Of a stretch of 64,000 nucleotides of DNA, positions 1 through 64,000 are shown one piece after another (position 1 is the first letter of the stretch; each line of letters opens with the position of its first letter). The notes under the pieces were generated by a model, which had not been told where the DNA came from, made no database searches, and was given only the letters and a program-made list of their open reading frames with translations. The position numbers were made by a program, and so were the translations under genes. The DNA is from Puniceicoccaceae bacterium (GTDB lineage Bacteria; Verrucomicrobiota; Verrucomicrobiia; Opitutales; Coraliomargaritaceae). The stretch spans positions 267,703 to 331,702 of the forward strand of contig JAGYJE010000001.1 of the NCBI GenBank assembly GCA_018402305.1. The letters run 5' to 3'.

Positions 1-1
1 A

Positions 2-1369
2 GCGGCGGTCAGCTTTGTCGTCTCGAACCACCTCGATTTGTTTTTTGATGTCGAGGAGATCGAAATCGACCCGCCCAAGGGCAATTTCCAAATGGTGAAC
101 CGATGCACCATCACCGGAAAATTACTGGGTCCGCCAAACTACCACCGCTATCAGGAGTTTTTGCGTCATCACTACGCGACACAGATCACCGGCATGTCCT
201 TTGAGCGTTTCACCTCGAAGATCGAGGGCGTCAAGGAGCCGGAGCCGATCGAAGCATGGCTCGATTCCATGAAAAAATCGGCCCGTTATACGCTAAAAAG
301 TCGCCAAGAGGGTGAGCCTGAGGCCTTTGATAGTCTCGAAGCCGCCCGCTTTTTTCTCCTGCAGCACCGCAAGGATCAAGTCGTGGGTTCGGGCGAAAGT
401 GTGCGTTTTGCGGGGCGCGACATTGAGCGTTTGCCGAGGGGCGCCATTCGCAGTTCGGTGGAGGCGCATATCGAAAAGCAGAAAGTTTTCCCGCTGGAGT
501 CGGCGAACAACATCCGGGGCCGCCTGCGGCGCCACAAGTTTGCCGTTTACAAAAAAGGATCGAAGGGCGTTTCCTTTGTTTGCGCGGTCAAACGGAAGTT
601 CCGCGATAGCAAAACGCTCTTTACCGACTCCATCCGTGATCTGATCGAGTTTATTGAAAAGCATCCCGAGATGCCCGCGTCCAAGCTTCCCAAAGCCTAT
701 ATCGGCATCGACACCGAGAAGCAAAAGCCTGAAGCACTGAAGATGACCGAAGCGGAGGTGGAGGCCGCCGCACAAGCAAAAGCTGCGGCTGAGTCAACCG
801 CTGCACAAGCAAAAGCTGCGGCTGAGTCAACCGCCGCACAAGCAAAAGCTGAGGCTGAGGCAACCGCTGCGGCTGCGGTTGCGGCTGAGGCAACCACTGG
901 GGCCGAGGTGCAAGCCGCGGCAACTGGCGCTGAACCGCCCACAATCCCGCCGGCAACCTCGAAGGAGCCTGAGGCCGATAGATCGGCGGAAGTACCAACA
1001 GAGCCCACCAAATCTCCTTCTGCCGACCGCCCGTCGGCCATCGCCGAAGATGCCAAGGCCTCAACGGAGGCCAAGCCCAAGGTTGAATTGACCGAGGCGG
1101 AATCCAAAAAACTTCGTCAACTGATGGGGGACCTTCGTTGGTTGATCACCGAAGGCTATGTCACCGAGTATGGCGATGGCCGCCTTTTCGCGCCACCACC
1201 CATGCCCGAGGCCAAGCCCAAAGATACGGCGGCCGCGCCTGAGGAGTCGCCAACCGATGAGCCCGAAGCTGTTGAGCCCGAAACTGCCGAGCCCGAATCT
1301 GCCGAGCCCGAAGCTGCTGAGCCCGAAACTGCCGAGCCCGAAGCTGCTGAGCCCGAAACTGTTGAGTAA
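2..1369 (+). CDS. Hypothetical protein, 5' end outside window; C-terminal Ala/Glu/Pro low-complexity repeats
   Basis: Frame is open upstream of the listed TTG start at 38 to the window edge (AAVSFVVSNHLDLFFDV...); in-frame 33-bp x3 and 15-bp x7 repeats, stop at 1367-1369. Confidence 0.7.
   Translation, partial: AAVSFVVSNHLDLFFDVEEIEIDPPKGNFQMVNRCTITGKLLGPPNYHRYQEFLRHHYATQITGMSFERFTSKIEGVKEPEPIEAWLDSMKKSARYTLKSRQEGEPEAFDSLEAARFFLLQHRKDQVVGSGESVRFAGRDIERLPRGAIRSSVEAHIEKQKVFPLESANNIRGRLRRHKFAVYKKGSKGVSFVCAVKRKFRDSKTLFTDSIRDLIEFIEKHPEMPASKLPKAYIGIDTEKQKPEALKMTEAEVEAAAQAKAAAESTAAQAKAAAESTAAQAKAEAEATAAAAVAAEATTGAEVQAAATGAEPPTIPPATSKEPEADRSAEVPTEPTKSPSADRPSAIAEDAKASTEAKPKVELTEAESKKLRQLMGDLRWLITEGYVTEYGDGRLFAPPPMPEAKPKDTAAAPEESPTDEPEAVEPETAEPESAEPEAAEPETAEPEAAEPETVE
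767..865 (+). repeat. 33-bp tandem repeat x3 (AQAKAAAESTA)
   Basis: gcYgcacaagcaaaagctgcggctgagtcaacc repeated head-to-tail. Confidence 0.85.
1259..1363 (+). repeat. 15-bp tandem repeat x7 (EPExx) running to the stop codon
   Basis: gagcccgaaNctgNY units at 1259,1274,1289,1304,1319,1334,1349. Confidence 0.9.
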
Positions 1370-1479
1370 GGTTCGGTCGAGCCCAAGACGAGCGCCGGGC
1401 CGGAAGCAAGCAAATCCCCCCGAGGCAGTTCGGTGCCCGGTCAATAAGCTATTTTCCTTTTAATTCCCTGTGAATTACC

Positions 1480-2286
1480 TCAATGGCGGCGGCGGGCGGC
1501 GACCACCCCAAGTGCGGCGGCTCCGATCATGAGTGCATAGCTCGAAGGCTCGGGCACGGCTGAGACGCTCATTATAAAGTTGTTGCTACGGGGACCTACC
1601 CAGCTGGTTCCAGAGTTTGTGGAGGCGTATGCGTTTGAGGTGATGCCATTCGTAACATCCCATTGCAATGCGCCCTCAGAGTTTAGCGTCGTCCCCCGTG
1701 CGAGAAGATAGTAGTTGGTGCTCGCCCCGAGGGTCACGCTCAACCCCGAGATCGTCAAAAGGCTGGATGCATCGGGGAGGTTTTCAGCCAGTCCCGTGTA
1801 GATCGCGGAACCGACCTGAGCCCCAGGGCTGCCCGAGGCCCCGGCCGCGTCCCAGACCTGAATCTCGAAGTTTCCGGTAGTATCTCCACGCTTATCCGAG
1901 AGACGCAGTGCTACCTCGTCGAGTACGAAGTTTGTCGTCGTTGTTGAAAATCCTTGGGCTAGCCACTGAGTATTCGAAACATTGGTACTGCCATTAATCG
2001 CATCCGAGAGGTTATTGAACAAATATGCCTGGGCTTGGCCCGCATGGCCACAGCATGCAATGGCCCCGATCAGCATGAGCAAGGACAGGCAGGACCCGCC
2101 TCTGCCCGCTTGGGCGGCGCACAGACCGGGCTTTTGCTTCGACTTAACAAGCGAAGTAGATGACTCTACGGGATTTGCGGTTTGATAGGAAATCTCTTTT
2201 TGCGTTTCGATCATCATGGAAGTTGATTGGTTCATAGGTGAGTATATGGCTTGTTTATCTAAAATTTCCAAAATACCACAGTGCAA
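1480..2286 (-). CDS. PEP-CTERM sorting domain protein (choice-of-anchor R-like)
   Basis: C-terminus VPEPSSYALMIGAAALGVVAARRRH = PEP motif + TM + Arg cluster; N-terminal hydrophobic segment. Confidence 0.85.
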   Translation of the reverse strand: MHCGILEILDKQAIYSPMNQSTSMMIETQKEISYQTANPVESSTSLVKSKQKPGLCAAQAGRGGSCLSLLMLIGAIACCGHAGQAQAYLFNNLSDAINGSTNVSNTQWLAQGFSTTTTNFVLDEVALRLSDKRGDTTGNFEIQVWDAAGASGSPGAQVGSAIYTGLAENLPDASSLLTISGLSVTLGASTNYYLLARGTTLNSEGALQWDVTNGITSNAYASTNSGTSWVGPRSNNFIMSVSAVPEPSSYALMIGAAALGVVAARRRH

Positions 2287-2321
2287 TTTGGGAGTCAGAT
2301 AAGCTACTGGGAGATGAAGGT

Positions 2322-2367
2322 AAAAAACGCCGGTGCAAGACCTAAAAGTAGGTTTTTTCGCGGCGTC
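2322..2367 (-). terminator. Rho-independent terminator downstream of tRNA-Lys
   Basis: On minus strand ACGCCG...CGGCGT stem enclosing ACCTA-CTTT-TAGGT hairpin, followed by T-run. Confidence 0.55.
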
Positions 2368-2425
2368 TTCCCAAAGTTCTTTGACTGACCGCAGCCTGAG
2401 AAGCCCATGACGACTTGGGGCAGGC

Positions 2426-2501
<76 letters not shown>

Positions 2502-2628
2502 AGAAACCCTAGCGAAGCGCGAGAGCAAAGAAGCTGAGCTGGCTGTTGTCAAGGAAAGGAGGTGTAATTATTTTAAATTTTGAACGCGTACACGAGGAAC
2601 AAATCAAATAGGATAGACTCTTATTTCC

Positions 2629-3243
2629 ATGAACTACCCTATGACGACCAAAACCGAGGCAATTCCATCCGACGAGCTACTGATCAATCGCATCAAGGCG
2701 GGCGACCTATCTGCCTACAACGAGATCGTCACGCGTTACTACGACCGCATATTTGCCCGTGTTTCGCAGCTATTGAAAAATAAGCAGGATGCCGAGGAGG
2801 TCACGCAGGATGCCTTTATCCGTGCGCATCGGGGGTTGGAGAATTTTCGCGGCGAGGCTTCTTTTTCCACCTGGCTTTACCAAATTGCCACAAATCTCGC
2901 GCACAACCGCTACTGGTACTGGTTCAGGCGCAAGCGGGAACAGTCGATTTCCATCGACCAGCCTTTGACAGATGATGGCAGTATGACGCTTGAAAATGTG
3001 ATGCCCTCCGGGGGAGAAAGTCCAGCCGAGGCAGCCGTTACGCAAGAGTTTGTCGATCGGGTTTCGGAATGTATGCAGGGTCTCAACGAAAAACACAAAG
3101 AAGTGCTGATTCTGAGAAACGTTAAAAATTTAAGCTATGATGAGATCGCCTGCCAGCTGGACATCAGCGTTGGCACAGTGAAGAGCCGGATTGCCCGTGC
3201 CCGAGAGAGCTTGCGCGATCTGATGGGCAGCGATTTTTCGTGA
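2629..3243 (+). CDS. RNA polymerase sigma factor, ECF/sigma-70 family
   Basis: Region 2 (DAEEVTQDAFIRAHRGLENFRGEASFSTWLYQIATNLAHNRYW) and region 4 (LRNVKNLSYDEIACQLDISVGTVKSRIARARE). Confidence 0.93.
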   Translation: MNYPMTTKTEAIPSDELLINRIKAGDLSAYNEIVTRYYDRIFARVSQLLKNKQDAEEVTQDAFIRAHRGLENFRGEASFSTWLYQIATNLAHNRYWYWFRRKREQSISIDQPLTDDGSMTLENVMPSGGESPAEAAVTQEFVDRVSECMQGLNEKHKEVLILRNVKNLSYDEIACQLDISVGTVKSRIARARESLRDLMGSDFS

Positions 3244-3272
3244 CCGTTTTTCATGACCGTTTTTCATGACCG
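3234..3272 (+). repeat. 13-bp tandem repeat x3 spanning stop of sigma gene and start of next ORF
   Basis: tttttcgtgaccg / tttttcatgaccg / tttttcatgaccg. Confidence 0.9.
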
Positions 3273-4150
3273 AAGAAACATTTATAGAATTGGTTGACCT
3301 CTATTTAGATAGAGAAATCACGAAGGAGGCTATTCTGCGATTGAAGGCGGAACTAGCGGTTAACGCGGACCGCCGTCAGTTATTTCTGGAGCGGAGCCGC
3401 TTACACAAGGCAATGCAAATGGCGCTGAATCCACAAATGGCGCAGAATTCACAAAGGGCGCAGAATTCACAAAGGGCGCAGACAGCGCAGACAACGCGAA
3501 CGATTGGCGCGAGCCGGGTGACTCACTCGGGCCAAATGCCGGGCATGCCGGGCATGCCGGGCATGCCGGGCGGCCTCGGCATGCCTAGGCGAGGGCTCCG
3601 GTGGTCTCTTGGCTTTGGTTTGGCTGCGTCGCTCGTTTTCGGCTGGATGTTTTTGAGCTCAATGTCGCTCATTCGGCCGGATAGCCAGCCCAACGCACAG
3701 AGGTTCATTAGCGGCACAAGCGGCACAGGCGGCATTAACAGCACTAGCGGCACCAGCGGCATTAACGATAGTAGCGCCGGCGAGTCCATTTCTGACTTTG
3801 TTGACGAAGCGCTTTCGAAATGGAGCAGTGAGGCGGGCTTGAAGCGGTATGCCTCAAGACAGGAGCGGGGGCTTGCCATTGAGCGCACCAGTCTCGCCGC
3901 GCAACTCCGTCTCATGGGCCTACGACCTGAGTTGACGCCGCTCAACAAAGAGTTGCGCTCTATCGACCTGGCGACCCTGCAAGCGGAGCCGACAAGGAGC
4001 CGCGCTGAGTTATTGACCACGCTACAACGGCATTCCGTCATGCCGGAGCCCCGTATTTTGAGCTATGAAGTGCCGGTGAAATCGGCTGTGGAGGCTTCAG
4101 ATCGGTCCTACGGTAGCGGATTTCAGCCCTCTTTAATCAGCTTTCGGTAG
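3266..4150 (+). CDS. Putative anti-sigma/regulatory single-TM protein
   Basis: Immediately downstream of ECF sigma; N-terminal LVDLYLDREITKEAILRLKAELAVNADRRQLF; one TM (LGFGLAASLVFGWMFL); MPG and SGT repeats. Confidence 0.6.
   Translation: MTEETFIELVDLYLDREITKEAILRLKAELAVNADRRQLFLERSRLHKAMQMALNPQMAQNSQRAQNSQRAQTAQTTRTIGASRVTHSGQMPGMPGMPGMPGGLGMPRRGLRWSLGFGLAASLVFGWMFLSSMSLIRPDSQPNAQRFISGTSGTGGINSTSGTSGINDSSAGESISDFVDEALSKWSSEAGLKRYASRQERGLAIERTSLAAQLRLMGLRPELTPLNKELRSIDLATLQAEPTRSRAELLTTLQRHSVMPEPRILSYEVPVKSAVEASDRSYGSGFQPSLISFR
3536..3571 (+). repeat. 9-bp tandem repeat x4 (MPG)
   Basis: atgccgggc x4. Confidence 0.9.
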
Positions 4151-4255
4151 CGAGGGAGCCGAGGCAGCCCTGGAAGCGCTCAAATCGGATTTCCGCTTGC
4201 ATCCGAAGCCGGGGCGTTCATACCTCGGAGGTTCATCGTTGAACCTGAAAACTTT

Positions 4256-5509
4256 ATGAAAATCGTCTTAGCGTATTCGGGAGGTTTAGATACCTCCGTC
4301 CTTGTCAGCTGGTTGAAAGATCACTACGGCGCCGAAATTATCACCTTTGCTGCCGACGTTGGTCAGGAGGAGGAGCTGGACGGCTTGGCCGAAAAGGCAA
4401 AAGCCACTGGTGCCTCGGCACACTACACGGTCGACTTGGTCGATGAGTTTGCGCGGGATTTCATTTTCCCAATCATGCGGGCAAATGCAGTGTATGAAGG
4501 GCAGTATCTGCTGGGCACCTCAATTGCTCGCCCGCTTATTGGAAAAGCGCACGTGGAGATCGCTGAGCGCGAGGAGGCGGATGCTGTGGCGCACGGTGCG
4601 ACGGGGAAGGGGAATGATCAAGTTCGTTTCGAGTTGGCTTATGCAGCTCTGGCACCAAAGCTACAAATTATTTCCCCGTGGAGAATGGATGCTTTCCGCA
4701 AGGCTTTTCCCGGGCGGACGGAGATGATTCAATATTGCCGTGAAAATAACATTAACGTGGAAGCCAGTGCCTCAAAGCCTTATTCGATGGACCGGAATCT
4801 GCTTCATATTTCTTACGAAGCGGGGATTCTGGAGGATCCTTGGTTTGATCCCACGGAGGACGCTAATAAGGCGATGTATAAATTGACGACGGCCCCGGAA
4901 GACGCCCCGGACGAGGCGCAGTATGTCGAACTCGACTTTCAGCAAGGCGACTGTGTGGCGGTGGACGGTGTATCGATGACGCCCGCGCAAGTCATGAAAC
5001 AACTTAACCGCCTTGCCGGCAAGCACGGCGTCGGTCGGGTTGATTTGATCGAGAATCGCTTTGTTGGTATGAAGAGCCGGGGTGTCTACGAGACCCCGGG
5101 TGGCACCATCCTGATGCACGGGCACCGTAATATGGAGACATTGACGATGGACCGGGAACTCATGCACCTGCGGGATAGCCTGATACCCCGTTACGCACAG
5201 CTGGTCTACAATGGTTTTTGGTATGCACCCGAGCGCGAAGCCTTGCAGGCCTTTATTGATGATTCGCAAAAGACGGTGACGGGTACGGTTCGGCTTAAGC
5301 TCTACAAGGGCAATGTCACTACAGTCGGGCGTAAGTCGCCGCTCTCTCTTTACGATGAAAATATCGCTTCGATGGAGGGCGTCGTCAGCGACTATAACCC
5401 GGATGATGCCAGTGGGTTCATTCGCCTGAACGCATTGCGTTTGCGCCGCCGGGCGCTCGCCCAAGGCGGCCCCGAGATCGCCTCAGAGAGCCATCTTTTA
5501 AAGGAGTGA
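4256..5509 (+). CDS. argG: Argininosuccinate synthase
   Basis: [39 protein letters not shown]. Confidence 0.98.
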
Positions 5510-5520
5510 GGCCTTCTCTA

Positions 5521-6282
5521 ATGAACCGCTCTTATTGTCTTCTCGGCGTCAACGTCGATCACGTCGCCACCCTCCGCCAAGCTCGCTACCGGGCGCATCC
5601 TCTGGATCATGGCGACGAAGTTGAGCCCGATTGTGTCGCCTTCGCCTTAGCCTGTGAAGCGGCCGGTGCCGATGGCATCACCATACACTTGCGTGAGGAC
5701 CGGCGCCACGTTCAGGATTCGGATGTACGGCGTGCCCATGCGCAGATAGGGACGCGGCTGAATCTGGAAATGGCCTGCACGGCGGCCATGGTGGACTATG
5801 CGCTGCAGCTCAAGCCTCACTCAGTCTGTCTTGTCCCGGAAGGTCGCCATGAGATAACAACCGAAGGCGGACTCGATGTGGTTGGCCAGAAGGCAAAGGT
5901 GGCTGAAGTCGTCGCTGCAATGACAGCGGCGGGTATCAAAACCAGTTTGTTTATTGACCCCGATCCGGCGCAGATCGAAAACTCAGCCGAGGTCGGCGCT
6001 CCGTGGGTCGAGTTGCACACCGGTGCCTACGCCAACGCTTACTACCATGAGGGCCGCTTACGCGAGTTTGCAGTGCTGCGCGATGGAGCTGAAATGGCCC
6101 ATAATCTTGGACTGACTGTTAACGCGGGGCATGGTATCAATTACACGAATATCCGAGAGGTGATTACGCTGCCGCATCTTAACGAGTTGAATATTGGGCA
6201 CTCTATAATCAGCCGTGCACTGTTTGTCGGCGTGGAACAGGCTGTAAGGGAGATGAAGGCACTAATGCAACTAATGCATTAG
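5521..6282 (+). CDS. pdxJ: Pyridoxine 5'-phosphate synthase
   Basis: LGVNVDHVATLRQAR, GADGITIHLREDRRHVQDSDV, LNIGHSIISRALFVG. Confidence 0.97.
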   Translation: MNRSYCLLGVNVDHVATLRQARYRAHPLDHGDEVEPDCVAFALACEAAGADGITIHLREDRRHVQDSDVRRAHAQIGTRLNLEMACTAAMVDYALQLKPHSVCLVPEGRHEITTEGGLDVVGQKAKVAEVVAAMTAAGIKTSLFIDPDPAQIENSAEVGAPWVELHTGAYANAYYHEGRLREFAVLRDGAEMAHNLGLTVNAGHGINYTNIREVITLPHLNELNIGHSIISRALFVGVEQAVREMKALMQLMH

Positions 6283-6326
6283 CCCGATGTGCCCGATGTG
6301 CCCGATGTCCCGATGTGCCCGATGTG
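6283..6326. repeat. 9-bp tandem repeat (cccgatgtg) ~x5 directly after pdxJ stop
   Basis: cccgatgtg cccgatgtg cccgatgt cccgatgtg cccgatgtg. Confidence 0.9.
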
Positions 6327-6368
6327 CCGAGCGAAGCGCTGAATTGATTAGTACTCACAAATAAATCT

Positions 6369-7949
6369 ATGAAAGCTTTTTCTACGACACACCCGATCTT
6401 ATCCTGCGAACAAGCCGATGTATTTGAATCGTCGATACTGAAGGATGAGGCAGCTGAATGGTCTGCTATGAAAACCGCGGGGCAGGGCATTGCCCGGATG
6501 TTGATGGAGGATTACCCGGAGCTTCGACCCGTGCCAAAGCATTTAAAAGTGCTCGGCTTGATTGGAAAGGGCAATAATGGTGGCGATGCGCTTGTCGCCT
6601 GTGGTCAATTGCTGGCGGATTTCCCCAGGGCACAAGTTGATTTGATCCTGGTGGAGTCGGTTAATGGTCTGCGGCCCCTTGCCGCGAAGGCTTTGAGTCA
6701 GCTTGAAGGGCGGATCCGCACCCATACGGTAGACAGCCAGACCTCTCTCGGGAGCATGGCAGGCTTGCTCGAAGCAATCGGCGGTCGAGAGGGTTTTCAT
6801 CTGTGTATTGACGGCCTTTTGGGTACGGCATTGAAGCCCCCGCTTAGAGACCCCATTGAATCATTGATTCAAGCAATCAATGCCTATGATCGGGTTGATT
6901 TACGCGCTGCAGTGGACCTCCCAAGCGGGTGGGGTGATGCGGGGGGAGCGATCGCGTTTCGGGCTGATTTCACCTATGCGACGGGGATCGTGAAAAGGCC
7001 GCTTTTTCGGGCGGGAGCTCACTGCGGGCGGATTCGTTATGTCGACCTGGGATTTTTCAAGGGGGATTTGCCGCTACCACCTGATTCCAAAGAACACATC
7101 CTCTTGCCCAGTCTGCTGGATCCCTTGCGGCGCCTGCGTCCGGCGGTTTCGGAAAAGCGCTCGTTCGGCCATCTCTTTATTGTCGGGGGATCGACTCGCA
7201 TGCCGGGCGCTCTTCTCATGTCTGTAAAAGCGGCGGTGCAGTCCGGGGTTGGTCTCGTCACGGCCTTTGCTCCCGCGTCGCTGGTTTCTGTCTTTGCGGC
7301 TCAGGTTCCTGAGGCAATGTGGGTGGCCTGGCCGGAGACAGCCAGCGGCACGCTCAACCCTCGTGGCATGGCGCTTTTGCAGGAACAAATTGGTAGAGCT
7401 GATGCGGTCCTGGCTGGGCCTGGCTTTGGTCGTGACCGGAATACGGAGATGCTCACTCAAGAGATTGTCCGCCAAGTCGAGTGTCCGGTTATCCTTGATG
7501 CGGACGCGCTGCGCGCGCGCGTGATGGAGGCGGCCCAAAAACGAAAGCCTCAGTTCGGTCCTCTGATTGTCACGCCGCACATGGGCGAGTTTAAGCGTAT
7601 GGCCAAACTGCTCGAGGTGAGTGATCTAGACGCGGTAGTCCTTGATTTTGCCAATTTTAATAAACTGTCGATCGTCCTTAAAGGGCCCAACACCCGGATT
7701 TGCGATGGGGCTCGCACGATCTACAGCACGCGTGGTGGGCCGGTGCTCGCGCGGGGTGGTAGTGGGGACTTACTGGCCGGTATTATCGGAGGCATGATCG
7801 CTCAAGCCCAGAGCGGTGATTTGGAGGTGATCGCCCGAGGTGTGGCTTTGCACGGCGTGGCGGGGGAATTGTTGGCCAGGGCGCGGGGCCAGGTTATGGT
7901 CCGCACGACTGAACTGCTTGACTACCTGTCGGAGGCACTTCGAGGCTAG
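6369..7949 (+). CDS. nnr: Bifunctional NAD(P)H-hydrate epimerase / ADP-dependent NAD(P)H-hydrate dehydratase
   Basis: YjeF_N-type GKGNNGGDALVACG and carbohydrate-kinase-like C-terminus (VLAGPGFGRD, ARGGSGDLLAGIIGGMIAQ). Confidence 0.93.
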   Translation: MKAFSTTHPILSCEQADVFESSILKDEAAEWSAMKTAGQGIARMLMEDYPELRPVPKHLKVLGLIGKGNNGGDALVACGQLLADFPRAQVDLILVESVNGLRPLAAKALSQLEGRIRTHTVDSQTSLGSMAGLLEAIGGREGFHLCIDGLLGTALKPPLRDPIESLIQAINAYDRVDLRAAVDLPSGWGDAGGAIAFRADFTYATGIVKRPLFRAGAHCGRIRYVDLGFFKGDLPLPPDSKEHILLPSLLDPLRRLRPAVSEKRSFGHLFIVGGSTRMPGALLMSVKAAVQSGVGLVTAFAPASLVSVFAAQVPEAMWVAWPETASGTLNPRGMALLQEQIGRADAVLAGPGFGRDRNTEMLTQEIVRQVECPVILDADALRARVMEAAQKRKPQFGPLIVTPHMGEFKRMAKLLEVSDLDAVVLDFANFNKLSIVLKGPNTRICDGARTIYSTRGGPVLARGGSGDLLAGIIGGMIAQAQSGDLEVIARGVALHGVAGELLARARGQVMVRTTELLDYLSEALRG

Positions 7950-7953
7950 ATCG

Positions 7954-9072
7954 ATGGCGCGAACCCTCCATCACCGACAAGCGCTCTTGGTCCTGAACGG
8001 CTTGCCCGTGGTCGGGCCGGTCATGCTGCGGCGTTTGCTCGATGCCTTTGATGAGGACCCGGTAGCCATTCTTTCCTCGGATCGGCAACGTCTGCTGAAT
8101 GTTCAGGGAGTCGGTGAGAAAGCAGCCGGGGTGCTGCTCAATTGGGCGGATCATTTTAATCTCAGCCAGGAAATCGAACGCATGAAAGCGTCGGGGGTTC
8201 GTTTCCTTGCGCAGACCGATGAGGCCTTTCCGCCGATGCTGCGGGAGACTTTTGATCCACCGATTGGTTTGTATTGGAAAGGGAAATACAATGTGGATCG
8301 GCCTTGCGTGGCCATTGTAGGGACCCGACGGGGTACGCTTTATGGGTTGAGTGTGGCAAAGCAATTCGCCTCCGAGCTGGCTCGGCTCGGGTTTTGCATC
8401 GTGAGTGGCATGGCGCGGGGCACTGATACGGCCGCGCATGAAGGAGCTCTGGAGGTTGGGGGAAAGACCGTCGCTGTGATGGGCTGTGGTTTGGATATTG
8501 TCTATCCTCCTGAGAATCTCGATCTTTATAAACAAATCGCAATCGAGGGTGCGGTGGCGAGTGAGTTTCCCTTCGGGAGAAGGGCGGACCGCCAGACCTT
8601 TCCCATGCGGAATCGCGTGGTTGCGGGTATGTGCGAGGCCATTATCGTGGTGGAAAGCGATGCTGCGGGGGGCAGTATGATTACGGCGCGCTTTGCCGGT
8701 GAGCAGGGGCGTCAAATTATGGCGGTGCCTGGCCGAATCGACCAAGCGAGCAGTGCGGGGTGCCATCAATTGATTCGGGATGGCGCTACGATGGTGACCT
8801 CGGTGGACGATGTTCTGGAAGAGCTGCGTTACGCACGGCCGACGCAGACGGAGGCTGAACTGCCCCTCGAGTCAGGGGGACCGAAGACGGAATCGCTGAG
8901 CGATTTGGAAGTGGCTGTGCTAGCCTGCTTCGAAGGTGGAGAGCTTTGCCAGCCCGATGGGATATGCCAGCGGATCCAGCGGTCGGTTGCTGAGGTTTCG
9001 GGCTGCTTAATGAGCCTCGAAATAAAGAAACGGATCGTGAAGCGAGCAGATGGGCGTTTTGAGGCGCGTTAA
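7954..9072 (+). CDS. dprA: DNA processing protein DprA
   Basis: VAIVGTRRGTLYGLSVAKQFASELARLGFCIVSGMARGTDTAAHEGAL; SEFPFG; ATG at 7954 inside the longer ORF. Confidence 0.95.
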   Translation: MARTLHHRQALLVLNGLPVVGPVMLRRLLDAFDEDPVAILSSDRQRLLNVQGVGEKAAGVLLNWADHFNLSQEIERMKASGVRFLAQTDEAFPPMLRETFDPPIGLYWKGKYNVDRPCVAIVGTRRGTLYGLSVAKQFASELARLGFCIVSGMARGTDTAAHEGALEVGGKTVAVMGCGLDIVYPPENLDLYKQIAIEGAVASEFPFGRRADRQTFPMRNRVVAGMCEAIIVVESDAAGGSMITARFAGEQGRQIMAVPGRIDQASSAGCHQLIRDGATMVTSVDDVLEELRYARPTQTEAELPLESGGPKTESLSDLEVAVLACFEGGELCQPDGICQRIQRSVAEVSGCLMSLEIKKRIVKRADGRFEAR

Positions 9073-9094
9073 TTCGCTTGTTAATCTTCAGAAG

Positions 9095-10033
9095 ATGGCA
9101 AAACCGTATACAGCAGCACAGATTACATGGATTGGGCTTTCGCTTAATTTGATCTTGGGCGTCATAAAGGTCGCCGGAGGGTGGCTGTTGCAGTCAAAAG
9201 CGCTTATTGCGGATGGAGCGCACAGCTTGCTCGACTTGTTGACCGACATAGCGGTGCTGATTGGTCTCTCGATGGCAAATAAGCCGGAAGATGCAAATCA
9301 TCTCTATGGACATCATAAATTTGCCAGCTTTGCCAAGCTGTCTGTCGGGGCCATGCTTCTCTTCTTCTCACTTGGGTTGGTTGTCGCCGCGATATGGGAT
9401 TTCCGCTCTGGAGTGAGTGCACCCCAAGCGGGGCCGGCGGTTCTTCTGGCAGTCGTTTCCCTGGTCTTGAAAGAAGGTCTCTTTTGGTGGACCCGCGCGG
9501 TGGCCTGGCGCTTGAAGTCGGATCTGGTCATGGCAAACGCCTGGCACCATCGAATGGATAGCCTATCCTCACTGGGGGTCGTCGTTGCCCTGGTGGGGGT
9601 CTGGCTGGGTGGTGAGTCGTGGGCCTTTCTGGATGATGCGGTGACTCTGGTTCTGGGTTGTTACCTGATTTTCGAATCAACCAAAATATTCCTCCGGGCT
9701 TGCTCTGACTTGCTCGACACGGCACCGGAGCGGGCGATTATCGAGGACCTGCGTGAGCATATTTTACCAACGCCCGGGGCCGTCGCTTACCACGATTTCC
9801 GCGTTCGGCGCGTTGGAGACCTCTACGAGGTGGATCTGCATCTACAGGTGGATCCCGCCATTTCCGTTGAGTCAGGCCATACGATCGCGCGGGCAGTCAA
9901 AAATAGAATGTGCGAAAAACATCCCGAGGTTTCTACTGTGCTCATACATGTTGAACCCGCTAATAAAGAGCATGTTATGAGTCGTGGACTGTCTGGCAGG
10001 GGAGGGACTGAGTCGACTGAGCTCGATCTGTAG
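9095..10033 (+). CDS. Cation diffusion facilitator transporter
   Basis: ALIADGAHSLLDLLTDIAVLIG, NAWHHRMDSLSSLGV, C-terminal HDFRVRRVGDLYEVDLHLQVDP. Confidence 0.93.
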   Translation: MAKPYTAAQITWIGLSLNLILGVIKVAGGWLLQSKALIADGAHSLLDLLTDIAVLIGLSMANKPEDANHLYGHHKFASFAKLSVGAMLLFFSLGLVVAAIWDFRSGVSAPQAGPAVLLAVVSLVLKEGLFWWTRAVAWRLKSDLVMANAWHHRMDSLSSLGVVVALVGVWLGGESWAFLDDAVTLVLGCYLIFESTKIFLRACSDLLDTAPERAIIEDLREHILPTPGAVAYHDFRVRRVGDLYEVDLHLQVDPAISVESGHTIARAVKNRMCEKHPEVSTVLIHVEPANKEHVMSRGLSGRGGTESTELDL

Positions 10034-10131
10034 GGAATTATGGCTTGTCTGTGGAGCTGTAACAGAATTGAAACGTAGGCTCTGCGCACGCACCCAGACC
10101 TACAGGATATAGTGAGAGGAAATGCCCTAAT

Positions 10132-12045
10132 ATGAGCGATTTTTTAAAGCATGAATGCGGTATCGCAATGATCCGCCTTTTAAAACCCCTTGCCTATTAC
10201 GAGGAGAAATACAAAACGCCGCTTTACGGCTTCAACCAGCTGTTTTTACTCATGGAAAAGCAGCACAACCGAGGCCAGGATGGTGCTGGGATCGGCTGCG
10301 TAAAATTGAATGTGGCGCCGGGGCAGCCCTACATGGCCCGTGACCGAACCATTAAACAAAACTCACTGGCGCGCATTTTCAAGAGCCAGCTCAAGGCGTA
10401 CCAAAAGAAAGTGGATCGCGGGATTATCCATCCGGAGTTTCCCCAGACGGTTAAGGAAAACTTCGATTTTGGGGGCGAGGTCTTGCTGGGGCACCTGCGT
10501 TATGGAACCTCAGGTATTTATTCCTCAACAAGTTGCCACCCCTACGTGCGGGAGTCGAATTGGCCAACGAAGAACCTCATGTTGGCGGGTAATTTTACGA
10601 TAACGAACGAGAAAGATCTCAATAACGATCTGATTAACCGTGGGCAGCACCCGATTTTCGGGACCGACACCCAGGCCGTGCTGGAGGAAATCGGTTTTCA
10701 CCTCGATGAGGCGCACGACTTTATCTATCATCAGATGCGTGATCAAAATGTCGAGGGTAGGCGGATTCCCGGGATTATTAGTAAAGACCTCGATCCCGCA
10801 CGCATCCTGCGAAAAGCCTGCGCCGACTGGGATGGTGGATTTGCCATTGCCGGGCTGATCGGTAATGGAGATAGCTTTGTCATGCGGGACCCACAAGGGA
10901 TTCGGCCCTGCTTCTATTTCCAAAATGATGAGGTCATCGCCTTTGCCTCTGAACGGGTGGCACTGATGACGATTTTTGATCAACCCATCGAAAATGTCCG
11001 TGAGGTCGAACCCGGAACTGTGGTTGTTATTAAAAGCGGCGGTTCCATCTATACCGAACGATATACCGACCCTCGACCGATCACCCCTTGCTCCTTCGAG
11101 CGAATTTATTTTTCGAGGGGTAATGATGCCGATATCTATCGCGAGCGCAAGGCCTTGGGAGGCGCTCTGCTGGGCCAGGTGGTTAAAGCGATTGGAAACA
11201 ATTTCGCGGATAGCGTTTTCAGCTTTGTCCCCAATACCGCTGAGACAGCTTACCATGGCTTGCTGGAAGCGGTCCGCTTGCATCGCCGGAAGGAGGTGCG
11301 CGATGCACTGCTTGAAGCGCAGAAGAACGGTAGGTTGGATACCGAGTTGATCGATGAATTAATTATGGGTAACTGGCCCAGAGGGGAGAAAATCGCGCAC
11401 AAGGATATTAAGCTACGCACTTTTATCTCTCAGGAAGAGGGCCGTGCCAAACTCGTTTCGCACGTCTACGATATCACCTACGGAGTTGTGCAGGAGAAAG
11501 ATTGTCTGGTCTGTATCGATGACTCCATTGTGCGGGGAACGACGCTGAAAGAGTCCATCCTGAAGATGCTCAGTCGTACCAAGCCACGTAAAATTGTCAT
11601 CGCCTCGACCGCGCCGCAGATTCGATATCCGGATTGCTACGGAATCGACATGTCGGAACTTGGTAAATTCATCGCCTTCAAAGCCACGGTTGAATTGATC
11701 AAAGACGATGGCAACGATGATCTGCTCTTGGATGTTTATCAGGATTGTATCGCGCAGGCCAAAAAACCGGCGAGTGAAATGGTCAACCACGTTAAGCGGC
11801 TTTATGAGCGCTACACAAATGAGCAAATCTCCGCGAAGATTGCCGAGCTGGTCTATCCGAGAAATATCCCCTGGCACGGTGATCTGGAAATTATTTACCT
11901 GCCTGTTGAAAAGATGCGTGAAGCGATCCCGGTACACAACGGCGATTGGTATTTCACAGGCGATTACCCGACACCCGGCGGTGTTGCCACGGTTAATCAG
12001 GCCTACATCAACTATTACGAGAACAAATCCGGCCGCTCCTATTAG
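10132..12045 (+). CDS. purF: Amidophosphoribosyltransferase (long form)
   Basis: Short propeptide then CGIAMIRLL; QHNRGQDGAGIG; DSIVRGTTLKESILKML PRPP motif; DPQGIRPCF. Confidence 0.88.
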   Translation: MSDFLKHECGIAMIRLLKPLAYYEEKYKTPLYGFNQLFLLMEKQHNRGQDGAGIGCVKLNVAPGQPYMARDRTIKQNSLARIFKSQLKAYQKKVDRGIIHPEFPQTVKENFDFGGEVLLGHLRYGTSGIYSSTSCHPYVRESNWPTKNLMLAGNFTITNEKDLNNDLINRGQHPIFGTDTQAVLEEIGFHLDEAHDFIYHQMRDQNVEGRRIPGIISKDLDPARILRKACADWDGGFAIAGLIGNGDSFVMRDPQGIRPCFYFQNDEVIAFASERVALMTIFDQPIENVREVEPGTVVVIKSGGSIYTERYTDPRPITPCSFERIYFSRGNDADIYRERKALGGALLGQVVKAIGNNFADSVFSFVPNTAETAYHGLLEAVRLHRRKEVRDALLEAQKNGRLDTELIDELIMGNWPRGEKIAHKDIKLRTFISQEEGRAKLVSHVYDITYGVVQEKDCLVCIDDSIVRGTTLKESILKMLSRTKPRKIVIASTAPQIRYPDCYGIDMSELGKFIAFKATVELIKDDGNDDLLLDVYQDCIAQAKKPASEMVNHVKRLYERYTNEQISAKIAELVYPRNIPWHGDLEIIYLPVEKMREAIPVHNGDWYFTGDYPTPGGVATVNQAYINYYENKSGRSY

Positions 12046-12070
12046 TGAGCGAGTGAGCGTCATCGTCTGT

Positions 12071-12106
12071 CGCTTAGTAGCTCGCTTAGTAGCTCAGTTA
12101 GTAGCT
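12071..12106. repeat. 12-bp tandem repeat x3 in purF/antiporter convergent junction
   Basis: cgcttagtagct cgcttagtagct cagttagtagct. Confidence 0.88.
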
Positions 12107-13959
12107 CAGTTTGGCAATGTCTCGTCGAGCGATTCAGCTTCCTTGAGCTGCTTGCCTAAGCCATCCGAGCGGCGGAGGCAAATCACTTCATCTTCCGCGC
12201 GAACCATGTCTCTCAAACTGATATCCCTCGAAATCGCCCGAAGTTGTTTGCCGCGACGGATAAAAAGCGGATGCCAATCTCCGGACGGGAGGATCTTGCC
12301 ATCTTCCCAGATAATGGTCTCGAGAACACTCTCGCCCTGTAAGAGCTCTGTGCTGATAACCGCAGGCCGCGAAAGGTCGCTAAAAACCGACTGTCCGGTC
12401 AGCTGATCCTCCGCCGTGGGGCTGTTAATCGGGATCCAGCCAAAGACCTTCTCGCTGTCCAGCTCCTCGGCCCAGCGTTGCATGAGAATCTGATTGAGCT
12501 CCACATTATCCGTCAATGCAAGAAGGTAACCCGCGCCAAAGAGCGATTGCTCGTTTTCGTAGAGCTTTTCTGCTTCTCTACCGTCGCCATTCAAGGCTGG
12601 AAGCCCTTCCTGTCGGGCCAGAGCGATATTCCAGGCATTGGTGTCGAGGAGTAGCACGTTTTGCTCGCCTTCACGGATCAAATTGCGGGCAAGTTCACGT
12701 CCAAAGTGATGTGCGCCAATGATGACCCAGTCATTGGGGGCAGGACGCTGTAGCCCCAGGACTTTGGCGACCAAGCCAGCGGACAGGCCCTGAATCAAAA
12801 CCGTCGCGCAAATAATCGAATAAACAAAGGACTCAAGGAGTGCCGGATCCCCCGCCGGATCCTCCTTCCCGCTCAGGCTGAGCGCAAAGAGCGAGGCCAT
12901 CGAGGCAGCTACAACACCTCGTGGGGCAACCCAGCTGAGTAGCGCCTTCTCGCGCAAGTTCAGCGGCGTGCCCCAGGAAGAAGCCGCAATGCTGATAGGC
13001 CGGATGATGAGGATGACGGAAAACAGTACCCAGCCCCCGCCTTGTTTGAAGAAGTCGATGAACTGTTGAAACTCGAGGCCCGCGACGAGAAGCAAAAATA
13101 GCATCCCAATGAGCAAATCAACAATCTCTGCTTTGAAGGCTTTGATTTCGCGCAGTTGACGCGGTTTTTTGATTGCGACGATTAGGCCGGCTATAGTCAC
13201 CGAGAGCAACCCAGCCTCAGGTTTGATCATCTCGGTAGCTCCGAAAATGAGGACGGCACTGGCCAGCGCAAAAGCATTGATGATATTGTCGGGCACCCAG
13301 TTCTTTCGCATCAGCCAGTAGATGGAGAATCCACCAATCAAGCCAATCACGATGCCCCCGAAGACCCGGATAAGAAAACTCGGGATCGCCACAGCACCCC
13401 CGCCCTCAACGACCCATTCGAAACAGAGAATGGCGATAAAAACACCGATGGTATCGATAAGAACCCCCTCCCAGTGAAGAATGCTGCCAAGCTTTTGTTG
13501 GAGGCGAATACGCCTGAGTAAAGGCACAATGACGGTTGGCCCTGTCACGATAATGAGACTGCCCATGAGCAGTGCAAAGTCCGGGGATGTGTCAAATACA
13601 AGGTAAGCCGTCAATGCGGCTCCAAGCCATGTGATGAGAACGCCCACGGTGAGCAGCCGCTTAATGACGATTGAAGTCTGTTTAAACTCTTTCAGGTCAA
13701 GCGTGAGCGCTCCCTCGAAAAGAATGAGCCCAACGGCCAGAGAAACAATCATGGGGAGGAACTCGCCCAGAGCGCTGGATTGAAGCACATTGAGCCCCTC
13801 GGGCCCAAGCGCGAAGCCACCGAGCAAGAGCAGAACAATGGTTGGGAGGTGCAACCTGCGTGCAAGCACCGTGAGTAGGCAACCCGCACCAACTGCAAAA
13901 CAAAGGGCCCAGAGGGCACCTTGGCTGCCGCCGACGGCAAGTAATTCAAAAAGAGTCAT
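12106..13959 (-). CDS. Cation:proton antiporter with C-terminal TrkA-N-like domain
   Basis: Multi-TM GGFALGPEGLN, GLILFEGALTLDL, WVAPRGVVAASMASLFAL; NDWVIIGAHHFGRELARNLIREGEQNVLLLDTN. Confidence 0.9.
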   Translation of the reverse strand: MTLFELLAVGGSQGALWALCFAVGAGCLLTVLARRLHLPTIVLLLLGGFALGPEGLNVLQSSALGEFLPMIVSLAVGLILFEGALTLDLKEFKQTSIVIKRLLTVGVLITWLGAALTAYLVFDTSPDFALLMGSLIIVTGPTVIVPLLRRIRLQQKLGSILHWEGVLIDTIGVFIAILCFEWVVEGGGAVAIPSFLIRVFGGIVIGLIGGFSIYWLMRKNWVPDNIINAFALASAVLIFGATEMIKPEAGLLSVTIAGLIVAIKKPRQLREIKAFKAEIVDLLIGMLFLLLVAGLEFQQFIDFFKQGGGWVLFSVILIIRPISIAASSWGTPLNLREKALLSWVAPRGVVAASMASLFALSLSGKEDPAGDPALLESFVYSIICATVLIQGLSAGLVAKVLGLQRPAPNDWVIIGAHHFGRELARNLIREGEQNVLLLDTNAWNIALARQEGLPALNGDGREAEKLYENEQSLFGAGYLLALTDNVELNQILMQRWAEELDSEKVFGWIPINSPTAEDQLTGQSVFSDLSRPAVISTELLQGESVLETIIWEDGKILPSGDWHPLFIRRGKQLRAISRDISLRDMVRAEDEVICLRRSDGLGKQLKEAESLDETLPN

Positions 13960-14028
13960 GTGTGCAGAGAAATCCGTAGAGCCCAATATTCGTGGAGAAT
14001 TGGCGATAGTGCTTGAGTATGGCGAGGC

Positions 14029-14877
14029 CTAATTCAAGTAGTGACACATCCCTAAAGCGGGAGAGATCTCGGAGGCTTTACCTATAATCTGGGCAGGCAC
14101 CCCTGCCACACTTGTGTGTGGAGGCACATCTTTCAGCACCACGCTGCCGGCACCAACTTTGGCGCCTTCGCCGATTTCCACATTCCCCAGAATTTTGGCA
14201 CCGGCACCGAGTAAAACTCCCGAGCGCACCTTCGGGTGCCGGTCACCCCGGTCCTTGCCCGTGCCGCCGAGGGTCACTTCATGGAGGATCGAAACGTCAT
14301 TTTCGATCACGGCTGTTTCTCCAGCCACGAATCCCGTGGCGTGATCCAAAAGAATTCCGCAGCCGATCTGAGCCGCCGGGTGAATGTCGACCGCAAAGGT
14401 TTCGGAAATCAAACTTTGCAAATAGAGTGCCAACTCCGTCCGGCCCTGATTCCATAGATAGTGCCCGACGCGATAGCAGACGAGGGACTGTAGTCCTTTG
14501 AAGTAGAGTAGGGGCGTGAGCACATCCGGGCAGGCCGGGTCGCGTTCGTTGACCGCAATCATATCGCAGGCAATCTGTTGCAGGATCGTTGGACGGTGCA
14601 AGAAAGCCTCCATGAAGGTCTCGTGGAGTGCCTCGATGGATGCTGCATGATTCACCAGTTTGCGCGTTAGTCGATGAGTTAGACATTCGGCGAACGAGCC
14701 ACGGTTGAGAACCGTTTGGTTGAGCAAAGTAACCAGCGCAGGCTCGCGCGTCACGATTGCCTTTGCGCGTAACTGTATTTCGCTCCAATGAGCATCCAGG
14801 TCGATTGCTTCCATATGGCCGTTAAGTGTTATTATACTGTCTGGTAAATGCCAATCAAAACAGCTAAAATTGCTCAA
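14029..14877 (-). CDS. cysE: Serine O-acetyltransferase
   Basis: SETFAVDIHPAAQIGCGILLDHATGFVAGETAVIENDVSILHEVTLGGTGK hexapeptide repeats. Confidence 0.95.
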   Translation of the reverse strand: MSNFSCFDWHLPDSIITLNGHMEAIDLDAHWSEIQLRAKAIVTREPALVTLLNQTVLNRGSFAECLTHRLTRKLVNHAASIEALHETFMEAFLHRPTILQQIACDMIAVNERDPACPDVLTPLLYFKGLQSLVCYRVGHYLWNQGRTELALYLQSLISETFAVDIHPAAQIGCGILLDHATGFVAGETAVIENDVSILHEVTLGGTGKDRGDRHPKVRSGVLLGAGAKILGNVEIGEGAKVGAGSVVLKDVPPHTSVAGVPAQIIGKASEISPALGMCHYLN

Positions 14878-15476
14878 AAGCCAGGCAAGTAGGCGTCCCG
14901 GTCGTAGGGAGGCGCTTCTTTAGGGGGAAGGGCTGCTTCCGGATACTCAGCCGCATGCCACTCTCGCGTTTCCTCGTCCGCATAGTAGCGCAGATAGCAT
15001 CCCAGATCCTGATCGCCCGCATCCGATAAATCGCAAGCCGAAAAACGGCAGTTCCAACCCGAGGCCTCGGGCATGAGCGTGCTTCCCTCTGGCAGTAGTT
15101 TGTTCAGAAGCAAAGCGTAAAGCTCCCGATCAGATAGATGGTTGGTGTCCTCAATAAAGACACGCATCGAAGCCAGCGCATAAATAAGCAGCCAAAGCTC
15201 CTCAAACAGCACTCCGGGGTCCTCAATTAGCTCCAATGGTGTGGGTGTGAACTTGCGGCGCAATTGGAGGATATCGTAGAGCGGCATCATCGGACCGCTC
15301 TCAATCGCTTCCAGACCGGCCTGCCACGAAGCAAGCGGGTCGTCACAGCTATCCTCTGCAAGGTGACGGTGGATCGGTTCGCCGGTCAGGGAGGCCAATT
15401 CTGCCTGGAGTTCAGCAACCCGTAGCGCCTTCTCGATTGCAGCCTCCTCGGCAGATTTTTTATTTTCATCAGACAT
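14874..15476 (-). CDS. Hypothetical protein
   Basis: Open frame with likely start MSDENKKSAEEAAIEKAL; 4-bp stop/start overlap with cysE. Confidence 0.6.
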   Translation of the reverse strand: MSDENKKSAEEAAIEKALRVAELQAELASLTGEPIHRHLAEDSCDDPLASWQAGLEAIESGPMMPLYDILQLRRKFTPTPLELIEDPGVLFEELWLLIYALASMRVFIEDTNHLSDRELYALLLNKLLPEGSTLMPEASGWNCRFSACDLSDAGDQDLGCYLRYYADEETREWHAAEYPEAALPPKEAPPYDRDAYLPGF

Positions 15477-15709
15477 ACAATGAAGACAAATAACCTGACC
15501 ATCAAAATGCAACCAACGATCCGTCGAATACGTCTTTGAGTCGCGACTAAACAACATTTTATAGCCCCCTGTGCACTCGATGCTCAAAAGCTAGGACTGC
15601 CTGAAAACTTAAAAAATCCGGTTCCTAAAACCACCGTAAACTACGTGTAATCTAAATATTTATAACCTGGATGTAAATTTTTGGTTTGACTTGGTTTTTT
15701 TAGGGTGGA

Positions 15710-16831
15710 ATGGTGGGCGGCGTTATGGGACGACGAATACGCAGATTGGTGTCGAGAAAATCTACAGTTATCCACCACGCGATGAGCCGCATCGTGGGTG
15801 GTCAGATGCTTTTGGGTGACCGGGAAAAGGAGGTGCTGCGGCGTCTGCTCTGGCGGGTGGCGGATTTTTCGGGGGTGGAGGTGCTAACGTATTCGATTAT
15901 GTCGAACCACTTCCATGTGCTGGTGCGGGTGCCGGAGAAGGACCGGGCGGTCTCGGATGCGGAGCTCCTGCGGCGCTTTAAGGTGCTCTACCCGAAGCCG
16001 ACGCGGTATCAGACGGCGTCTTTTGCCCGTTTGGAGAGCGCTCTGCGGGAGGGGACGGAGGAAGCAGTAGCGGTGCGAGCGCAGCTATTGGCGCGGATGC
16101 ACGATCTTTCTGAATTCATGAAGACGCTGAAGCAGCGCTTTTCGATCTGGTATAACCGGAACCATGACAATCGACTGGGCACCTTGTGGATGGACCGTTT
16201 TAAGAGTGTGCTGGTGGAGGGGAAGGGCAATCCGCTACAGACGATGGCGGCTTATATCGACCTGAACCCGGTTCGGGCGGGGCTGGTGGAGGATCCGAAG
16301 GACTACCGCTGGTGCGGCTATGCGGAGGCGGTGGCGGGGCATCTGAAGGCACAGCGTGGGCTGGAGGTGGTTTGGGCGACCTATGCGAGTGGCGGGATGC
16401 GGGATACGGGTGGCGAGATACGGGATACGGGTGGCGAGCTACGGGATAGGGGTGGCGAGATGCGGGATGCGGGATCCGGGGTACGGGATGCGGGTGGCGG
16501 GGCGCGATTGAAGTCGGCTTTGGCGGCGCATCGGAGTTTGATATTTGGGAAGGGAGCTTCGCCATGGGATTGTCGGGGGAAGCGGATCGACCGGGCGACG
16601 GCGGAGCGGGTTTTAAATGAGGAGAATGGGGAGCTACCGATGTCGGTGGTCCTGCGCTGCCGGGTGCGTTATTTTACAGATGGTGCAGTGCTGGGCACGG
16701 CGGAGTTTGTTCGGGGCTATGCGGCGGCGTGGCAGGCGGGGCGTGGGCGACGGCATCCGGTGGCGGTGCGGGGGGCACCGTGGGGTGATGTCGCGGTGGT
16801 CAATGCCCTGCGGCGGGCGGTGTTTGGGTGA
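15710..16831 (+). mobile_element. REP-associated tyrosine transposase / Y1_Tnp family transposase
   Basis: YSIMSNHFHVLVRVP (HUH), FMKTLKQRFSIWYNRNHDNRLGTLWMDRFKSVLVE, YIDLNPVRAGLVEDPKDYRWCGY. Confidence 0.93.
16400..16504 (+). repeat. 21-bp in-frame tandem repeat x5 inside transposase
   Basis: cgggatacgggtggcgagata-type units encoding RDTGGEI/RDTGGEL/RDRGGEM/RDAGSGV/RDAGGGA. Confidence 0.9.
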
Positions 16832-16953
16832 TTTCTTATTTGCTTTATCCAATAACCCGAAAGAGGAACCCATTTGCTGAATCGCTGATAAAACGAATTG
16901 ATCCGAAGCTTTTCATTTGCGCTTAGCTTCCGCTTGCGACTATTTATTCAGCC

Positions 16954-18147
16954 ATGCGATGCTTTAAGATTTTTCTTTTTTTGATTTCTATTTTTTTTCT
17001 CCCGGGGTCGATGATCCTTGCGCAGACGATCAACCTGGCTCCAATTGATCGTGAAGGCGAGCGGCGTTTGTCGATTGCGGTGGAGAGCGCTGACGAAGGC
17101 GTCGGCTCTTTGGCTCGGCGGGCCTTTGGGTTACACGGAGGTTTTGTCGCGGCCCGGCCTGCGGATGCGGCGTTCGTCATTCGCTTGGAGCCTATGGGCA
17201 GTCGATCCGTTCAGCTGGTGGTTGGGTCTGGCACGCCCTTTGTTGAGCAACTCAGTCGGAACGTTTCGGGGAGTGATTTACAGAATGCGGTGCTCCGTGC
17301 CTGTGATCTGGTGGTGGAGGCAACCTTGCAAAGCCCGGGTTTTTTTGCGGGGAAGTTGGCCTTTATTGGGAAGCAGCGCGGGGTTTCGGAGGTTTACACG
17401 AGCGACCTGTTCTTTAACCGCGTCCGGCCATTGACGCGTGACCGCGCTTTGGTGACGGGGCCCCGCTGGTCGCCGGATGGCGGGCGCTTGCTCTACACGA
17501 CCTATCACAACTCCGGTTTTCCAGACATTTACAGTATCGAGTTGAGCAGCGGGCGGCGGACACCGATTGCGACTTACAAGGGCACAAATACCGGCGCTGT
17601 TTTCAGTCCGGACGGTCGTTGGATTGCTATGGCGCTCTCAGGCGCAGGTAACTCTGAGATTTACGTGGCGGATGCGAATGGGCGGAATGCACGGCGTTTA
17701 ACAAACAACAAGAGCCTGGAGGCCAACCCCAGCTGGTCGCCCGATGGACGGCGCCTCGTGTATACATCGGATGCTTTGGGGAAACCGCAGCTTTTTGAAA
17801 TCTCCAGCTCCGGGGGACCGGCGCGCCGAATTCCCACAAACATTAGTAATTACTGCTCCGAGCCTGCCTGGAATCCGGTGAATGACTCGTTGATCGCCTT
17901 TACGGCTGCGGTGAGCGGTGGCTTCCAGATTGCGCTTTATAACGCGGAAACACGTAGCAGTAAGATTTTGACTCAGGGTCCGTCGTCGCTTGAGCCGGCT
18001 TGGCTTCGAGATGGCCGGCATTTGGTCTTTACACAAAGGCAGGGTGGGCGGGCGCGGCTCATGGTGCTGGATAGTGAGACAGGCAAGGTGAGCGCGCTGC
18101 ACAAGCCTGGATTTGGTGATGTTTCCTCGGCCAGCTATGTCTACTGA
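16954..18147 (+). CDS. tolB: TolB-like periplasmic beta-propeller protein
   Basis: Signal peptide; repeated WSPDG...Y, FSPDGRWIAMALSGAGNSEIYVADANGRNARRLTNNKSLEANPSWSPDGRRLVYTSD. Confidence 0.88.
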   Translation: MRCFKIFLFLISIFFLPGSMILAQTINLAPIDREGERRLSIAVESADEGVGSLARRAFGLHGGFVAARPADAAFVIRLEPMGSRSVQLVVGSGTPFVEQLSRNVSGSDLQNAVLRACDLVVEATLQSPGFFAGKLAFIGKQRGVSEVYTSDLFFNRVRPLTRDRALVTGPRWSPDGGRLLYTTYHNSGFPDIYSIELSSGRRTPIATYKGTNTGAVFSPDGRWIAMALSGAGNSEIYVADANGRNARRLTNNKSLEANPSWSPDGRRLVYTSDALGKPQLFEISSSGGPARRIPTNISNYCSEPAWNPVNDSLIAFTAAVSGGFQIALYNAETRSSKILTQGPSSLEPAWLRDGRHLVFTQRQGGRARLMVLDSETGKVSALHKPGFGDVSSASYVY

Positions 18148-18159
18148 GGCTTCTGTATA

Positions 18160-20115
18160 ATGAAGCTCGTATGCCGGGTCGGAGACGACTGCGAAGACCT
18201 AGAACTGAAGCGTTCGCTGGCTTGGTTGCGCATTGGGGTAGCGGTTTTTTTTGCGGGACAGGGTATGGTATTTTCATTGGCGTTGAATATGACGCCTCCC
18301 GATTTTGGATCGACGGCGTATTGGATTCTGCACGGAGGCTTGATTCTTTCAGCGCTCCTCGTCATGGCTTTTTTGGGCGGTCCGCTGTTTGCCTCGACTA
18401 TCGGCATGGTGCTTCGGCGTCGGCTCTCGATTGAGGGCTTGTTTACGCTCAGTTTGTTAGGGGCCTTCGTGGGCTCGGTGGTTGGCTCGGCTACGGGGGA
18501 GGGCGGGGTCTATTACGAAATCGTCGCTATTGTGATTGCGATTTATACGTTTGGGCGCATGCTTGGGGAGCGCTCTCAGGCTAGGCTTCGCTTGGAAAGT
18601 GAGCGGCTGCGTGAGCGTTTTAACAGTGCCCTGGTTGACGACGGGTTGGGGCGTTTTTCCGTGCAGCCGGCATCTGGGGTGTCGGTGGGTGCGCGCGTGC
18701 GGGTCGACCCGGGCAGGGCCTTTACGCTGGATGGTGTGGTGGTTGCCGGAGTTGGCTACGTCCAGGAGACCGCGCTGACGGGTGAACCACTGCCGGTTGT
18801 GCGGCGTCCGGGCGATCAGGTTCGGGCGGGCACTTGGGCCGTGGATAGCCGGTTTGAGTATGAAGTCTCGCAGGCGGCAGGCGCCCGCGAGTTGGATCAG
18901 ATTTTGGAGACAGTGAATTCGGCCGGTGGGCGCCCCTCGGAAATGCAGAGGCAGGCCAACGAGTTGGTTCAGGTATTTTTACCGATCGTTGCCGGGGTCA
19001 GCTTATTAACTGCCATTTTCTGGGGAATTTTCGGGACGTGGACAGATGCGGTGCTCAACAGTATGGCGGTTTTGCTGGTTGCCTGCCCCTGCGCACTGGG
19101 TCTGGCCACGCCGGTTGCAATTTCGCAGGGGCTCTATCGGCTGGCACGCCTTGGGCTCGTGAGCCGTGATGGGGCCTTGCTGGACGCGTTGGCCCGATCG
19201 CGGCGTGTCTTTTTTGACAAGACAGGGACCCTAAGTGAATCATCGCTGCGGGTAACCGAGCTATGGATGGTCACGACCCTGCCGATTGAGCGTGCGGTGC
19301 TCCTTAGCTCGGTCTATTCGGCTGAGTCCGGGCTGGGGCACCCCGTGGCGAGGGCTTTATGTCATTATCTCGAAGCCGAGGCAGGGGCAAACGAGCCGCA
19401 GTTGACCGACTTGAAGGTGCTGCCGGGACAGGGCCTCGCATTTACTCTTGAATCGGGGGATCGCCATTACGGTGTGCAAGTCGGCGACGGGAGTTTGGCT
19501 GATTCTGCTGAGGCTGTACGGGCGGTCGAGGGGCGGTTGCACGAGGCAAAAGGCCGTCGGGTATTCATTATCGTGGATGCGCGGATCGTGGCCTGTTTTG
19601 TTTTGCAGGAGCGCATGCGCGCGGGCGTTGCGGGTATTTGGGAGCAGTTGGATCGACTCGGTCTGGTGGCGCATATTCTGACAGGGGACCCTGCCCCGGA
19701 GCTGACTTTGCCGGAAAGCGTCCAGTTGGAGCAGGGCCTTCGTTCGGGGGAAAAACAAAACCGGGTGAGAGCGTCCATTGAGCGGGGCGAGGTGCCTCTC
19801 TTCGTGGGGGATGGGATTAATGACGCCGAGGCTATGGCCGAGGCTGCTGCTTCTATTGCGATGCATTCGGGTACCGCCTTGGCGCGGTCGGCGGCGACGG
19901 GGCAGTTGACGGGGGACCGGGTCGAGGTGCTTCCGGAGGCGATTGAGCTAGCGCGCAGCATCCGGCGACGTTTGCAAGGAAACCTTAAATACGCGGCCGG
20001 CTACAATATGACCGGGATGGCATTGGCTGCCGGGGGCCTGCTTCATCCGATTGTGGCAGCCATCATTATGCTCGTTTCCAGCTTTTGGGTGACTGCGCGA
20101 GCACTGCGATCCTAA
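18160..20115 (+). CDS. P1B-type copper-translocating ATPase (CopA/CcoI-like), no N-terminal HMA domain
   Basis: VACPCALGLATP (CPC), DKTGT, TGEPLPV, GHPVA, GDGINDAEAM, C-terminal YN and MLVSS typical of P1B-1. Confidence 0.93.
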   Translation: MKLVCRVGDDCEDLELKRSLAWLRIGVAVFFAGQGMVFSLALNMTPPDFGSTAYWILHGGLILSALLVMAFLGGPLFASTIGMVLRRRLSIEGLFTLSLLGAFVGSVVGSATGEGGVYYEIVAIVIAIYTFGRMLGERSQARLRLESERLRERFNSALVDDGLGRFSVQPASGVSVGARVRVDPGRAFTLDGVVVAGVGYVQETALTGEPLPVVRRPGDQVRAGTWAVDSRFEYEVSQAAGARELDQILETVNSAGGRPSEMQRQANELVQVFLPIVAGVSLLTAIFWGIFGTWTDAVLNSMAVLLVACPCALGLATPVAISQGLYRLARLGLVSRDGALLDALARSRRVFFDKTGTLSESSLRVTELWMVTTLPIERAVLLSSVYSAESGLGHPVARALCHYLEAEAGANEPQLTDLKVLPGQGLAFTLESGDRHYGVQVGDGSLADSAEAVRAVEGRLHEAKGRRVFIIVDARIVACFVLQERMRAGVAGIWEQLDRLGLVAHILTGDPAPELTLPESVQLEQGLRSGEKQNRVRASIERGEVPLFVGDGINDAEAMAEAAASIAMHSGTALARSAATGQLTGDRVEVLPEAIELARSIRRRLQGNLKYAAGYNMTGMALAAGGLLHPIVAAIIMLVSSFWVTARALRS

Positions 20116-20394
20116 AAACGGATCAGGCCCGCTTATATTCAGGATGCTGCACCCTTATTTCGAACCGGGCCAATAAACTCGAAGGTGTTTTTTTAATTCG
20201 GTAAGTTGGAGTCACAGTATCTGGGAAGGGCCTTGAGTATGCGGGTTTGGGGTCGGTCATCCAACTAAAAAGTTGAGACTGAAACTCATTAGCTGTGCCT
20301 ATTGTAACGAGTGGATTCGTTTGCTTAAAAATGAGTGGGAAAAAACGGTTGCCATAGGAAAGACGGCCTCTTTATTCACAGCTTTTTATACGGC

Positions 20395-20655
20395 ATGGAA
20401 AGCAAGATAATCACGAATCGAAAAAGATTTTTAAAGCAAAGCGGGCTAATGATAGCATCGGTTGTATCGCTCTTTGCGCTATCTGCCCCTACAGCGGTTG
20501 GCTCAGGCACGACTCGGAAGAAGCCGGGCAAATTGCCCGGGTGGCGGAAGACTGCCGCCGCCTCCTCGAGCACAGTGGTCCCGAGCACAGTGGGCCCCTT
20601 CGCGAGGGTTCGCCCTGCGAAAGGTGCCGTGGCGCGACCAACCGGTCGTGTCTAG
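20395..20655 (+). CDS. Possible small secreted basic protein
   Basis: MESKIITNRKRFLKQSGLMIASVVSLFALSAPTAVGS signal-peptide-like N-terminus, basic tail; no recognisable domain. Confidence 0.3.
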   Translation: MESKIITNRKRFLKQSGLMIASVVSLFALSAPTAVGSGTTRKKPGKLPGWRKTAAASSSTVVPSTVGPFARVRPAKGAVARPTGRV

Positions 20656-20691
20656 GACTTTCGGCGCGACGGTTCCTACGCGCTGAAGTGT

Positions 20692-21375
20692 TTGAATCAT
20701 CGAATTTATCAGAAAAAAGCAATGGCCAATGTATTTCCAAAGTGGGTCAACACGATCCCAATCAAAGTAATCGCCGCAATCACCCTGCTTGCGACGGCGG
20801 TCGTATTGGGGGTGACCTATTACGCAACGCCTAAATACACGCGCGTCGGCTATGCACCGACCCAGCCAGTTGCTTTCAGCCATGCGCTGCACGCCGGCCA
20901 ACTGGAGATTGATTGTCGTTATTGCCATACCTTTGTCGACCGCGCGGCGCATTCAAATGTTCCTGCGACTGAAGTTTGTATGACCTGTCACAGTATGGTC
21001 CGGCAGGACGATCCTCAACTGGCAATGGTGCGCGATAGCTACGAGTCGGGTGAGCCCATTCCCTGGGTACGCGTGCATGCGGCTCCGGATTATGTTTATT
21101 TCAACCATGCGGTGCACGTCAACCGGGGCATCAGTTGCGTTGAGTGTCACGGGCGGGTCGATCAAATGGAGGTGGTTCATCACGCGAAACCGCTCAGCAT
21201 GGCCTTTTGCCTGGAGTGCCATCGTAATCCGGAAGAATACATCCGTCCTCCTGAGGAGGTTTACAATCTTGCCTGGGAGCGCCCGGAAACCAAAGAATAC
21301 GACGAGGAAGCGATTGCCTTCGTTCACGACTGGAAGGTCAATCCGCCGCAAAGCTGTTCGGGTTGCCACCGCTAA
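20692..21375 (+). CDS. actA: Alternative complex III subunit ActA, pentaheme cytochrome c
   Basis: Five CXXCH motifs (CRYCH, CMTCH, CVECH, CLECH, CSGCH) and N-terminal TM; first gene of act order; likely ATG at 20722. Confidence 0.92.
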
Positions 21376-21404
21376 CGATCCGCAGAAAGAATCATTTGAA
21401 ATCC

Positions 21405-24400
21405 ATGAAACACTCAGAATTTTCAGGTCCCCGCTATTGGAAGAGCCTTGACGACCTCGCTGAAACGCCCGCCTTCAAAGACTGGGTTGAGCGCGAATTT
21501 CCGGCCGGTGCCTCCGAGATGGAGGGCGTCAACCGCCGCCAGTTTATGAAGGTCATGGCGGCTTCTTTCGGCCTGGCAGGTCTCGGCATGTCTGGTTGCC
21601 GCCGCCCTGAAAAAACGATCGTGGCTTATTCGAAAGCGCCTGAGTCGTTGATCCCCGGGGTGCCGGTTTACTACACCTCGTCGCAGCCCGGAGCGCGAGA
21701 CAACATACCGGTCATCGTGGAAACTCAATCGGGTCGTCCCACGAAGATTGAGGGTAACTCCAGCTATCGCCCCTACGGTGGAGCGACAACGATTTACACG
21801 CAGGCGAGCGTTCTCGATCTTTACGATCCCGACCGTGCAACGAAGAGCAGCCTGAATCCGAATGCAGTGCGCGACCGCTTGGCCGCGATCCACGAAAAGC
21901 ATGCTGCCGACGAAGGCGCGGGTCTCGTCTTTTTGGCAGAGCCCAGCACATCGCCCAGCCGTGCGAAGCTGGTTGCGCAAATTAAGGAAAAATTCCCCAA
22001 GGCAGTCTGGGCGGAATATAATCCGATCGACCAAACCGCCTCCGAGCGCGCGGCCAAAGCGGTCTACGGCAAAACTTTGCGCTCCATTCCCGAATTTACC
22101 AAAGCTCAGCGCGTGCTCTCGCTGGACGCCGACTTTCTTCTGAACGCCGATGCCTCCACAGGGCTGGCACGGGATTTTGTTAAGACGCGGAAAGTTCTGC
22201 ACTCCAAGGATGCGGACAAAATGAGCCGCCTTTATTCTGTGGAGAGTTCGCTCACCTCGACAGGATCGATGGCGGATCACCGCTTGCGCCTGGGCAGTAG
22301 CCAGATGGGCGCCTTCATCGCCAAGCTTGCTTTGGCTTTGGGCGTTCCGGGGCTGCCGTCTGCCGTGCAAGAGGCGGCTTCCAGCCTCGAAGTGGATGCC
22401 AAGTGGGTTGATGAGTGTGCAGCGGATCTTTTAGCCAACCGTGGCCGGGCGATCGTCGTTGCAGGCGAGCATCTACCGCAGTCGGTTCACATCATCGTCA
22501 TGGCGATCAACGAAATGCTCCGTGCGCCGGTGCGCTACGTCGAGGTTCCCGGGTCTGCGGAGGGGATTGAAGCAGCGGTTGCTCGTTTGAAGACGGGTGA
22601 TGTTCAGACCCTCGTCATGTTGAGTGGAAATCCGGTTTACGACGCGCCGGTCGATTTGGAATGGTCCGGTGCCATGGGGCAGGCCGCAGAGAGCCTCTAC
22701 TTCGGCGGTGCGATCAACGAAAGTTCGCAAGCGGCCGACGTCCATATTGCAGCATCCCACTATTTGGAGAGCTGGAGTGACGGGCGCACCTTCGATGGCA
22801 CGCTGGTTCCGGTGCAGCCGATGATTGAGCCGCTTTTCCCGACCTTGAGTGAGCTCGAGGTCTTGGCCCGCCTCGCCGGTGCCGAGACGACCGATGCCTA
22901 CTCGATCGTGCAGGCCACTTTCAATGAACTGGGCGGCAGCGACTTTAATCAGTTTCTCAGCCTTGGCTTACTCGAAGGCTCGGCTTATCCGGTGGTCAAA
23001 AGCCCATCCGGGAATTACTCCTCTGGAATCAAGCTTTCCGAACTCACCGCCCCTGCCCTGAGCAGTGGATCGCTGGAGGTTCGCTTCGCGGCCAGTTCCC
23101 ACGCGGGCGACGGACGTTACGCAAACAACGGGTGGCTAATGGAGTGTCCGGACCCTATGACCAAGCTGACCTGGGATAACGCGATCCTTATCAGCCCGCG
23201 TCTGGCCAAAGAGCTCGAGAAAGCGCAGGGCGTCCGGATTTTCCCGGGCAGGATGCCCATGAATCAGGACAGTCAATTTTTCAAAGCAGCCAAAGGGACG
23301 CTACAGACAAACAAAGCGACTTTCAAGCGGGGCAAAGAACAGGCAGTCGTTGCGGAGCTTACCCTCAACGGGCGGCGTGTCAAAGGCCCCATTCACGTGG
23401 TGCCTGGCATGGCCAACTACACGGTCGTCCTGCCGCTCGGTATGGGGCGCGAAATTGTTGGCCGTGTCGGCCAGGGTGTGGGCTTTAGCGCCTACACCGT
23501 GCGGGAATCCAAGCACGCGGGTATCGCAACTGGAGGCAGGCTGCAGCTGACTGCGGCGGTATCCGAGCTGGCGAACACACAGGAACATTGGTCGATGGAA
23601 GGGCGTGCCATCGTGCGTGAAGGAAACTCCGATTACTTCAAGAAGAACCCAAACTTTGCCAACGAAATGGGCGTGGAATCCCACGCCCCCGCGAACTACG
23701 GGAAATACGACGCCAAGTCCCTGCAGGAGAAGTCGGTCAATCAGTATAGGGGCAACTCCGCTTACGAGCATCCGAGCTTTGCGGATCCGGCGCCCAATGT
23801 AAAAGTATGGCAGGGTGAGGAAGCCCGGAAAAAATACCCTGATGTGCAACAGTGGGGGATGGCCATTGATATGAACAGCTGCACGGGTTGTTCGGCCTGC
23901 GTGGTGGCCTGCCAAAGCGAAAACAACATCCCGATCGTCGGCAAGGACCAGGTCTTGCGCGGCCGTGAGATGCACTGGATGCGGATTGACCGCTACTTTT
24001 CGGCAGAGAATTATGACCAAACGGATGTTCCAGAGGATGTGCAGGTTTCCTTCATGGGCATGCTCTGTCAGCACTGCGAAAACGCACCTTGCGAGCAGGT
24101 CTGTCCCGTCAATGCTACGGTGCACGACAGTCAGGGCCTGAACACCATGGCCTACAATCGCTGTGTGGGCACTCGTTACTGCGCGAATAATTGCCCCTAC
24201 AAGGTCCGCCGGTTTAACTTCTTCGATTGGAATAAACGGCAAATCGGGGAGTTTTACAAGGGCCCGCTCGGACCGGTCGACGAACCTGAACTGGGCAAGA
24301 TGCAAAAGAACCCGAACGTGACCATCCGCATGCGTGGCGTCATGGAGAAATGCACGTATTGCACGCAGCGCATCGAAGCGGCAAAGATCGACCAAAAGCG

Positions 24401-24782
24401 CCTTGCCGGAGCCTCCGGCTCTATCAAGGTGGCTGACGGAGCGATCAAAACGGCCTGCCAGCAGGTCTGCCCAACCGATGCGATCACCTTTGGCGACATC
24501 TCCGACGCCGAGACCGAGGTTTCTCGAATGAAGGCCAGCGACCGAAACTATTCCGTGCTCGGTTATCTGAACATTCGTCCGCGCACGACCTACCTGGCTC
24601 GCCTGCGCAACCCGAATCCCAAGATGCCGGATGCGTATTCGAAACCCTATGCCTACGCCAATTACAAGGACCGCTATGGCAGCGGGGGGCACAGCACCAA
24701 AGACTATCCGGATGCTTCCGTAGGCTATCCGGATGCATCCGGTGCCAGTTCTCAGACTGAGGGCGCGCCAGCGGCTCACTAA
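21405..24782 (+). CDS. actB: Alternative complex III subunit ActB, molybdopterin-oxidoreductase-like with Fe-S domain
   Basis: Twin-Arg [24 protein letters not shown]-terminal Fe-S motifs [56 protein letters not shown] at 21405 inside ORF. Confidence 0.94.
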
Positions 24783-24819
24783 ATTCTAAAACTTTCCTAC
24801 TACCTGCGAACCGATTCAC

Positions 24820-26349
24820 ATGGCTACCACGACTCAAGATAGTTCAATGGATGCAACCCAAGCTGCACTGCTGGCGAAGGTGCAACCCGCCGAACTCCAT
24901 GAACAGCCCCTTGTCACGAACAACCGTGATTTCAACTGGGTAACGGATAAGATCTGCCGCATCGTCGAGACCAAAACCCCCACATGGTGGTGGATTTGCA
25001 TGGCGGTGGCGCTGGTCACCGCATCCTTCACCGGACTTGGCTTGCTTTGGCTGGTCAGCGCGGGTGTTGGTGTCTGGGGCCTGGCCAATCCGATCAATTG
25101 GGGTTGGGCGATTGTGAATTTCGTTTTCTGGATTGGTATTGGCCACGCCGGGACCCTGATTTCGGCGGTGCTTTGCTTGCTCAAGCAGGGGTGGCGAACG
25201 TCGATTAACCGGGCCGCGGAAGCGATGACGATTTTCGCGGTAGTCTGTGCGGGTATCTTCCCGCTCTTTCACGTCGGCCGGGTTTGGTTCGCCTGGTGGC
25301 TTTTTCCGATACCCAACTCAAACGTCATCTGGCCGCAGTTCCGGTCGCCGCTGGAGTGGGACGTCTTTGCGGTCTCTACCTACGGAACGGTGTCCGTTCT
25401 CTTCTGGTATATGGGGATGATTCCCGATCTCGGTGTGCTGCGCGACCGCGCAGTCCAGCGCTTGAAGGCGGGCGTCTACGAAGGTCCCACCGCCGTGTCG
25501 CAGAAGCTGGCGCAAGGCATGGATATTTTCCGCAAAAACCTCTACGCAATCTTCGCCATGGGCTGGCGCAACGCGGGGAACCACTGGCGCAACTACGAGA
25601 TGGCCTACTTGATTCTGGCCGGTCTCTCCACGCCGCTGGTGCTCTCGGTGCACACGATCGTGTCCTTCGACTTTGCGCTCGCCGTGTTGCCGGGTTGGCA
25701 CACCACCATTTTCCCACCTTACTTCGTGGCGGGGGCGATTTTCTCCGGCTTTGGCATGGTGCTGACGCTCATGCTGCCCCTGCGCGCCCTCTACGGTCTG
25801 CACGACCTCATCACGCAGCGACACATTGATAACATGTGTAAGATCTGCCTCGGGACCGGGTCGATCGTGGGCTACGCCTACATCATGGAGTTCTTCATCG
25901 CCTGGTATGGAGCCAATCCTTACGAGAGCTTCGCGTTTATCAATAGGGCCTTCGGCCAGTATTGGTGGGCCTATGTCATGATGTTCAGCTGTAATGTGTT
26001 CACCCCGCAGCTTTTCTGGTTCAAGAAGGTTCGGGAAAACGCCGCGCTGGTTTGGATCATGTCGATCTTCATCAACGTTGGCATGTGGTTCGAGCGCTTC
26101 GTTATCACTGTGACTTCGCTGGCCAATGACTTTCTTCCCTCCAGCTGGGGCTACTACTCGCCGACGATTGTCGATATCCTGACCTTTTTCGGGACCTTTG
26201 GCCTCTTTAGCGTGCTCTTTTTGCTGTTCCTGCGCTTCCTGCCCCTGATGCCGATTGCGGAGGTTAAATTTGTTATGCCTCAGGCGGACGCGCACGGTCA
26301 TAATCATGCCCACGGCGACCCGGCTCATGGACAAGGAGATCATCACTAA
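24820..26349 (+). CDS. actC: Alternative complex III subunit ActC (NrfD/PsrC-like)
   Basis: [27 protein letters not shown], multi-TM, His-rich C-terminus; act order. Confidence 0.94.
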
Positions 26350-26879
26350 TGTCTGAAAAATACGGAATTATCGCTTCCTTCCCGGACACGCCCTCGTTCT
26401 TCCATGCAGCGGAGAAGGTGCGGGACGCGGGTTATAAAAAGTGGGATACCTACTCGTCCTTCCCGGTGCACGGGATGCCGGAGGCGCAGGGTCAACCCCG
26501 CTCCAAAGTACCGATCTTCACCTTCGTCGGTGGCATTACCGGCTTCATTGTAGGCCTGGTCATGGTCTGGTATATGAATGCCTATGATTACCCGCTGATT
26601 GTTCGCGGGCAGCCGTATTTCAGTCCGGTTTTTCCCTTCCCGATTATGTATGAGTTGACCATCCTGCTCGCTGCTTTCGGTACTCTTGGTGGTATGTTCC
26701 TGACGAATTTGCTTCCGCAACACTACAATCCTCTCTTTAACAGTGATACCTTCCTGGAAGTATCCGGAGACCGTCTCGTTATCGCCATTGAGGCGCGCGA
26801 CGAGCAATTTGACCCCGTCACGACCCGCCAGTTTCTTGAGGAAATAGGGGGCACGGATATCGAGGAGGTCTCAGCTTAG
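26349..26879 (+). CDS. actD: Alternative complex III subunit ActD (DUF3341)
   Basis: [43 protein letters not shown]. Confidence 0.93.
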
Positions 26880-26890
26880 GAGCCAGCACC

Positions 26891-27544
26891 ATGCGTATTT
26901 TTCTCATCATTTATGTTTTCGTGATTGTCGCGACCGTCACGATACTCGGCTTCCGTGGTTCGCTCAGCACCAAGACGCCTTTGGAGGTGTTTCCGGACAT
27001 GGACCATCAGGCGAAGTATAAGCCCCAGTCCGAGAATGACTTTTTCCGGGATCGTCGGAATGACCGTCCGATCCCTGCGGGCACCGTGGCTCGCGGGAAT
27101 TACCTGAATCAGCAGGCGGTTTTCTCTGAGGACTTCGCGGACAAACGCCTCGGTGACACCGCTTTGCTTGAGGGGAAAGACGCTGAGGGTAACTTCATCG
27201 CAAAACTTCCCCTGGCGGTAAGCTATGAGCTGATTGAGCAAGGGCGGGAGCGCTATGAGATCTTCTGCACATCCTGCCATGGTTCTGCCGGAGATGGCAA
27301 TGGAGTGACTAAGCCCTACGGTGTTTTGGCCGCGTCCTATCACGATGACCGCTTGCGTAACGAGACGGACGGCTACCTTTACGATGTCATCATGAACGGG
27401 AAGGGCCTGATGTATGGGCTGAAAGACCGCCTCTCGCCGGAAGAGAGTTGGGCCATCGTCCTTTATGTGCGCGCCTTGCAACTTTCGCAAAATGCCGGTG
27501 CCGACGCCTTGACGGCTGCACAACGCTCTGAGTTGGGATTTTAA
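26891..27544 (+). CDS. actE: Alternative complex III subunit ActE, monoheme cytochrome c
   Basis: YEIFCTSCHGSAGDGNGVTKPYG; RPIPAGTVARG; act order. Confidence 0.92.
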   Translation: MRIFLIIYVFVIVATVTILGFRGSLSTKTPLEVFPDMDHQAKYKPQSENDFFRDRRNDRPIPAGTVARGNYLNQQAVFSEDFADKRLGDTALLEGKDAEGNFIAKLPLAVSYELIEQGRERYEIFCTSCHGSAGDGNGVTKPYGVLAASYHDDRLRNETDGYLYDVIMNGKGLMYGLKDRLSPEESWAIVLYVRALQLSQNAGADALTAAQRSELGF

Positions 27545-27548
27545 TATT

Positions 27549-28820
27549 ATGATTTCGGACACAAAGAACACTCAAGGTAACAAAGTGGGGATGATTGCCC
27601 TCATCGCAGGTATCGTCGGCATTGTTATCGCATTATTCGGCTTCAAACAGGGTTGGGATGCAGGCGAGGTGCGCCCGATCATGAGCTGGCTGATCGCGCT
27701 TGGCTTCTGGCTCTCGATCGTGGTGGGCATGCTCTTTCTCGTTCAGATCTGGTATGTCTTCCACGCCCGCTGGCCGACGATCATTCGCCGCCAGTGCGAG
27801 CACTGCATGGCGGCGCTGCCTTACTTGCTGTTGCTCTTCCTGCCGCTCCTTGCCATTCCTATTTTCCATGAAAACGCGGGTCTGCTTTGGAAGTGGATGG
27901 ACGGCAACAATGCCATGCCCGGCCAAATCACCGTGGCGGGTGACCCGCTCTACGATTGGAAGTCGCCCTACCTCAACATTGAGTTTTTCGCCGCCCGCGC
28001 GGTGGGGATCTTTCTAGTCTTCATCGGAATCGCCGCGCTACTGCGCAAATGGTCCTTCGATACCGACACGACGGGCAATGTGGCTAACACGCACCGGGCC
28101 CGTCGCCTTTCGGCGCTCGGGCTCTTTCTCTGTGCCATCGGCGCCACACTGGCTTCGATCGACTGGTTTAAGTCGTTGGAGTACCACTGGTTTTCGACGA
28201 TGTATGGCGTCTGGTTCTTTGCGGCCTGCATGCGGGCCGCGCTCGCCTCGATCATTATTCTTTGCGTGATTCTCGCCGCGAAGGGCTACCTGAAGGGCAT
28301 TCTCAAGCAGGCGCACCGTTATGATATCGGCTGTATGATGCTGGCCTTCACCGTGTTCTGGGCCTACATTAGCTTTTCCCAGTATTTCCTGATCTATAGT
28401 GCTAACATCCCGGAAGAAGTCTTTTGGTATAACATTCGTGAGAAGAACTACAACGGTGACTTGAACAGCTGGTGGTGGGTCAGCATGGGCCTGATTTTTG
28501 GGCACTTTCTTACGCCTTTTCTTCTTTTGCTCTGGTATAAGACCAAAGTAGTCATGTGGCGTACGGTGGTCGTCGCCGTATGGATTCTAGCGTTCCACCT
28601 GCTTGACCTCTATTGGAATATCATTCCCGGTAAGGTGGTCACCATGGATACGACTGAAGGCTACCTGGTTCGTCAGTTCTCAATCACTGTCTATGACGTG
28701 GCAGCTCTCATTGGAATTGGTGGTATTTGCATCTTTGCGATGTGCCGCAGCATGAAAAAAGCGGAGCCGATTCCGGTCCGTGACCCGAATATCCTCACTT
28801 CGCTCAACTATACGGAGTAA
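27549..28820 (+). CDS. actF: Alternative complex III subunit ActF (NrfD-like membrane subunit)
   Basis: Multi-TM protein FTVFWAYISFSQYFLIYSANIPEEVFWYNIR; act order. Confidence 0.92.
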   Translation: MISDTKNTQGNKVGMIALIAGIVGIVIALFGFKQGWDAGEVRPIMSWLIALGFWLSIVVGMLFLVQIWYVFHARWPTIIRRQCEHCMAALPYLLLLFLPLLAIPIFHENAGLLWKWMDGNNAMPGQITVAGDPLYDWKSPYLNIEFFAARAVGIFLVFIGIAALLRKWSFDTDTTGNVANTHRARRLSALGLFLCAIGATLASIDWFKSLEYHWFSTMYGVWFFAACMRAALASIIILCVILAAKGYLKGILKQAHRYDIGCMMLAFTVFWAYISFSQYFLIYSANIPEEVFWYNIREKNYNGDLNSWWWVSMGLIFGHFLTPFLLLLWYKTKVVMWRTVVVAVWILAFHLLDLYWNIIPGKVVTMDTTEGYLVRQFSITVYDVAALIGIGGICIFAMCRSMKKAEPIPVRDPNILTSLNYTE

Positions 28821-28825
28821 CGAAC

Positions 28826-29146
28826 ATGTCTGAATCTCAAGCATCCAAGAGTAACTTTCTTCTCACCTTCCTCGGTGGGCTGGGGGCAATTCTTATCTTC
28901 CTACTCATCCTCTTCATCGCCTACCTGCCCAATCGTCCCGACCCGGTCGATGCCAGCGTGGTGGCGGAGCGGCAGGCCAAGGCAGATGAGGCGCGTGCTG
29001 CCGGTATCAAAAAATTGACCACTCTGGAGGTGATCAATGCGGAAGATCGTATCGCCCGTATCCCGATCAGTGATGCCATGCAGCGCATTGTCAGCGCCTA
29101 TCGCGACCACAGCAACGGCTCCGATGAGCTGACGAGCAAGGACTAG
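28826..29146 (+). CDS. Small single-TM hypothetical protein between ACIII and cbb3 oxidase genes
   Basis: FLLTFLGGLGAILIFLLILFIAYLPNRP TM followed by charged domain; tight spacing on both sides. Confidence 0.75.
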   Translation: MSESQASKSNFLLTFLGGLGAILIFLLILFIAYLPNRPDPVDASVVAERQAKADEARAAGIKKLTTLEVINAEDRIARIPISDAMQRIVSAYRDHSNGSDELTSKD

Positions 29147-29155
29147 AGCGAACCC

Positions 29156-29392
29156 ATGGACGCAGAGAGCTATACAGACCTAATGCCGATCATTTTCCTG
29201 GGGGTTGCCTTCTTTACGGTTGCTATCAGCATGCTTTATTGGAGTGCGAAACGGGGCCAGCTGCGCGATTTTGACAAACAAGCCAAAACTATTTTCACCG
29301 AGGAAGAGCCGGAGGGAGAGTTATCCGACTCGTTTCCGGCCAAGCCAAAAAAGAAGAAAGGGCGGGATAAGCTTAAATTTGAGAGTCAATAA
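29156..29392 (+). CDS. ccoS: CcoS-like cbb3 oxidase maturation protein
   Basis: IIFLGVAFFTVAISMLYWSAKRGQLRDFDKQAKTIFTEE resembles CcoS TM + GQ-x-DD-x-A-x-x-I pattern; lies directly before ccoN. Confidence 0.65.
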   Translation: MDAESYTDLMPIIFLGVAFFTVAISMLYWSAKRGQLRDFDKQAKTIFTEEEPEGELSDSFPAKPKKKKGRDKLKFESQ

Positions 29393-29473
29393 GGCGGTTT
29401 TCTAACCGATCTTCGATCTTTTCAAAAGCTTCCCTAGCTCGCATTCTCGACTTTCACGTATCGAAAACTTTCA

Positions 29474-30952
29474 ATGAGCCAATCCACGACAAATACAGCT
29501 GGTGAGACGCCTTACTCGACGAACAGCACAGCCGAGCGGGCTGAGCTGAGCACGATCGACGCTTCCATTCGCACGGCTGCCTTATTTTTTGTCATCTCAG
29601 CGATCGGCTGGTTGATGATCGGTACGGTCTTGGCACTTTTGGCGGCGTTTAAGGCGCACGAGCCGAACTTTGCCAGTACCTATGAATTTTTGACCTTCGG
29701 CCGGGTGCGCTCGGCGCACCTCAACGCAATGGCGCTGGGTTGGGGAAATAACATAATCTTCGCGGTGGGCCTTTGGATCATGGCGCGGCTTTGCCGCTCG
29801 CCGATTAACCACAAAGGCCTCCTGTTGATTGCGGGTATTTTTTGGAATGTCGGTCTGACGGTCGGCATCTTCGGTATCTTGCGGGGTGATATCACTTCGG
29901 TTGAGTGGCTGGAAATTCCCCACTACGCGACACCGCTTTTGGCCCTTTCGTATGCGCTAATTGGAGTTTGGGGCGTCATGGCATTTCGCTTCCGCAAGGG
30001 CGATCATGTGTATGTTTCGCAATGGTATATTCTGGCCGCGATCTTTTGGTTTCCCTGGCTCTATATTGTCGCTCAGATTATGATCATCTGGTTCCCGGCG
30101 CGCGGTGTGGTTCAGTCAGTTACCAATTGGTGGTTTGCTCACAATGTCTTGGGGCTCTGGCTGACACCAATGGCATTGGCCACTGCCTATTATCTAATTC
30201 CCAAAGTACTGGGGCGGCCAATTTATTCCTATTATCTTTCAGTGCTCGGCTTTTGGTCGTTAGCTATATTTTACAATTGGGCCGGGGTGCACCATTTGAT
30301 TGGTGGACCCATTCCTGTCTGGCTTATTTCGGCTGGTATCGTGGCCTCGGTCATGATGGTGGTGCCGGTGGTCGTGGTTGGCATCAATCACCACATGTCG
30401 GTGGTCGGCCTACACCGGGAGGTCTGGCGTAGTCCCACGCTCCGGTTCGTGGTCTTTGGGGCGATTTCCTACACCATGGTGAGTCTGATTGGCTCGGCCA
30501 TGGCTCTGCGCACAGTCAACCAAGTGACCCACTTCACCCACTTCACTGTGGGCCACGCGCACCACGGGGTTTACGCATTTTTCACCATGATCATGTTCGG
30601 CGGGGTTTACTACATGATGCCGCGTCTGCTCAAGCGAGAGTGGCCGTCGGCGGGGCTGATCAAGTTGCATTTTTGGGCCTGTGCGATTGGCATTACAATC
30701 ATGGTTGTGGCCTTGCAAGTGGGTGGCTGGATCCAAGGAATGGAGATGAATAACGCGGAAATACCCTTCCTCCAAACCGTTCAAAATACGATTCCCTGGC
30801 TCAAGGCACGCTCGGTTTCAGGTATTTTCCTGACCGTGGGTCACGTCGCTTTCGCGGTGAACTTTTTCTGGATGCTCTTTGCTGCGGGTGCCGTGCGAGC
30901 CAAGCAAGGGCCCACGCTACTCGCCGAGGTGAAGGAAGGAGGCGTCGCTTAA
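29474..30952 (+). CDS. ccoN: cbb3-type cytochrome c oxidase subunit I
   Basis: WFAHNVLG (CuB His), FYNWAGVHH (Tyr six residues before His-His), [14 protein letters not shown] (heme ligands). Confidence 0.95.
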
Positions 30953-31632
30953 TGAAAAACCTCCCGCTTCTTTTCTGTGGTATTTTTTTCGCGCTGGCAT
31001 TCTCATTTGTCGGGTTGATTCTTACGAGCCATATTCAGATCGGTGGTCTGGCGCAGACGACGGAAACAGTCACCCCGTCGGAGGCGGATCCAAGCGTAAT
31101 GGTCATGGCTGAAGGTGAGCCGCTCTTCCCCCGCAAAGAGTCGGGCATCGTCAAACAGGGAAAGGATGTCTATATTTCGATGGGCTGCGTCTACTGCCAC
31201 AGCCAGCAAGCACGCCGGTCAGAGTTCGGCGCGGATTTTGATCGCGGTTGGGGCCCCCGCCAAACGGTGGCTCGCGACTATATCACTCAAGAGCGAGTGC
31301 TCCTTGGCACAATGCGGACGGGTCCAGACCTGGTGCATCTCGGCGGGCGCTATGCGGGCGACGCCGGACGTGACTGGAATCATCTGCACCTCTACAACCC
31401 GCAGATTGTTTCCGAGGGGTCAACAATGCCGCCTTTTGCTTTTCTCTATGATGTGCGCAAGATTGAGAATGAACCTTCGCCAAACGCTTTGGTTTTTCCT
31501 CCAAATTCCGAATATGGTCCGGAGGAAGGCTACGAGGTGGTTCCGACGCGTCGGGCCGTGGCCCTGGTCGAGTATTTGTTGAGCCTGAAAATTGACTACA
31601 GCCTGCCGGAGGCACCTATTCTAGAACAATGA
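30952..31632 (+). CDS. ccoO: cbb3-type cytochrome c oxidase subunit II
   Basis: [35 protein letters not shown]-terminal TM. Confidence 0.94.
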
Positions 31633-32408
31633 GCGAACACGAAAAGAACCCCGGCCCGAACTCCGCTAGCCGAGAGTCTCTGGAGCAAGCGGCCATGCAA
31701 GACGAGCAGATGCAGGACGTGCATGCACAGCTCATGCGTGAGAAGGAAGAGCCGCATGAGGGCTTTTCGCCTGTCCCTATTTTTTTAATGTTCGCCTTCG
31801 CAGCGCTTTGTTTTTGGGGCGGGGTTTACCTGGTGGAGTATTCCGGAGGCTACCGCTGGGATGCCTATTCGCCGGACTTCAAACCGGGCGCGGATAAGCC
31901 GAAGCCGCCGGAAATTTCATTATTTGATCGGGGTGCCCGAATTTACCGGAATCAGTGTGCTCAGTGTCACCAAGCGGAGGGTAATGGAGTCGCTGGCGTT
32001 TATCCGCCACTTGCCGGGGCCGATTGGGTGACCGGGCACCCACAGGTCATCGCGCGTATTTTGATCAACGGGCTAAACGGCCCGATTGAGGTCGCGGGGA
32101 ATACGTATAATGGCAACATGCCCGCCTTCGGCCCGAACGGCCTCGGTTTGAATGAACGAGACATCGCCGCCGTTATTACCTATACCCGTCAGGAGTGGGG
32201 GAACGACGCGTCTGAGGTCACGCCTGACATGATCCGGCAGTATGTGGCAGATTATGGGAGTCGAACAGCTCCGTGGAAGGCGGAAGAACTGAAGGAGAAC
32301 CTTGGCCCTGTGCCCGGGGGTTCCTCCGGAGATTCTGAAAACGAAGCGGGCACAGGTGAGAGTGGAGCGACCGAGGAAACGGTTGCCATCATCACATCGG
32401 CTCGGTAG
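31629..32408 (+). CDS. Membrane-anchored monoheme cytochrome c (CcoP-like)
   Basis: One TM, single CXXCH ([23 protein letters not shown]), overlaps ccoO stop. Confidence 0.85.
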
Positions 32409-32476
32409 GCGCAGGAACCAGAAGTCGATTGCCGGTGAGCTTGACCGGGCATGTTTCTCTATTATGGTTGGGGGTT

Positions 32477-32848
32477 ATGACGGATTTATTGGAAATGCCT
32501 GAAAGTGTCCGTTTGGGCAACGAAAGATTGCTCTACGTGACGGAAGCCGCCGGGGCCAAACTAGGTACCTTGATCGAGCGTGAGCAGAAAGGCGACTTTC
32601 TTCGGGTCAAAATCTCGGGTGGCGGATGTAATGGATTGAGCTATAAAATGAAATTTGTCGAAGCGCCGAAACGCGGCGATATACTCGTTCGGTCCGCAGG
32701 GGCCAAGGTTCTCGTCGACACGAAGAGTGCTCTCTATCTTCGGGGGACCCAGCTTGATTACTCGGATAGTATGGTCGGCGGTGGATTTAAATTCAGCAAC
32801 CCCAACGCGAAGTCGAGCTGTAGCTGTGGTGAGAGCTTCAGTATTTAG
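32477..32848 (+). CDS. Iron-sulfur cluster assembly/insertion protein (IscA/ErpA family)
   Basis: VKISGGGCNGLSYKMKF...SCSCGESF three-Cys signature; ATG at 32477 inside ORF. Confidence 0.92.
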   Translation: MTDLLEMPESVRLGNERLLYVTEAAGAKLGTLIEREQKGDFLRVKISGGGCNGLSYKMKFVEAPKRGDILVRSAGAKVLVDTKSALYLRGTQLDYSDSMVGGGFKFSNPNAKSSCSCGESFSI

Positions 32849-33125
32849 TTGTATAAAGGGCACTTCTGTAAACCTCCCATGAACCGCGATTGCCTCAGGT
32901 TGGGATGCAGGCAAGGCGCTTGTGGTTAAGGCGCACCTGACTACGATTTAGAGTTGAAACGATCCGGAGAGCCCTCAATGTTCGAAGATTCCTGAATGGT
33001 CACCACAAAGAAAAAATGACGGCACATCGCGATTTAGCTACAAGCAACACAGAGTTGTTTGCGCGTTTGCTTTGCTAAGCTTTCTCAAGCTGGCATCATC
33101 GGGAAGCAAATACCCAAAACAATTA

Positions 33126-33794
33126 ATGGCAAAATATCCGAACTCCCGCGGCAAATTTCAAAACCGCAACCGTGGGCCCAAGGGCCTAAGAAGAAATGAC
33201 CGAATTCGCGCAACCGAAGTTCGCGTGATTGGCCCCGAGGGCACGAACCTGGGAGTGATGTCGCCCCGCAAGGCTCTGGAGCTGGCTAAAAAAGTGGGGC
33301 TCGACCTGATCGAGGTATCCCCTTCTGCCCGACCTCCGGTTTGCCGAATTCTCGACTTTGGTAAGTTTCTTTACGAGGAGAGCAAGAAGGCCAAGGATAC
33401 CAAGCAGGCGACCACGAAGCTTAAAGAGATAAAATTCCGGGTCTCTATCGACCAGCATGACTTTGAAACAAAACTGCGTCGGGCGGAGGGCTTCCTTGAC
33501 CATGGTAATAAAGTGAAACTGACCCTGCAATTCCGGGGCCGGGAAAATGAGCACCGCGAGCTGGGCTACGAACGCGTCAAATTGGCTGCAAAGGAACTCG
33601 AGGGCGTGGCCTCCGCTGATTCGGAGCCGCGGCTGGTTGGGCGTCAAGTCACGCAGATTCTGTCGCCGTTGCCATCCGGTAAACGTGTTTTAAAGTTCAA
33701 CGCGCCGGATCACGAACTCGAAGACCACGACGATGCGGACGACGCGGACGATGATCTTGAAAACGACGACGGTTCCGAAGAATTGAAGCCGTAG
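33126..33794 (+). CDS. infC: Translation initiation factor IF-3 with acidic C-terminal tail
   Basis: [66 protein letters not shown]; tail [14 protein letters not shown]. Confidence 0.97.
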
Positions 33795-33838
33795 CTTTCC
33801 TCCACTGCGGCGGCTGCTTGAATCAGCGCCCATAGAAT

Positions 33839-35548
33839 ATGTTTTTAGCAAAAAACTACCCGGAACCAAGGGCCTCTATCCTGCCTCAATCAGATTGGAT
33901 GCGGGCCAGTATCCTTTTTGCTTGTGGGCTCTTGGTCGGCGCCAGTTCACTATCAGCTGAAAAGGCCGCCTTCCGCGAGGCTTCCAGCGAGGCTCAAGAG
34001 GTCCTTATTGTGGTGAACAAAAACCACCCCGATTCGCTCAACATCGGGCAGCACTACGCACGGGTGCGCGGGATTCCGGAAGCGAATATTGTTCAACTCC
34101 GCACGTCGAACGAAGAGACGATAACGCTCGCGCACTATGTTGAGACAATCGCGAATCCTCTCCTCGACACTTTATTGGCAGAGCAATGGGTGCGCGGGGT
34201 AAAAGAAAGCGCAAAAGATCAGTACGGGCGGGAGCGATTGGCTGTTTCAATTCATAGCATCCCCTACGTCGTCTTGATCCATGGGATGCCCCTGCGCATT
34301 GCCAACGATCCAGCATTAATTGAGGAACCGGAGGGCAGCATACCGCAGCAGTTCCGCGTTAACAACGGTTCGGTAGACGGGGAGGTTGCGCTTCTGCTGG
34401 CGCCCCGTGGCACGTCCATGACGGCGCTAGTGCCCAATCCCTATTTCGGTAAAAGCCAAGTGGACCGCTCAGACGCGAACCGTATCCTCCGGGTGAGTCG
34501 TTTGGATGGCCCGTCCAAAGAATCGGTGCTCAAGCTGATCGATCGAAGTTTGGAAGCTGAGAAAACAGGGCTGATGGGGCGGGCCTATATTGATTTGGGC
34601 GGGCCCCATGAAAAAGGAGATACTTGGATACGGGAAGCTGGGGAACTGGCGCAGGGGGCTTTTTTTGATACTGATTTCCACGAGGATCGTCGCAAAATGG
34701 ACTACCGGGAGCGGCTCGATGCGCCGGCCATCTACGTGGGTTGGTATTCGCATCGGGCCTATGCGCAGTGGCGCGCACCGCGCTGGCCCGTTCCGGCGGG
34801 TGCAATCGGCTTTCACCTGCACAGTTTTTCCGGCACTTCGGTACGCGATCCGGGCACTTGGCTCGGTGCCTTCGTCAACCAGGGTTACTGCGCAACGGTC
34901 GGCAATGTTTATGAACCTTATCTGGAATACACGCATCGGCCGCAAATCCTGCTCGCCCACCTCCTGGCTGGCGGCACCTTCGGTGAGGCCGTCATGATGA
35001 GTATGCCAGCGCTGAGCTGGCAAAGTGTCGCTATCGGGGATCCACTTTTCCGCCCATTCAAGGTTGGCTTGGAGGCGCAGTTGCGCGATTCTCAGGAAAA
35101 CCGTTTTGCAGCCTATGCCACCATTCGCGAAACCAACCGACTTCAGAGAACGGAGAGCCGGGAATCGGCCATCCGCTTTGCGCGCTCCAAGTTTGTCGAC
35201 CAACCGTCACTCGCGCTAGCCTATAAGCTGGGACACTTGTATTCGCTGGAAAATAAGGCCCGCGAGGCAATCGAAGTCCTCCGCATCATCCGCTACATGT
35301 CCGCTTTTTCAGTCGACGAATACGCGCTCGTGCAAAAAATAGCCGATTTGTTGGACGAGCTCGGGGAAGGTGCCTTGGCCTTGCAACTTTATCAAGGGCT
35401 TCTCGATGCGCGGAATCTCGACAAGCAGTTAACGATCGCACTCTACGAGCGGGGCGCGAAAATCGCCGCGAACCTGGGCGAATCAACCGTCGCTTCCCGG
35501 TGGGATTTGGCGGCGCGTCAGCTCAGGTCACCGCCTGTTGATAACTAG
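33839..35548 (+). CDS. TIGR03790-like family protein of unknown function
   Basis: EVLIVVNKNHPDSLNIGQHYARVRGIPEANIVQLRT...PYVVLIHGMPLRI. Confidence 0.8.
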   Translation: MFLAKNYPEPRASILPQSDWMRASILFACGLLVGASSLSAEKAAFREASSEAQEVLIVVNKNHPDSLNIGQHYARVRGIPEANIVQLRTSNEETITLAHYVETIANPLLDTLLAEQWVRGVKESAKDQYGRERLAVSIHSIPYVVLIHGMPLRIANDPALIEEPEGSIPQQFRVNNGSVDGEVALLLAPRGTSMTALVPNPYFGKSQVDRSDANRILRVSRLDGPSKESVLKLIDRSLEAEKTGLMGRAYIDLGGPHEKGDTWIREAGELAQGAFFDTDFHEDRRKMDYRERLDAPAIYVGWYSHRAYAQWRAPRWPVPAGAIGFHLHSFSGTSVRDPGTWLGAFVNQGYCATVGNVYEPYLEYTHRPQILLAHLLAGGTFGEAVMMSMPALSWQSVAIGDPLFRPFKVGLEAQLRDSQENRFAAYATIRETNRLQRTESRESAIRFARSKFVDQPSLALAYKLGHLYSLENKAREAIEVLRIIRYMSAFSVDEYALVQKIADLLDELGEGALALQLYQGLLDARNLDKQLTIALYERGAKIAANLGESTVASRWDLAARQLRSPPVDN

Positions 35549-35571
35549 CGAATACACTAACGGTCTTCGTT

Positions 35572-36045
35572 TTATCGCGAGACAACTCCAGTCAAGCGTG
35601 GATCGAATGCAAAGCCCTCCGCTTTGCCGATCTTCAAACGGTCGAATTTTGCATGACGTGGATTGAGCAGGTAGTTCGGCTCTTCCGGAATGATGGCACT
35701 GCGCACCTCCAAGACGGGGTGGGTGCCTCTTGCCAGCCAGGCCGCGCCGACCGCCTGCGTCCGGGGCGATACCATACAAGCGCTGAGTGCGTCGCTCACC
35801 CCGGTGAGATCTGCCACCTCCATGAACTGCTTCGGGAAGGACACTTCATAGCGCAGATAAGCCACCTTGCGCAAGGATCCTTCGGCGTGGACCAGCGTCT
35901 CCAGGGCAGCCAGCGCCCTCGTATCCGCTAAGTAGACGACGGGGCTACCAACCGGATTCCAGCGCCCCCCATAGAGTCGGGCGCCTTCTCCGTCAAAAGC
36001 ACGCTCCGCCCAACGCGCCTGCACGATTCGCCAAGCCCGGATCAT
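35572..36045 (-). CDS. RES-domain toxin
   Basis: ARLYGGRWNPVGSPVVYLADTRALAALETLVH...; partner Xre gene 4 bp upstream. Confidence 0.93.
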   Translation of the reverse strand: MIRAWRIVQARWAERAFDGEGARLYGGRWNPVGSPVVYLADTRALAALETLVHAEGSLRKVAYLRYEVSFPKQFMEVADLTGVSDALSACMVSPRTQAVGAAWLARGTHPVLEVRSAIIPEEPNYLLNPRHAKFDRLKIGKAEGFAFDPRLTGVVSR

Positions 36046-36048
36046 CGC

Positions 36049-36603
36049 CTAGCTGAAGACCCCGTGCTCGATCCGGCCCAGTAGGTTTTCGACCTCCCGT
36101 GCCCCAGCCTCAGTCTCCGCAAAGTGCAAAGGACTCTCGTAGCCCAGCGCCCGCGCCGGCTGATTCAGCCAGTTGCGCGCCGCCTCCGCATCGTGCAACG
36201 CTCCTTCGGCTTTGGCGTAGAGCCGGGCATAGCGCAAAAGTCGATCCGATTCTTGGGTATCGAGGCGACGGCTCTTGCGCCGCCGGGCCAGGGTGCTGCG
36301 GGAGATCGCCAGGTGCTTTGCCAAATCCTCTGCGCTCAGACCGAGCAGTTCCTGCAGAGCCTCAAACTCTACCATGGGCAGGCCGGCTCGAATGCACTCG
36401 ACCGTCTCACCCGGCCCCATTGCCTCATGAGGCTTTGAGCCGGGCCGCTCGCCATAGATCGCGGCGGGCTCCTCGATTTCGAAAGCTTCTTTATTTTCTT
36501 TATGATTCACTTGAGATCTACGAAATACCCAAATGAACACCAGTGCAAGTCCTTTTGCAGCCCCGATCCAAGTTAACGACTCAATTAGCCATTGCCATTT
36601 CAC
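36049..36603 (-). CDS. Xre/MbcA/ParS-type antitoxin (DUF2384); start uncertain (36420 is an alternative)
   Basis: LLGLSAEDLAKHLAISRSTLARRRKSRRLDTQESDRLLRYARLYAKAEGALHDAEAARNWLNQPARALGYESPLHFAETEAGAREVENLLGRIEHGVFS. Confidence 0.9.
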   Translation of the reverse strand: MKWQWLIESLTWIGAAKGLALVFIWVFRRSQVNHKENKEAFEIEEPAAIYGERPGSKPHEAMGPGETVECIRAGLPMVEFEALQELLGLSAEDLAKHLAISRSTLARRRKSRRLDTQESDRLLRYARLYAKAEGALHDAEAARNWLNQPARALGYESPLHFAETEAGAREVENLLGRIEHGVFS

Positions 36604-36631
36604 CCCATGCCCGCAAATTCGCGGATTTCCT

Positions 36632-38113
36632 ATGACAGATCAAACAGCCAATTCCGACAACTCTCACGATCTTTATGCGGTTCGCCTGGAAAAGCTCAAG
36701 ACTCTGTGCAAAGAGGGTCGCAATCCTTTTGCAGCCAACTGTGCGCAAACGCACACCTCCTCGGAGGCGATCCAGTGCTACAAGGAGGGAGCCAGCGACG
36801 AGGCGCAACCCACGGTCGCGGTGGCCGGGCGCATCGTCGTCTTTCGTCTCATGGGCAAAGCCAGTTTCATTAAGATTCAGGACCGCGCTGGCCAGATCCA
36901 AGCCTATGTCACACGCGACGAGTTGCCGGAAGGGGACTACAACACGTATTTCAAAAAGCTCGACCTGGGCGATATCATCGGGATCAAAGGCCGGCTCTTT
37001 AAGACAAAGACCGGGGAGATAACTATTCGTGCAGAGCATTACACGCTCGTTTCCAAGTCACTCCGGCCGCTGCCGGAAAAGTGGGCGGGACTTACGGACG
37101 ATGATAAGATTTACCGTCAGCGCTACCTGGACCTCATCGTCAACCCGGGCTCGCGCGAACGCTTCAAGCAACGCTCGAAGATTATTCAAGAGATGCGGAT
37201 GTATCTCTGGGAGCGCGATTTTACCGAAGTCGAGACCCCCATGCTGCAGGCGGTCGCGGGCGGTGCGGCGGCGCGCCCCTTTATCACCCACTCAAATGCG
37301 CTGGATTGTGATTTCTACATGCGCATCGCCCTCGAATTGTATCTTAAGCGGATGCTGGTCGCGGGCGAAGACCGCGTCTTTGAGATTGGCCGTGTTTTTC
37401 GCAACGAGGGCCTTTCCCGGCGCCACAATCCGGAGTTCACCATGCTGGAACTCTACCAGGCCTACACGGATTTCCGCGGCATGATGGAGCTCACCCAAGG
37501 CCTCATTCAGCACGTCGCCAAAACGGTGATCGGTAGTCTCGAAATCGCCCGGCCCGACGGCACGGTAATTGAATTGGGCGGTGAGTGGCGCGAGGCCAAG
37601 TATAAGGATTTGATTCTCGATACGACAAACGACGCGGACTGGTTCAGCCATAGTCGCGAGGTGAAGCTGGGAAAAGCCCGCGCCCTCGGGATCGAGGTCG
37701 ATGCTGAGCTCGAGGACTTTGAAATCACGAACAACGTCTTCGAGAAGCTTATCGAGCCGACCCTCATCCAGCCCACCTTTGTGACCCATATCCCGCGGGA
37801 GCTTTGCCCCCTGGCAAAAATCACCCAGGACGACGCCACGACGATTGATGTTTTCGAACTGTGCATCAACGGTCAGGAAATCGCGCCGGCGTATTCGGAG
37901 CAGAATGACCCGATCATCCAGCGTCAGATGTTTACCGAGCAAGTCGGTGAAGAGCAACAAAAGATGGATACCGACTTCCTCACCGCCCTCGAGCATGGCA
38001 TGCCGCCGGCCGGTGGCATGGGTCTCGGGATTGATCGCCTCATCATTCTGCTGACCGGTGCCGAAAGCATCCGGGATACCATCCTATTTCCCAGCCTCAA
38101 GCCGCTGCGGTAG
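36632..38113 (+). CDS. lysS: Lysyl-tRNA synthetase (class II)
   Basis: FKQRSKIIQEMRMYLWERDFTEVETPML, FRNEGLSRRHNPEFTMLELYQAY, GMGLGIDRLIILLT; ATG at 36632. Confidence 0.97.
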   Translation: MTDQTANSDNSHDLYAVRLEKLKTLCKEGRNPFAANCAQTHTSSEAIQCYKEGASDEAQPTVAVAGRIVVFRLMGKASFIKIQDRAGQIQAYVTRDELPEGDYNTYFKKLDLGDIIGIKGRLFKTKTGEITIRAEHYTLVSKSLRPLPEKWAGLTDDDKIYRQRYLDLIVNPGSRERFKQRSKIIQEMRMYLWERDFTEVETPMLQAVAGGAAARPFITHSNALDCDFYMRIALELYLKRMLVAGEDRVFEIGRVFRNEGLSRRHNPEFTMLELYQAYTDFRGMMELTQGLIQHVAKTVIGSLEIARPDGTVIELGGEWREAKYKDLILDTTNDADWFSHSREVKLGKARALGIEVDAELEDFEITNNVFEKLIEPTLIQPTFVTHIPRELCPLAKITQDDATTIDVFELCINGQEIAPAYSEQNDPIIQRQMFTEQVGEEQQKMDTDFLTALEHGMPPAGGMGLGIDRLIILLTGAESIRDTILFPSLKPLR

Positions 38114-38259
38114 GTCGGGTGAGAGGCGGTTCTCTATCTTTAGTCGCTCGGTCGGGGGATGAATCACCCCGACTACGGGTCATGCTCGCCTGTGAACTTC
38201 GGCGCTTGGGGCTGTAAGGTTTGGTTCGACGGGGGCGTTTTGGTCACTAGGTTTTCATT

Positions 38260-39282
38260 ATGAGCATTGGAATACAACTAGCAGAGCGCGGGCTCGTGGG
38301 GGACCGCGCGATTCGCGCCGGGATACGGAGGTTGCTGCGGGAACGCCTGAAGACGCTTGCCGCCAACCCGCGTTCGTCGGCGCAGTGGATGCAGGCGCTG
38401 GAGTCGCTTCCGCTGGCGGTGGACACAGATGCGGCGAACGAGCAGCACTACGAAATACCGGCGGCTTACTTTCAAACGATCCTGGGGCCGCATTTAAAAT
38501 ACAGCTCGGGTTACTGGCCGGAGGGCGTGGCGACGCTGGAGGCCTCGGAGGCGGCCATGTTGGCCCTGAGTTGCGAGCGGGCGGAGTTGGCTGACGGGCA
38601 GCGGATCCTCGAGTTGGGCTGCGGATGGGGCTCTCTCAGTCTTTGGATGGCGGCTCGATATCCGGGCAGTGAGATTGTGGCAATCAGTAACTCCCGCAGT
38701 CAGCGGGCCTTTATTGAAGGGCAGGCAAGCGAGCGCGGCTTGTCGAATTTGCGAGTGGTGACCTGCGACATCAACAACTTCCAGCCGGAAGGGCAGTTTG
38801 ACCGGGTGGTCTCCGTTGAAATGTTTGAACATGTGCGCAATCACAGCCAGTTGCTGGGCCGGGTGGCGAGTTGGCTGCGGCCCGGTGGGCGATTGTTCGT
38901 GCACATCTTCACGCACCAGTCGGAGACCTACCTCTTTGAGGCGAAGCGCTCGAAGGATTGGATGTCGAAATACTTTTTCACCGGGGGCATCATGCCGGCG
39001 GCGGAGCTGCTGCCGACGGCGGCGCGCGGCCATCTAGAGGAGGCGGCACGTTGGACCGTGAACGGGACGCACTACAGCCGGACACTGGAGGCCTGGCTGG
39101 CCAAGCAGGATGCCAACCAGGCGGAAGTGCTTGAGATCTTCCGGGAGTGTTATGGTGCCAAGCGGGCGAAGCTCTGGGCGCAGCGCTGGCGCATCTTTTA
39201 CATGGCTTGCTCGGAACTCTTTGCCTATAACAACGGGGAGGAGTGGCCCGTCACCCACTACCGATTCGTCAAACCGGATTAG
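38260..39282 (+). CDS. Cyclopropane-fatty-acyl-phospholipid synthase-like SAM methyltransferase
   Basis: NEQHYEIPAAYF, ILELGCGWGSLSLWMAARYPGSEIVAISNS, VVSVEMFEHVRNH. Confidence 0.92.
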   Translation: MSIGIQLAERGLVGDRAIRAGIRRLLRERLKTLAANPRSSAQWMQALESLPLAVDTDAANEQHYEIPAAYFQTILGPHLKYSSGYWPEGVATLEASEAAMLALSCERAELADGQRILELGCGWGSLSLWMAARYPGSEIVAISNSRSQRAFIEGQASERGLSNLRVVTCDINNFQPEGQFDRVVSVEMFEHVRNHSQLLGRVASWLRPGGRLFVHIFTHQSETYLFEAKRSKDWMSKYFFTGGIMPAAELLPTAARGHLEEAARWTVNGTHYSRTLEAWLAKQDANQAEVLEIFRECYGAKRAKLWAQRWRIFYMACSELFAYNNGEEWPVTHYRFVKPD

Positions 39283-39286
39283 ACTC

Positions 39287-40555
39287 ATGGCAAAGCCTTT
39301 AAAAATCGCAGTGGTTGGCTGCGGCGTGTCCGGTCTGACGGCGGCCTGGTTGCTGAGTCGTGAGCACACAGTGCATCTGTATGAGAAAAACAACTACGCA
39401 GGTGGTCACACCCGGACGCTCACCGTGCCGGACGGGCCGGATGCAGGCACGCCGGTCGACACCGGATTTATCGTGATGAACCACCGGAACTATCCCTTGT
39501 TTAGTCGGGTACTGGAGCTGCTTGAGGTCGAGTTGGCGGACAGCTCGATGACCTTCAGCTTTTACGACCAGGAGACGGGCTACGGCTACGCGGGCAACGG
39601 GATCGGGTCTTTGTTTCCGTCCTTGAGCTACTGTTTTAATCCGCGGCACTTGGGATTCATAAAGGATCTTTGGCGTTTTGCACGCATCGGCTACCGTGAT
39701 CTGCAGAGCGGATTTCTGGAGGGGAAGACCCTCGGTCAGTATTTTGCCGAGCGGCCCTTCGGAGACGCGTTTCTGCAGAACTACCTCTATCCTATGGGGG
39801 CGGCGATCTGGTCATCACCCGTGGAAACGATGCAGGGCTTTCCGGCCCAGCCCTATCTGCATTTCTTGGAAAACCACGGCTTGCTCCGTCTGACCAATCG
39901 GCCGCAGTGGCGCTACGTGAAGGGGGGCAGTCGCACTTATGTGGCGGCCCTGCTGCGGCAGTTCGAGCATCCGCCGAATCTGGGCGCGGCACCGGCTGGC
40001 ATCCGTCGGCAGGCGGGGCGGGTGGAGTTAATCACCCAGACCGGAACGGCGCTCGCTTATGACCACGTGGTGATCGGCACGCATGCCGACGAGGCTCTCA
40101 AGCTTCTGATCGACCCCAGTGAGACCGAGCAAGCGCTGCTTGGGCCATGGCGCTACCAGCCCAACGACGTTGTGCTGCACACCAGCCCCACGCACCTGCC
40201 GCCCGCTCGCAAGCTCTGGGCCTCTTGGAATTTTATGCGTGAGCCGGGCCAGTCGGCGCAGCGGCCCGTCTCAGTGAGCTACCACATGAACCGCTTGCAA
40301 AACCTGCAAACCGAGCACGACTACATCGTCACGCTAAATCCCGGAGTCGCCATCCCCGAGGCGAGCATTTTGAACCGGACCACCCTGACGCACCCGCTCT
40401 ATTCCTTCGAGTCCATGGCCACCCAACCGGGGCTTCGGGCCAATAACGGTAGGCAAAATACCTGGTTCTGCGGCAGCTACTTCGGCTATGGCTTCCATGA
40501 AGACGCGGTGCGTTCGGCCGTCGAGCTGGCGCAGGGCTTCGGCATCGAGCTATGA
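39287..40555 (+). CDS. NAD(P)/FAD-dependent amine oxidase-like oxidoreductase
   Basis: KIAVVGCGVSGLTAAWLLSREHTVHLYEKNNYAGGHTRT; ATG at 39287. Confidence 0.93.
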   Translation: MAKPLKIAVVGCGVSGLTAAWLLSREHTVHLYEKNNYAGGHTRTLTVPDGPDAGTPVDTGFIVMNHRNYPLFSRVLELLEVELADSSMTFSFYDQETGYGYAGNGIGSLFPSLSYCFNPRHLGFIKDLWRFARIGYRDLQSGFLEGKTLGQYFAERPFGDAFLQNYLYPMGAAIWSSPVETMQGFPAQPYLHFLENHGLLRLTNRPQWRYVKGGSRTYVAALLRQFEHPPNLGAAPAGIRRQAGRVELITQTGTALAYDHVVIGTHADEALKLLIDPSETEQALLGPWRYQPNDVVLHTSPTHLPPARKLWASWNFMREPGQSAQRPVSVSYHMNRLQNLQTEHDYIVTLNPGVAIPEASILNRTTLTHPLYSFESMATQPGLRANNGRQNTWFCGSYFGYGFHEDAVRSAVELAQGFGIEL

Positions 40556-41349
40556 TCGAGCACTCGAAGTTATACCGTGGCGAAGTGGTGCACGAGCGTC
40601 TCGGGCCACGGCGGCACGCCTTTAAATACCCGATGACCTTCTTCGGCTTCGATTTGGGCGAACTACCCCGCTTGGGGCAGACGGTTCGTTTGTTCGGCTA
40701 CAATAAGGCGCGGCCCCTGCGGATTAGCGATAGCGACTTTCTGCGTGGCGCGAAGACACCCATTCTGGAGCAGCTTGATGAATTCCTGCCTGCCGAGCAA
40801 GCCGGGCAGCGCACCGTCCTGATCAGCTCACCGCGTTATTTCGGGTATGCCTTCAACCCCGTCAACTTCCACCTTAGAATGGAGGGCGGGCGGCTGCTCT
40901 GCGCCGTCGCCGAGGTAAACAACACCTTCGGCGACCGCCATGTCTATCCGTTGATTGATTTAGAGACGGTCGGGCCGAACCACTGGACCGCGCGTTGCCC
41001 CAAGGACTTCCATGTGTCACCGTTTAACAATCAGAGCGGCGAGTATCGCTTCACCTTCCGCATCGAGCCGAACTCAATCTTTCTGGGGGTGGATCTGCAC
41101 CGCGGGGGTGACTGCGTCATGAAGACCTGGATACAGGGGCGCGGGCAGCCTCTGAGTGGGCGCGCCATCTTCAAGTATGCCTGCCTGCACCCATTCGATA
41201 CCGCGCTGAACAGTTTCCCCCGTATTCTTTGGCAGGCGGCGGTGCTTTATTACAAAAAGAAGATGATCGTCTACAAACGCCCGAGTCCCGAGTCACCCCA
41301 CACCCTGATCGACCGGGATCGGCGGTCGCACCCGCGGGATTCCCTTTAA
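40552..41349 (+). CDS. DUF1365 family protein
   Basis: SKLYRGEVVHERLGPRRHAFKYPMTFFGFDLGELP..SPRYFGYAFNPVNFHL; overlaps upstream FAD gene. Confidence 0.92.
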   Translation: MIEHSKLYRGEVVHERLGPRRHAFKYPMTFFGFDLGELPRLGQTVRLFGYNKARPLRISDSDFLRGAKTPILEQLDEFLPAEQAGQRTVLISSPRYFGYAFNPVNFHLRMEGGRLLCAVAEVNNTFGDRHVYPLIDLETVGPNHWTARCPKDFHVSPFNNQSGEYRFTFRIEPNSIFLGVDLHRGGDCVMKTWIQGRGQPLSGRAIFKYACLHPFDTALNSFPRILWQAAVLYYKKKMIVYKRPSPESPHTLIDRDRRSHPRDSL

Positions 41350-41535
41350 TGACTAGAGAGAAAGTTTTTATTAAAGGGCAGCGATTTTCACTTGCTTTGC
41401 CCGCTCGCGCGGGTATCTCTCCATCCGTCTCCAACAAACAAAGCGTTGGAAAAACCGGGCAATTCTGCCTCAATCCAAAACAGTAAAAGAAACATATGTT
41501 TCTCCCTGACGGTTGATCAGGGCTTTGAACCTACC

Positions 41536-42480
41536 ATGAATACAACACCAAAAGACCTCCTTGACGCAGGCGTTCACTTCGGCCACCAGCTTCGCCGCTG
41601 GAACCCAAAGTCGAAGCCCTACGTTTACGACAACCGCAACGGCATCTCCATCATCGACTTGGAGAAAACCCACGCACTCCTTGAAAAAGCCTACGCTAAA
41701 GTAGAAGAGACGATTGCCTCCGGTAAGGATATCCTTTTCATCGGCACGAAAAAGCAGGCTCAGGAGATCGTCCGCGAGGCCGCCGTATCCTGCCAAATGC
41801 CTTTTTGTGTGAGCCGCTGGATGGGCGGGGGCCTGACGAATTTCACCACGATCAAAAGCTCGCTCGCGAAGTATCGCAAGTTCCTGAAAATGGATCAGGA
41901 AGGCGAGCTGGAGAAACTCCCCGGTAAAGAAGAGGCGGCGATTCGCCGTCAAATGAGCCGGATGAACCGTAACTTTGAAGGCATGCTTGAGGTCTCCGAG
42001 CTGCCCGCTGCCGTATTTATCATCGATACGAAGAACGAGGAAATCGCCGTGGCCGAAGCCAACCGCCTGGGTATCCCCGTGATCGGTCTGGTGGACACCA
42101 ATTCAGATCCTACAGTCCTAGATTTCCCAATCCCTGGGAATGATGATGCGGTCAAGTCCATCCGCATCATTGTCGAAACCATCCTCGAAGCCGCTCAAAA
42201 CGGCCTTGCTCAGCGCGAGGCGAAGATGGTGCAAAAGAGTGCGGGCCCGATCATTCGAGAGCAGGTCTTTGAGCAACAGGAGGATATCGAAGTCACACTG
42301 CCAGCAGGCTATGGTGAGGACGAGGCTCCCGAAACCGCCAAGGCTCCCGAAACCGCCAAGGCTCCCGAAACTGCCAAGGCTCCCGAAACTGCCAAGGCTC
42401 CCGAAACGGCTACAAAAACCGAAGAAATTCCGGCAGAAGCGACGCCAGCCGCGGAGCTTTCTTCGGAAGCGGGCAAATAA
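41536..42480 (+). CDS. rpsB: 30S ribosomal protein S2 with C-terminal repeat extension
   Basis: LLDAGVHFGHQLRRWNPKSKPYVYDNRNGISIIDLEKT, SRWMGGGLTNFTTIKSS; ATG 41536. Confidence 0.98.
   Translation: MNTTPKDLLDAGVHFGHQLRRWNPKSKPYVYDNRNGISIIDLEKTHALLEKAYAKVEETIASGKDILFIGTKKQAQEIVREAAVSCQMPFCVSRWMGGGLTNFTTIKSSLAKYRKFLKMDQEGELEKLPGKEEAAIRRQMSRMNRNFEGMLEVSELPAAVFIIDTKNEEIAVAEANRLGIPVIGLVDTNSDPTVLDFPIPGNDDAVKSIRIIVETILEAAQNGLAQREAKMVQKSAGPIIREQVFEQQEDIEVTLPAGYGEDEAPETAKAPETAKAPETAKAPETAKAPETATKTEEIPAEATPAAELSSEAGK
42325..42414 (+). repeat. 18-bp tandem repeat x5 (APETAK) in rpsB
   Basis: gctcccgaaacYgccaag units, last degenerate. Confidence 0.92.
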
Positions 42481-42509
42481 TTCTGATTTCAATAGGTTCC
42501 TAAAAAGAT

Positions 42510-43103
42510 ATGAGTATACAAATTAATGCAAAAATGGTCGGCGAACTGCGTGAGAGCACAGGCGCCGGACTAATGGATTGTAAGAAGGTCCTGGTCGAAA
42601 CCGAAGGTGATTTCGATGCAGCGGTTGAGCTGCTTCGCAAAAAGGGCATGGCCACAGCGGCGAAAAAAGCCGGTCGTGATGCCAGTGATGGGCTGATTGA
42701 CAGCTACATCCACCTCGGTGGTAAGGTCGGCGTTCTCCTCGAAGTCAGCTGTGAGAGCGACTTCGTTGCGAAGACGGACGATTTCAAGCAATTCGTGCGC
42801 GACATCGCGATGCACATCGCTGCAGCGACGCCTGTTTGCGTATCCCGTGAGGAGATCGATCCTGAAATCATCGCCGCTGAGCGAAAAGTTGCCGAAGGCC
42901 AAGCAGAGGGCAAGCCGGCTGGAGCCATCGAGAAAATCGTGGAGGGCAAGCTGAACAAGTTTCTCAGTGAATCCTGCCTGCTGGAACAAGCCTACGTAAA
43001 AAACCCGGATCAGACGGTTCAGGAGGTGCTCACGGCCATGATCGCAAAAATGGGCGAAAATATGCAGATCAAGCGCTTCGCCCGCTTCCAAGTCGGCGCA
43101 TAA
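42510..43103 (+). CDS. tsf: Elongation factor Ts
   Basis: MVGELRESTGAGLMDCKKVLVETEGDFDAAVELLRKKG. Confidence 0.98.
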   Translation: MSIQINAKMVGELRESTGAGLMDCKKVLVETEGDFDAAVELLRKKGMATAAKKAGRDASDGLIDSYIHLGGKVGVLLEVSCESDFVAKTDDFKQFVRDIAMHIAAATPVCVSREEIDPEIIAAERKVAEGQAEGKPAGAIEKIVEGKLNKFLSESCLLEQAYVKNPDQTVQEVLTAMIAKMGENMQIKRFARFQVGA

Positions 43104-43130
43104 CAACTATTTCGTTTGTTTGGTTATTCC

Positions 43131-43163
43131 AAAAGCCCCGTGCTCACCGAGCACGGGGCTTTT
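43131..43163 (+). terminator. Rho-independent terminator of rpsB-tsf (potentially bidirectional)
   Basis: AAAAGCCCCGTGCTC-acc-GAGCACGGGGCTTTT, 15-bp perfect stem. Confidence 0.92.
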
Positions 43164-43176
43164 CTATATGCCGACC

Positions 43177-43218
43177 GCTGAGCCTGCCCTGCTGAGCCTC
43201 CCCTGCTGAGCCTTTCTT
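43177..43218. repeat. 14-bp tandem repeat x3 (plus partial 4th) next to trxA stop
   Basis: gctgagcctgccct gctgagcctcccct gctgagcctttctt gctgattc. Confidence 0.88.
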
Positions 43219-43225
43219 GCTGATT

Positions 43226-43540
43226 CTACAGCTTGGCTTTCAGGTCTTCCTTGGAGGTTAAGCCGACCACGGTATCGGCCACCTGACCATTCTTGAAAAT
43301 CAGAATGGTGGGGATGGCACGAATCTCAAACTTGGTCGCGACTTCGCTATTGTTATCCACGTTCACTTTGCAGATTTTAACGGAATCACCCAATTCTTCG
43401 GCGAGTTCTTCGAGGATTGGAGCAATGGCTTTGCAGGGACCGCACCAAGGTGCCCAAAAGTCGACGACGACGGGCACGGTACCGCCCGAGACAGTGGATT
43501 CAAAGTTAGAGCTATCGAGTTCTGTGATCATATCAGACAT
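43226..43540 (-). CDS. trxA: Thioredoxin
   Basis: PVVVDFWAPWCGPCKAIAPILEELAEE. Confidence 0.98.
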   Translation of the reverse strand: MSDMITELDSSNFESTVSGGTVPVVVDFWAPWCGPCKAIAPILEELAEELGDSVKICKVNVDNNSEVATKFEIRAIPTILIFKNGQVADTVVGLTSKEDLKAKL

Positions 43541-43559
43541 AATTTGTCGTTCGGGTATT

Positions 43560-43979
43560 TTATTTTAGAAAGGGGAGGGTTTCTCTCAAAATCAGGACGG
43601 CGAAGGCGATCGCTGCGACAGCGGCCAGGGCGTCGATCATGATTGCGGCGACGCCGACGGGAGCTGAGCCGTTATCGATTGAAATGGACGGGTCAAGGGG
43701 CGGCTTTGTTGCGGCCGGTCGGGAGATCACAGGTTTTGCATGGGTCGATGGACTCGCCGGATCTTTTTGGGCTACGGCTTTTTGGGCTACGGCGAGACTC
43801 GGTTTGGACAGCGTTGTGTTGTCCGCGACCTCTTGATTGCCGCTGGCGGAGGAATCGTCAGCAAGCCCCTCCAAGGAGGAATCCAAGGAGGCCTCCCTGG
43901 AGGGATCGGGTGTTGGTTTCGCATCAGGCGAGCCTTCGAAAGCGGGGGTGGTTTCTTTTTTATTGTTTTGGGGTTCCAT
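43560..43979 (-). CDS. Low-complexity single-TM hypothetical protein
   Basis: Pro/Ser/Ala-rich, C-terminal TM AAIMIDALAAVAAIAFAVLIL. Confidence 0.5.
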   Translation of the reverse strand: MEPQNNKKETTPAFEGSPDAKPTPDPSREASLDSSLEGLADDSSASGNQEVADNTTLSKPSLAVAQKAVAQKDPASPSTHAKPVISRPAATKPPLDPSISIDNGSAPVGVAAIMIDALAAVAAIAFAVLILRETLPFLK

Positions 43980-44023
43980 AATTAACGGTGAACTTTAGAG
44001 AAGGCTTGGGTCCTGTCAAGTGG

Positions 44024-44065
44024 TGCGTGTGTTCGGATGCGTGTGTCCGGGTGCGTGTGTTCAGG
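44024..44065. repeat. 14-bp tandem repeat x3 at the stop of the downstream ORF
   Basis: tgcgtgtgttcgga tgcgtgtgtccggg tgcgtgtgttcagg. Confidence 0.88.
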
Positions 44066-44327
44066 CGGTGGTATGGGATTGGATAATCTCCTTGAGTTCG
44101 GTTTTTTCCACGGTTTCGAGGCGTTTTCCCCTGCGGTCGAGGGTTTCGAAGGTTTTGACCACCGTCTCGGTCATTCGCTCGTGGGTCTCCTCGGAGCCGC
44201 CGACGATGGCAAAGCGCTCCCCCTGGGTGATGCGTTTATGCCCGTCTTTGGCATCCAGGCCCAAGCCGAGGAGCTGTGCTTTGGCGGCGGGCGGCTGCTG
44301 GTTTGATTCACTAGGGGAGCGGTTCAT
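44061..44327 (-). CDS. Hypothetical protein coupled to scpA
   Basis: Start MNRSPSES overlaps scpA stop by 4 bp. Confidence 0.6.
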   Translation of the reverse strand: MNRSPSESNQQPPAAKAQLLGLGLDAKDGHKRITQGERFAIVGGSEETHERMTETVVKTFETLDRRGKRLETVEKTELKEIIQSHTTA

Positions 44328-45100
44328 ACGGCGTTGCTTGGTTGAATGCTGTCGACTTCGACGCGGAAACAACGAATGTCGGCGAAAGCGCGGTCTTGTT
44401 TAAGTGTAATCTTTTGAAGGCGTGTCAATTCCAGGACGGCTAAAAACGTCGCCACAATCGTGGTGATCGTGGTGCTGGATTCGAAGAGATCGGAGAAGAG
44501 GAAGCTGGGCTCATGCCGGATACGGAGAAGAACGAGCTCCATGCGGTCGGCCACGGTCACTTGTTCGGCGTTGATTTGCCCCTCGTCGATCCGCTCAGCG
44601 AGTCGGCGGAGCACTTGGTTGAACGTATTCCAGAGGTCCACCCGGTCAACAGGCCTGAGCGGGCGCTCGACGGCCTCGACGGCTTCCATCGGGCCGATGC
44701 GTGGGATGAGGTCGTTACTGTTGAGGATGAGCTTGCGGATATCCTCAGCGGCTTCCTTGAATTTGCGGTATTCGAGCAGTTGCTGCACCAGCTCCCAGCG
44801 GGGGTCGATAGCGTCGTCCTCGACATCCTCATTGGTGCCCTGATCTTTCTGCGGCAAAAGCATGCGGCTTTTGATATACATCAGGGTGGAGGCCATGACG
44901 AAAAATTCGCCGGCGATCTCCAGGTCCAGGGTGTCCATGGAGGCCAGGATGTGGATGTATTGATCTGTGACCCGCTCGATCGGTATATCGTAGATATCGA
45001 CCTCACTGCGACGGATCAGGTAGAGCAGCAGGTCCAGAGGCCCCTCGAAGGCGGGCAGGCGGATGGCAAAATCATTCTCCGGTATGAGGGCTTCTTCCAT
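44324..45100 (-). CDS. scpA: Segregation and condensation protein A
   Basis: RLPAFEGPLDLLLYLIRRSEVDIYDIPIERVTDQYIHIL. Confidence 0.95.
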   Translation of the reverse strand: MEEALIPENDFAIRLPAFEGPLDLLLYLIRRSEVDIYDIPIERVTDQYIHILASMDTLDLEIAGEFFVMASTLMYIKSRMLLPQKDQGTNEDVEDDAIDPRWELVQQLLEYRKFKEAAEDIRKLILNSNDLIPRIGPMEAVEAVERPLRPVDRVDLWNTFNQVLRRLAERIDEGQINAEQVTVADRMELVLLRIRHEPSFLFSDLFESSTTITTIVATFLAVLELTRLQKITLKQDRAFADIRCFRVEVDSIQPSNAV

Positions 45101-45131
45101 GGTCGGTTAAATCGGCAGCGAGTGGGCGGCT

Positions 45132-47276
45132 TTAGTTCATGCCAGCGAGGCGGAGCTGGAGGTCGAATTGCACGTCACTCTCCCGCCGGGCATCTTCACG
45201 GAAGGTGATCGCGTAGAGCAGCTCCCATGTGCTCCCGAGCTGCGTTCGCAGGCCGAGGCTCAGCCGGGTGAAATCACCGGTGTCGGCATCAAAGCGCATA
45301 TCGGTGAGAATGGCGTGGCGCTCGTTCATGCGATAGATAAAGTCGATGCGGTATTGATCAATTTGCTTGTTGAGGAGATCCGTGGAGAGACCGAGCTCCC
45401 AGATCTCACCGCTGTAGAGGGTGGTGCGGGTGCGCAGTTCTTCGAGCGTGAGGGTTTGGGTCCTAAAGCGGCTGGCGAGGTCGAACTTGAGCCAGGGAGC
45501 CGGGTTGAGGACGAGTTCTACCCAGCTGGCATTGAAGGTATCTTCGTCGCGACCGTCGAAGCGGGCGTTTCGCTCGAAGAGAATATCCTGGTAGAGATTG
45601 AGGGCGGCGAGGGTGCGCGAGCCGTAGTCCTTGGCACGGGTCTGGAAGAGGTTTTCCACGCCGAGACGGACGAGGTGGGTTTCGGCAATCTGGTCGACAT
45701 TCCGCAAATCGCTCAAATCAAGGACCGGGCGTTCCAGATCAAAGACCTGCCGGTCAATAGCGGCGATCTCGTTCAAATCATCCGGGTCGGAGACGTAGCG
45801 GTAGCGCAAAACCGGGCGGAGGATGTGACGCAGGCCGTCGACGCCCGAACTTCTGTTGACCGTCGGGTAACTGGCGTAGGCGCGCGCCACCAAATCGAAA
45901 CCGACTTCATAAATTTCACGACTGAAGCTGTCATCCAGCAGGGCCGGGTTGATGAAGGAAGACTCCTGGTTTTGATACTGCGTTAGGCGGGCCCCGGCGA
46001 GCGGTGTTACCGTCAGCCAATCCGTCAGCGCGAAGGGGCGCTGGATCCGGTAGGTAAAATCGAAGCGGTCGGATTGGCCCTCCCGGGTGAGGGTCGGCGC
46101 TATTTGCCCGAAGTCCTCGCGGAGCTGGACGTAACTGAGGGAGGCTTTTTGATAGGCACCGGTATTAAAAATAGGCACGGGCAGCAGGTCGAGTCTGACC
46201 TCTGGCAAACGCTCCTGGACGACTTGAAACTGGTTGGGCCGAAAGCGCCCGAAGACCGATGCCATCCAGTTGTTTCCGGCGTAGACGGCCTCGGCAAAGG
46301 CGTCGGGCCGCTGGTCATCGTCGTAGAGATTATTGCGGAAGTCGCGGGTGACTTCCGAGTCGGACCAGTAGCTGAGCGAGGCAGTGGTGCTGAAGCGTTC
46401 GCCGATGTCGTATTTCTGGCGCCATTCGATAAATCCGCGGTTCGTGCCAATAGGACGACCGAATTGATCGAAATCACGGTCTGAGGGGTCACCCGTATCG
46501 TCGATATATCCGGTGCTTATGGCCCCGACGATGCGCTGTGTCTCGGAATTGTAGGCATACTGCGCGGTCGGCCCGGCAAGCACGCCGCGCTGGCTGTAAA
46601 GGTCCAAATTCGCACCTGCGCGGAGCCAGGGGGTGACCGGAAAAAGCGTCGTCGTCTGGAGATAGACCCCGAGATTGCTATCGGAACCGGCGTCCAGATC
46701 GAAGTAGTAGGGTGCGCCGGTCAGGTTGTGGGTGTAGCCGGGGAGATAAAATACCGGGACTTGGCCGATGCGGAACGTCGCTCCATCCATGGAGACCGAT
46801 TCCTCACCCTCGTTTTGAACGTATTGCAAAGAGTCTGTGCTCACACTGAGTGCGAAGGGGCCGGGGTTGCCGTAGTAAATGGTGCCGCCCTCCAGCGCGA
46901 TGTCCTCGCTCGTGCCGCCTGCGGTGACGCCCGTGATGTAGAAGGGCCACTGACCGGTTTTCAGTAAATCGACGGAAAAGAGGTTGTCTTTCGTATCGTA
47001 GCTCATCCGGTCCGCCAACAAGCGGGTGCCTTCGCGGGAGATGGCCACCGAGCCCACCGCATCGGCCAGCCCGAGCTCCTGGTAGTAGGTGATGCGGTCG
47101 GCCTGCACTCGCGTGCCATCAAAGTCGAGGCGGGCATCGCCCTGGGCGACGAGACGCTGAGAGTCTTCGTCGAATACGAGGGGCTCGACCGAGCTGAGCT
47201 CAGGCAGGGCGGCGTTGAGCGAGAGCGCGAGCGACAGGGTAAGCAGGAGAGTACAATTCCGGACGTTTGTTGGCAC
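45132..47276 (-). CDS. lptD: LPS-assembly protein LptD (OstA) family
   Basis: N-terminal OstA-like (LVAQGDARLDFDGTRVQADRITYYQE), long beta-barrel-like C-terminus. Confidence 0.82.
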   Translation of the reverse strand: MPTNVRNCTLLLTLSLALSLNAALPELSSVEPLVFDEDSQRLVAQGDARLDFDGTRVQADRITYYQELGLADAVGSVAISREGTRLLADRMSYDTKDNLFSVDLLKTGQWPFYITGVTAGGTSEDIALEGGTIYYGNPGPFALSVSTDSLQYVQNEGEESVSMDGATFRIGQVPVFYLPGYTHNLTGAPYYFDLDAGSDSNLGVYLQTTTLFPVTPWLRAGANLDLYSQRGVLAGPTAQYAYNSETQRIVGAISTGYIDDTGDPSDRDFDQFGRPIGTNRGFIEWRQKYDIGERFSTTASLSYWSDSEVTRDFRNNLYDDDQRPDAFAEAVYAGNNWMASVFGRFRPNQFQVVQERLPEVRLDLLPVPIFNTGAYQKASLSYVQLREDFGQIAPTLTREGQSDRFDFTYRIQRPFALTDWLTVTPLAGARLTQYQNQESSFINPALLDDSFSREIYEVGFDLVARAYASYPTVNRSSGVDGLRHILRPVLRYRYVSDPDDLNEIAAIDRQVFDLERPVLDLSDLRNVDQIAETHLVRLGVENLFQTRAKDYGSRTLAALNLYQDILFERNARFDGRDEDTFNASWVELVLNPAPWLKFDLASRFRTQTLTLEELRTRTTLYSGEIWELGLSTDLLNKQIDQYRIDFIYRMNERHAILTDMRFDADTGDFTRLSLGLRTQLGSTWELLYAITFREDARRESDVQFDLQLRLAGMN

Positions 47277-47350
47277 GGGGGGTGACTATGAGTCGGTAGC
47301 TTGGCTGGACAAGTTTTTTATACGCGCGAGTGGCGATCCCTCGCCAGGCC

Positions 47351-47740
47351 TTATTCGTCGTCGCTGCCCGGACGATTTGCCGGTAGCTCGTCCGCCTGAA
47401 CCGTGTAGTAGAGCATCAGGACCCAGCAGAGGAGGACCGGATAGAGCAGCGTGCAAAGCAGCAGCGAGCCCACGATCCCGATGGCGACGCCCAACCACAT
47501 CCCCAGCTTATCGAGGACGACGAGAATACAAACCGGGATAATGACCAAAACGATGGCCAGCACGTAACCGATAGAGGTCGTGCCAAAATAGAAGCCGGAC
47601 TCTTCCTTTTCCAATTGCATGCCGCAGCCTGGGCAGGCGGGGTGGAGCCGGAACCAGTTTTTAAAAATGCCGAAGCGCCCGCAGTTTGGGCAACGACCGG
47701 TCAGGGTGCGATGGGCGATCTGGCTGCGTGTGACGGGCAT
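47351..47740 (-). CDS. DUF983 membrane protein
   Basis: GRCPNCGRFGIFKNWFRLHPACPGCGMQLEKEESGFYFGTTSIGY, two TM. Confidence 0.92.
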   Translation of the reverse strand: MPVTRSQIAHRTLTGRCPNCGRFGIFKNWFRLHPACPGCGMQLEKEESGFYFGTTSIGYVLAIVLVIIPVCILVVLDKLGMWLGVAIGIVGSLLLCTLLYPVLLCWVLMLYYTVQADELPANRPGSDDE

Positions 47741-47753
47741 CGGTGGAACGGTC

Positions 47754-47765
47754 GGGGGGGGGGGG
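47754..47765. repeat. Poly-G homopolymer (12 G)
   Basis: gtc + gggggggggggg + cgg between two minus-strand genes. Confidence 0.9.
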
Positions 47766-47769
47766 CGGC

Positions 47770-48672
47770 TCAGTCGCCGAGCAAAGTATCGAGGCGTTCG
47801 AGCAAAGCAGTCCGGAGTGGGCGGGCTGATTCGCTTAGCTCGCGCTGCCGACGCTCGTATTCCCGTTTGCCCTCGGGTGTTTCCACTTTGACCGCTTCAA
47901 AGCCGAGCGAGCGGCAGTCGTAGGGGCTGGCCTGCATGTCGAGCTGCCGCGCGGTTAAGGCGAACTCAAAGCAGCGCCAGAGAACCGCACTCCCCACCCA
48001 GGGCATGCACTGGGCGGCCAATTTGTAGAGATCCATATTGGTATGGAGGCAGCCGCACTGCTCCAACTCCAAGCGGGTCTCTTTGCGGGGCTGCATGCGG
48101 TTGAAGTCCTTTGCACCCGGATTGAAAAAACGGAAGGCATCAAAGTGGCTGCACTGGATGGGGCGGCTACGCACGAAGGCATCCGTCGCCTCCTGAGAGA
48201 GGCGCAGGGGGAGGCGCTCGGCATGGCGGACCTCGCCCCCGGTAGCATCGCCCCGGTAGACCATGGCCCACTCATGCATGCCAAAGCAGCCAAAGGCGGG
48301 CGGGCGTTCGCTGACGCTTCGGCAGAGTTGCCGGGCCATGTCCAGGCGGTGACGGGTCGCCGCGGTCATTTGGTCCGGGGCGAGCACCGTGACCCCTGAT
48401 TCGATGCGGTAGTGCTCCGGCTTGAAGGATTCGCCGAGCGGGGCGGATTCAAGGCCGACGTCTGGTCCGGGATGCCACTGCTCCAGTTGGGCTGGTTTGT
48501 TCCGGTAGTAGATGAAAAGAAAATCGTAGATCGGGTGCAGTACACCCGCGGCCCGTCGTGTTCGGTAGGGTTGCGTCCACGCCTCCGCCCGCTCGCGGTG
48601 CTCGGCGGCCAAGCGCTGCCACTCGGCGTATGCGAGCACGGAAGGCGGAGAGATTGTTGCTGGGCCGAGCAT
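47770..48672 (-). CDS. Putative 3-methyladenine DNA glycosylase-like protein
   Basis: LHPIYDFLFIYYRNKPAQLEQWHPGPDV recalled from proteins annotated this way; function not proven. Confidence 0.7.
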   Translation of the reverse strand: MLGPATISPPSVLAYAEWQRLAAEHRERAEAWTQPYRTRRAAGVLHPIYDFLFIYYRNKPAQLEQWHPGPDVGLESAPLGESFKPEHYRIESGVTVLAPDQMTAATRHRLDMARQLCRSVSERPPAFGCFGMHEWAMVYRGDATGGEVRHAERLPLRLSQEATDAFVRSRPIQCSHFDAFRFFNPGAKDFNRMQPRKETRLELEQCGCLHTNMDLYKLAAQCMPWVGSAVLWRCFEFALTARQLDMQASPYDCRSLGFEAVKVETPEGKREYERRQRELSESARPLRTALLERLDTLLGD

Positions 48673-48877
48673 GGTCGGGAAAGGTTTTCAGGCATTGCCA
48701 AAGAAGGTCAAGAGCGGATGCGTTGGCCGGAGTGCCGCGCGCCGAACCTCCATTCAGTTTTGGCGGTGCGGCGGGATCTGGAGCTGCGGCTAAAGCGCGC
48801 AGCTACGTAAGCGCGCGGATGTGTAAGCCCCTTGCCCCGTGCTTTACAAACTGCGGCGGTCCCCACATGCAAGAGGG

Positions 48878-49264
48878 ATGTTATTCGTATTCGTCATGCT
48901 GGGCTGCGCTCTGGGCGGAGTCGTTCGCCACCTCGGGGGCGGGTTGATCTCGCGTTGTTGCGGTGAGCGTTTTCCCTGGGGGACACTGGCGGTCAACGCG
49001 CTGGGCAGCCTACTGCTGGGCCTGATGATGGGGGCGGTCGGTAGCCCGCAGGGTGACGGGCTGGGGGGGGATGGTATGTTCGCCTTTCTGGGAATCGGAT
49101 TTTGTGGCGGCTTAACGACCTTTTCGACGCTTAGCCTGCAGAGCTTTGCGCTGATATCGGAGCAGGCTTGGGGGCGCGCCTTGGCCAATGTCCTCGGTAA
49201 CGTTCTGCTGTGTTTGCTTTGCGTGGTCAGCGGCTATGCCATCGGGGAGGGGTGGGCTCTGTGA
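48878..49264 (+). CDS. crcB: Fluoride efflux transporter CrcB/FEX, first of pair
   Basis: GCALGGVVRHLGGG, GTLAVNALGSLLLGL, GFCGGLTTFSTLSLQ. Confidence 0.93.
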   Translation: MLFVFVMLGCALGGVVRHLGGGLISRCCGERFPWGTLAVNALGSLLLGLMMGAVGSPQGDGLGGDGMFAFLGIGFCGGLTTFSTLSLQSFALISEQAWGRALANVLGNVLLCLLCVVSGYAIGEGWAL

Positions 49265-49671
49265 AGCAACCTGCTTACATCGCTTGGATCGCGCTGGGGA
49301 GCGGGCTCGGGGGCGGGCTGCGCTATGGGCTGGATCAGCTCGCTCTCGGCATCGGGCTTGGCGGCTTTCCGTTGGCGACCCTCTTCGTCAATCTGAGTGG
49401 CTCACTGCTGGTCGGTTACCTGGCCGGGCTTTGGGCAACGGGCGGCAACAAGGCGGTGGCGCTTCGGAAATGGCATTTTTGGGTGACGGGCTTTTGCGGC
49501 GGCTATACGACCTTTTCCGCGTTTAGCTGGCAGATACTGGAATGGGTCCAGGCCAGCGAGGGCACATTGGCGGGGGCTTATGCGGCTGGCAGTATCGGCC
49601 TCGGGGTGCTCGCGGTTGCGGTTGGTATGTCGATGGCACTGCGGCGACGGTCTGAGCCCCCGGCAGCCTAG
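49261..49671 (+). CDS. crcB: Fluoride efflux transporter CrcB/FEX, second of pair
   Basis: GSGLGGGLRYGLDQ, LATLFVNLSGSLLVGYL, GFCGGYTTFSAFSWQ; GTG start overlaps previous TGA. Confidence 0.93.
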   Translation: MKQPAYIAWIALGSGLGGGLRYGLDQLALGIGLGGFPLATLFVNLSGSLLVGYLAGLWATGGNKAVALRKWHFWVTGFCGGYTTFSAFSWQILEWVQASEGTLAGAYAAGSIGLGVLAVAVGMSMALRRRSEPPAA

Positions 49672-49746
49672 CTACGCTCAATCAACCGCGCCCTTTTCGC
49701 AGCCCGGACTTGCGCGATGCGGGGCAATGGCCTCATCCTCTCCATC

Positions 49747-50664
<918 letters not shown>

Positions 50665-50722
50665 GCCCCTTGTCGTTTCAATAGCCTTTCTAGTCGCTGC
50701 AGCCACCGTCGCCGCCCTGGCC

Positions 50723-51766
50723 TCAGGCCTCGAAGCGGAAGCAGGTGGTGGAGCGGAAGATTGCACCGGGTCGCAGGATAGCACCGCCCATCTCGGGGAA
50801 GTTGACGGAGTCCGGATAGTCCTGGGTTTCGAGGCAGAGCCCGGCGAGAGGGCCATGGACGCGGCCTCCTTTACCGATCTCGGCTCCATCCTCGGAGAGG
50901 CAGAGCCCGGCGTAAAATTGCACCCCCGGCTCCGTGGTCAGGACCTGAAGGATGCGCCCGGTCGTCGCTTCTTTAACGACGGCGGCCAGCTCCGGCTGGG
51001 CGGTGCGGCCCTTGTTCAGGAAAAAGTGCGCGTCCGCATTGCCCCGCTCCAGAATGTCGCGCGTATCGAGCCGAACGCCATCCCGGTAATCGTTGTAACC
51101 CGCGAGCACCGGGGCGCTCTGCCCGGTCAGGCTGCCATTTGCATCCACCAGGGCAGTCTTATCGGCGAGAATCTGCACTTCGTGGCCGAGGACATCGCCA
51201 CTGCCCTTTAGATTAAAATAGCTGTGATTTGTTGGATTGAAGGGGGTGCTCTGGTCGGTCTCCGCGGTGTAGTTGATTTCCAGGCAGTTGTCCTCGCGCA
51301 GCGTATAGGTGACGGTGCAGTGGAGATTCCCGGGGAATCCATTGCGGCCGTCGGGATCGATCAGGCTGAGCCGCAAGCGGTCCATGCCGTTTTCCCGCAC
51401 GACAGCCGCATCCCAAAGCTGAAGGTGGAATCCCTTCGGAGCGCTGTGCAGATTGTTAACTCCGCGCTCGTTGGCCTCCAGTGTGTATTCGCGGCCGCCG
51501 ATCTCAAAACGGGCTCCGCCGATACGCCCGGCCACCCGGCCGCAGATCGAACCAAAACAGGGGTGTCCTTGTACGTAGGCATCCAGCGAATCTTTACCCA
51601 GCACGACGTCGTCCAGGTGCCCGTCGCGGTCCGGCGCGTGCAGCGATACGAGAATCCCGCCATAGTTGGTGATCTCGGCGCTGAGTCCCTTGCCATTGCT
51701 CAATTGATACAACGAGACCGGTTCCCCGGTTGGAAGTGTTCCATAGCTTTTGCACGTCACAGGCAT
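50723..51766 (-). CDS. galM: Aldose 1-epimerase (galactose mutarotase)
   Basis: EITNYGGILVSLHAPDRDG, NPTNHSYFNLKG, ETQDYPDSVNFPEMG. Confidence 0.96.
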   Translation of the reverse strand: MPVTCKSYGTLPTGEPVSLYQLSNGKGLSAEITNYGGILVSLHAPDRDGHLDDVVLGKDSLDAYVQGHPCFGSICGRVAGRIGGARFEIGGREYTLEANERGVNNLHSAPKGFHLQLWDAAVVRENGMDRLRLSLIDPDGRNGFPGNLHCTVTYTLREDNCLEINYTAETDQSTPFNPTNHSYFNLKGSGDVLGHEVQILADKTALVDANGSLTGQSAPVLAGYNDYRDGVRLDTRDILERGNADAHFFLNKGRTAQPELAAVVKEATTGRILQVLTTEPGVQFYAGLCLSEDGAEIGKGGRVHGPLAGLCLETQDYPDSVNFPEMGGAILRPGAIFRSTTCFRFEA

Positions 51767-51822
51767 GGCAGGTAAACAAGCAGTCCCCGCGGGAAGTGCA
51801 ACACGGGAATTGGCAACCTGGA

Positions 51823-53235
51823 TTATCTGGGTTCTTCCGGGATGGGCTCGTCGGTGATCAGACCGATATCGCGGCCGACGCGGCCCACGTCGAAAAAGCT
51901 AACGTAGAGCACGAAGCAAAGAAGCAGGATCATGAATGCCCCCTGCACGTTTTCCATGAGCCTTTGGGGAAGTGGGCGGCCGATTACTTTCGAGATGGTG
52001 GCAAAAAGCATGTGTCCGCCATCCAACACAGGAATCGGCAGGAGATTGAAAATAGCCAGGTTGACGTTGATCAGGGCCAACATCCAGAGCAGGTCGATGA
52101 AGCCGATCTGCGCCATGCGGGTGAGGCCGTGCACGATGCCGACGGGGCCGCTCATGTTTTTAACGCGCACGTCCGAGTCGGTGTGGACGAGAGCGTAGAG
52201 GGTCATCTTCATCGTTTCGGCAAAGCGGTAGAGCTGCTCAAGCGGATTGTAGTGGACGCGCTCTGTCTTGTATTGAAAATCGTAGGCGAAGCCGAAGCGG
52301 GGGGTGGACTCGCCCTCCTTGATCCGCGGTTGAATGGGGAGAGCGACTTCACGGCCGTTGCGCTCCACCGTGACCTCAATCGTGCGATCCCCGTGGTTTG
52401 CCAGGTAGGTGCTGAGAAAGGCACCGGAAATAATCGCTTCGCCGTCCAATTTGATCAGCCGGTCGCCAGGCAGGAGCCCAGCATCGATGGCGGGCATTCC
52501 CGGCTCGAGCCGCACCACGATGGGCGCGGAGGTTTCGTCCGTCTCGGGCTCCACGCCAATGTAGCGCATGCGCTCACTCGAGACCAGTTCGGGATAGACC
52601 GTGAAATTTAATGCGCTCTCATCGCGGAGCACCCCGACCTCTACTTGGCGGCGACCGTCCTCTCCGTCTTCCTTGCCCACACCGGTGGCGATGGCGTTTT
52701 GAAAATACCACCAATCCGGCACCCGGTTGCCATCGATGCTGTCGATGACGTCCCCCGGGCGAATTCCGGCCACATAGGCCGGCCCCGGCACGACCTCGCC
52801 GTCGGCGTTGCGGATTTCTTCGGCGACGAATCCGATGCTGGTTGATTTTACGATCTCCCGCCCGACGCCCCAGAGGACGAGCGAGAGGACCAGGGCAAAG
52901 ATTATATTAAAAACGGCTCCCATCACGGCCACGATCATCTTATCCGCGTAGGAGATGGGCGGGAGCTTGCTCCCTTCCTCCTCTTCGCCGCCCTCAAGGC
53001 GCCCCATGTCGGCAAGCTGAGGGAGGGACACATAACCACCGAGCGGAATGAGCGAGAGGCGGAAATCGGTCCCGTTGCGGTGCCACCCAAAGAGACGTGG
53101 CCCGAAGCCAATCGAGAAACGGTCGGCGACGAGGCCGCGTTTTTTGGCGGCGATGAAGTGCCCCAGTTCGTGGACGAAGATGGAAAAGCCCAATGCGAAG
53201 ATGGCCAGCGCGATGTAGAGGATGGTGGAGAGCAT
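51823..53235 (-). CDS. rseP: RIP (site-2) metalloprotease
   Basis: FVHELGHFIAAKKRGL; PDZ domain; NLLPIPVLDGGHMLF. Confidence 0.97.
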   Translation of the reverse strand: MLSTILYIALAIFALGFSIFVHELGHFIAAKKRGLVADRFSIGFGPRLFGWHRNGTDFRLSLIPLGGYVSLPQLADMGRLEGGEEEEGSKLPPISYADKMIVAVMGAVFNIIFALVLSLVLWGVGREIVKSTSIGFVAEEIRNADGEVVPGPAYVAGIRPGDVIDSIDGNRVPDWWYFQNAIATGVGKEDGEDGRRQVEVGVLRDESALNFTVYPELVSSERMRYIGVEPETDETSAPIVVRLEPGMPAIDAGLLPGDRLIKLDGEAIISGAFLSTYLANHGDRTIEVTVERNGREVALPIQPRIKEGESTPRFGFAYDFQYKTERVHYNPLEQLYRFAETMKMTLYALVHTDSDVRVKNMSGPVGIVHGLTRMAQIGFIDLLWMLALINVNLAIFNLLPIPVLDGGHMLFATISKVIGRPLPQRLMENVQGAFMILLLCFVLYVSFFDVGRVGRDIGLITDEPIPEEPR

Positions 53236-53350
53236 AGATTAAAATTTGGGACTAGCTGGGACCGGCTGCTTTAGCTGCCGCCCTTGGCTTGGTTGCCGCA
53301 GGGTAGCTAAAGCGACCCGTCCTTCGGTGGATCTCGGTGAAAGGCATCGA

Positions 53351-54505
53351 TTAAAATTTGAGGGCCTGAGCTTGAGCTCGGGTTTCGGCGTCGATCTCAA
53401 GGAGTTGTTCCAGGCTGGGTGACGGGTCGTTGTGAGTCGTGCTAAGACAATGCCGGATCACTTCCGGGATTTCAAGGTAGGCGAGTTCTTTTGCGAGAAA
53501 GCGGGCCACGGCAACTTCATTGGCCGCATTAAAGACGGCCGGTGCGCTCCCCCCGGCACGCAGCGCATCGTAGGCGAGTTGCAGGCAGGGGTAGCGGGCG
53601 TAATCCGGCGCTTTGAAATCGAGCGAAAAAGGATTGGTGAAATCAACCGTCGCCTCCACCGGGGTGGCCCGCTCGGGATAAAGAAGGCTGTGCTGGATGG
53701 CGAAGGTCATGGAGGGCGGGCTCAATTGGGCGAGGATAGAACCGTCGATGAATTGCACGAAGGAGTGGACGATGCTTTGTGGGTGAATGACCACCTCAAG
53801 CCGCTCCGGTTCCAGGTTGAAGAGCCAGTGGGCCTCAATCAGCTCAAGCCCTTTGTTCGCCATGGTGGCGGAGTCGACGGTGATTTTTGGACCCATCGAC
53901 CAGTTCGGGTGTTGGGTTGCCATCTCCGGTGTGACCGTAGCGAGCTGGTCGACCGGGCTGTCCCGAAACTGCCCGCCGGAGGCGGTCAGGATGAGCTTGT
54001 CAACCTGTCCGTGCGGGTGCCCTTCGAGGCATTGAAAGATGGCGTTGTGCTCGCTGTCGGTGGGCAGGAGGCGGACGCCTTTGCGCTGGGCGGCCTTCAC
54101 GACATGGGCACCGCCGAGCACGAGTAGCTCCTTGTTAGCCAGTGCGATATCTTTGCCCGCTTCGATTGCGGCGAGGGCGGGGCGGAGCCCGGCCACACCG
54201 ACCACGGCGATCAATACGATGTCGGCCTCCGGGAGTGCGGCCAGCGCTTCAAGGGCCTGTGTTCCGCTGCTTAGCTGCGTGGTGCCTGGGAAGCCAGACC
54301 CTTGGCGGGCCCGACGATAGCTCGCGTCATCGTTGAGCACGGCATGGGGTACGGCAAATTCGTGGCAGATGGCTGCCAGTTCACGGTCGTTACTCTGGGC
54401 CGCTACACCGACTAGCTGTAGGCGCTCAGAGTGCGCGCGGAGGACGCGCAGCGTGCTGCTGCCGATTGAGCCGGTGGCTCCGAGGAGGACGACTTTCTTT
54501 TTCAA
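53351..54505 (-). CDS. dxr: 1-deoxy-D-xylulose 5-phosphate reductoisomerase
   Basis: LLGATGSIGSSTLRVLRAH, LANKELLVLGG, GPKITVDSATMANKGLELIEAHWLF. Confidence 0.98.
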   Translation of the reverse strand: MKKKVVLLGATGSIGSSTLRVLRAHSERLQLVGVAAQSNDRELAAICHEFAVPHAVLNDDASYRRARQGSGFPGTTQLSSGTQALEALAALPEADIVLIAVVGVAGLRPALAAIEAGKDIALANKELLVLGGAHVVKAAQRKGVRLLPTDSEHNAIFQCLEGHPHGQVDKLILTASGGQFRDSPVDQLATVTPEMATQHPNWSMGPKITVDSATMANKGLELIEAHWLFNLEPERLEVVIHPQSIVHSFVQFIDGSILAQLSPPSMTFAIQHSLLYPERATPVEATVDFTNPFSLDFKAPDYARYPCLQLAYDALRAGGSAPAVFNAANEVAVARFLAKELAYLEIPEVIRHCLSTTHNDPSPSLEQLLEIDAETRAQAQALKF

Positions 54506-55332
54506 AACAAAGTGTATTTAAAAAGCAGATACCCGAGCGGTGCGGTCAGAATGAGGCTGTCGGTCAGGTCGAAGACACCACCGATTCCCGGGATCAGTTT
54601 ACCGGAGTCCTTTACATCGGCCTGTCGCTTGAAGGCGGACTCAACCAAATCGGAGGCGATCGAGGCGATGGCGATGGGTATGGCGATGAGTGCAGAGAGC
54701 CACCAGCTCAACCCGGCCGGAGCCAGGCTGTGGAAGACGCCGGTAAGGATGATGGCGATCAGCATGGAAAAAATGATGCCGCCGACGGCCCCTTCATAGG
54801 TTTTCTTTGGACTGACCACCGAAAGTGGGGTCTTCCCGATTTGCATGCCCACGAGAAGCCCGCCCACATCGGCGCACTTTGCGACAGCCACGATCCAGAC
54901 CGCGAGAAACAGCCCGGTAACGGCACTCTCACCCTGAAACTCGGCCATCTTCACGGTCTTGATCAAAAAGTGCAGAAGGTAGGGGACGTAGAGTAGCCCG
55001 AAAAGCGTCGGCATGAAGCTACGCAGGCGACCTGCCTGAAGATCGAATCGGATGATGGTCAGGGTGAGGAGAACGAAACAGAGAACAAAGAGGTCGTTGC
55101 CCGCGTCGACCCCGCCAAAATAGTAGGCGCCGACAGTGATGAGAAGACCAGCCGTCAGGCCAAGCTTTTTCATCGGCTTGAGCCCCATCTTTTCGAACAA
55201 CTGGTAGAGTTCCAACTGTGTGAAAAAAGCGAGCAGTGCGATAAATAAAACGCCCCCGTGCACACCAAAAATCCATAGCGAGACGGCGAGAAAAATCCAA
55301 AGGAGGGCGAAGCTGAAAATGCGTTGTTGCAT
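54502..55332 (-). CDS. cdsA: Phosphatidate cytidylyltransferase
   Basis: KTYEGAVGGIIFSM, SDLVESAFKRQADVKDSGKLIPGIGGVFDLTDSL. Confidence 0.96.
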   Translation of the reverse strand: MQQRIFSFALLWIFLAVSLWIFGVHGGVLFIALLAFFTQLELYQLFEKMGLKPMKKLGLTAGLLITVGAYYFGGVDAGNDLFVLCFVLLTLTIIRFDLQAGRLRSFMPTLFGLLYVPYLLHFLIKTVKMAEFQGESAVTGLFLAVWIVAVAKCADVGGLLVGMQIGKTPLSVVSPKKTYEGAVGGIIFSMLIAIILTGVFHSLAPAGLSWWLSALIAIPIAIASIASDLVESAFKRQADVKDSGKLIPGIGGVFDLTDSLILTAPLGYLLFKYTLF

Positions 55333-55375
55333 CGTAATGAGTCGAAGGGGTGAATGAATAGTATCTGGAAGTTGT

Positions 55376-56104
55376 TTAGTGGACAAGTTGCTCGGCGGTT
55401 TTTCCGTAGCGCCGCTCGCGGGCCGCATATGCGGCGAGGGCGTTTTTAAACTCGGCCTCGTCGAAGTCGGGCCAGAGCACGGGGCTGAGATAAATCTCCG
55501 CGTAGGCCGATTGCAGGAGAAGGAAATTGCTCAATCGTGACTCACCGGATGTGCGAATGACGAGGTCGGGGTCCGGCATATCGCGCGTGTAGAGGTGCTG
55601 GCGGAGGGTGGCATAGTCCAGCTCGTCGGGGTTCAGCTCTCCGGCCTGAGCAGCTTGGGCGATGGCCTTGGCGGCATCCACGATCTCCGTGCGGGCTCCG
55701 TAGTTGAGCGCCAGCCCCAGGGTGTAATTTGAGAAGTGCCGGGTGGCTGCCTCGGCTTCGCGGAGGCGCGTCTGGATTTTTTCGGGGAGCTCGCGGTAGC
55801 GGCCGATCACGCGCAGGCGGATCTCGCCCTTGATCAACTCTGGAAGCTGGTCACGCAAAAAGCGGTCCAGAAGGTCCATCAGGGCATCGACCTCCGACTG
55901 CGGGCGGTTCCAGTTTTCCACACTGAAGGCATAAAGCGTGAGGTGGGTGACACCGTTCGCCTGGGCTGCTTTGAGGCAGCGCTTGACCGCATCCGCGCCA
56001 CGGCGGTGCCCCTCAATGCGGGGCAAGCCATGTTGTTTGGCCCAACGCCCATTGCCATCCATGATGATGGCGACATGTTGCGGAAGCTTATCTGGGGTCA
56101 TCAC
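55376..56104 (-). CDS. uppS: Undecaprenyl diphosphate synthase
   Basis: HVAIIMDGNGRWAKQHGLPRIEGHRRGADAVK, TSGESRLSNFLLLQSAYAE. Confidence 0.98.
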   Translation of the reverse strand: MMTPDKLPQHVAIIMDGNGRWAKQHGLPRIEGHRRGADAVKRCLKAAQANGVTHLTLYAFSVENWNRPQSEVDALMDLLDRFLRDQLPELIKGEIRLRVIGRYRELPEKIQTRLREAEAATRHFSNYTLGLALNYGARTEIVDAAKAIAQAAQAGELNPDELDYATLRQHLYTRDMPDPDLVIRTSGESRLSNFLLLQSAYAEIYLSPVLWPDFDEAEFKNALAAYAARERRYGKTAEQLVH

Positions 56105-56242
56105 TATCGTTTAATCCAAGGTCTACTTTTCCAGGTTGGGCAAGCTGGTTTCAAACCTGCAGCCGCAAAAGGGTGTTTTAAAAGGATGTACCGCCAAGGG
56201 CGCAAGGGTAGAGCGCAGCGGATTTTTCAACGGGCTCCCGCA

Positions 56243-56995
56243 TCAAATTTGAAAATCACTCCCGCCGGTCACTTCATGCAGGCCGCACTCCCGTTTGAGC
56301 CCGCCGAATCGAGTCGCTTCCTCGCTCATGCCCTCGCCGAGCTTTTTCGTGCTGTGCCAGTCGCCAACCGAGACGTAGCCCTGCTCCCAGAGCGGGTGGT
56401 AGGGGAGTCCGTTCTCGGTGAGATACTCGTAAATGTCACGATCGTTCCAATCGATGATCGGGTAAATCTTGGTTACCTTGTTTTGGGCCTCCACGACAGC
56501 CCGCTCTTGTCGGCTGCTGGACTGGGTGCGGCGCAGCCCGGATAGCCAGGCTGTGGCGCCGAGTTCCATTACGGCCCGGTTCATCGGCTCAACTTTGTTG
56601 ATCCGATTGTAGCGCTCCAGCCCCTCCAATCCCTGCTCCCAGAGCTTCCCGTAGAGGGCCTCCTGCTGCGCCGCCGTTTGTTTGGGGACGTAGGTCTTCA
56701 GGTTGAGGCCGAGACGCTCCGAGAGCTCCGCCGCGAAGGTGTAGGTCGAAGGAAAGAGGTAGCCGGTATCGACGAAGATGACCGGTATGTCTGGGATTTG
56801 CCTGGTGACAAGGTGGAGCATGACCGCGCTTTGCACTCCGAAACTCGTCGTCAAAACAAGCGCCTCACCAAAGGTTTGGTAGGCCCACGCAACTCGCTCC
56901 GTCGCAGAGGCGATCTCCAAATCAAGCTCGTGCGGAGCCCCTCGTTGAGTTGTTTCAGTCGGTGTCATGGGTGGTATCTTTGGTTGTTGAGTCAA
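56243..56995 (-). CDS. cysH: Phosphoadenylyl-sulfate/adenylyl-sulfate reductase
   Basis: [36 protein letters not shown]-terminal KRECGLH. Confidence 0.95.
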
Positions 56996-57094
56996 AAAGT
57001 CAAGATTGGGCTCGATAATTCAGTGGCACAGGGTGCCTTTTCCCAAATCCCTTGCTTGCGCCGTCTCTTGAAATGACACAAGGTCCCGCTCCCT

Positions 57095-58632
<1,538 letters not shown>

Positions 58633-58636
<4 letters not shown>

Positions 58637-59031
58637 AGAACAACGCGAAGCGTTTAACGATTGATCAAAAACGGCTGCGACTGTGTCGGGGTCTCGCGCC
58701 CGTTTTCGCGCTGCTGGTCCTCGGTGCGTTCACCGGGTGCAAGAGCAAGCCGCCGGCGGATAGCCGGCCAAGCTGGGTGCAGGAAGCCGAGGCGCGTCTG
58801 CAACGGCCGCCGTCCTGGCAGGTCAGTGGTTCCGGGGTCGATTCGGGGAGTGGCACCGAGGCGCGGTCGAGTTTTTTCGGCAGCGCTCAGGGCGCCACAG
58901 CCACCAACCGCTCTGCGGGCAGCTCAGAACGTTCCCGCGAACCGGCGTCCAGCACGGCGCGATCGACCACCGCCGAACCGCCGGGCGTGCAGTGGAGCGA
59001 GACCAAGATTACGGTCTCGGTGGAGGACTAG
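58633..59031 (+). CDS. Putative lipoprotein, Ser/Arg-rich
   Basis: LLVLGAFTGC lipobox; GTG start overlaps metG stop. Confidence 0.65.
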
Positions 59032-59181
59032 TTTTCTCAGAAGATGGCATTTGGTGTTGTGCTCGAAGTGGCAACTTGTGACCCAAGATGCGTCTTAAGT
59101 TGGGACGAAATGACGCATTTCTGCGTTGTGGTGAAATCCTTAAACCATTGGTAGTCAATTAAAAATGCATTCAACCGCGGC

Positions 59182-59197
59182 TGGCATGCGGGGTGCA
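59182..59197 (+). promoter_or_regulatory. Sigma-54-like -24/-12 promoter
   Basis: TGGCATGCGGGGTGCA vs TGGCACGNNNNTTGCA; GG and GC separated by 10 nt. Confidence 0.6.
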
Positions 59198-59243
59198 TGA
59201 GAGTGTGTGCTTAACAACTCAAACAGAAAGGAAAGCACATACT

Positions 59244-59439
59244 ATGAAACTCATACGTTACGCATACCCACAAACGCAGGCGACCAACGCCTTCAATCGT
59301 CTCTTGCTTGGAGCGCTCCCTATCGGTGCCCGACGGCGTCGATCTGGATAAGATCTCGGCCACGATGAAAGATGGCATTCTCCTTCTCAGTCTGCCCAAG
59401 GCGGATGCGGTCAAAGCGAGAAAAATCAAAGTCAGCTGA
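59244..59439 (+). pseudogene. Hsp20 (small heat-shock protein) remnant: N-terminus fused out of frame to C-terminus
   Basis: ATG frame gives MKLIRYAYPQTQATNAFNRLLLGALP...stop; +1 frame gives LERSLSVPDGVDLDKISATMKDGILLLSLPKADAVKARKIKVS*, a typical Hsp20 C-terminus. Confidence 0.75.
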
Positions 59440-59465
59440 CCCGCAGGGTCCCGGTATCTCAATCG

Positions 59466-59495
59466 AGCGGTAGCCCAGCGGCTACCGCTTTTTTT
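59466..59495 (+). terminator. Rho-independent terminator
   Basis: AGCGGTAGCC-cagc-GGCTACCGCT followed by T-run. Confidence 0.85.
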
Positions 59496-59503
59496 GTGTC
59501 GCC

Positions 59504-59619
59504 GGGCACCCCTCCACCGCGCTGCGCGCGGTCCCCCTCCCCTCGAAGAGGTGAGAAATTTCGAGAAAAAAGCTCCTTCCCCCGTGGGGAAGGTCACCTG
59601 CTTGCCAGGTGGGAAGGGG
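59504..59619. repeat. Hairpin-rich dispersed repeat, copy 1
   Basis: GGGCACCCCTCCACCGCGCTGCGCGCGGTCCCCCTCCCCTCGAAGAGGTGAGAAATTTCGAG...CTCCTTCCCCCGTGGGGAAGGT... Confidence 0.88.
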
Positions 59620-59687
59620 CTTGTGTCTGGCGGCGAACCGGACCGATTCATAAATCGAAGGACTTTTCGGGAGGATACCGAAGGCCC

Positions 59688-59805
59688 GGGCACCCCTCCA
59701 CCACGCTGCGCGTGGTCCCCCTCCCCTCAAAGAGGTGAGGAATTTCGAGAGAAACTCCTTCCCCCGTGGGGAAGGTGGTCGGCTCGCCCGACCGGAAGGG
59801 GGCCG
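59688..59805. repeat. Hairpin-rich dispersed repeat, copy 2
   Basis: GGGCACCCCTCCACCACGCTGCGCGTGGTCCCCCTCCCCTCAAAGAGGTGAGGAATTTCGAG...CTCCTTCCCCCGTGGGGAAGGT...; same orientation, offset 184 bp. Confidence 0.88.
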
Positions 59806-59844
59806 GTGTTTCGGAACACGCCGACCCCGTTCGACCTCATCAGA

Positions 59845-60876
59845 TCAAAGCAAGGGCGTCGTATCCGAGTCGAGATACCATTTTATAGTGCTTCGCAGGG
59901 CGGCATCAAACGTATGCCGGGGCGCCCAGCCGAGATCATTGCGGATTTTGGAGGCGTCAATCGCGTAGCGGAAGTCATGCCCTGGGCGATCATCGACGAA
60001 CTCGATTTGCTCGGCATAGGAGCCACCCTGCGAACGGGGTTTGAGCGTGTCGAGGATCCCGCAAATACGTTTGGCCAGTTCAAGATTGGTCCACTCATTC
60101 GCTGCTCCGATGTTGTAGCGCTCACCCGGGCGGCCACGGGAGAGGGCGAGGAGGAGGGCGGCCACGCAATCATCGACATAAAGCCAGTCGCGGGTGTTGA
60201 GCCCATCCCCGTAGATCGGTATGGCGCGGCCGGACAGGGCGTTTAGAATGACCTTGGGGATCAATTTTTCCGCATGTTGAAAGGGGCCGAAGTTATTCGA
60301 GGCGTGGGCCGTGATAACCGGGAGCCCGTAGGTGGCATGCCAGGCTTGGGCGAGATGGTCCGCCGCCGCTTTACTGGCGGAGTAGGGCGAGTTCGGAGCG
60401 TAGGGGCTCGATTCGCTAAAGCTTCCGCCGTCGGCGAGAGAGCCGTAAACTTCGTCGGTGGACACTTGCAGGACGCGAAAGGCCGCCCGGGCCGGGCCGT
60501 CCAATGATGCGTAGTGGGCGCGGGCCGCCTCCAGCAAATTGAAGGAGCCGATGATATTCGTCTGGACGGAGGTGCCCGGACCGGCGATGGATCGGTCAAC
60601 ATGGCTCTCGGCGGCGAGATGGATCACGGCGTCTGGCTGAAACTCCGCGAACTGCGTCTGGACGGCCGCAGCATCCCGCAGGTCCACTTTCGCGAGGCGG
60701 TAGCGAGGGTCGTTTGCCAGCGTCGCCTGCTCGCGGGCATTGGCCGCATAGGTCAGGCTGTCGACGTTCAGAATCGCTATCAGGCCCTTGTCCGCCAGCA
60801 CGGCGGGATTGCTGAGCAGCGCGCGGATACAGTGATTCCCGATAAATCCAGCCCCACCTGTAATGAGAATTTTCAT
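59845..60876 (-). CDS. rfbB: dTDP-glucose 4,6-dehydratase
   Basis: MKILITGGAGFIGNHCIRALL, HLAAESHVDRSI, VSTDEVYGSL, YSASKAAADHL. Confidence 0.95.
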   Translation of the reverse strand: MKILITGGAGFIGNHCIRALLSNPAVLADKGLIAILNVDSLTYAANAREQATLANDPRYRLAKVDLRDAAAVQTQFAEFQPDAVIHLAAESHVDRSIAGPGTSVQTNIIGSFNLLEAARAHYASLDGPARAAFRVLQVSTDEVYGSLADGGSFSESSPYAPNSPYSASKAAADHLAQAWHATYGLPVITAHASNNFGPFQHAEKLIPKVILNALSGRAIPIYGDGLNTRDWLYVDDCVAALLLALSRGRPGERYNIGAANEWTNLELAKRICGILDTLKPRSQGGSYAEQIEFVDDRPGHDFRYAIDASKIRNDLGWAPRHTFDAALRSTIKWYLDSDTTPLL

Positions 60877-60884
60877 AGCCTGGT

Positions 60885-61367
60885 CTACCCGATCCAAACC
60901 AAATCTCCGGTCCGAACCCGATCAAAGAGGTGGATGACATCCGCGTTGGCCAGCTCGACACAACCACCGCTGAAAGGCTGGCCAATCCGGTCTTCGTGAT
61001 TCGTGCCATGGATGTAAATGTAGCGGTCGTAGGAATCGCAGCCGGGGCCGCTGTTGACACCCGGCTGCAGACCCCGCAGCCGTAGGATTCGGCTGGTGAT
61101 TAAATTGGCGGTCGCCGCTTCCGCAGGGACCTCGCTAAATAATTGGCCCGTCGAGACGCGCCCCCGGAAGACGGTGCCAGGCGGTGCATCCGCTCCGATT
61201 TTGTCGGCAATGCAGTGCAGCCCGGTCGGGGTGCCGAAGGAATCAGCCTGGCAGGAAGACGGATTCTTGGAGGTCGACACGGCAAAACGCTCGACGATGG
61301 TTTCGCCCTCGATCCGGGCCATCGCCTGCTCCGCAATCGAGACGAGCAGGCAGCAATCCGTGGGCAT
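60885..61367 (-). CDS. L,D-transpeptidase (YkuD) family protein
   Basis: IYIHGTNHEDRIGQPFSGGCVELANADVIHLFDRVRTGDLVWI. Confidence 0.88.
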   Translation of the reverse strand: MPTDCCLLVSIAEQAMARIEGETIVERFAVSTSKNPSSCQADSFGTPTGLHCIADKIGADAPPGTVFRGRVSTGQLFSEVPAEAATANLITSRILRLRGLQPGVNSGPGCDSYDRYIYIHGTNHEDRIGQPFSGGCVELANADVIHLFDRVRTGDLVWIG

Positions 61368-61423
61368 GATTGACAATGCCGTGCAGCTCTGCTGTATACC
61401 CGACCTTTCTTTTAAAAAATCAT

Positions 61424-62443
<1,020 letters not shown>

Positions 62444-62851
62444 GTGCCAGACCTTTCTGAAATCCATTCCTTGATCGACTTCGGCATGCTGATCGTGCTG
62501 TGGCTCGTCCAACTGGTCATCTACCCGAGCTTTCTGCGGATCGACGCAGATCGGCTGCTGTCCTGGCACCAGACCTACACTTTTCGCGTCTCCTTTGTCA
62601 TCATGCCGCTCATGCTCGCGCAGTTGGCGCTGGCCGTGTTGGCCGCCACGGCTGAGTCGGCGGGCTGGCTGGATGGACTGGTCCTCGTGCTCGTTCTTCT
62701 CTGCTGGGGCTTGACCTTCTTTGTCTCCGTCCCCCTCCACCGGAAGATCGATACCGGTGATCTCAGTCTGCCGACCCGCTTGGCCCTGATTCGCACCAAC
62801 TGGCCCCGGACAGCGCTTTGGACGGCGATTTTTTGTCTGGGTCTGGTCTAG
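62444..62851 (+). CDS. Hypothetical multi-TM membrane protein
   Basis: GTG start right after asd stop; several hydrophobic segments. Confidence 0.75.
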   Translation: MPDLSEIHSLIDFGMLIVLWLVQLVIYPSFLRIDADRLLSWHQTYTFRVSFVIMPLMLAQLALAVLAATAESAGWLDGLVLVLVLLCWGLTFFVSVPLHRKIDTGDLSLPTRLALIRTNWPRTALWTAIFCLGLV

Positions 62852-62854
62852 CGT

Positions 62855-63241
62855 TTAGCTGAACACTTTACCATCCCAACCCCAGTTCTTGGGCTCGATG
62901 TCCATGAAATTAATAAAGATCCGATCAGCGCGGATGTCGGCGATCAGGCCGAGGCGCTGGCAGATTTCCTTACTCAGGCGCTCGGTGGCGTCGCCGGGCA
63001 GGCGAAGGGCTCGCAGTTCGACAAATGCCGCCGCCGCATCGTTGCCCGCCATGGTCATTTTGGCGTTTGTCCGAGAAGTCATGACGGCGCGTTGGGAAAG
63101 AAAATAATCCAAATATCTGCTGTTTTGGACAGCAGTGGGTCTGAAGGAAAAATGCCCACGATAGAAAACATCGGCCCCTACAAGTTCTTTTTTTACTCGG
63201 CAGAGAGAAATGAACCACCGCATGTTCATGTTCAGTGACAT
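62855..63241 (-). pseudogene. MIF/tautomerase-like protein, N-terminally truncated
   Basis: C-terminal half AVMTSRTNAKMTMAGNDAAAAFVELRALRLPGD...RADRIFINFMDIEPKNWGWDGKVF is MIF-like; N-terminal half does not look MIF-like and lacks the expected Met-Pro start. Confidence 0.65.
63152..63238 (+). pseudogene. Truncated DUF4160 N-terminal fragment
   Basis: MPTIENIGPYKFFFYSAERNEPPHVHVQ* with GAAGGA upstream; below the ORF-track length cutoff. Confidence 0.7.
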
Positions 63242-63318
63242 GACCCTATTTGAGCGCCCTTACCCCATTTGAGCGCCCTGGATTGACTCCAGCGAGAAAC
63301 CCGTTAAAGCTGTAGATA

Positions 63319-63546
63319 ATGAAATCAAAATTTACAGCTGTTCTTCGTCGTGAAGAAGACCTCTACGTCGCCTTTGCTCCAGATCTGGATATCGCGAGCC
63401 AAGGGGCGACCCAAGAAGAGGCATTGGCTAATTTGAGGGAGGCCGTGTCACTGTTTCTAGAGTGTGCGCCTGCGGAAGAAGTAGCGGGTCGTTGGAAGGA
63501 AGAAGCGTGGATCACGCAGTTCGAAGCGGAGTATGCCACCGCGTAA
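63319..63546 (+). CDS. hicB: HicB-family antitoxin
   Basis: FTAVLRREEDLYVAFAPDLDIASQGATQEEALANLREAVSLFLE. Confidence 0.92.
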   Translation: MKSKFTAVLRREEDLYVAFAPDLDIASQGATQEEALANLREAVSLFLECAPAEEVAGRWKEEAWITQFEAEYATA

Positions 63547-63751
63547 AAAGTTCTCCGGAGCGTCCTTGTGCCGACTTCTGGAGCAACACGGCTTCGCTGC
63601 CGTTCGCCAAAGGGGAAGCCATCGTGTGATGCAGAAACAATCGGAAAGCAATACGATCACCGTCCCCGTACCGATGCACAAAGACCTTAAGCCCGGAACG
63701 CTCAGCTCGATCATCCGCCAAAGCCAACTCGACCGATCTGTATTCGAATAG
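63533..63751 (+). CDS. hicA: HicA-family toxin
   Basis: LEQHGFAAVRQRGSHRVMQ...ITVPVPMHKDLKPGTLSSIIRQSQL; overlaps hicB. Confidence 0.93.
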   Translation: MPPRKKFSGASLCRLLEQHGFAAVRQRGSHRVMQKQSESNTITVPVPMHKDLKPGTLSSIIRQSQLDRSVFE

Positions 63752-63815
63752 AAACTAGGAACTAGAACTAGAACTAGAAACTGGAGAACTGGTAACTGAA
63801 AACTAGACACTGGAT
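63750..63815. repeat. Degenerate AACTAG-type microsatellite directly after hicA stop
   Basis: agaaactaggaactagaactagaactagaaactggagaactggtaactgaaaactagacactgg. Confidence 0.85.
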
Positions 63816-64000
63816 ATCCCCCCACTCAGGTCTCAAGTTGTTCCGGTTCGCTATGCGCCCGGTCTTGTCGCTTCGCTCGGAACAGGTTTCATCCTTCAAA
63901 GAGTTTGTTCCCTCCGCGCCCAAAGGGCACCCGCGTCAGTCACCCCTTCGGGGCACGCCTATCGGCGCACCATCTCCGCGCTGCCGCGCTACGTCATCCC

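Follow-up and report, generated by a model that had tools for sequence, protein, structure and literature searches.

The closest described systems to the repeat analysed here are the REP/BIME/REPIN elements, the MITEs and the CIR repeats of bacteria. REP, BIME and REPIN sequences are palindromes tagged with GTAG and CGTC, and complementary stem variants have already been described for REP families (PMC3733652, PMC3116915). A review covers bacterial MITEs, among them the terminator-like SPRITE of S. pneumoniae (PMC10969869). The CIR repeats of Caulobacter and other alphaproteobacteria are elements of ~110 bp built from two stem-loop arms and a linker, with a conserved GANTC in the terminal loop (PMC2229807). 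Small palindromic repeats are usually credited to RAYT transposases; the family described below occurs in hosts without Y1 enzymes, and its tens to hundreds of copies per genome include so many natural stem variants that selection on the fold can be read from them directly.

The window, a 64,000-nt stretch from a Puniceicoccaceae bacterium, carries two tandem copies of a composite consisting of a unit A and an inverted unit B. The two-copy structured repeat proposed in the initial annotation was borne out: the copies were re-found independently (59502/59686, 69 nt, 93% identity; 59565/59747, 55 nt, 78% identity), searching the window with a gapped pattern for unit A, or with the hairpin of unit B, hits these two places and nothing else (0 hits expected from shuffles), and hairpins A, B and C are all present in both copies, at the following positions.

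59509..59557, plus strand: unit A, copy 1 (BOX, palindrome, BOX', antiBOX arm)
59509-59515, plus strand: BOX CCCCTCC of unit A, copy 1
59516-59532, plus strand: palindrome (hairpin A) ACCGCGC-TGC-GCGCGGT of unit A, copy 1
59533-59542, plus strand: BOX' CCCCCTCCCC of unit A, copy 1
about 59548-59557, plus strand: antiBOX arm GAGGTGAG of unit A, copy 1
59565..59593, minus strand: intrinsic-terminator-like site of unit B, copy 1 (8-bp hairpin, then AGCTTTTTTC)
59575..59619, minus strand: unit B, copy 1, with the architecture of unit A but inverted
59575-59593, minus strand: hairpin B CCTTCCCC-CGT-GGGGAAGG of unit B, copy 1
59595-59611, minus strand: palindrome (hairpin C) CACCTG-CTTGC-CAGGTG of unit B, copy 1
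59612-59619, minus strand: outer BOX GGAAGGGG of unit B, copy 1
59620..59692, no strand: linker from the outer BOX of unit B, copy 1, to the BOX of unit A, copy 2
59693..59741, plus strand: unit A, copy 2, with antiBOX arm
59693-59699, plus strand: BOX of unit A, copy 2
59700-59716, plus strand: palindrome (hairpin A) ACCACGC-TGC-GCGTGGT of unit A, copy 2, with compensated A:T
59717-59726, plus strand: BOX' of unit A, copy 2
59747..59775, minus strand: intrinsic-terminator-like site of unit B, copy 2 (hairpin, then AGTTTCTCTC)
59757..59801, minus strand: unit B, copy 2
59757-59775, minus strand: hairpin B CCTTCCCC-CGT-GGGGAAGG of unit B, copy 2
59777-59793, minus strand: palindrome (hairpin C) GGTCGG-CTCGC-CCGACC of unit B, copy 2
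59794-59801, minus strand: outer BOX GGAAGGGG of unit B, copy 2
59845..60897, minus strand: convergent neighbour gene, 3' end toward the repeats

The antiBOX of unit A reads GAGGTGAGGA and is separated from BOX' by a short loop; on the minus strand, unit B has the order CCCCTTCC, palindrome, ACCTTCCCC, short loop, GGGGAAGG. The linker differs in sequence from the other linkers of the genome. The repeat region sits between two convergent genes, the right-hand one of which we take, from our own reading of its product, to encode a putative dTDP-glucose 4,6-dehydratase. A short, apparently truncated reading frame (59245-59440, plus strand), presumably similar to the C-terminus of an Hsp20-type protein, is followed by an 11-bp terminator (59465-59490) and then by the repeats. 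Synteny of the locus within the genus is lost beyond metG.

As single-stranded DNA, hairpins A, B and C fold as drawn on both strands (z -2.3 to -3.4), and as RNA the 311-nt repeat region is more stable than its shuffles (z -3.5 for the plus strand, -5.2 for the minus strand). By its letters, CCTTCC could instead pair with the outer GGAAGG. In copies own_C6 and G042 all three boxes are altered, CCTTCCCC to CCTCCCC, GGGGAAGG to GGGGAGG and GGAAGGGG to GGAGGGG; this concerted change, which may be a single event, is what would be needed if two boxes paired alternately with one antiBOX.

A search of the 3.1-Mb genome to which the window belongs returned 33 matching pieces and 19 exact framework matches, the latter versus 0 in the reversed control; unit A (about 22 full copies) and unit B (about 20) occur there in clusters. 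The paired G:C to A:T change originally noticed in hairpin A holds between the two window copies but not genome-wide. Hairpin A is perfectly paired in 14/22 full unit A copies and imperfect in 8/22, where the faults are A.C, C.C or worse and in most cases an A.C or C.C in the fourth base pair; the compensated A:T is found in window copy 2 only among the 22. Since eight stems are imperfectly paired and one copy alone is compensated, covariation of hairpin A fails within this genome. The stem swap proposed for hairpin C covaries well among relatives and is more than a two-state swap. Besides CACCTG/CAGGTG and GGTCGG/CCGACC, the genome has long, nested unit B palindromes that contain inserted sequence; the interior of hairpin C thus also occurs in long, nested versions (such as CACCTGGCTCTCCTGAGCAAAGCCGAAGGGCTTGCCAGGTG), and the CTTGC "loop" seems to be a remnant of these. 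Relatives carry the further variants GATCGG/CCGATC and CACCGG/CCGGTG. Over own copies and relatives together, 98% of hairpin C cells are paired versus 74% in shuffled sets, covariation is 0.68 versus 0.26, both sides change in 4/6 pairs, and slid controls collapse. Unpaired stem changes in other copies, which the initial annotation had named as counting against its proposal, thus tell against hairpin A in the window's genome, and not against hairpin C or the family. At one further locus (L050; G000:C56:38500-46500, around 3000-3200) the interior of unit B is expanded by tandem CCGTCTACGCTCCTCGAGCTT / GACGCCGGACAA inside the palindrome, as if palindromic inserts nested in the element.

Beyond this genome, 84,980 species genomes were scanned with the exact framework, a pattern that fixes part of the stem; the named carriers among the matches listed are Sphingomonadales, Caulobacterales, other Alphaproteobacteria, several Clostridiales-labelled MAGs and one Bacillota-labelled MAG, where MAG taxon labels can be wrong. 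The stem-free pattern CCCCTCC-N-CCTCCCC-N-GGGGAGG found 4-198 copies per genome in 12 genomes, versus 0-2 per strand for the reversed pattern; two Sphingomonas genomes hold 87 and 56 copies. Copies are also carried on Sphingomonas and Sphingobium plasmids, at up to 20 places per record. Among 178 distinct sequences of the inner region, where the stem is not fixed by the search, a perfect stem of >= 6 bp is present in 119, compared with 2 after shuffling, and this inner hairpin shows dozens of unrelated stem sequences around a conserved GNA loop. An independent set from viral contigs gave hairpins in 57/60 new sequences versus 4 shuffled, with 39 distinct arms. For the 60 sequences of the unit A set in 7-3-7 geometry, 94.8% of cells are paired versus 79.2% shuffled and covariation is 0.43 versus 0.14; here, as for hairpin C, cell counts are not independent events, because the copies are related. 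No mismatch occurs at the three inner pairs of this set; pair 5 takes four pair types and pair 6 three. Pairing is missing at pair 4 in 16/60. The family-level case for stem rewriting under a conserved fold is therefore strong, the supposition that a structure is what is conserved is supported, and evolution appears to preserve the fold of this repeat family, not its letters.

The two Sphingomonas genomes further allow orthologous sites to be compared (flanks mostly 88-94% identical, 77% on one side), the differences being without polarity, with gain and loss not assigned. Units here form "-+" composites of ~130 bp with the ends ATCCTCCCC...GGGGAGGAT, and the spacers of 53 inverted unit pairs peak at 31-32 and 37-38 nt. 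One composite is present in one genome and absent from the other (L275:5454 vs L308), and at two sites a full composite is matched by a single terminal hairpin (L273 vs L293, L287 vs L295). These single hairpins, of the form TCCTCCCC-loop-GGGGAGGA, may be deletion scars or pre-insertion hairpins. Elsewhere the composites differ by parts: the left palindrome is the same and the right one rewritten (L274 vs L293), both palindromes are the same while spacer and loops differ (L292 vs L302), or both palindromes differ and one loop is kept (L275:9421 vs L308). The suggestion that stems are rewritten as a unit is thereby supported, stems and loops changing as modules, and there are orthologous sites where the stem has been replaced and its pairing kept. 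The L274/L293 and L292/L302 pairs favour module exchange over independent reinsertion at the same site, a possible though less favoured source of the differences. An ambiguous candidate for a target site duplication is CATGAC, which flanks the element on both sides at one site, whose matching empty site has diverged. Another palindromic repeat (GTCATCCCAGCGAAGGCTGGGATCTC...) lies at two orthologous intergenic sites (L286:7844 vs L297, L275:14274 vs L308) that are occupied in the other Sphingomonas genome by units of the BOX/antiBOX family.

On the strand complementary to the unit, the triloops are GNA in 93/106 cases (26/37 in the independent set), and tetraloops are partly GNRA, a class known from RNA. 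C-GNA-G is a class of extraordinarily stable DNA mini-hairpins. GCGAAGC mini-hairpins are used in the literature as stable DNA mini-hairpins. Stem mismatches are predominantly A.C on the unit strand (55 vs 3; 17 vs 0 in the independent set), i.e., G.U or G.T on the complementary, sense strand; lying mostly at pair 4, they may represent few inherited events. With genes called by a home-made simple codon-usage script, 48 placements at loci among the exact-framework matches listed were 17 convergent, 30 tandem and 1 divergent against a background of 55/147/61, or, by type, L-R- 24, L+R- 17, L+R+ 6 and L-R+ 1 against 81, 55, 66 and 61. The antiBOX adjoins an opposite-strand stop codon in most placements, often within about 20 nt, so the GNA-loop strand is the sense strand for the adjacent gene. 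Clusters of the window's genome are convergent in 10/17 cases and divergent in 2/17. Hence, the units sit 3' of genes and avoid divergent promoters.

Each of the 10 distinct unit B hairpins of the window's genome has a T-tract directly behind its antiBOX, and unit B is predicted to be terminator-like on the minus strand, the strand of the right-hand convergent gene. In Alphaproteobacteria only a short ATYT follows the antiBOX, and the Clostridia set has CAAGGGG or alike there and no T-tract. A G+C hairpin with T-tract, as in an intrinsic terminator, is accordingly found in unit B of the window's genome, weakly in alphaproteobacteria and not in the Clostridia set; termination is therefore not general and has at most a local role.

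Taken together, we favour, with a probability of roughly 0.55, a REP/MITE-like non-autonomous mobile element of gene 3' ends whose fold is selected in single-stranded form, probably as RNA; the repeat of the window would be a local tandem of it. Its unit is BOX, palindrome, BOX', loop and antiBOX, and the units, usually in inverted pairs, lie just 3' of genes. In the single-stranded form, most likely the transcript 3' end, two hairpins would arise, one from the palindrome and one from BOX':antiBOX, and antiBOX could pair with BOX instead of BOX'. Such a structure might act as a terminator where a T-tract follows the antiBOX, as in unit B, and elsewhere probably as a barrier protecting or defining the mRNA end. 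Selection would act on pairing, loop and boxes and be blind to the stem letters, so that stems could drift by compensated changes and also be exchanged as modules between copies; exchange is the route we infer for the module differences. Mobilisation would occur in trans by a separate enzyme. A broader proposal, a cross-phylum and RAYT-free class of mobile 3'-end elements with interchangeable cassettes selected for fold alone and moved by machinery not yet described, is put forward only tentatively.

The main rival to the RNA 3'-end reading places the role at the DNA level: extruded or single-stranded hairpins would be recognised by a transposase, recombinase or nucleoid protein, and the RNA fold would be a by-product. 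The C-GNA-G loops, matching the stable DNA mini-hairpin class, fit such a role equally, and the presence/absence polymorphism, the plasmid-borne copies and the folding of single-stranded DNA on both strands agree with it; yet a site acting purely as DNA would hardly call for a fixed orientation to stop codons, the avoidance of divergent regions or the T-tract of unit B, and we consider this reading possible but rather doubtful. It is unlikely, and less probable still, that the fold is not selected at all and that template switching (quasi-palindrome correction) during replication perfects the hairpins while recombination spreads the copies. Whole stem modules do change at orthologous sites, and a composite facing a single-hairpin stub resembles deletion between repeats, but the A.C mismatches at pair 4 persist, and correction alone would leave the conservation of the TNC/GNA loop, of the boxes and of the 3' location unexplained. 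A purely mutational origin of the pairing is thus disfavoured.

Least credible is a classical REP/REPIN moved by RAYT (Y1) transposases, which is largely refuted. Inverted dimers of short palindromes, intergenic and in high copy, would suit it, as would the some two dozen Y1_Tnp (PF01797) genes of the window's genome; however, no BOX, BOX' or antiBOX unit was found in the flanks of these loci, and among carriers from outside the window's family, 13 genomes were searched with PF01797 and 12 gave no match, the single match being in Sphingobium chlorophenolicum. Nor does any copy read bear a GTAG/CGTC tag at the hairpin foot, the feet being flanked by CCCCTCC and CCTCCCC. The RAYT dependence raised in the initial annotation consequently finds no support, and membership of REPIN/RAYT was rejected on the Y1_Tnp evidence. 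One Y1_Tnp gene lies inside the window (about 15809-16261, plus strand); many of those in the genome encode 330-413 aa with the domain split into two matched pieces, and one (L228:1913-3034) contains an in-frame degenerate repeat (MRDTGGEIRDTGGELRDRGGE...). A family of this kind gives a way to test by what means RAYT-independent repeats are moved, and whether they serve as RNA 3' ends.

At the gathering threshold of Rfam 15 the window gives one tRNA only and nine copy-bearing loci give none, and neither Rfam nor the open literature searched yielded a description that matches the repeat. Stem variability, the novelty claimed at the outset, is as such not new, since complementary variants have been described for REP families; the box framework, the spread beyond one phylum, the Y1 independence and the module exchange at orthologous sites were not found described in the open literature searched. 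With the CIR repeats the family shares an intergenic, alphaproteobacterial location and two stem-loop arms joined by a linker; membership was rejected, as GANTC occurs in 5/53 spacers and does not form a fixed loop. Like MITEs and SPRITE, it comprises ~130-bp inverted composites that are intergenic, terminator-like and polymorphic for presence, and in Sphingomonas these are short non-coding composites with terminal inverted repeats and insertion polymorphism; unlike MITEs, its internal palindromes are variable and its terminal repeats are themselves hairpins. Like REP/BIME/REPIN, it consists of short extragenic palindromes in high copy, with inverted dimers and complementary stem variants, and the inverted palindrome pairs with a short spacer that mark REPINs are present (53 pairs). 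Unlike REP, it has a palindrome with a C-rich box on either side and, in addition, an antiBOX, is untied to Y1 transposases, and keeps one framework in Alphaproteobacteria and in Clostridiales- and Bacillota-labelled MAGs.
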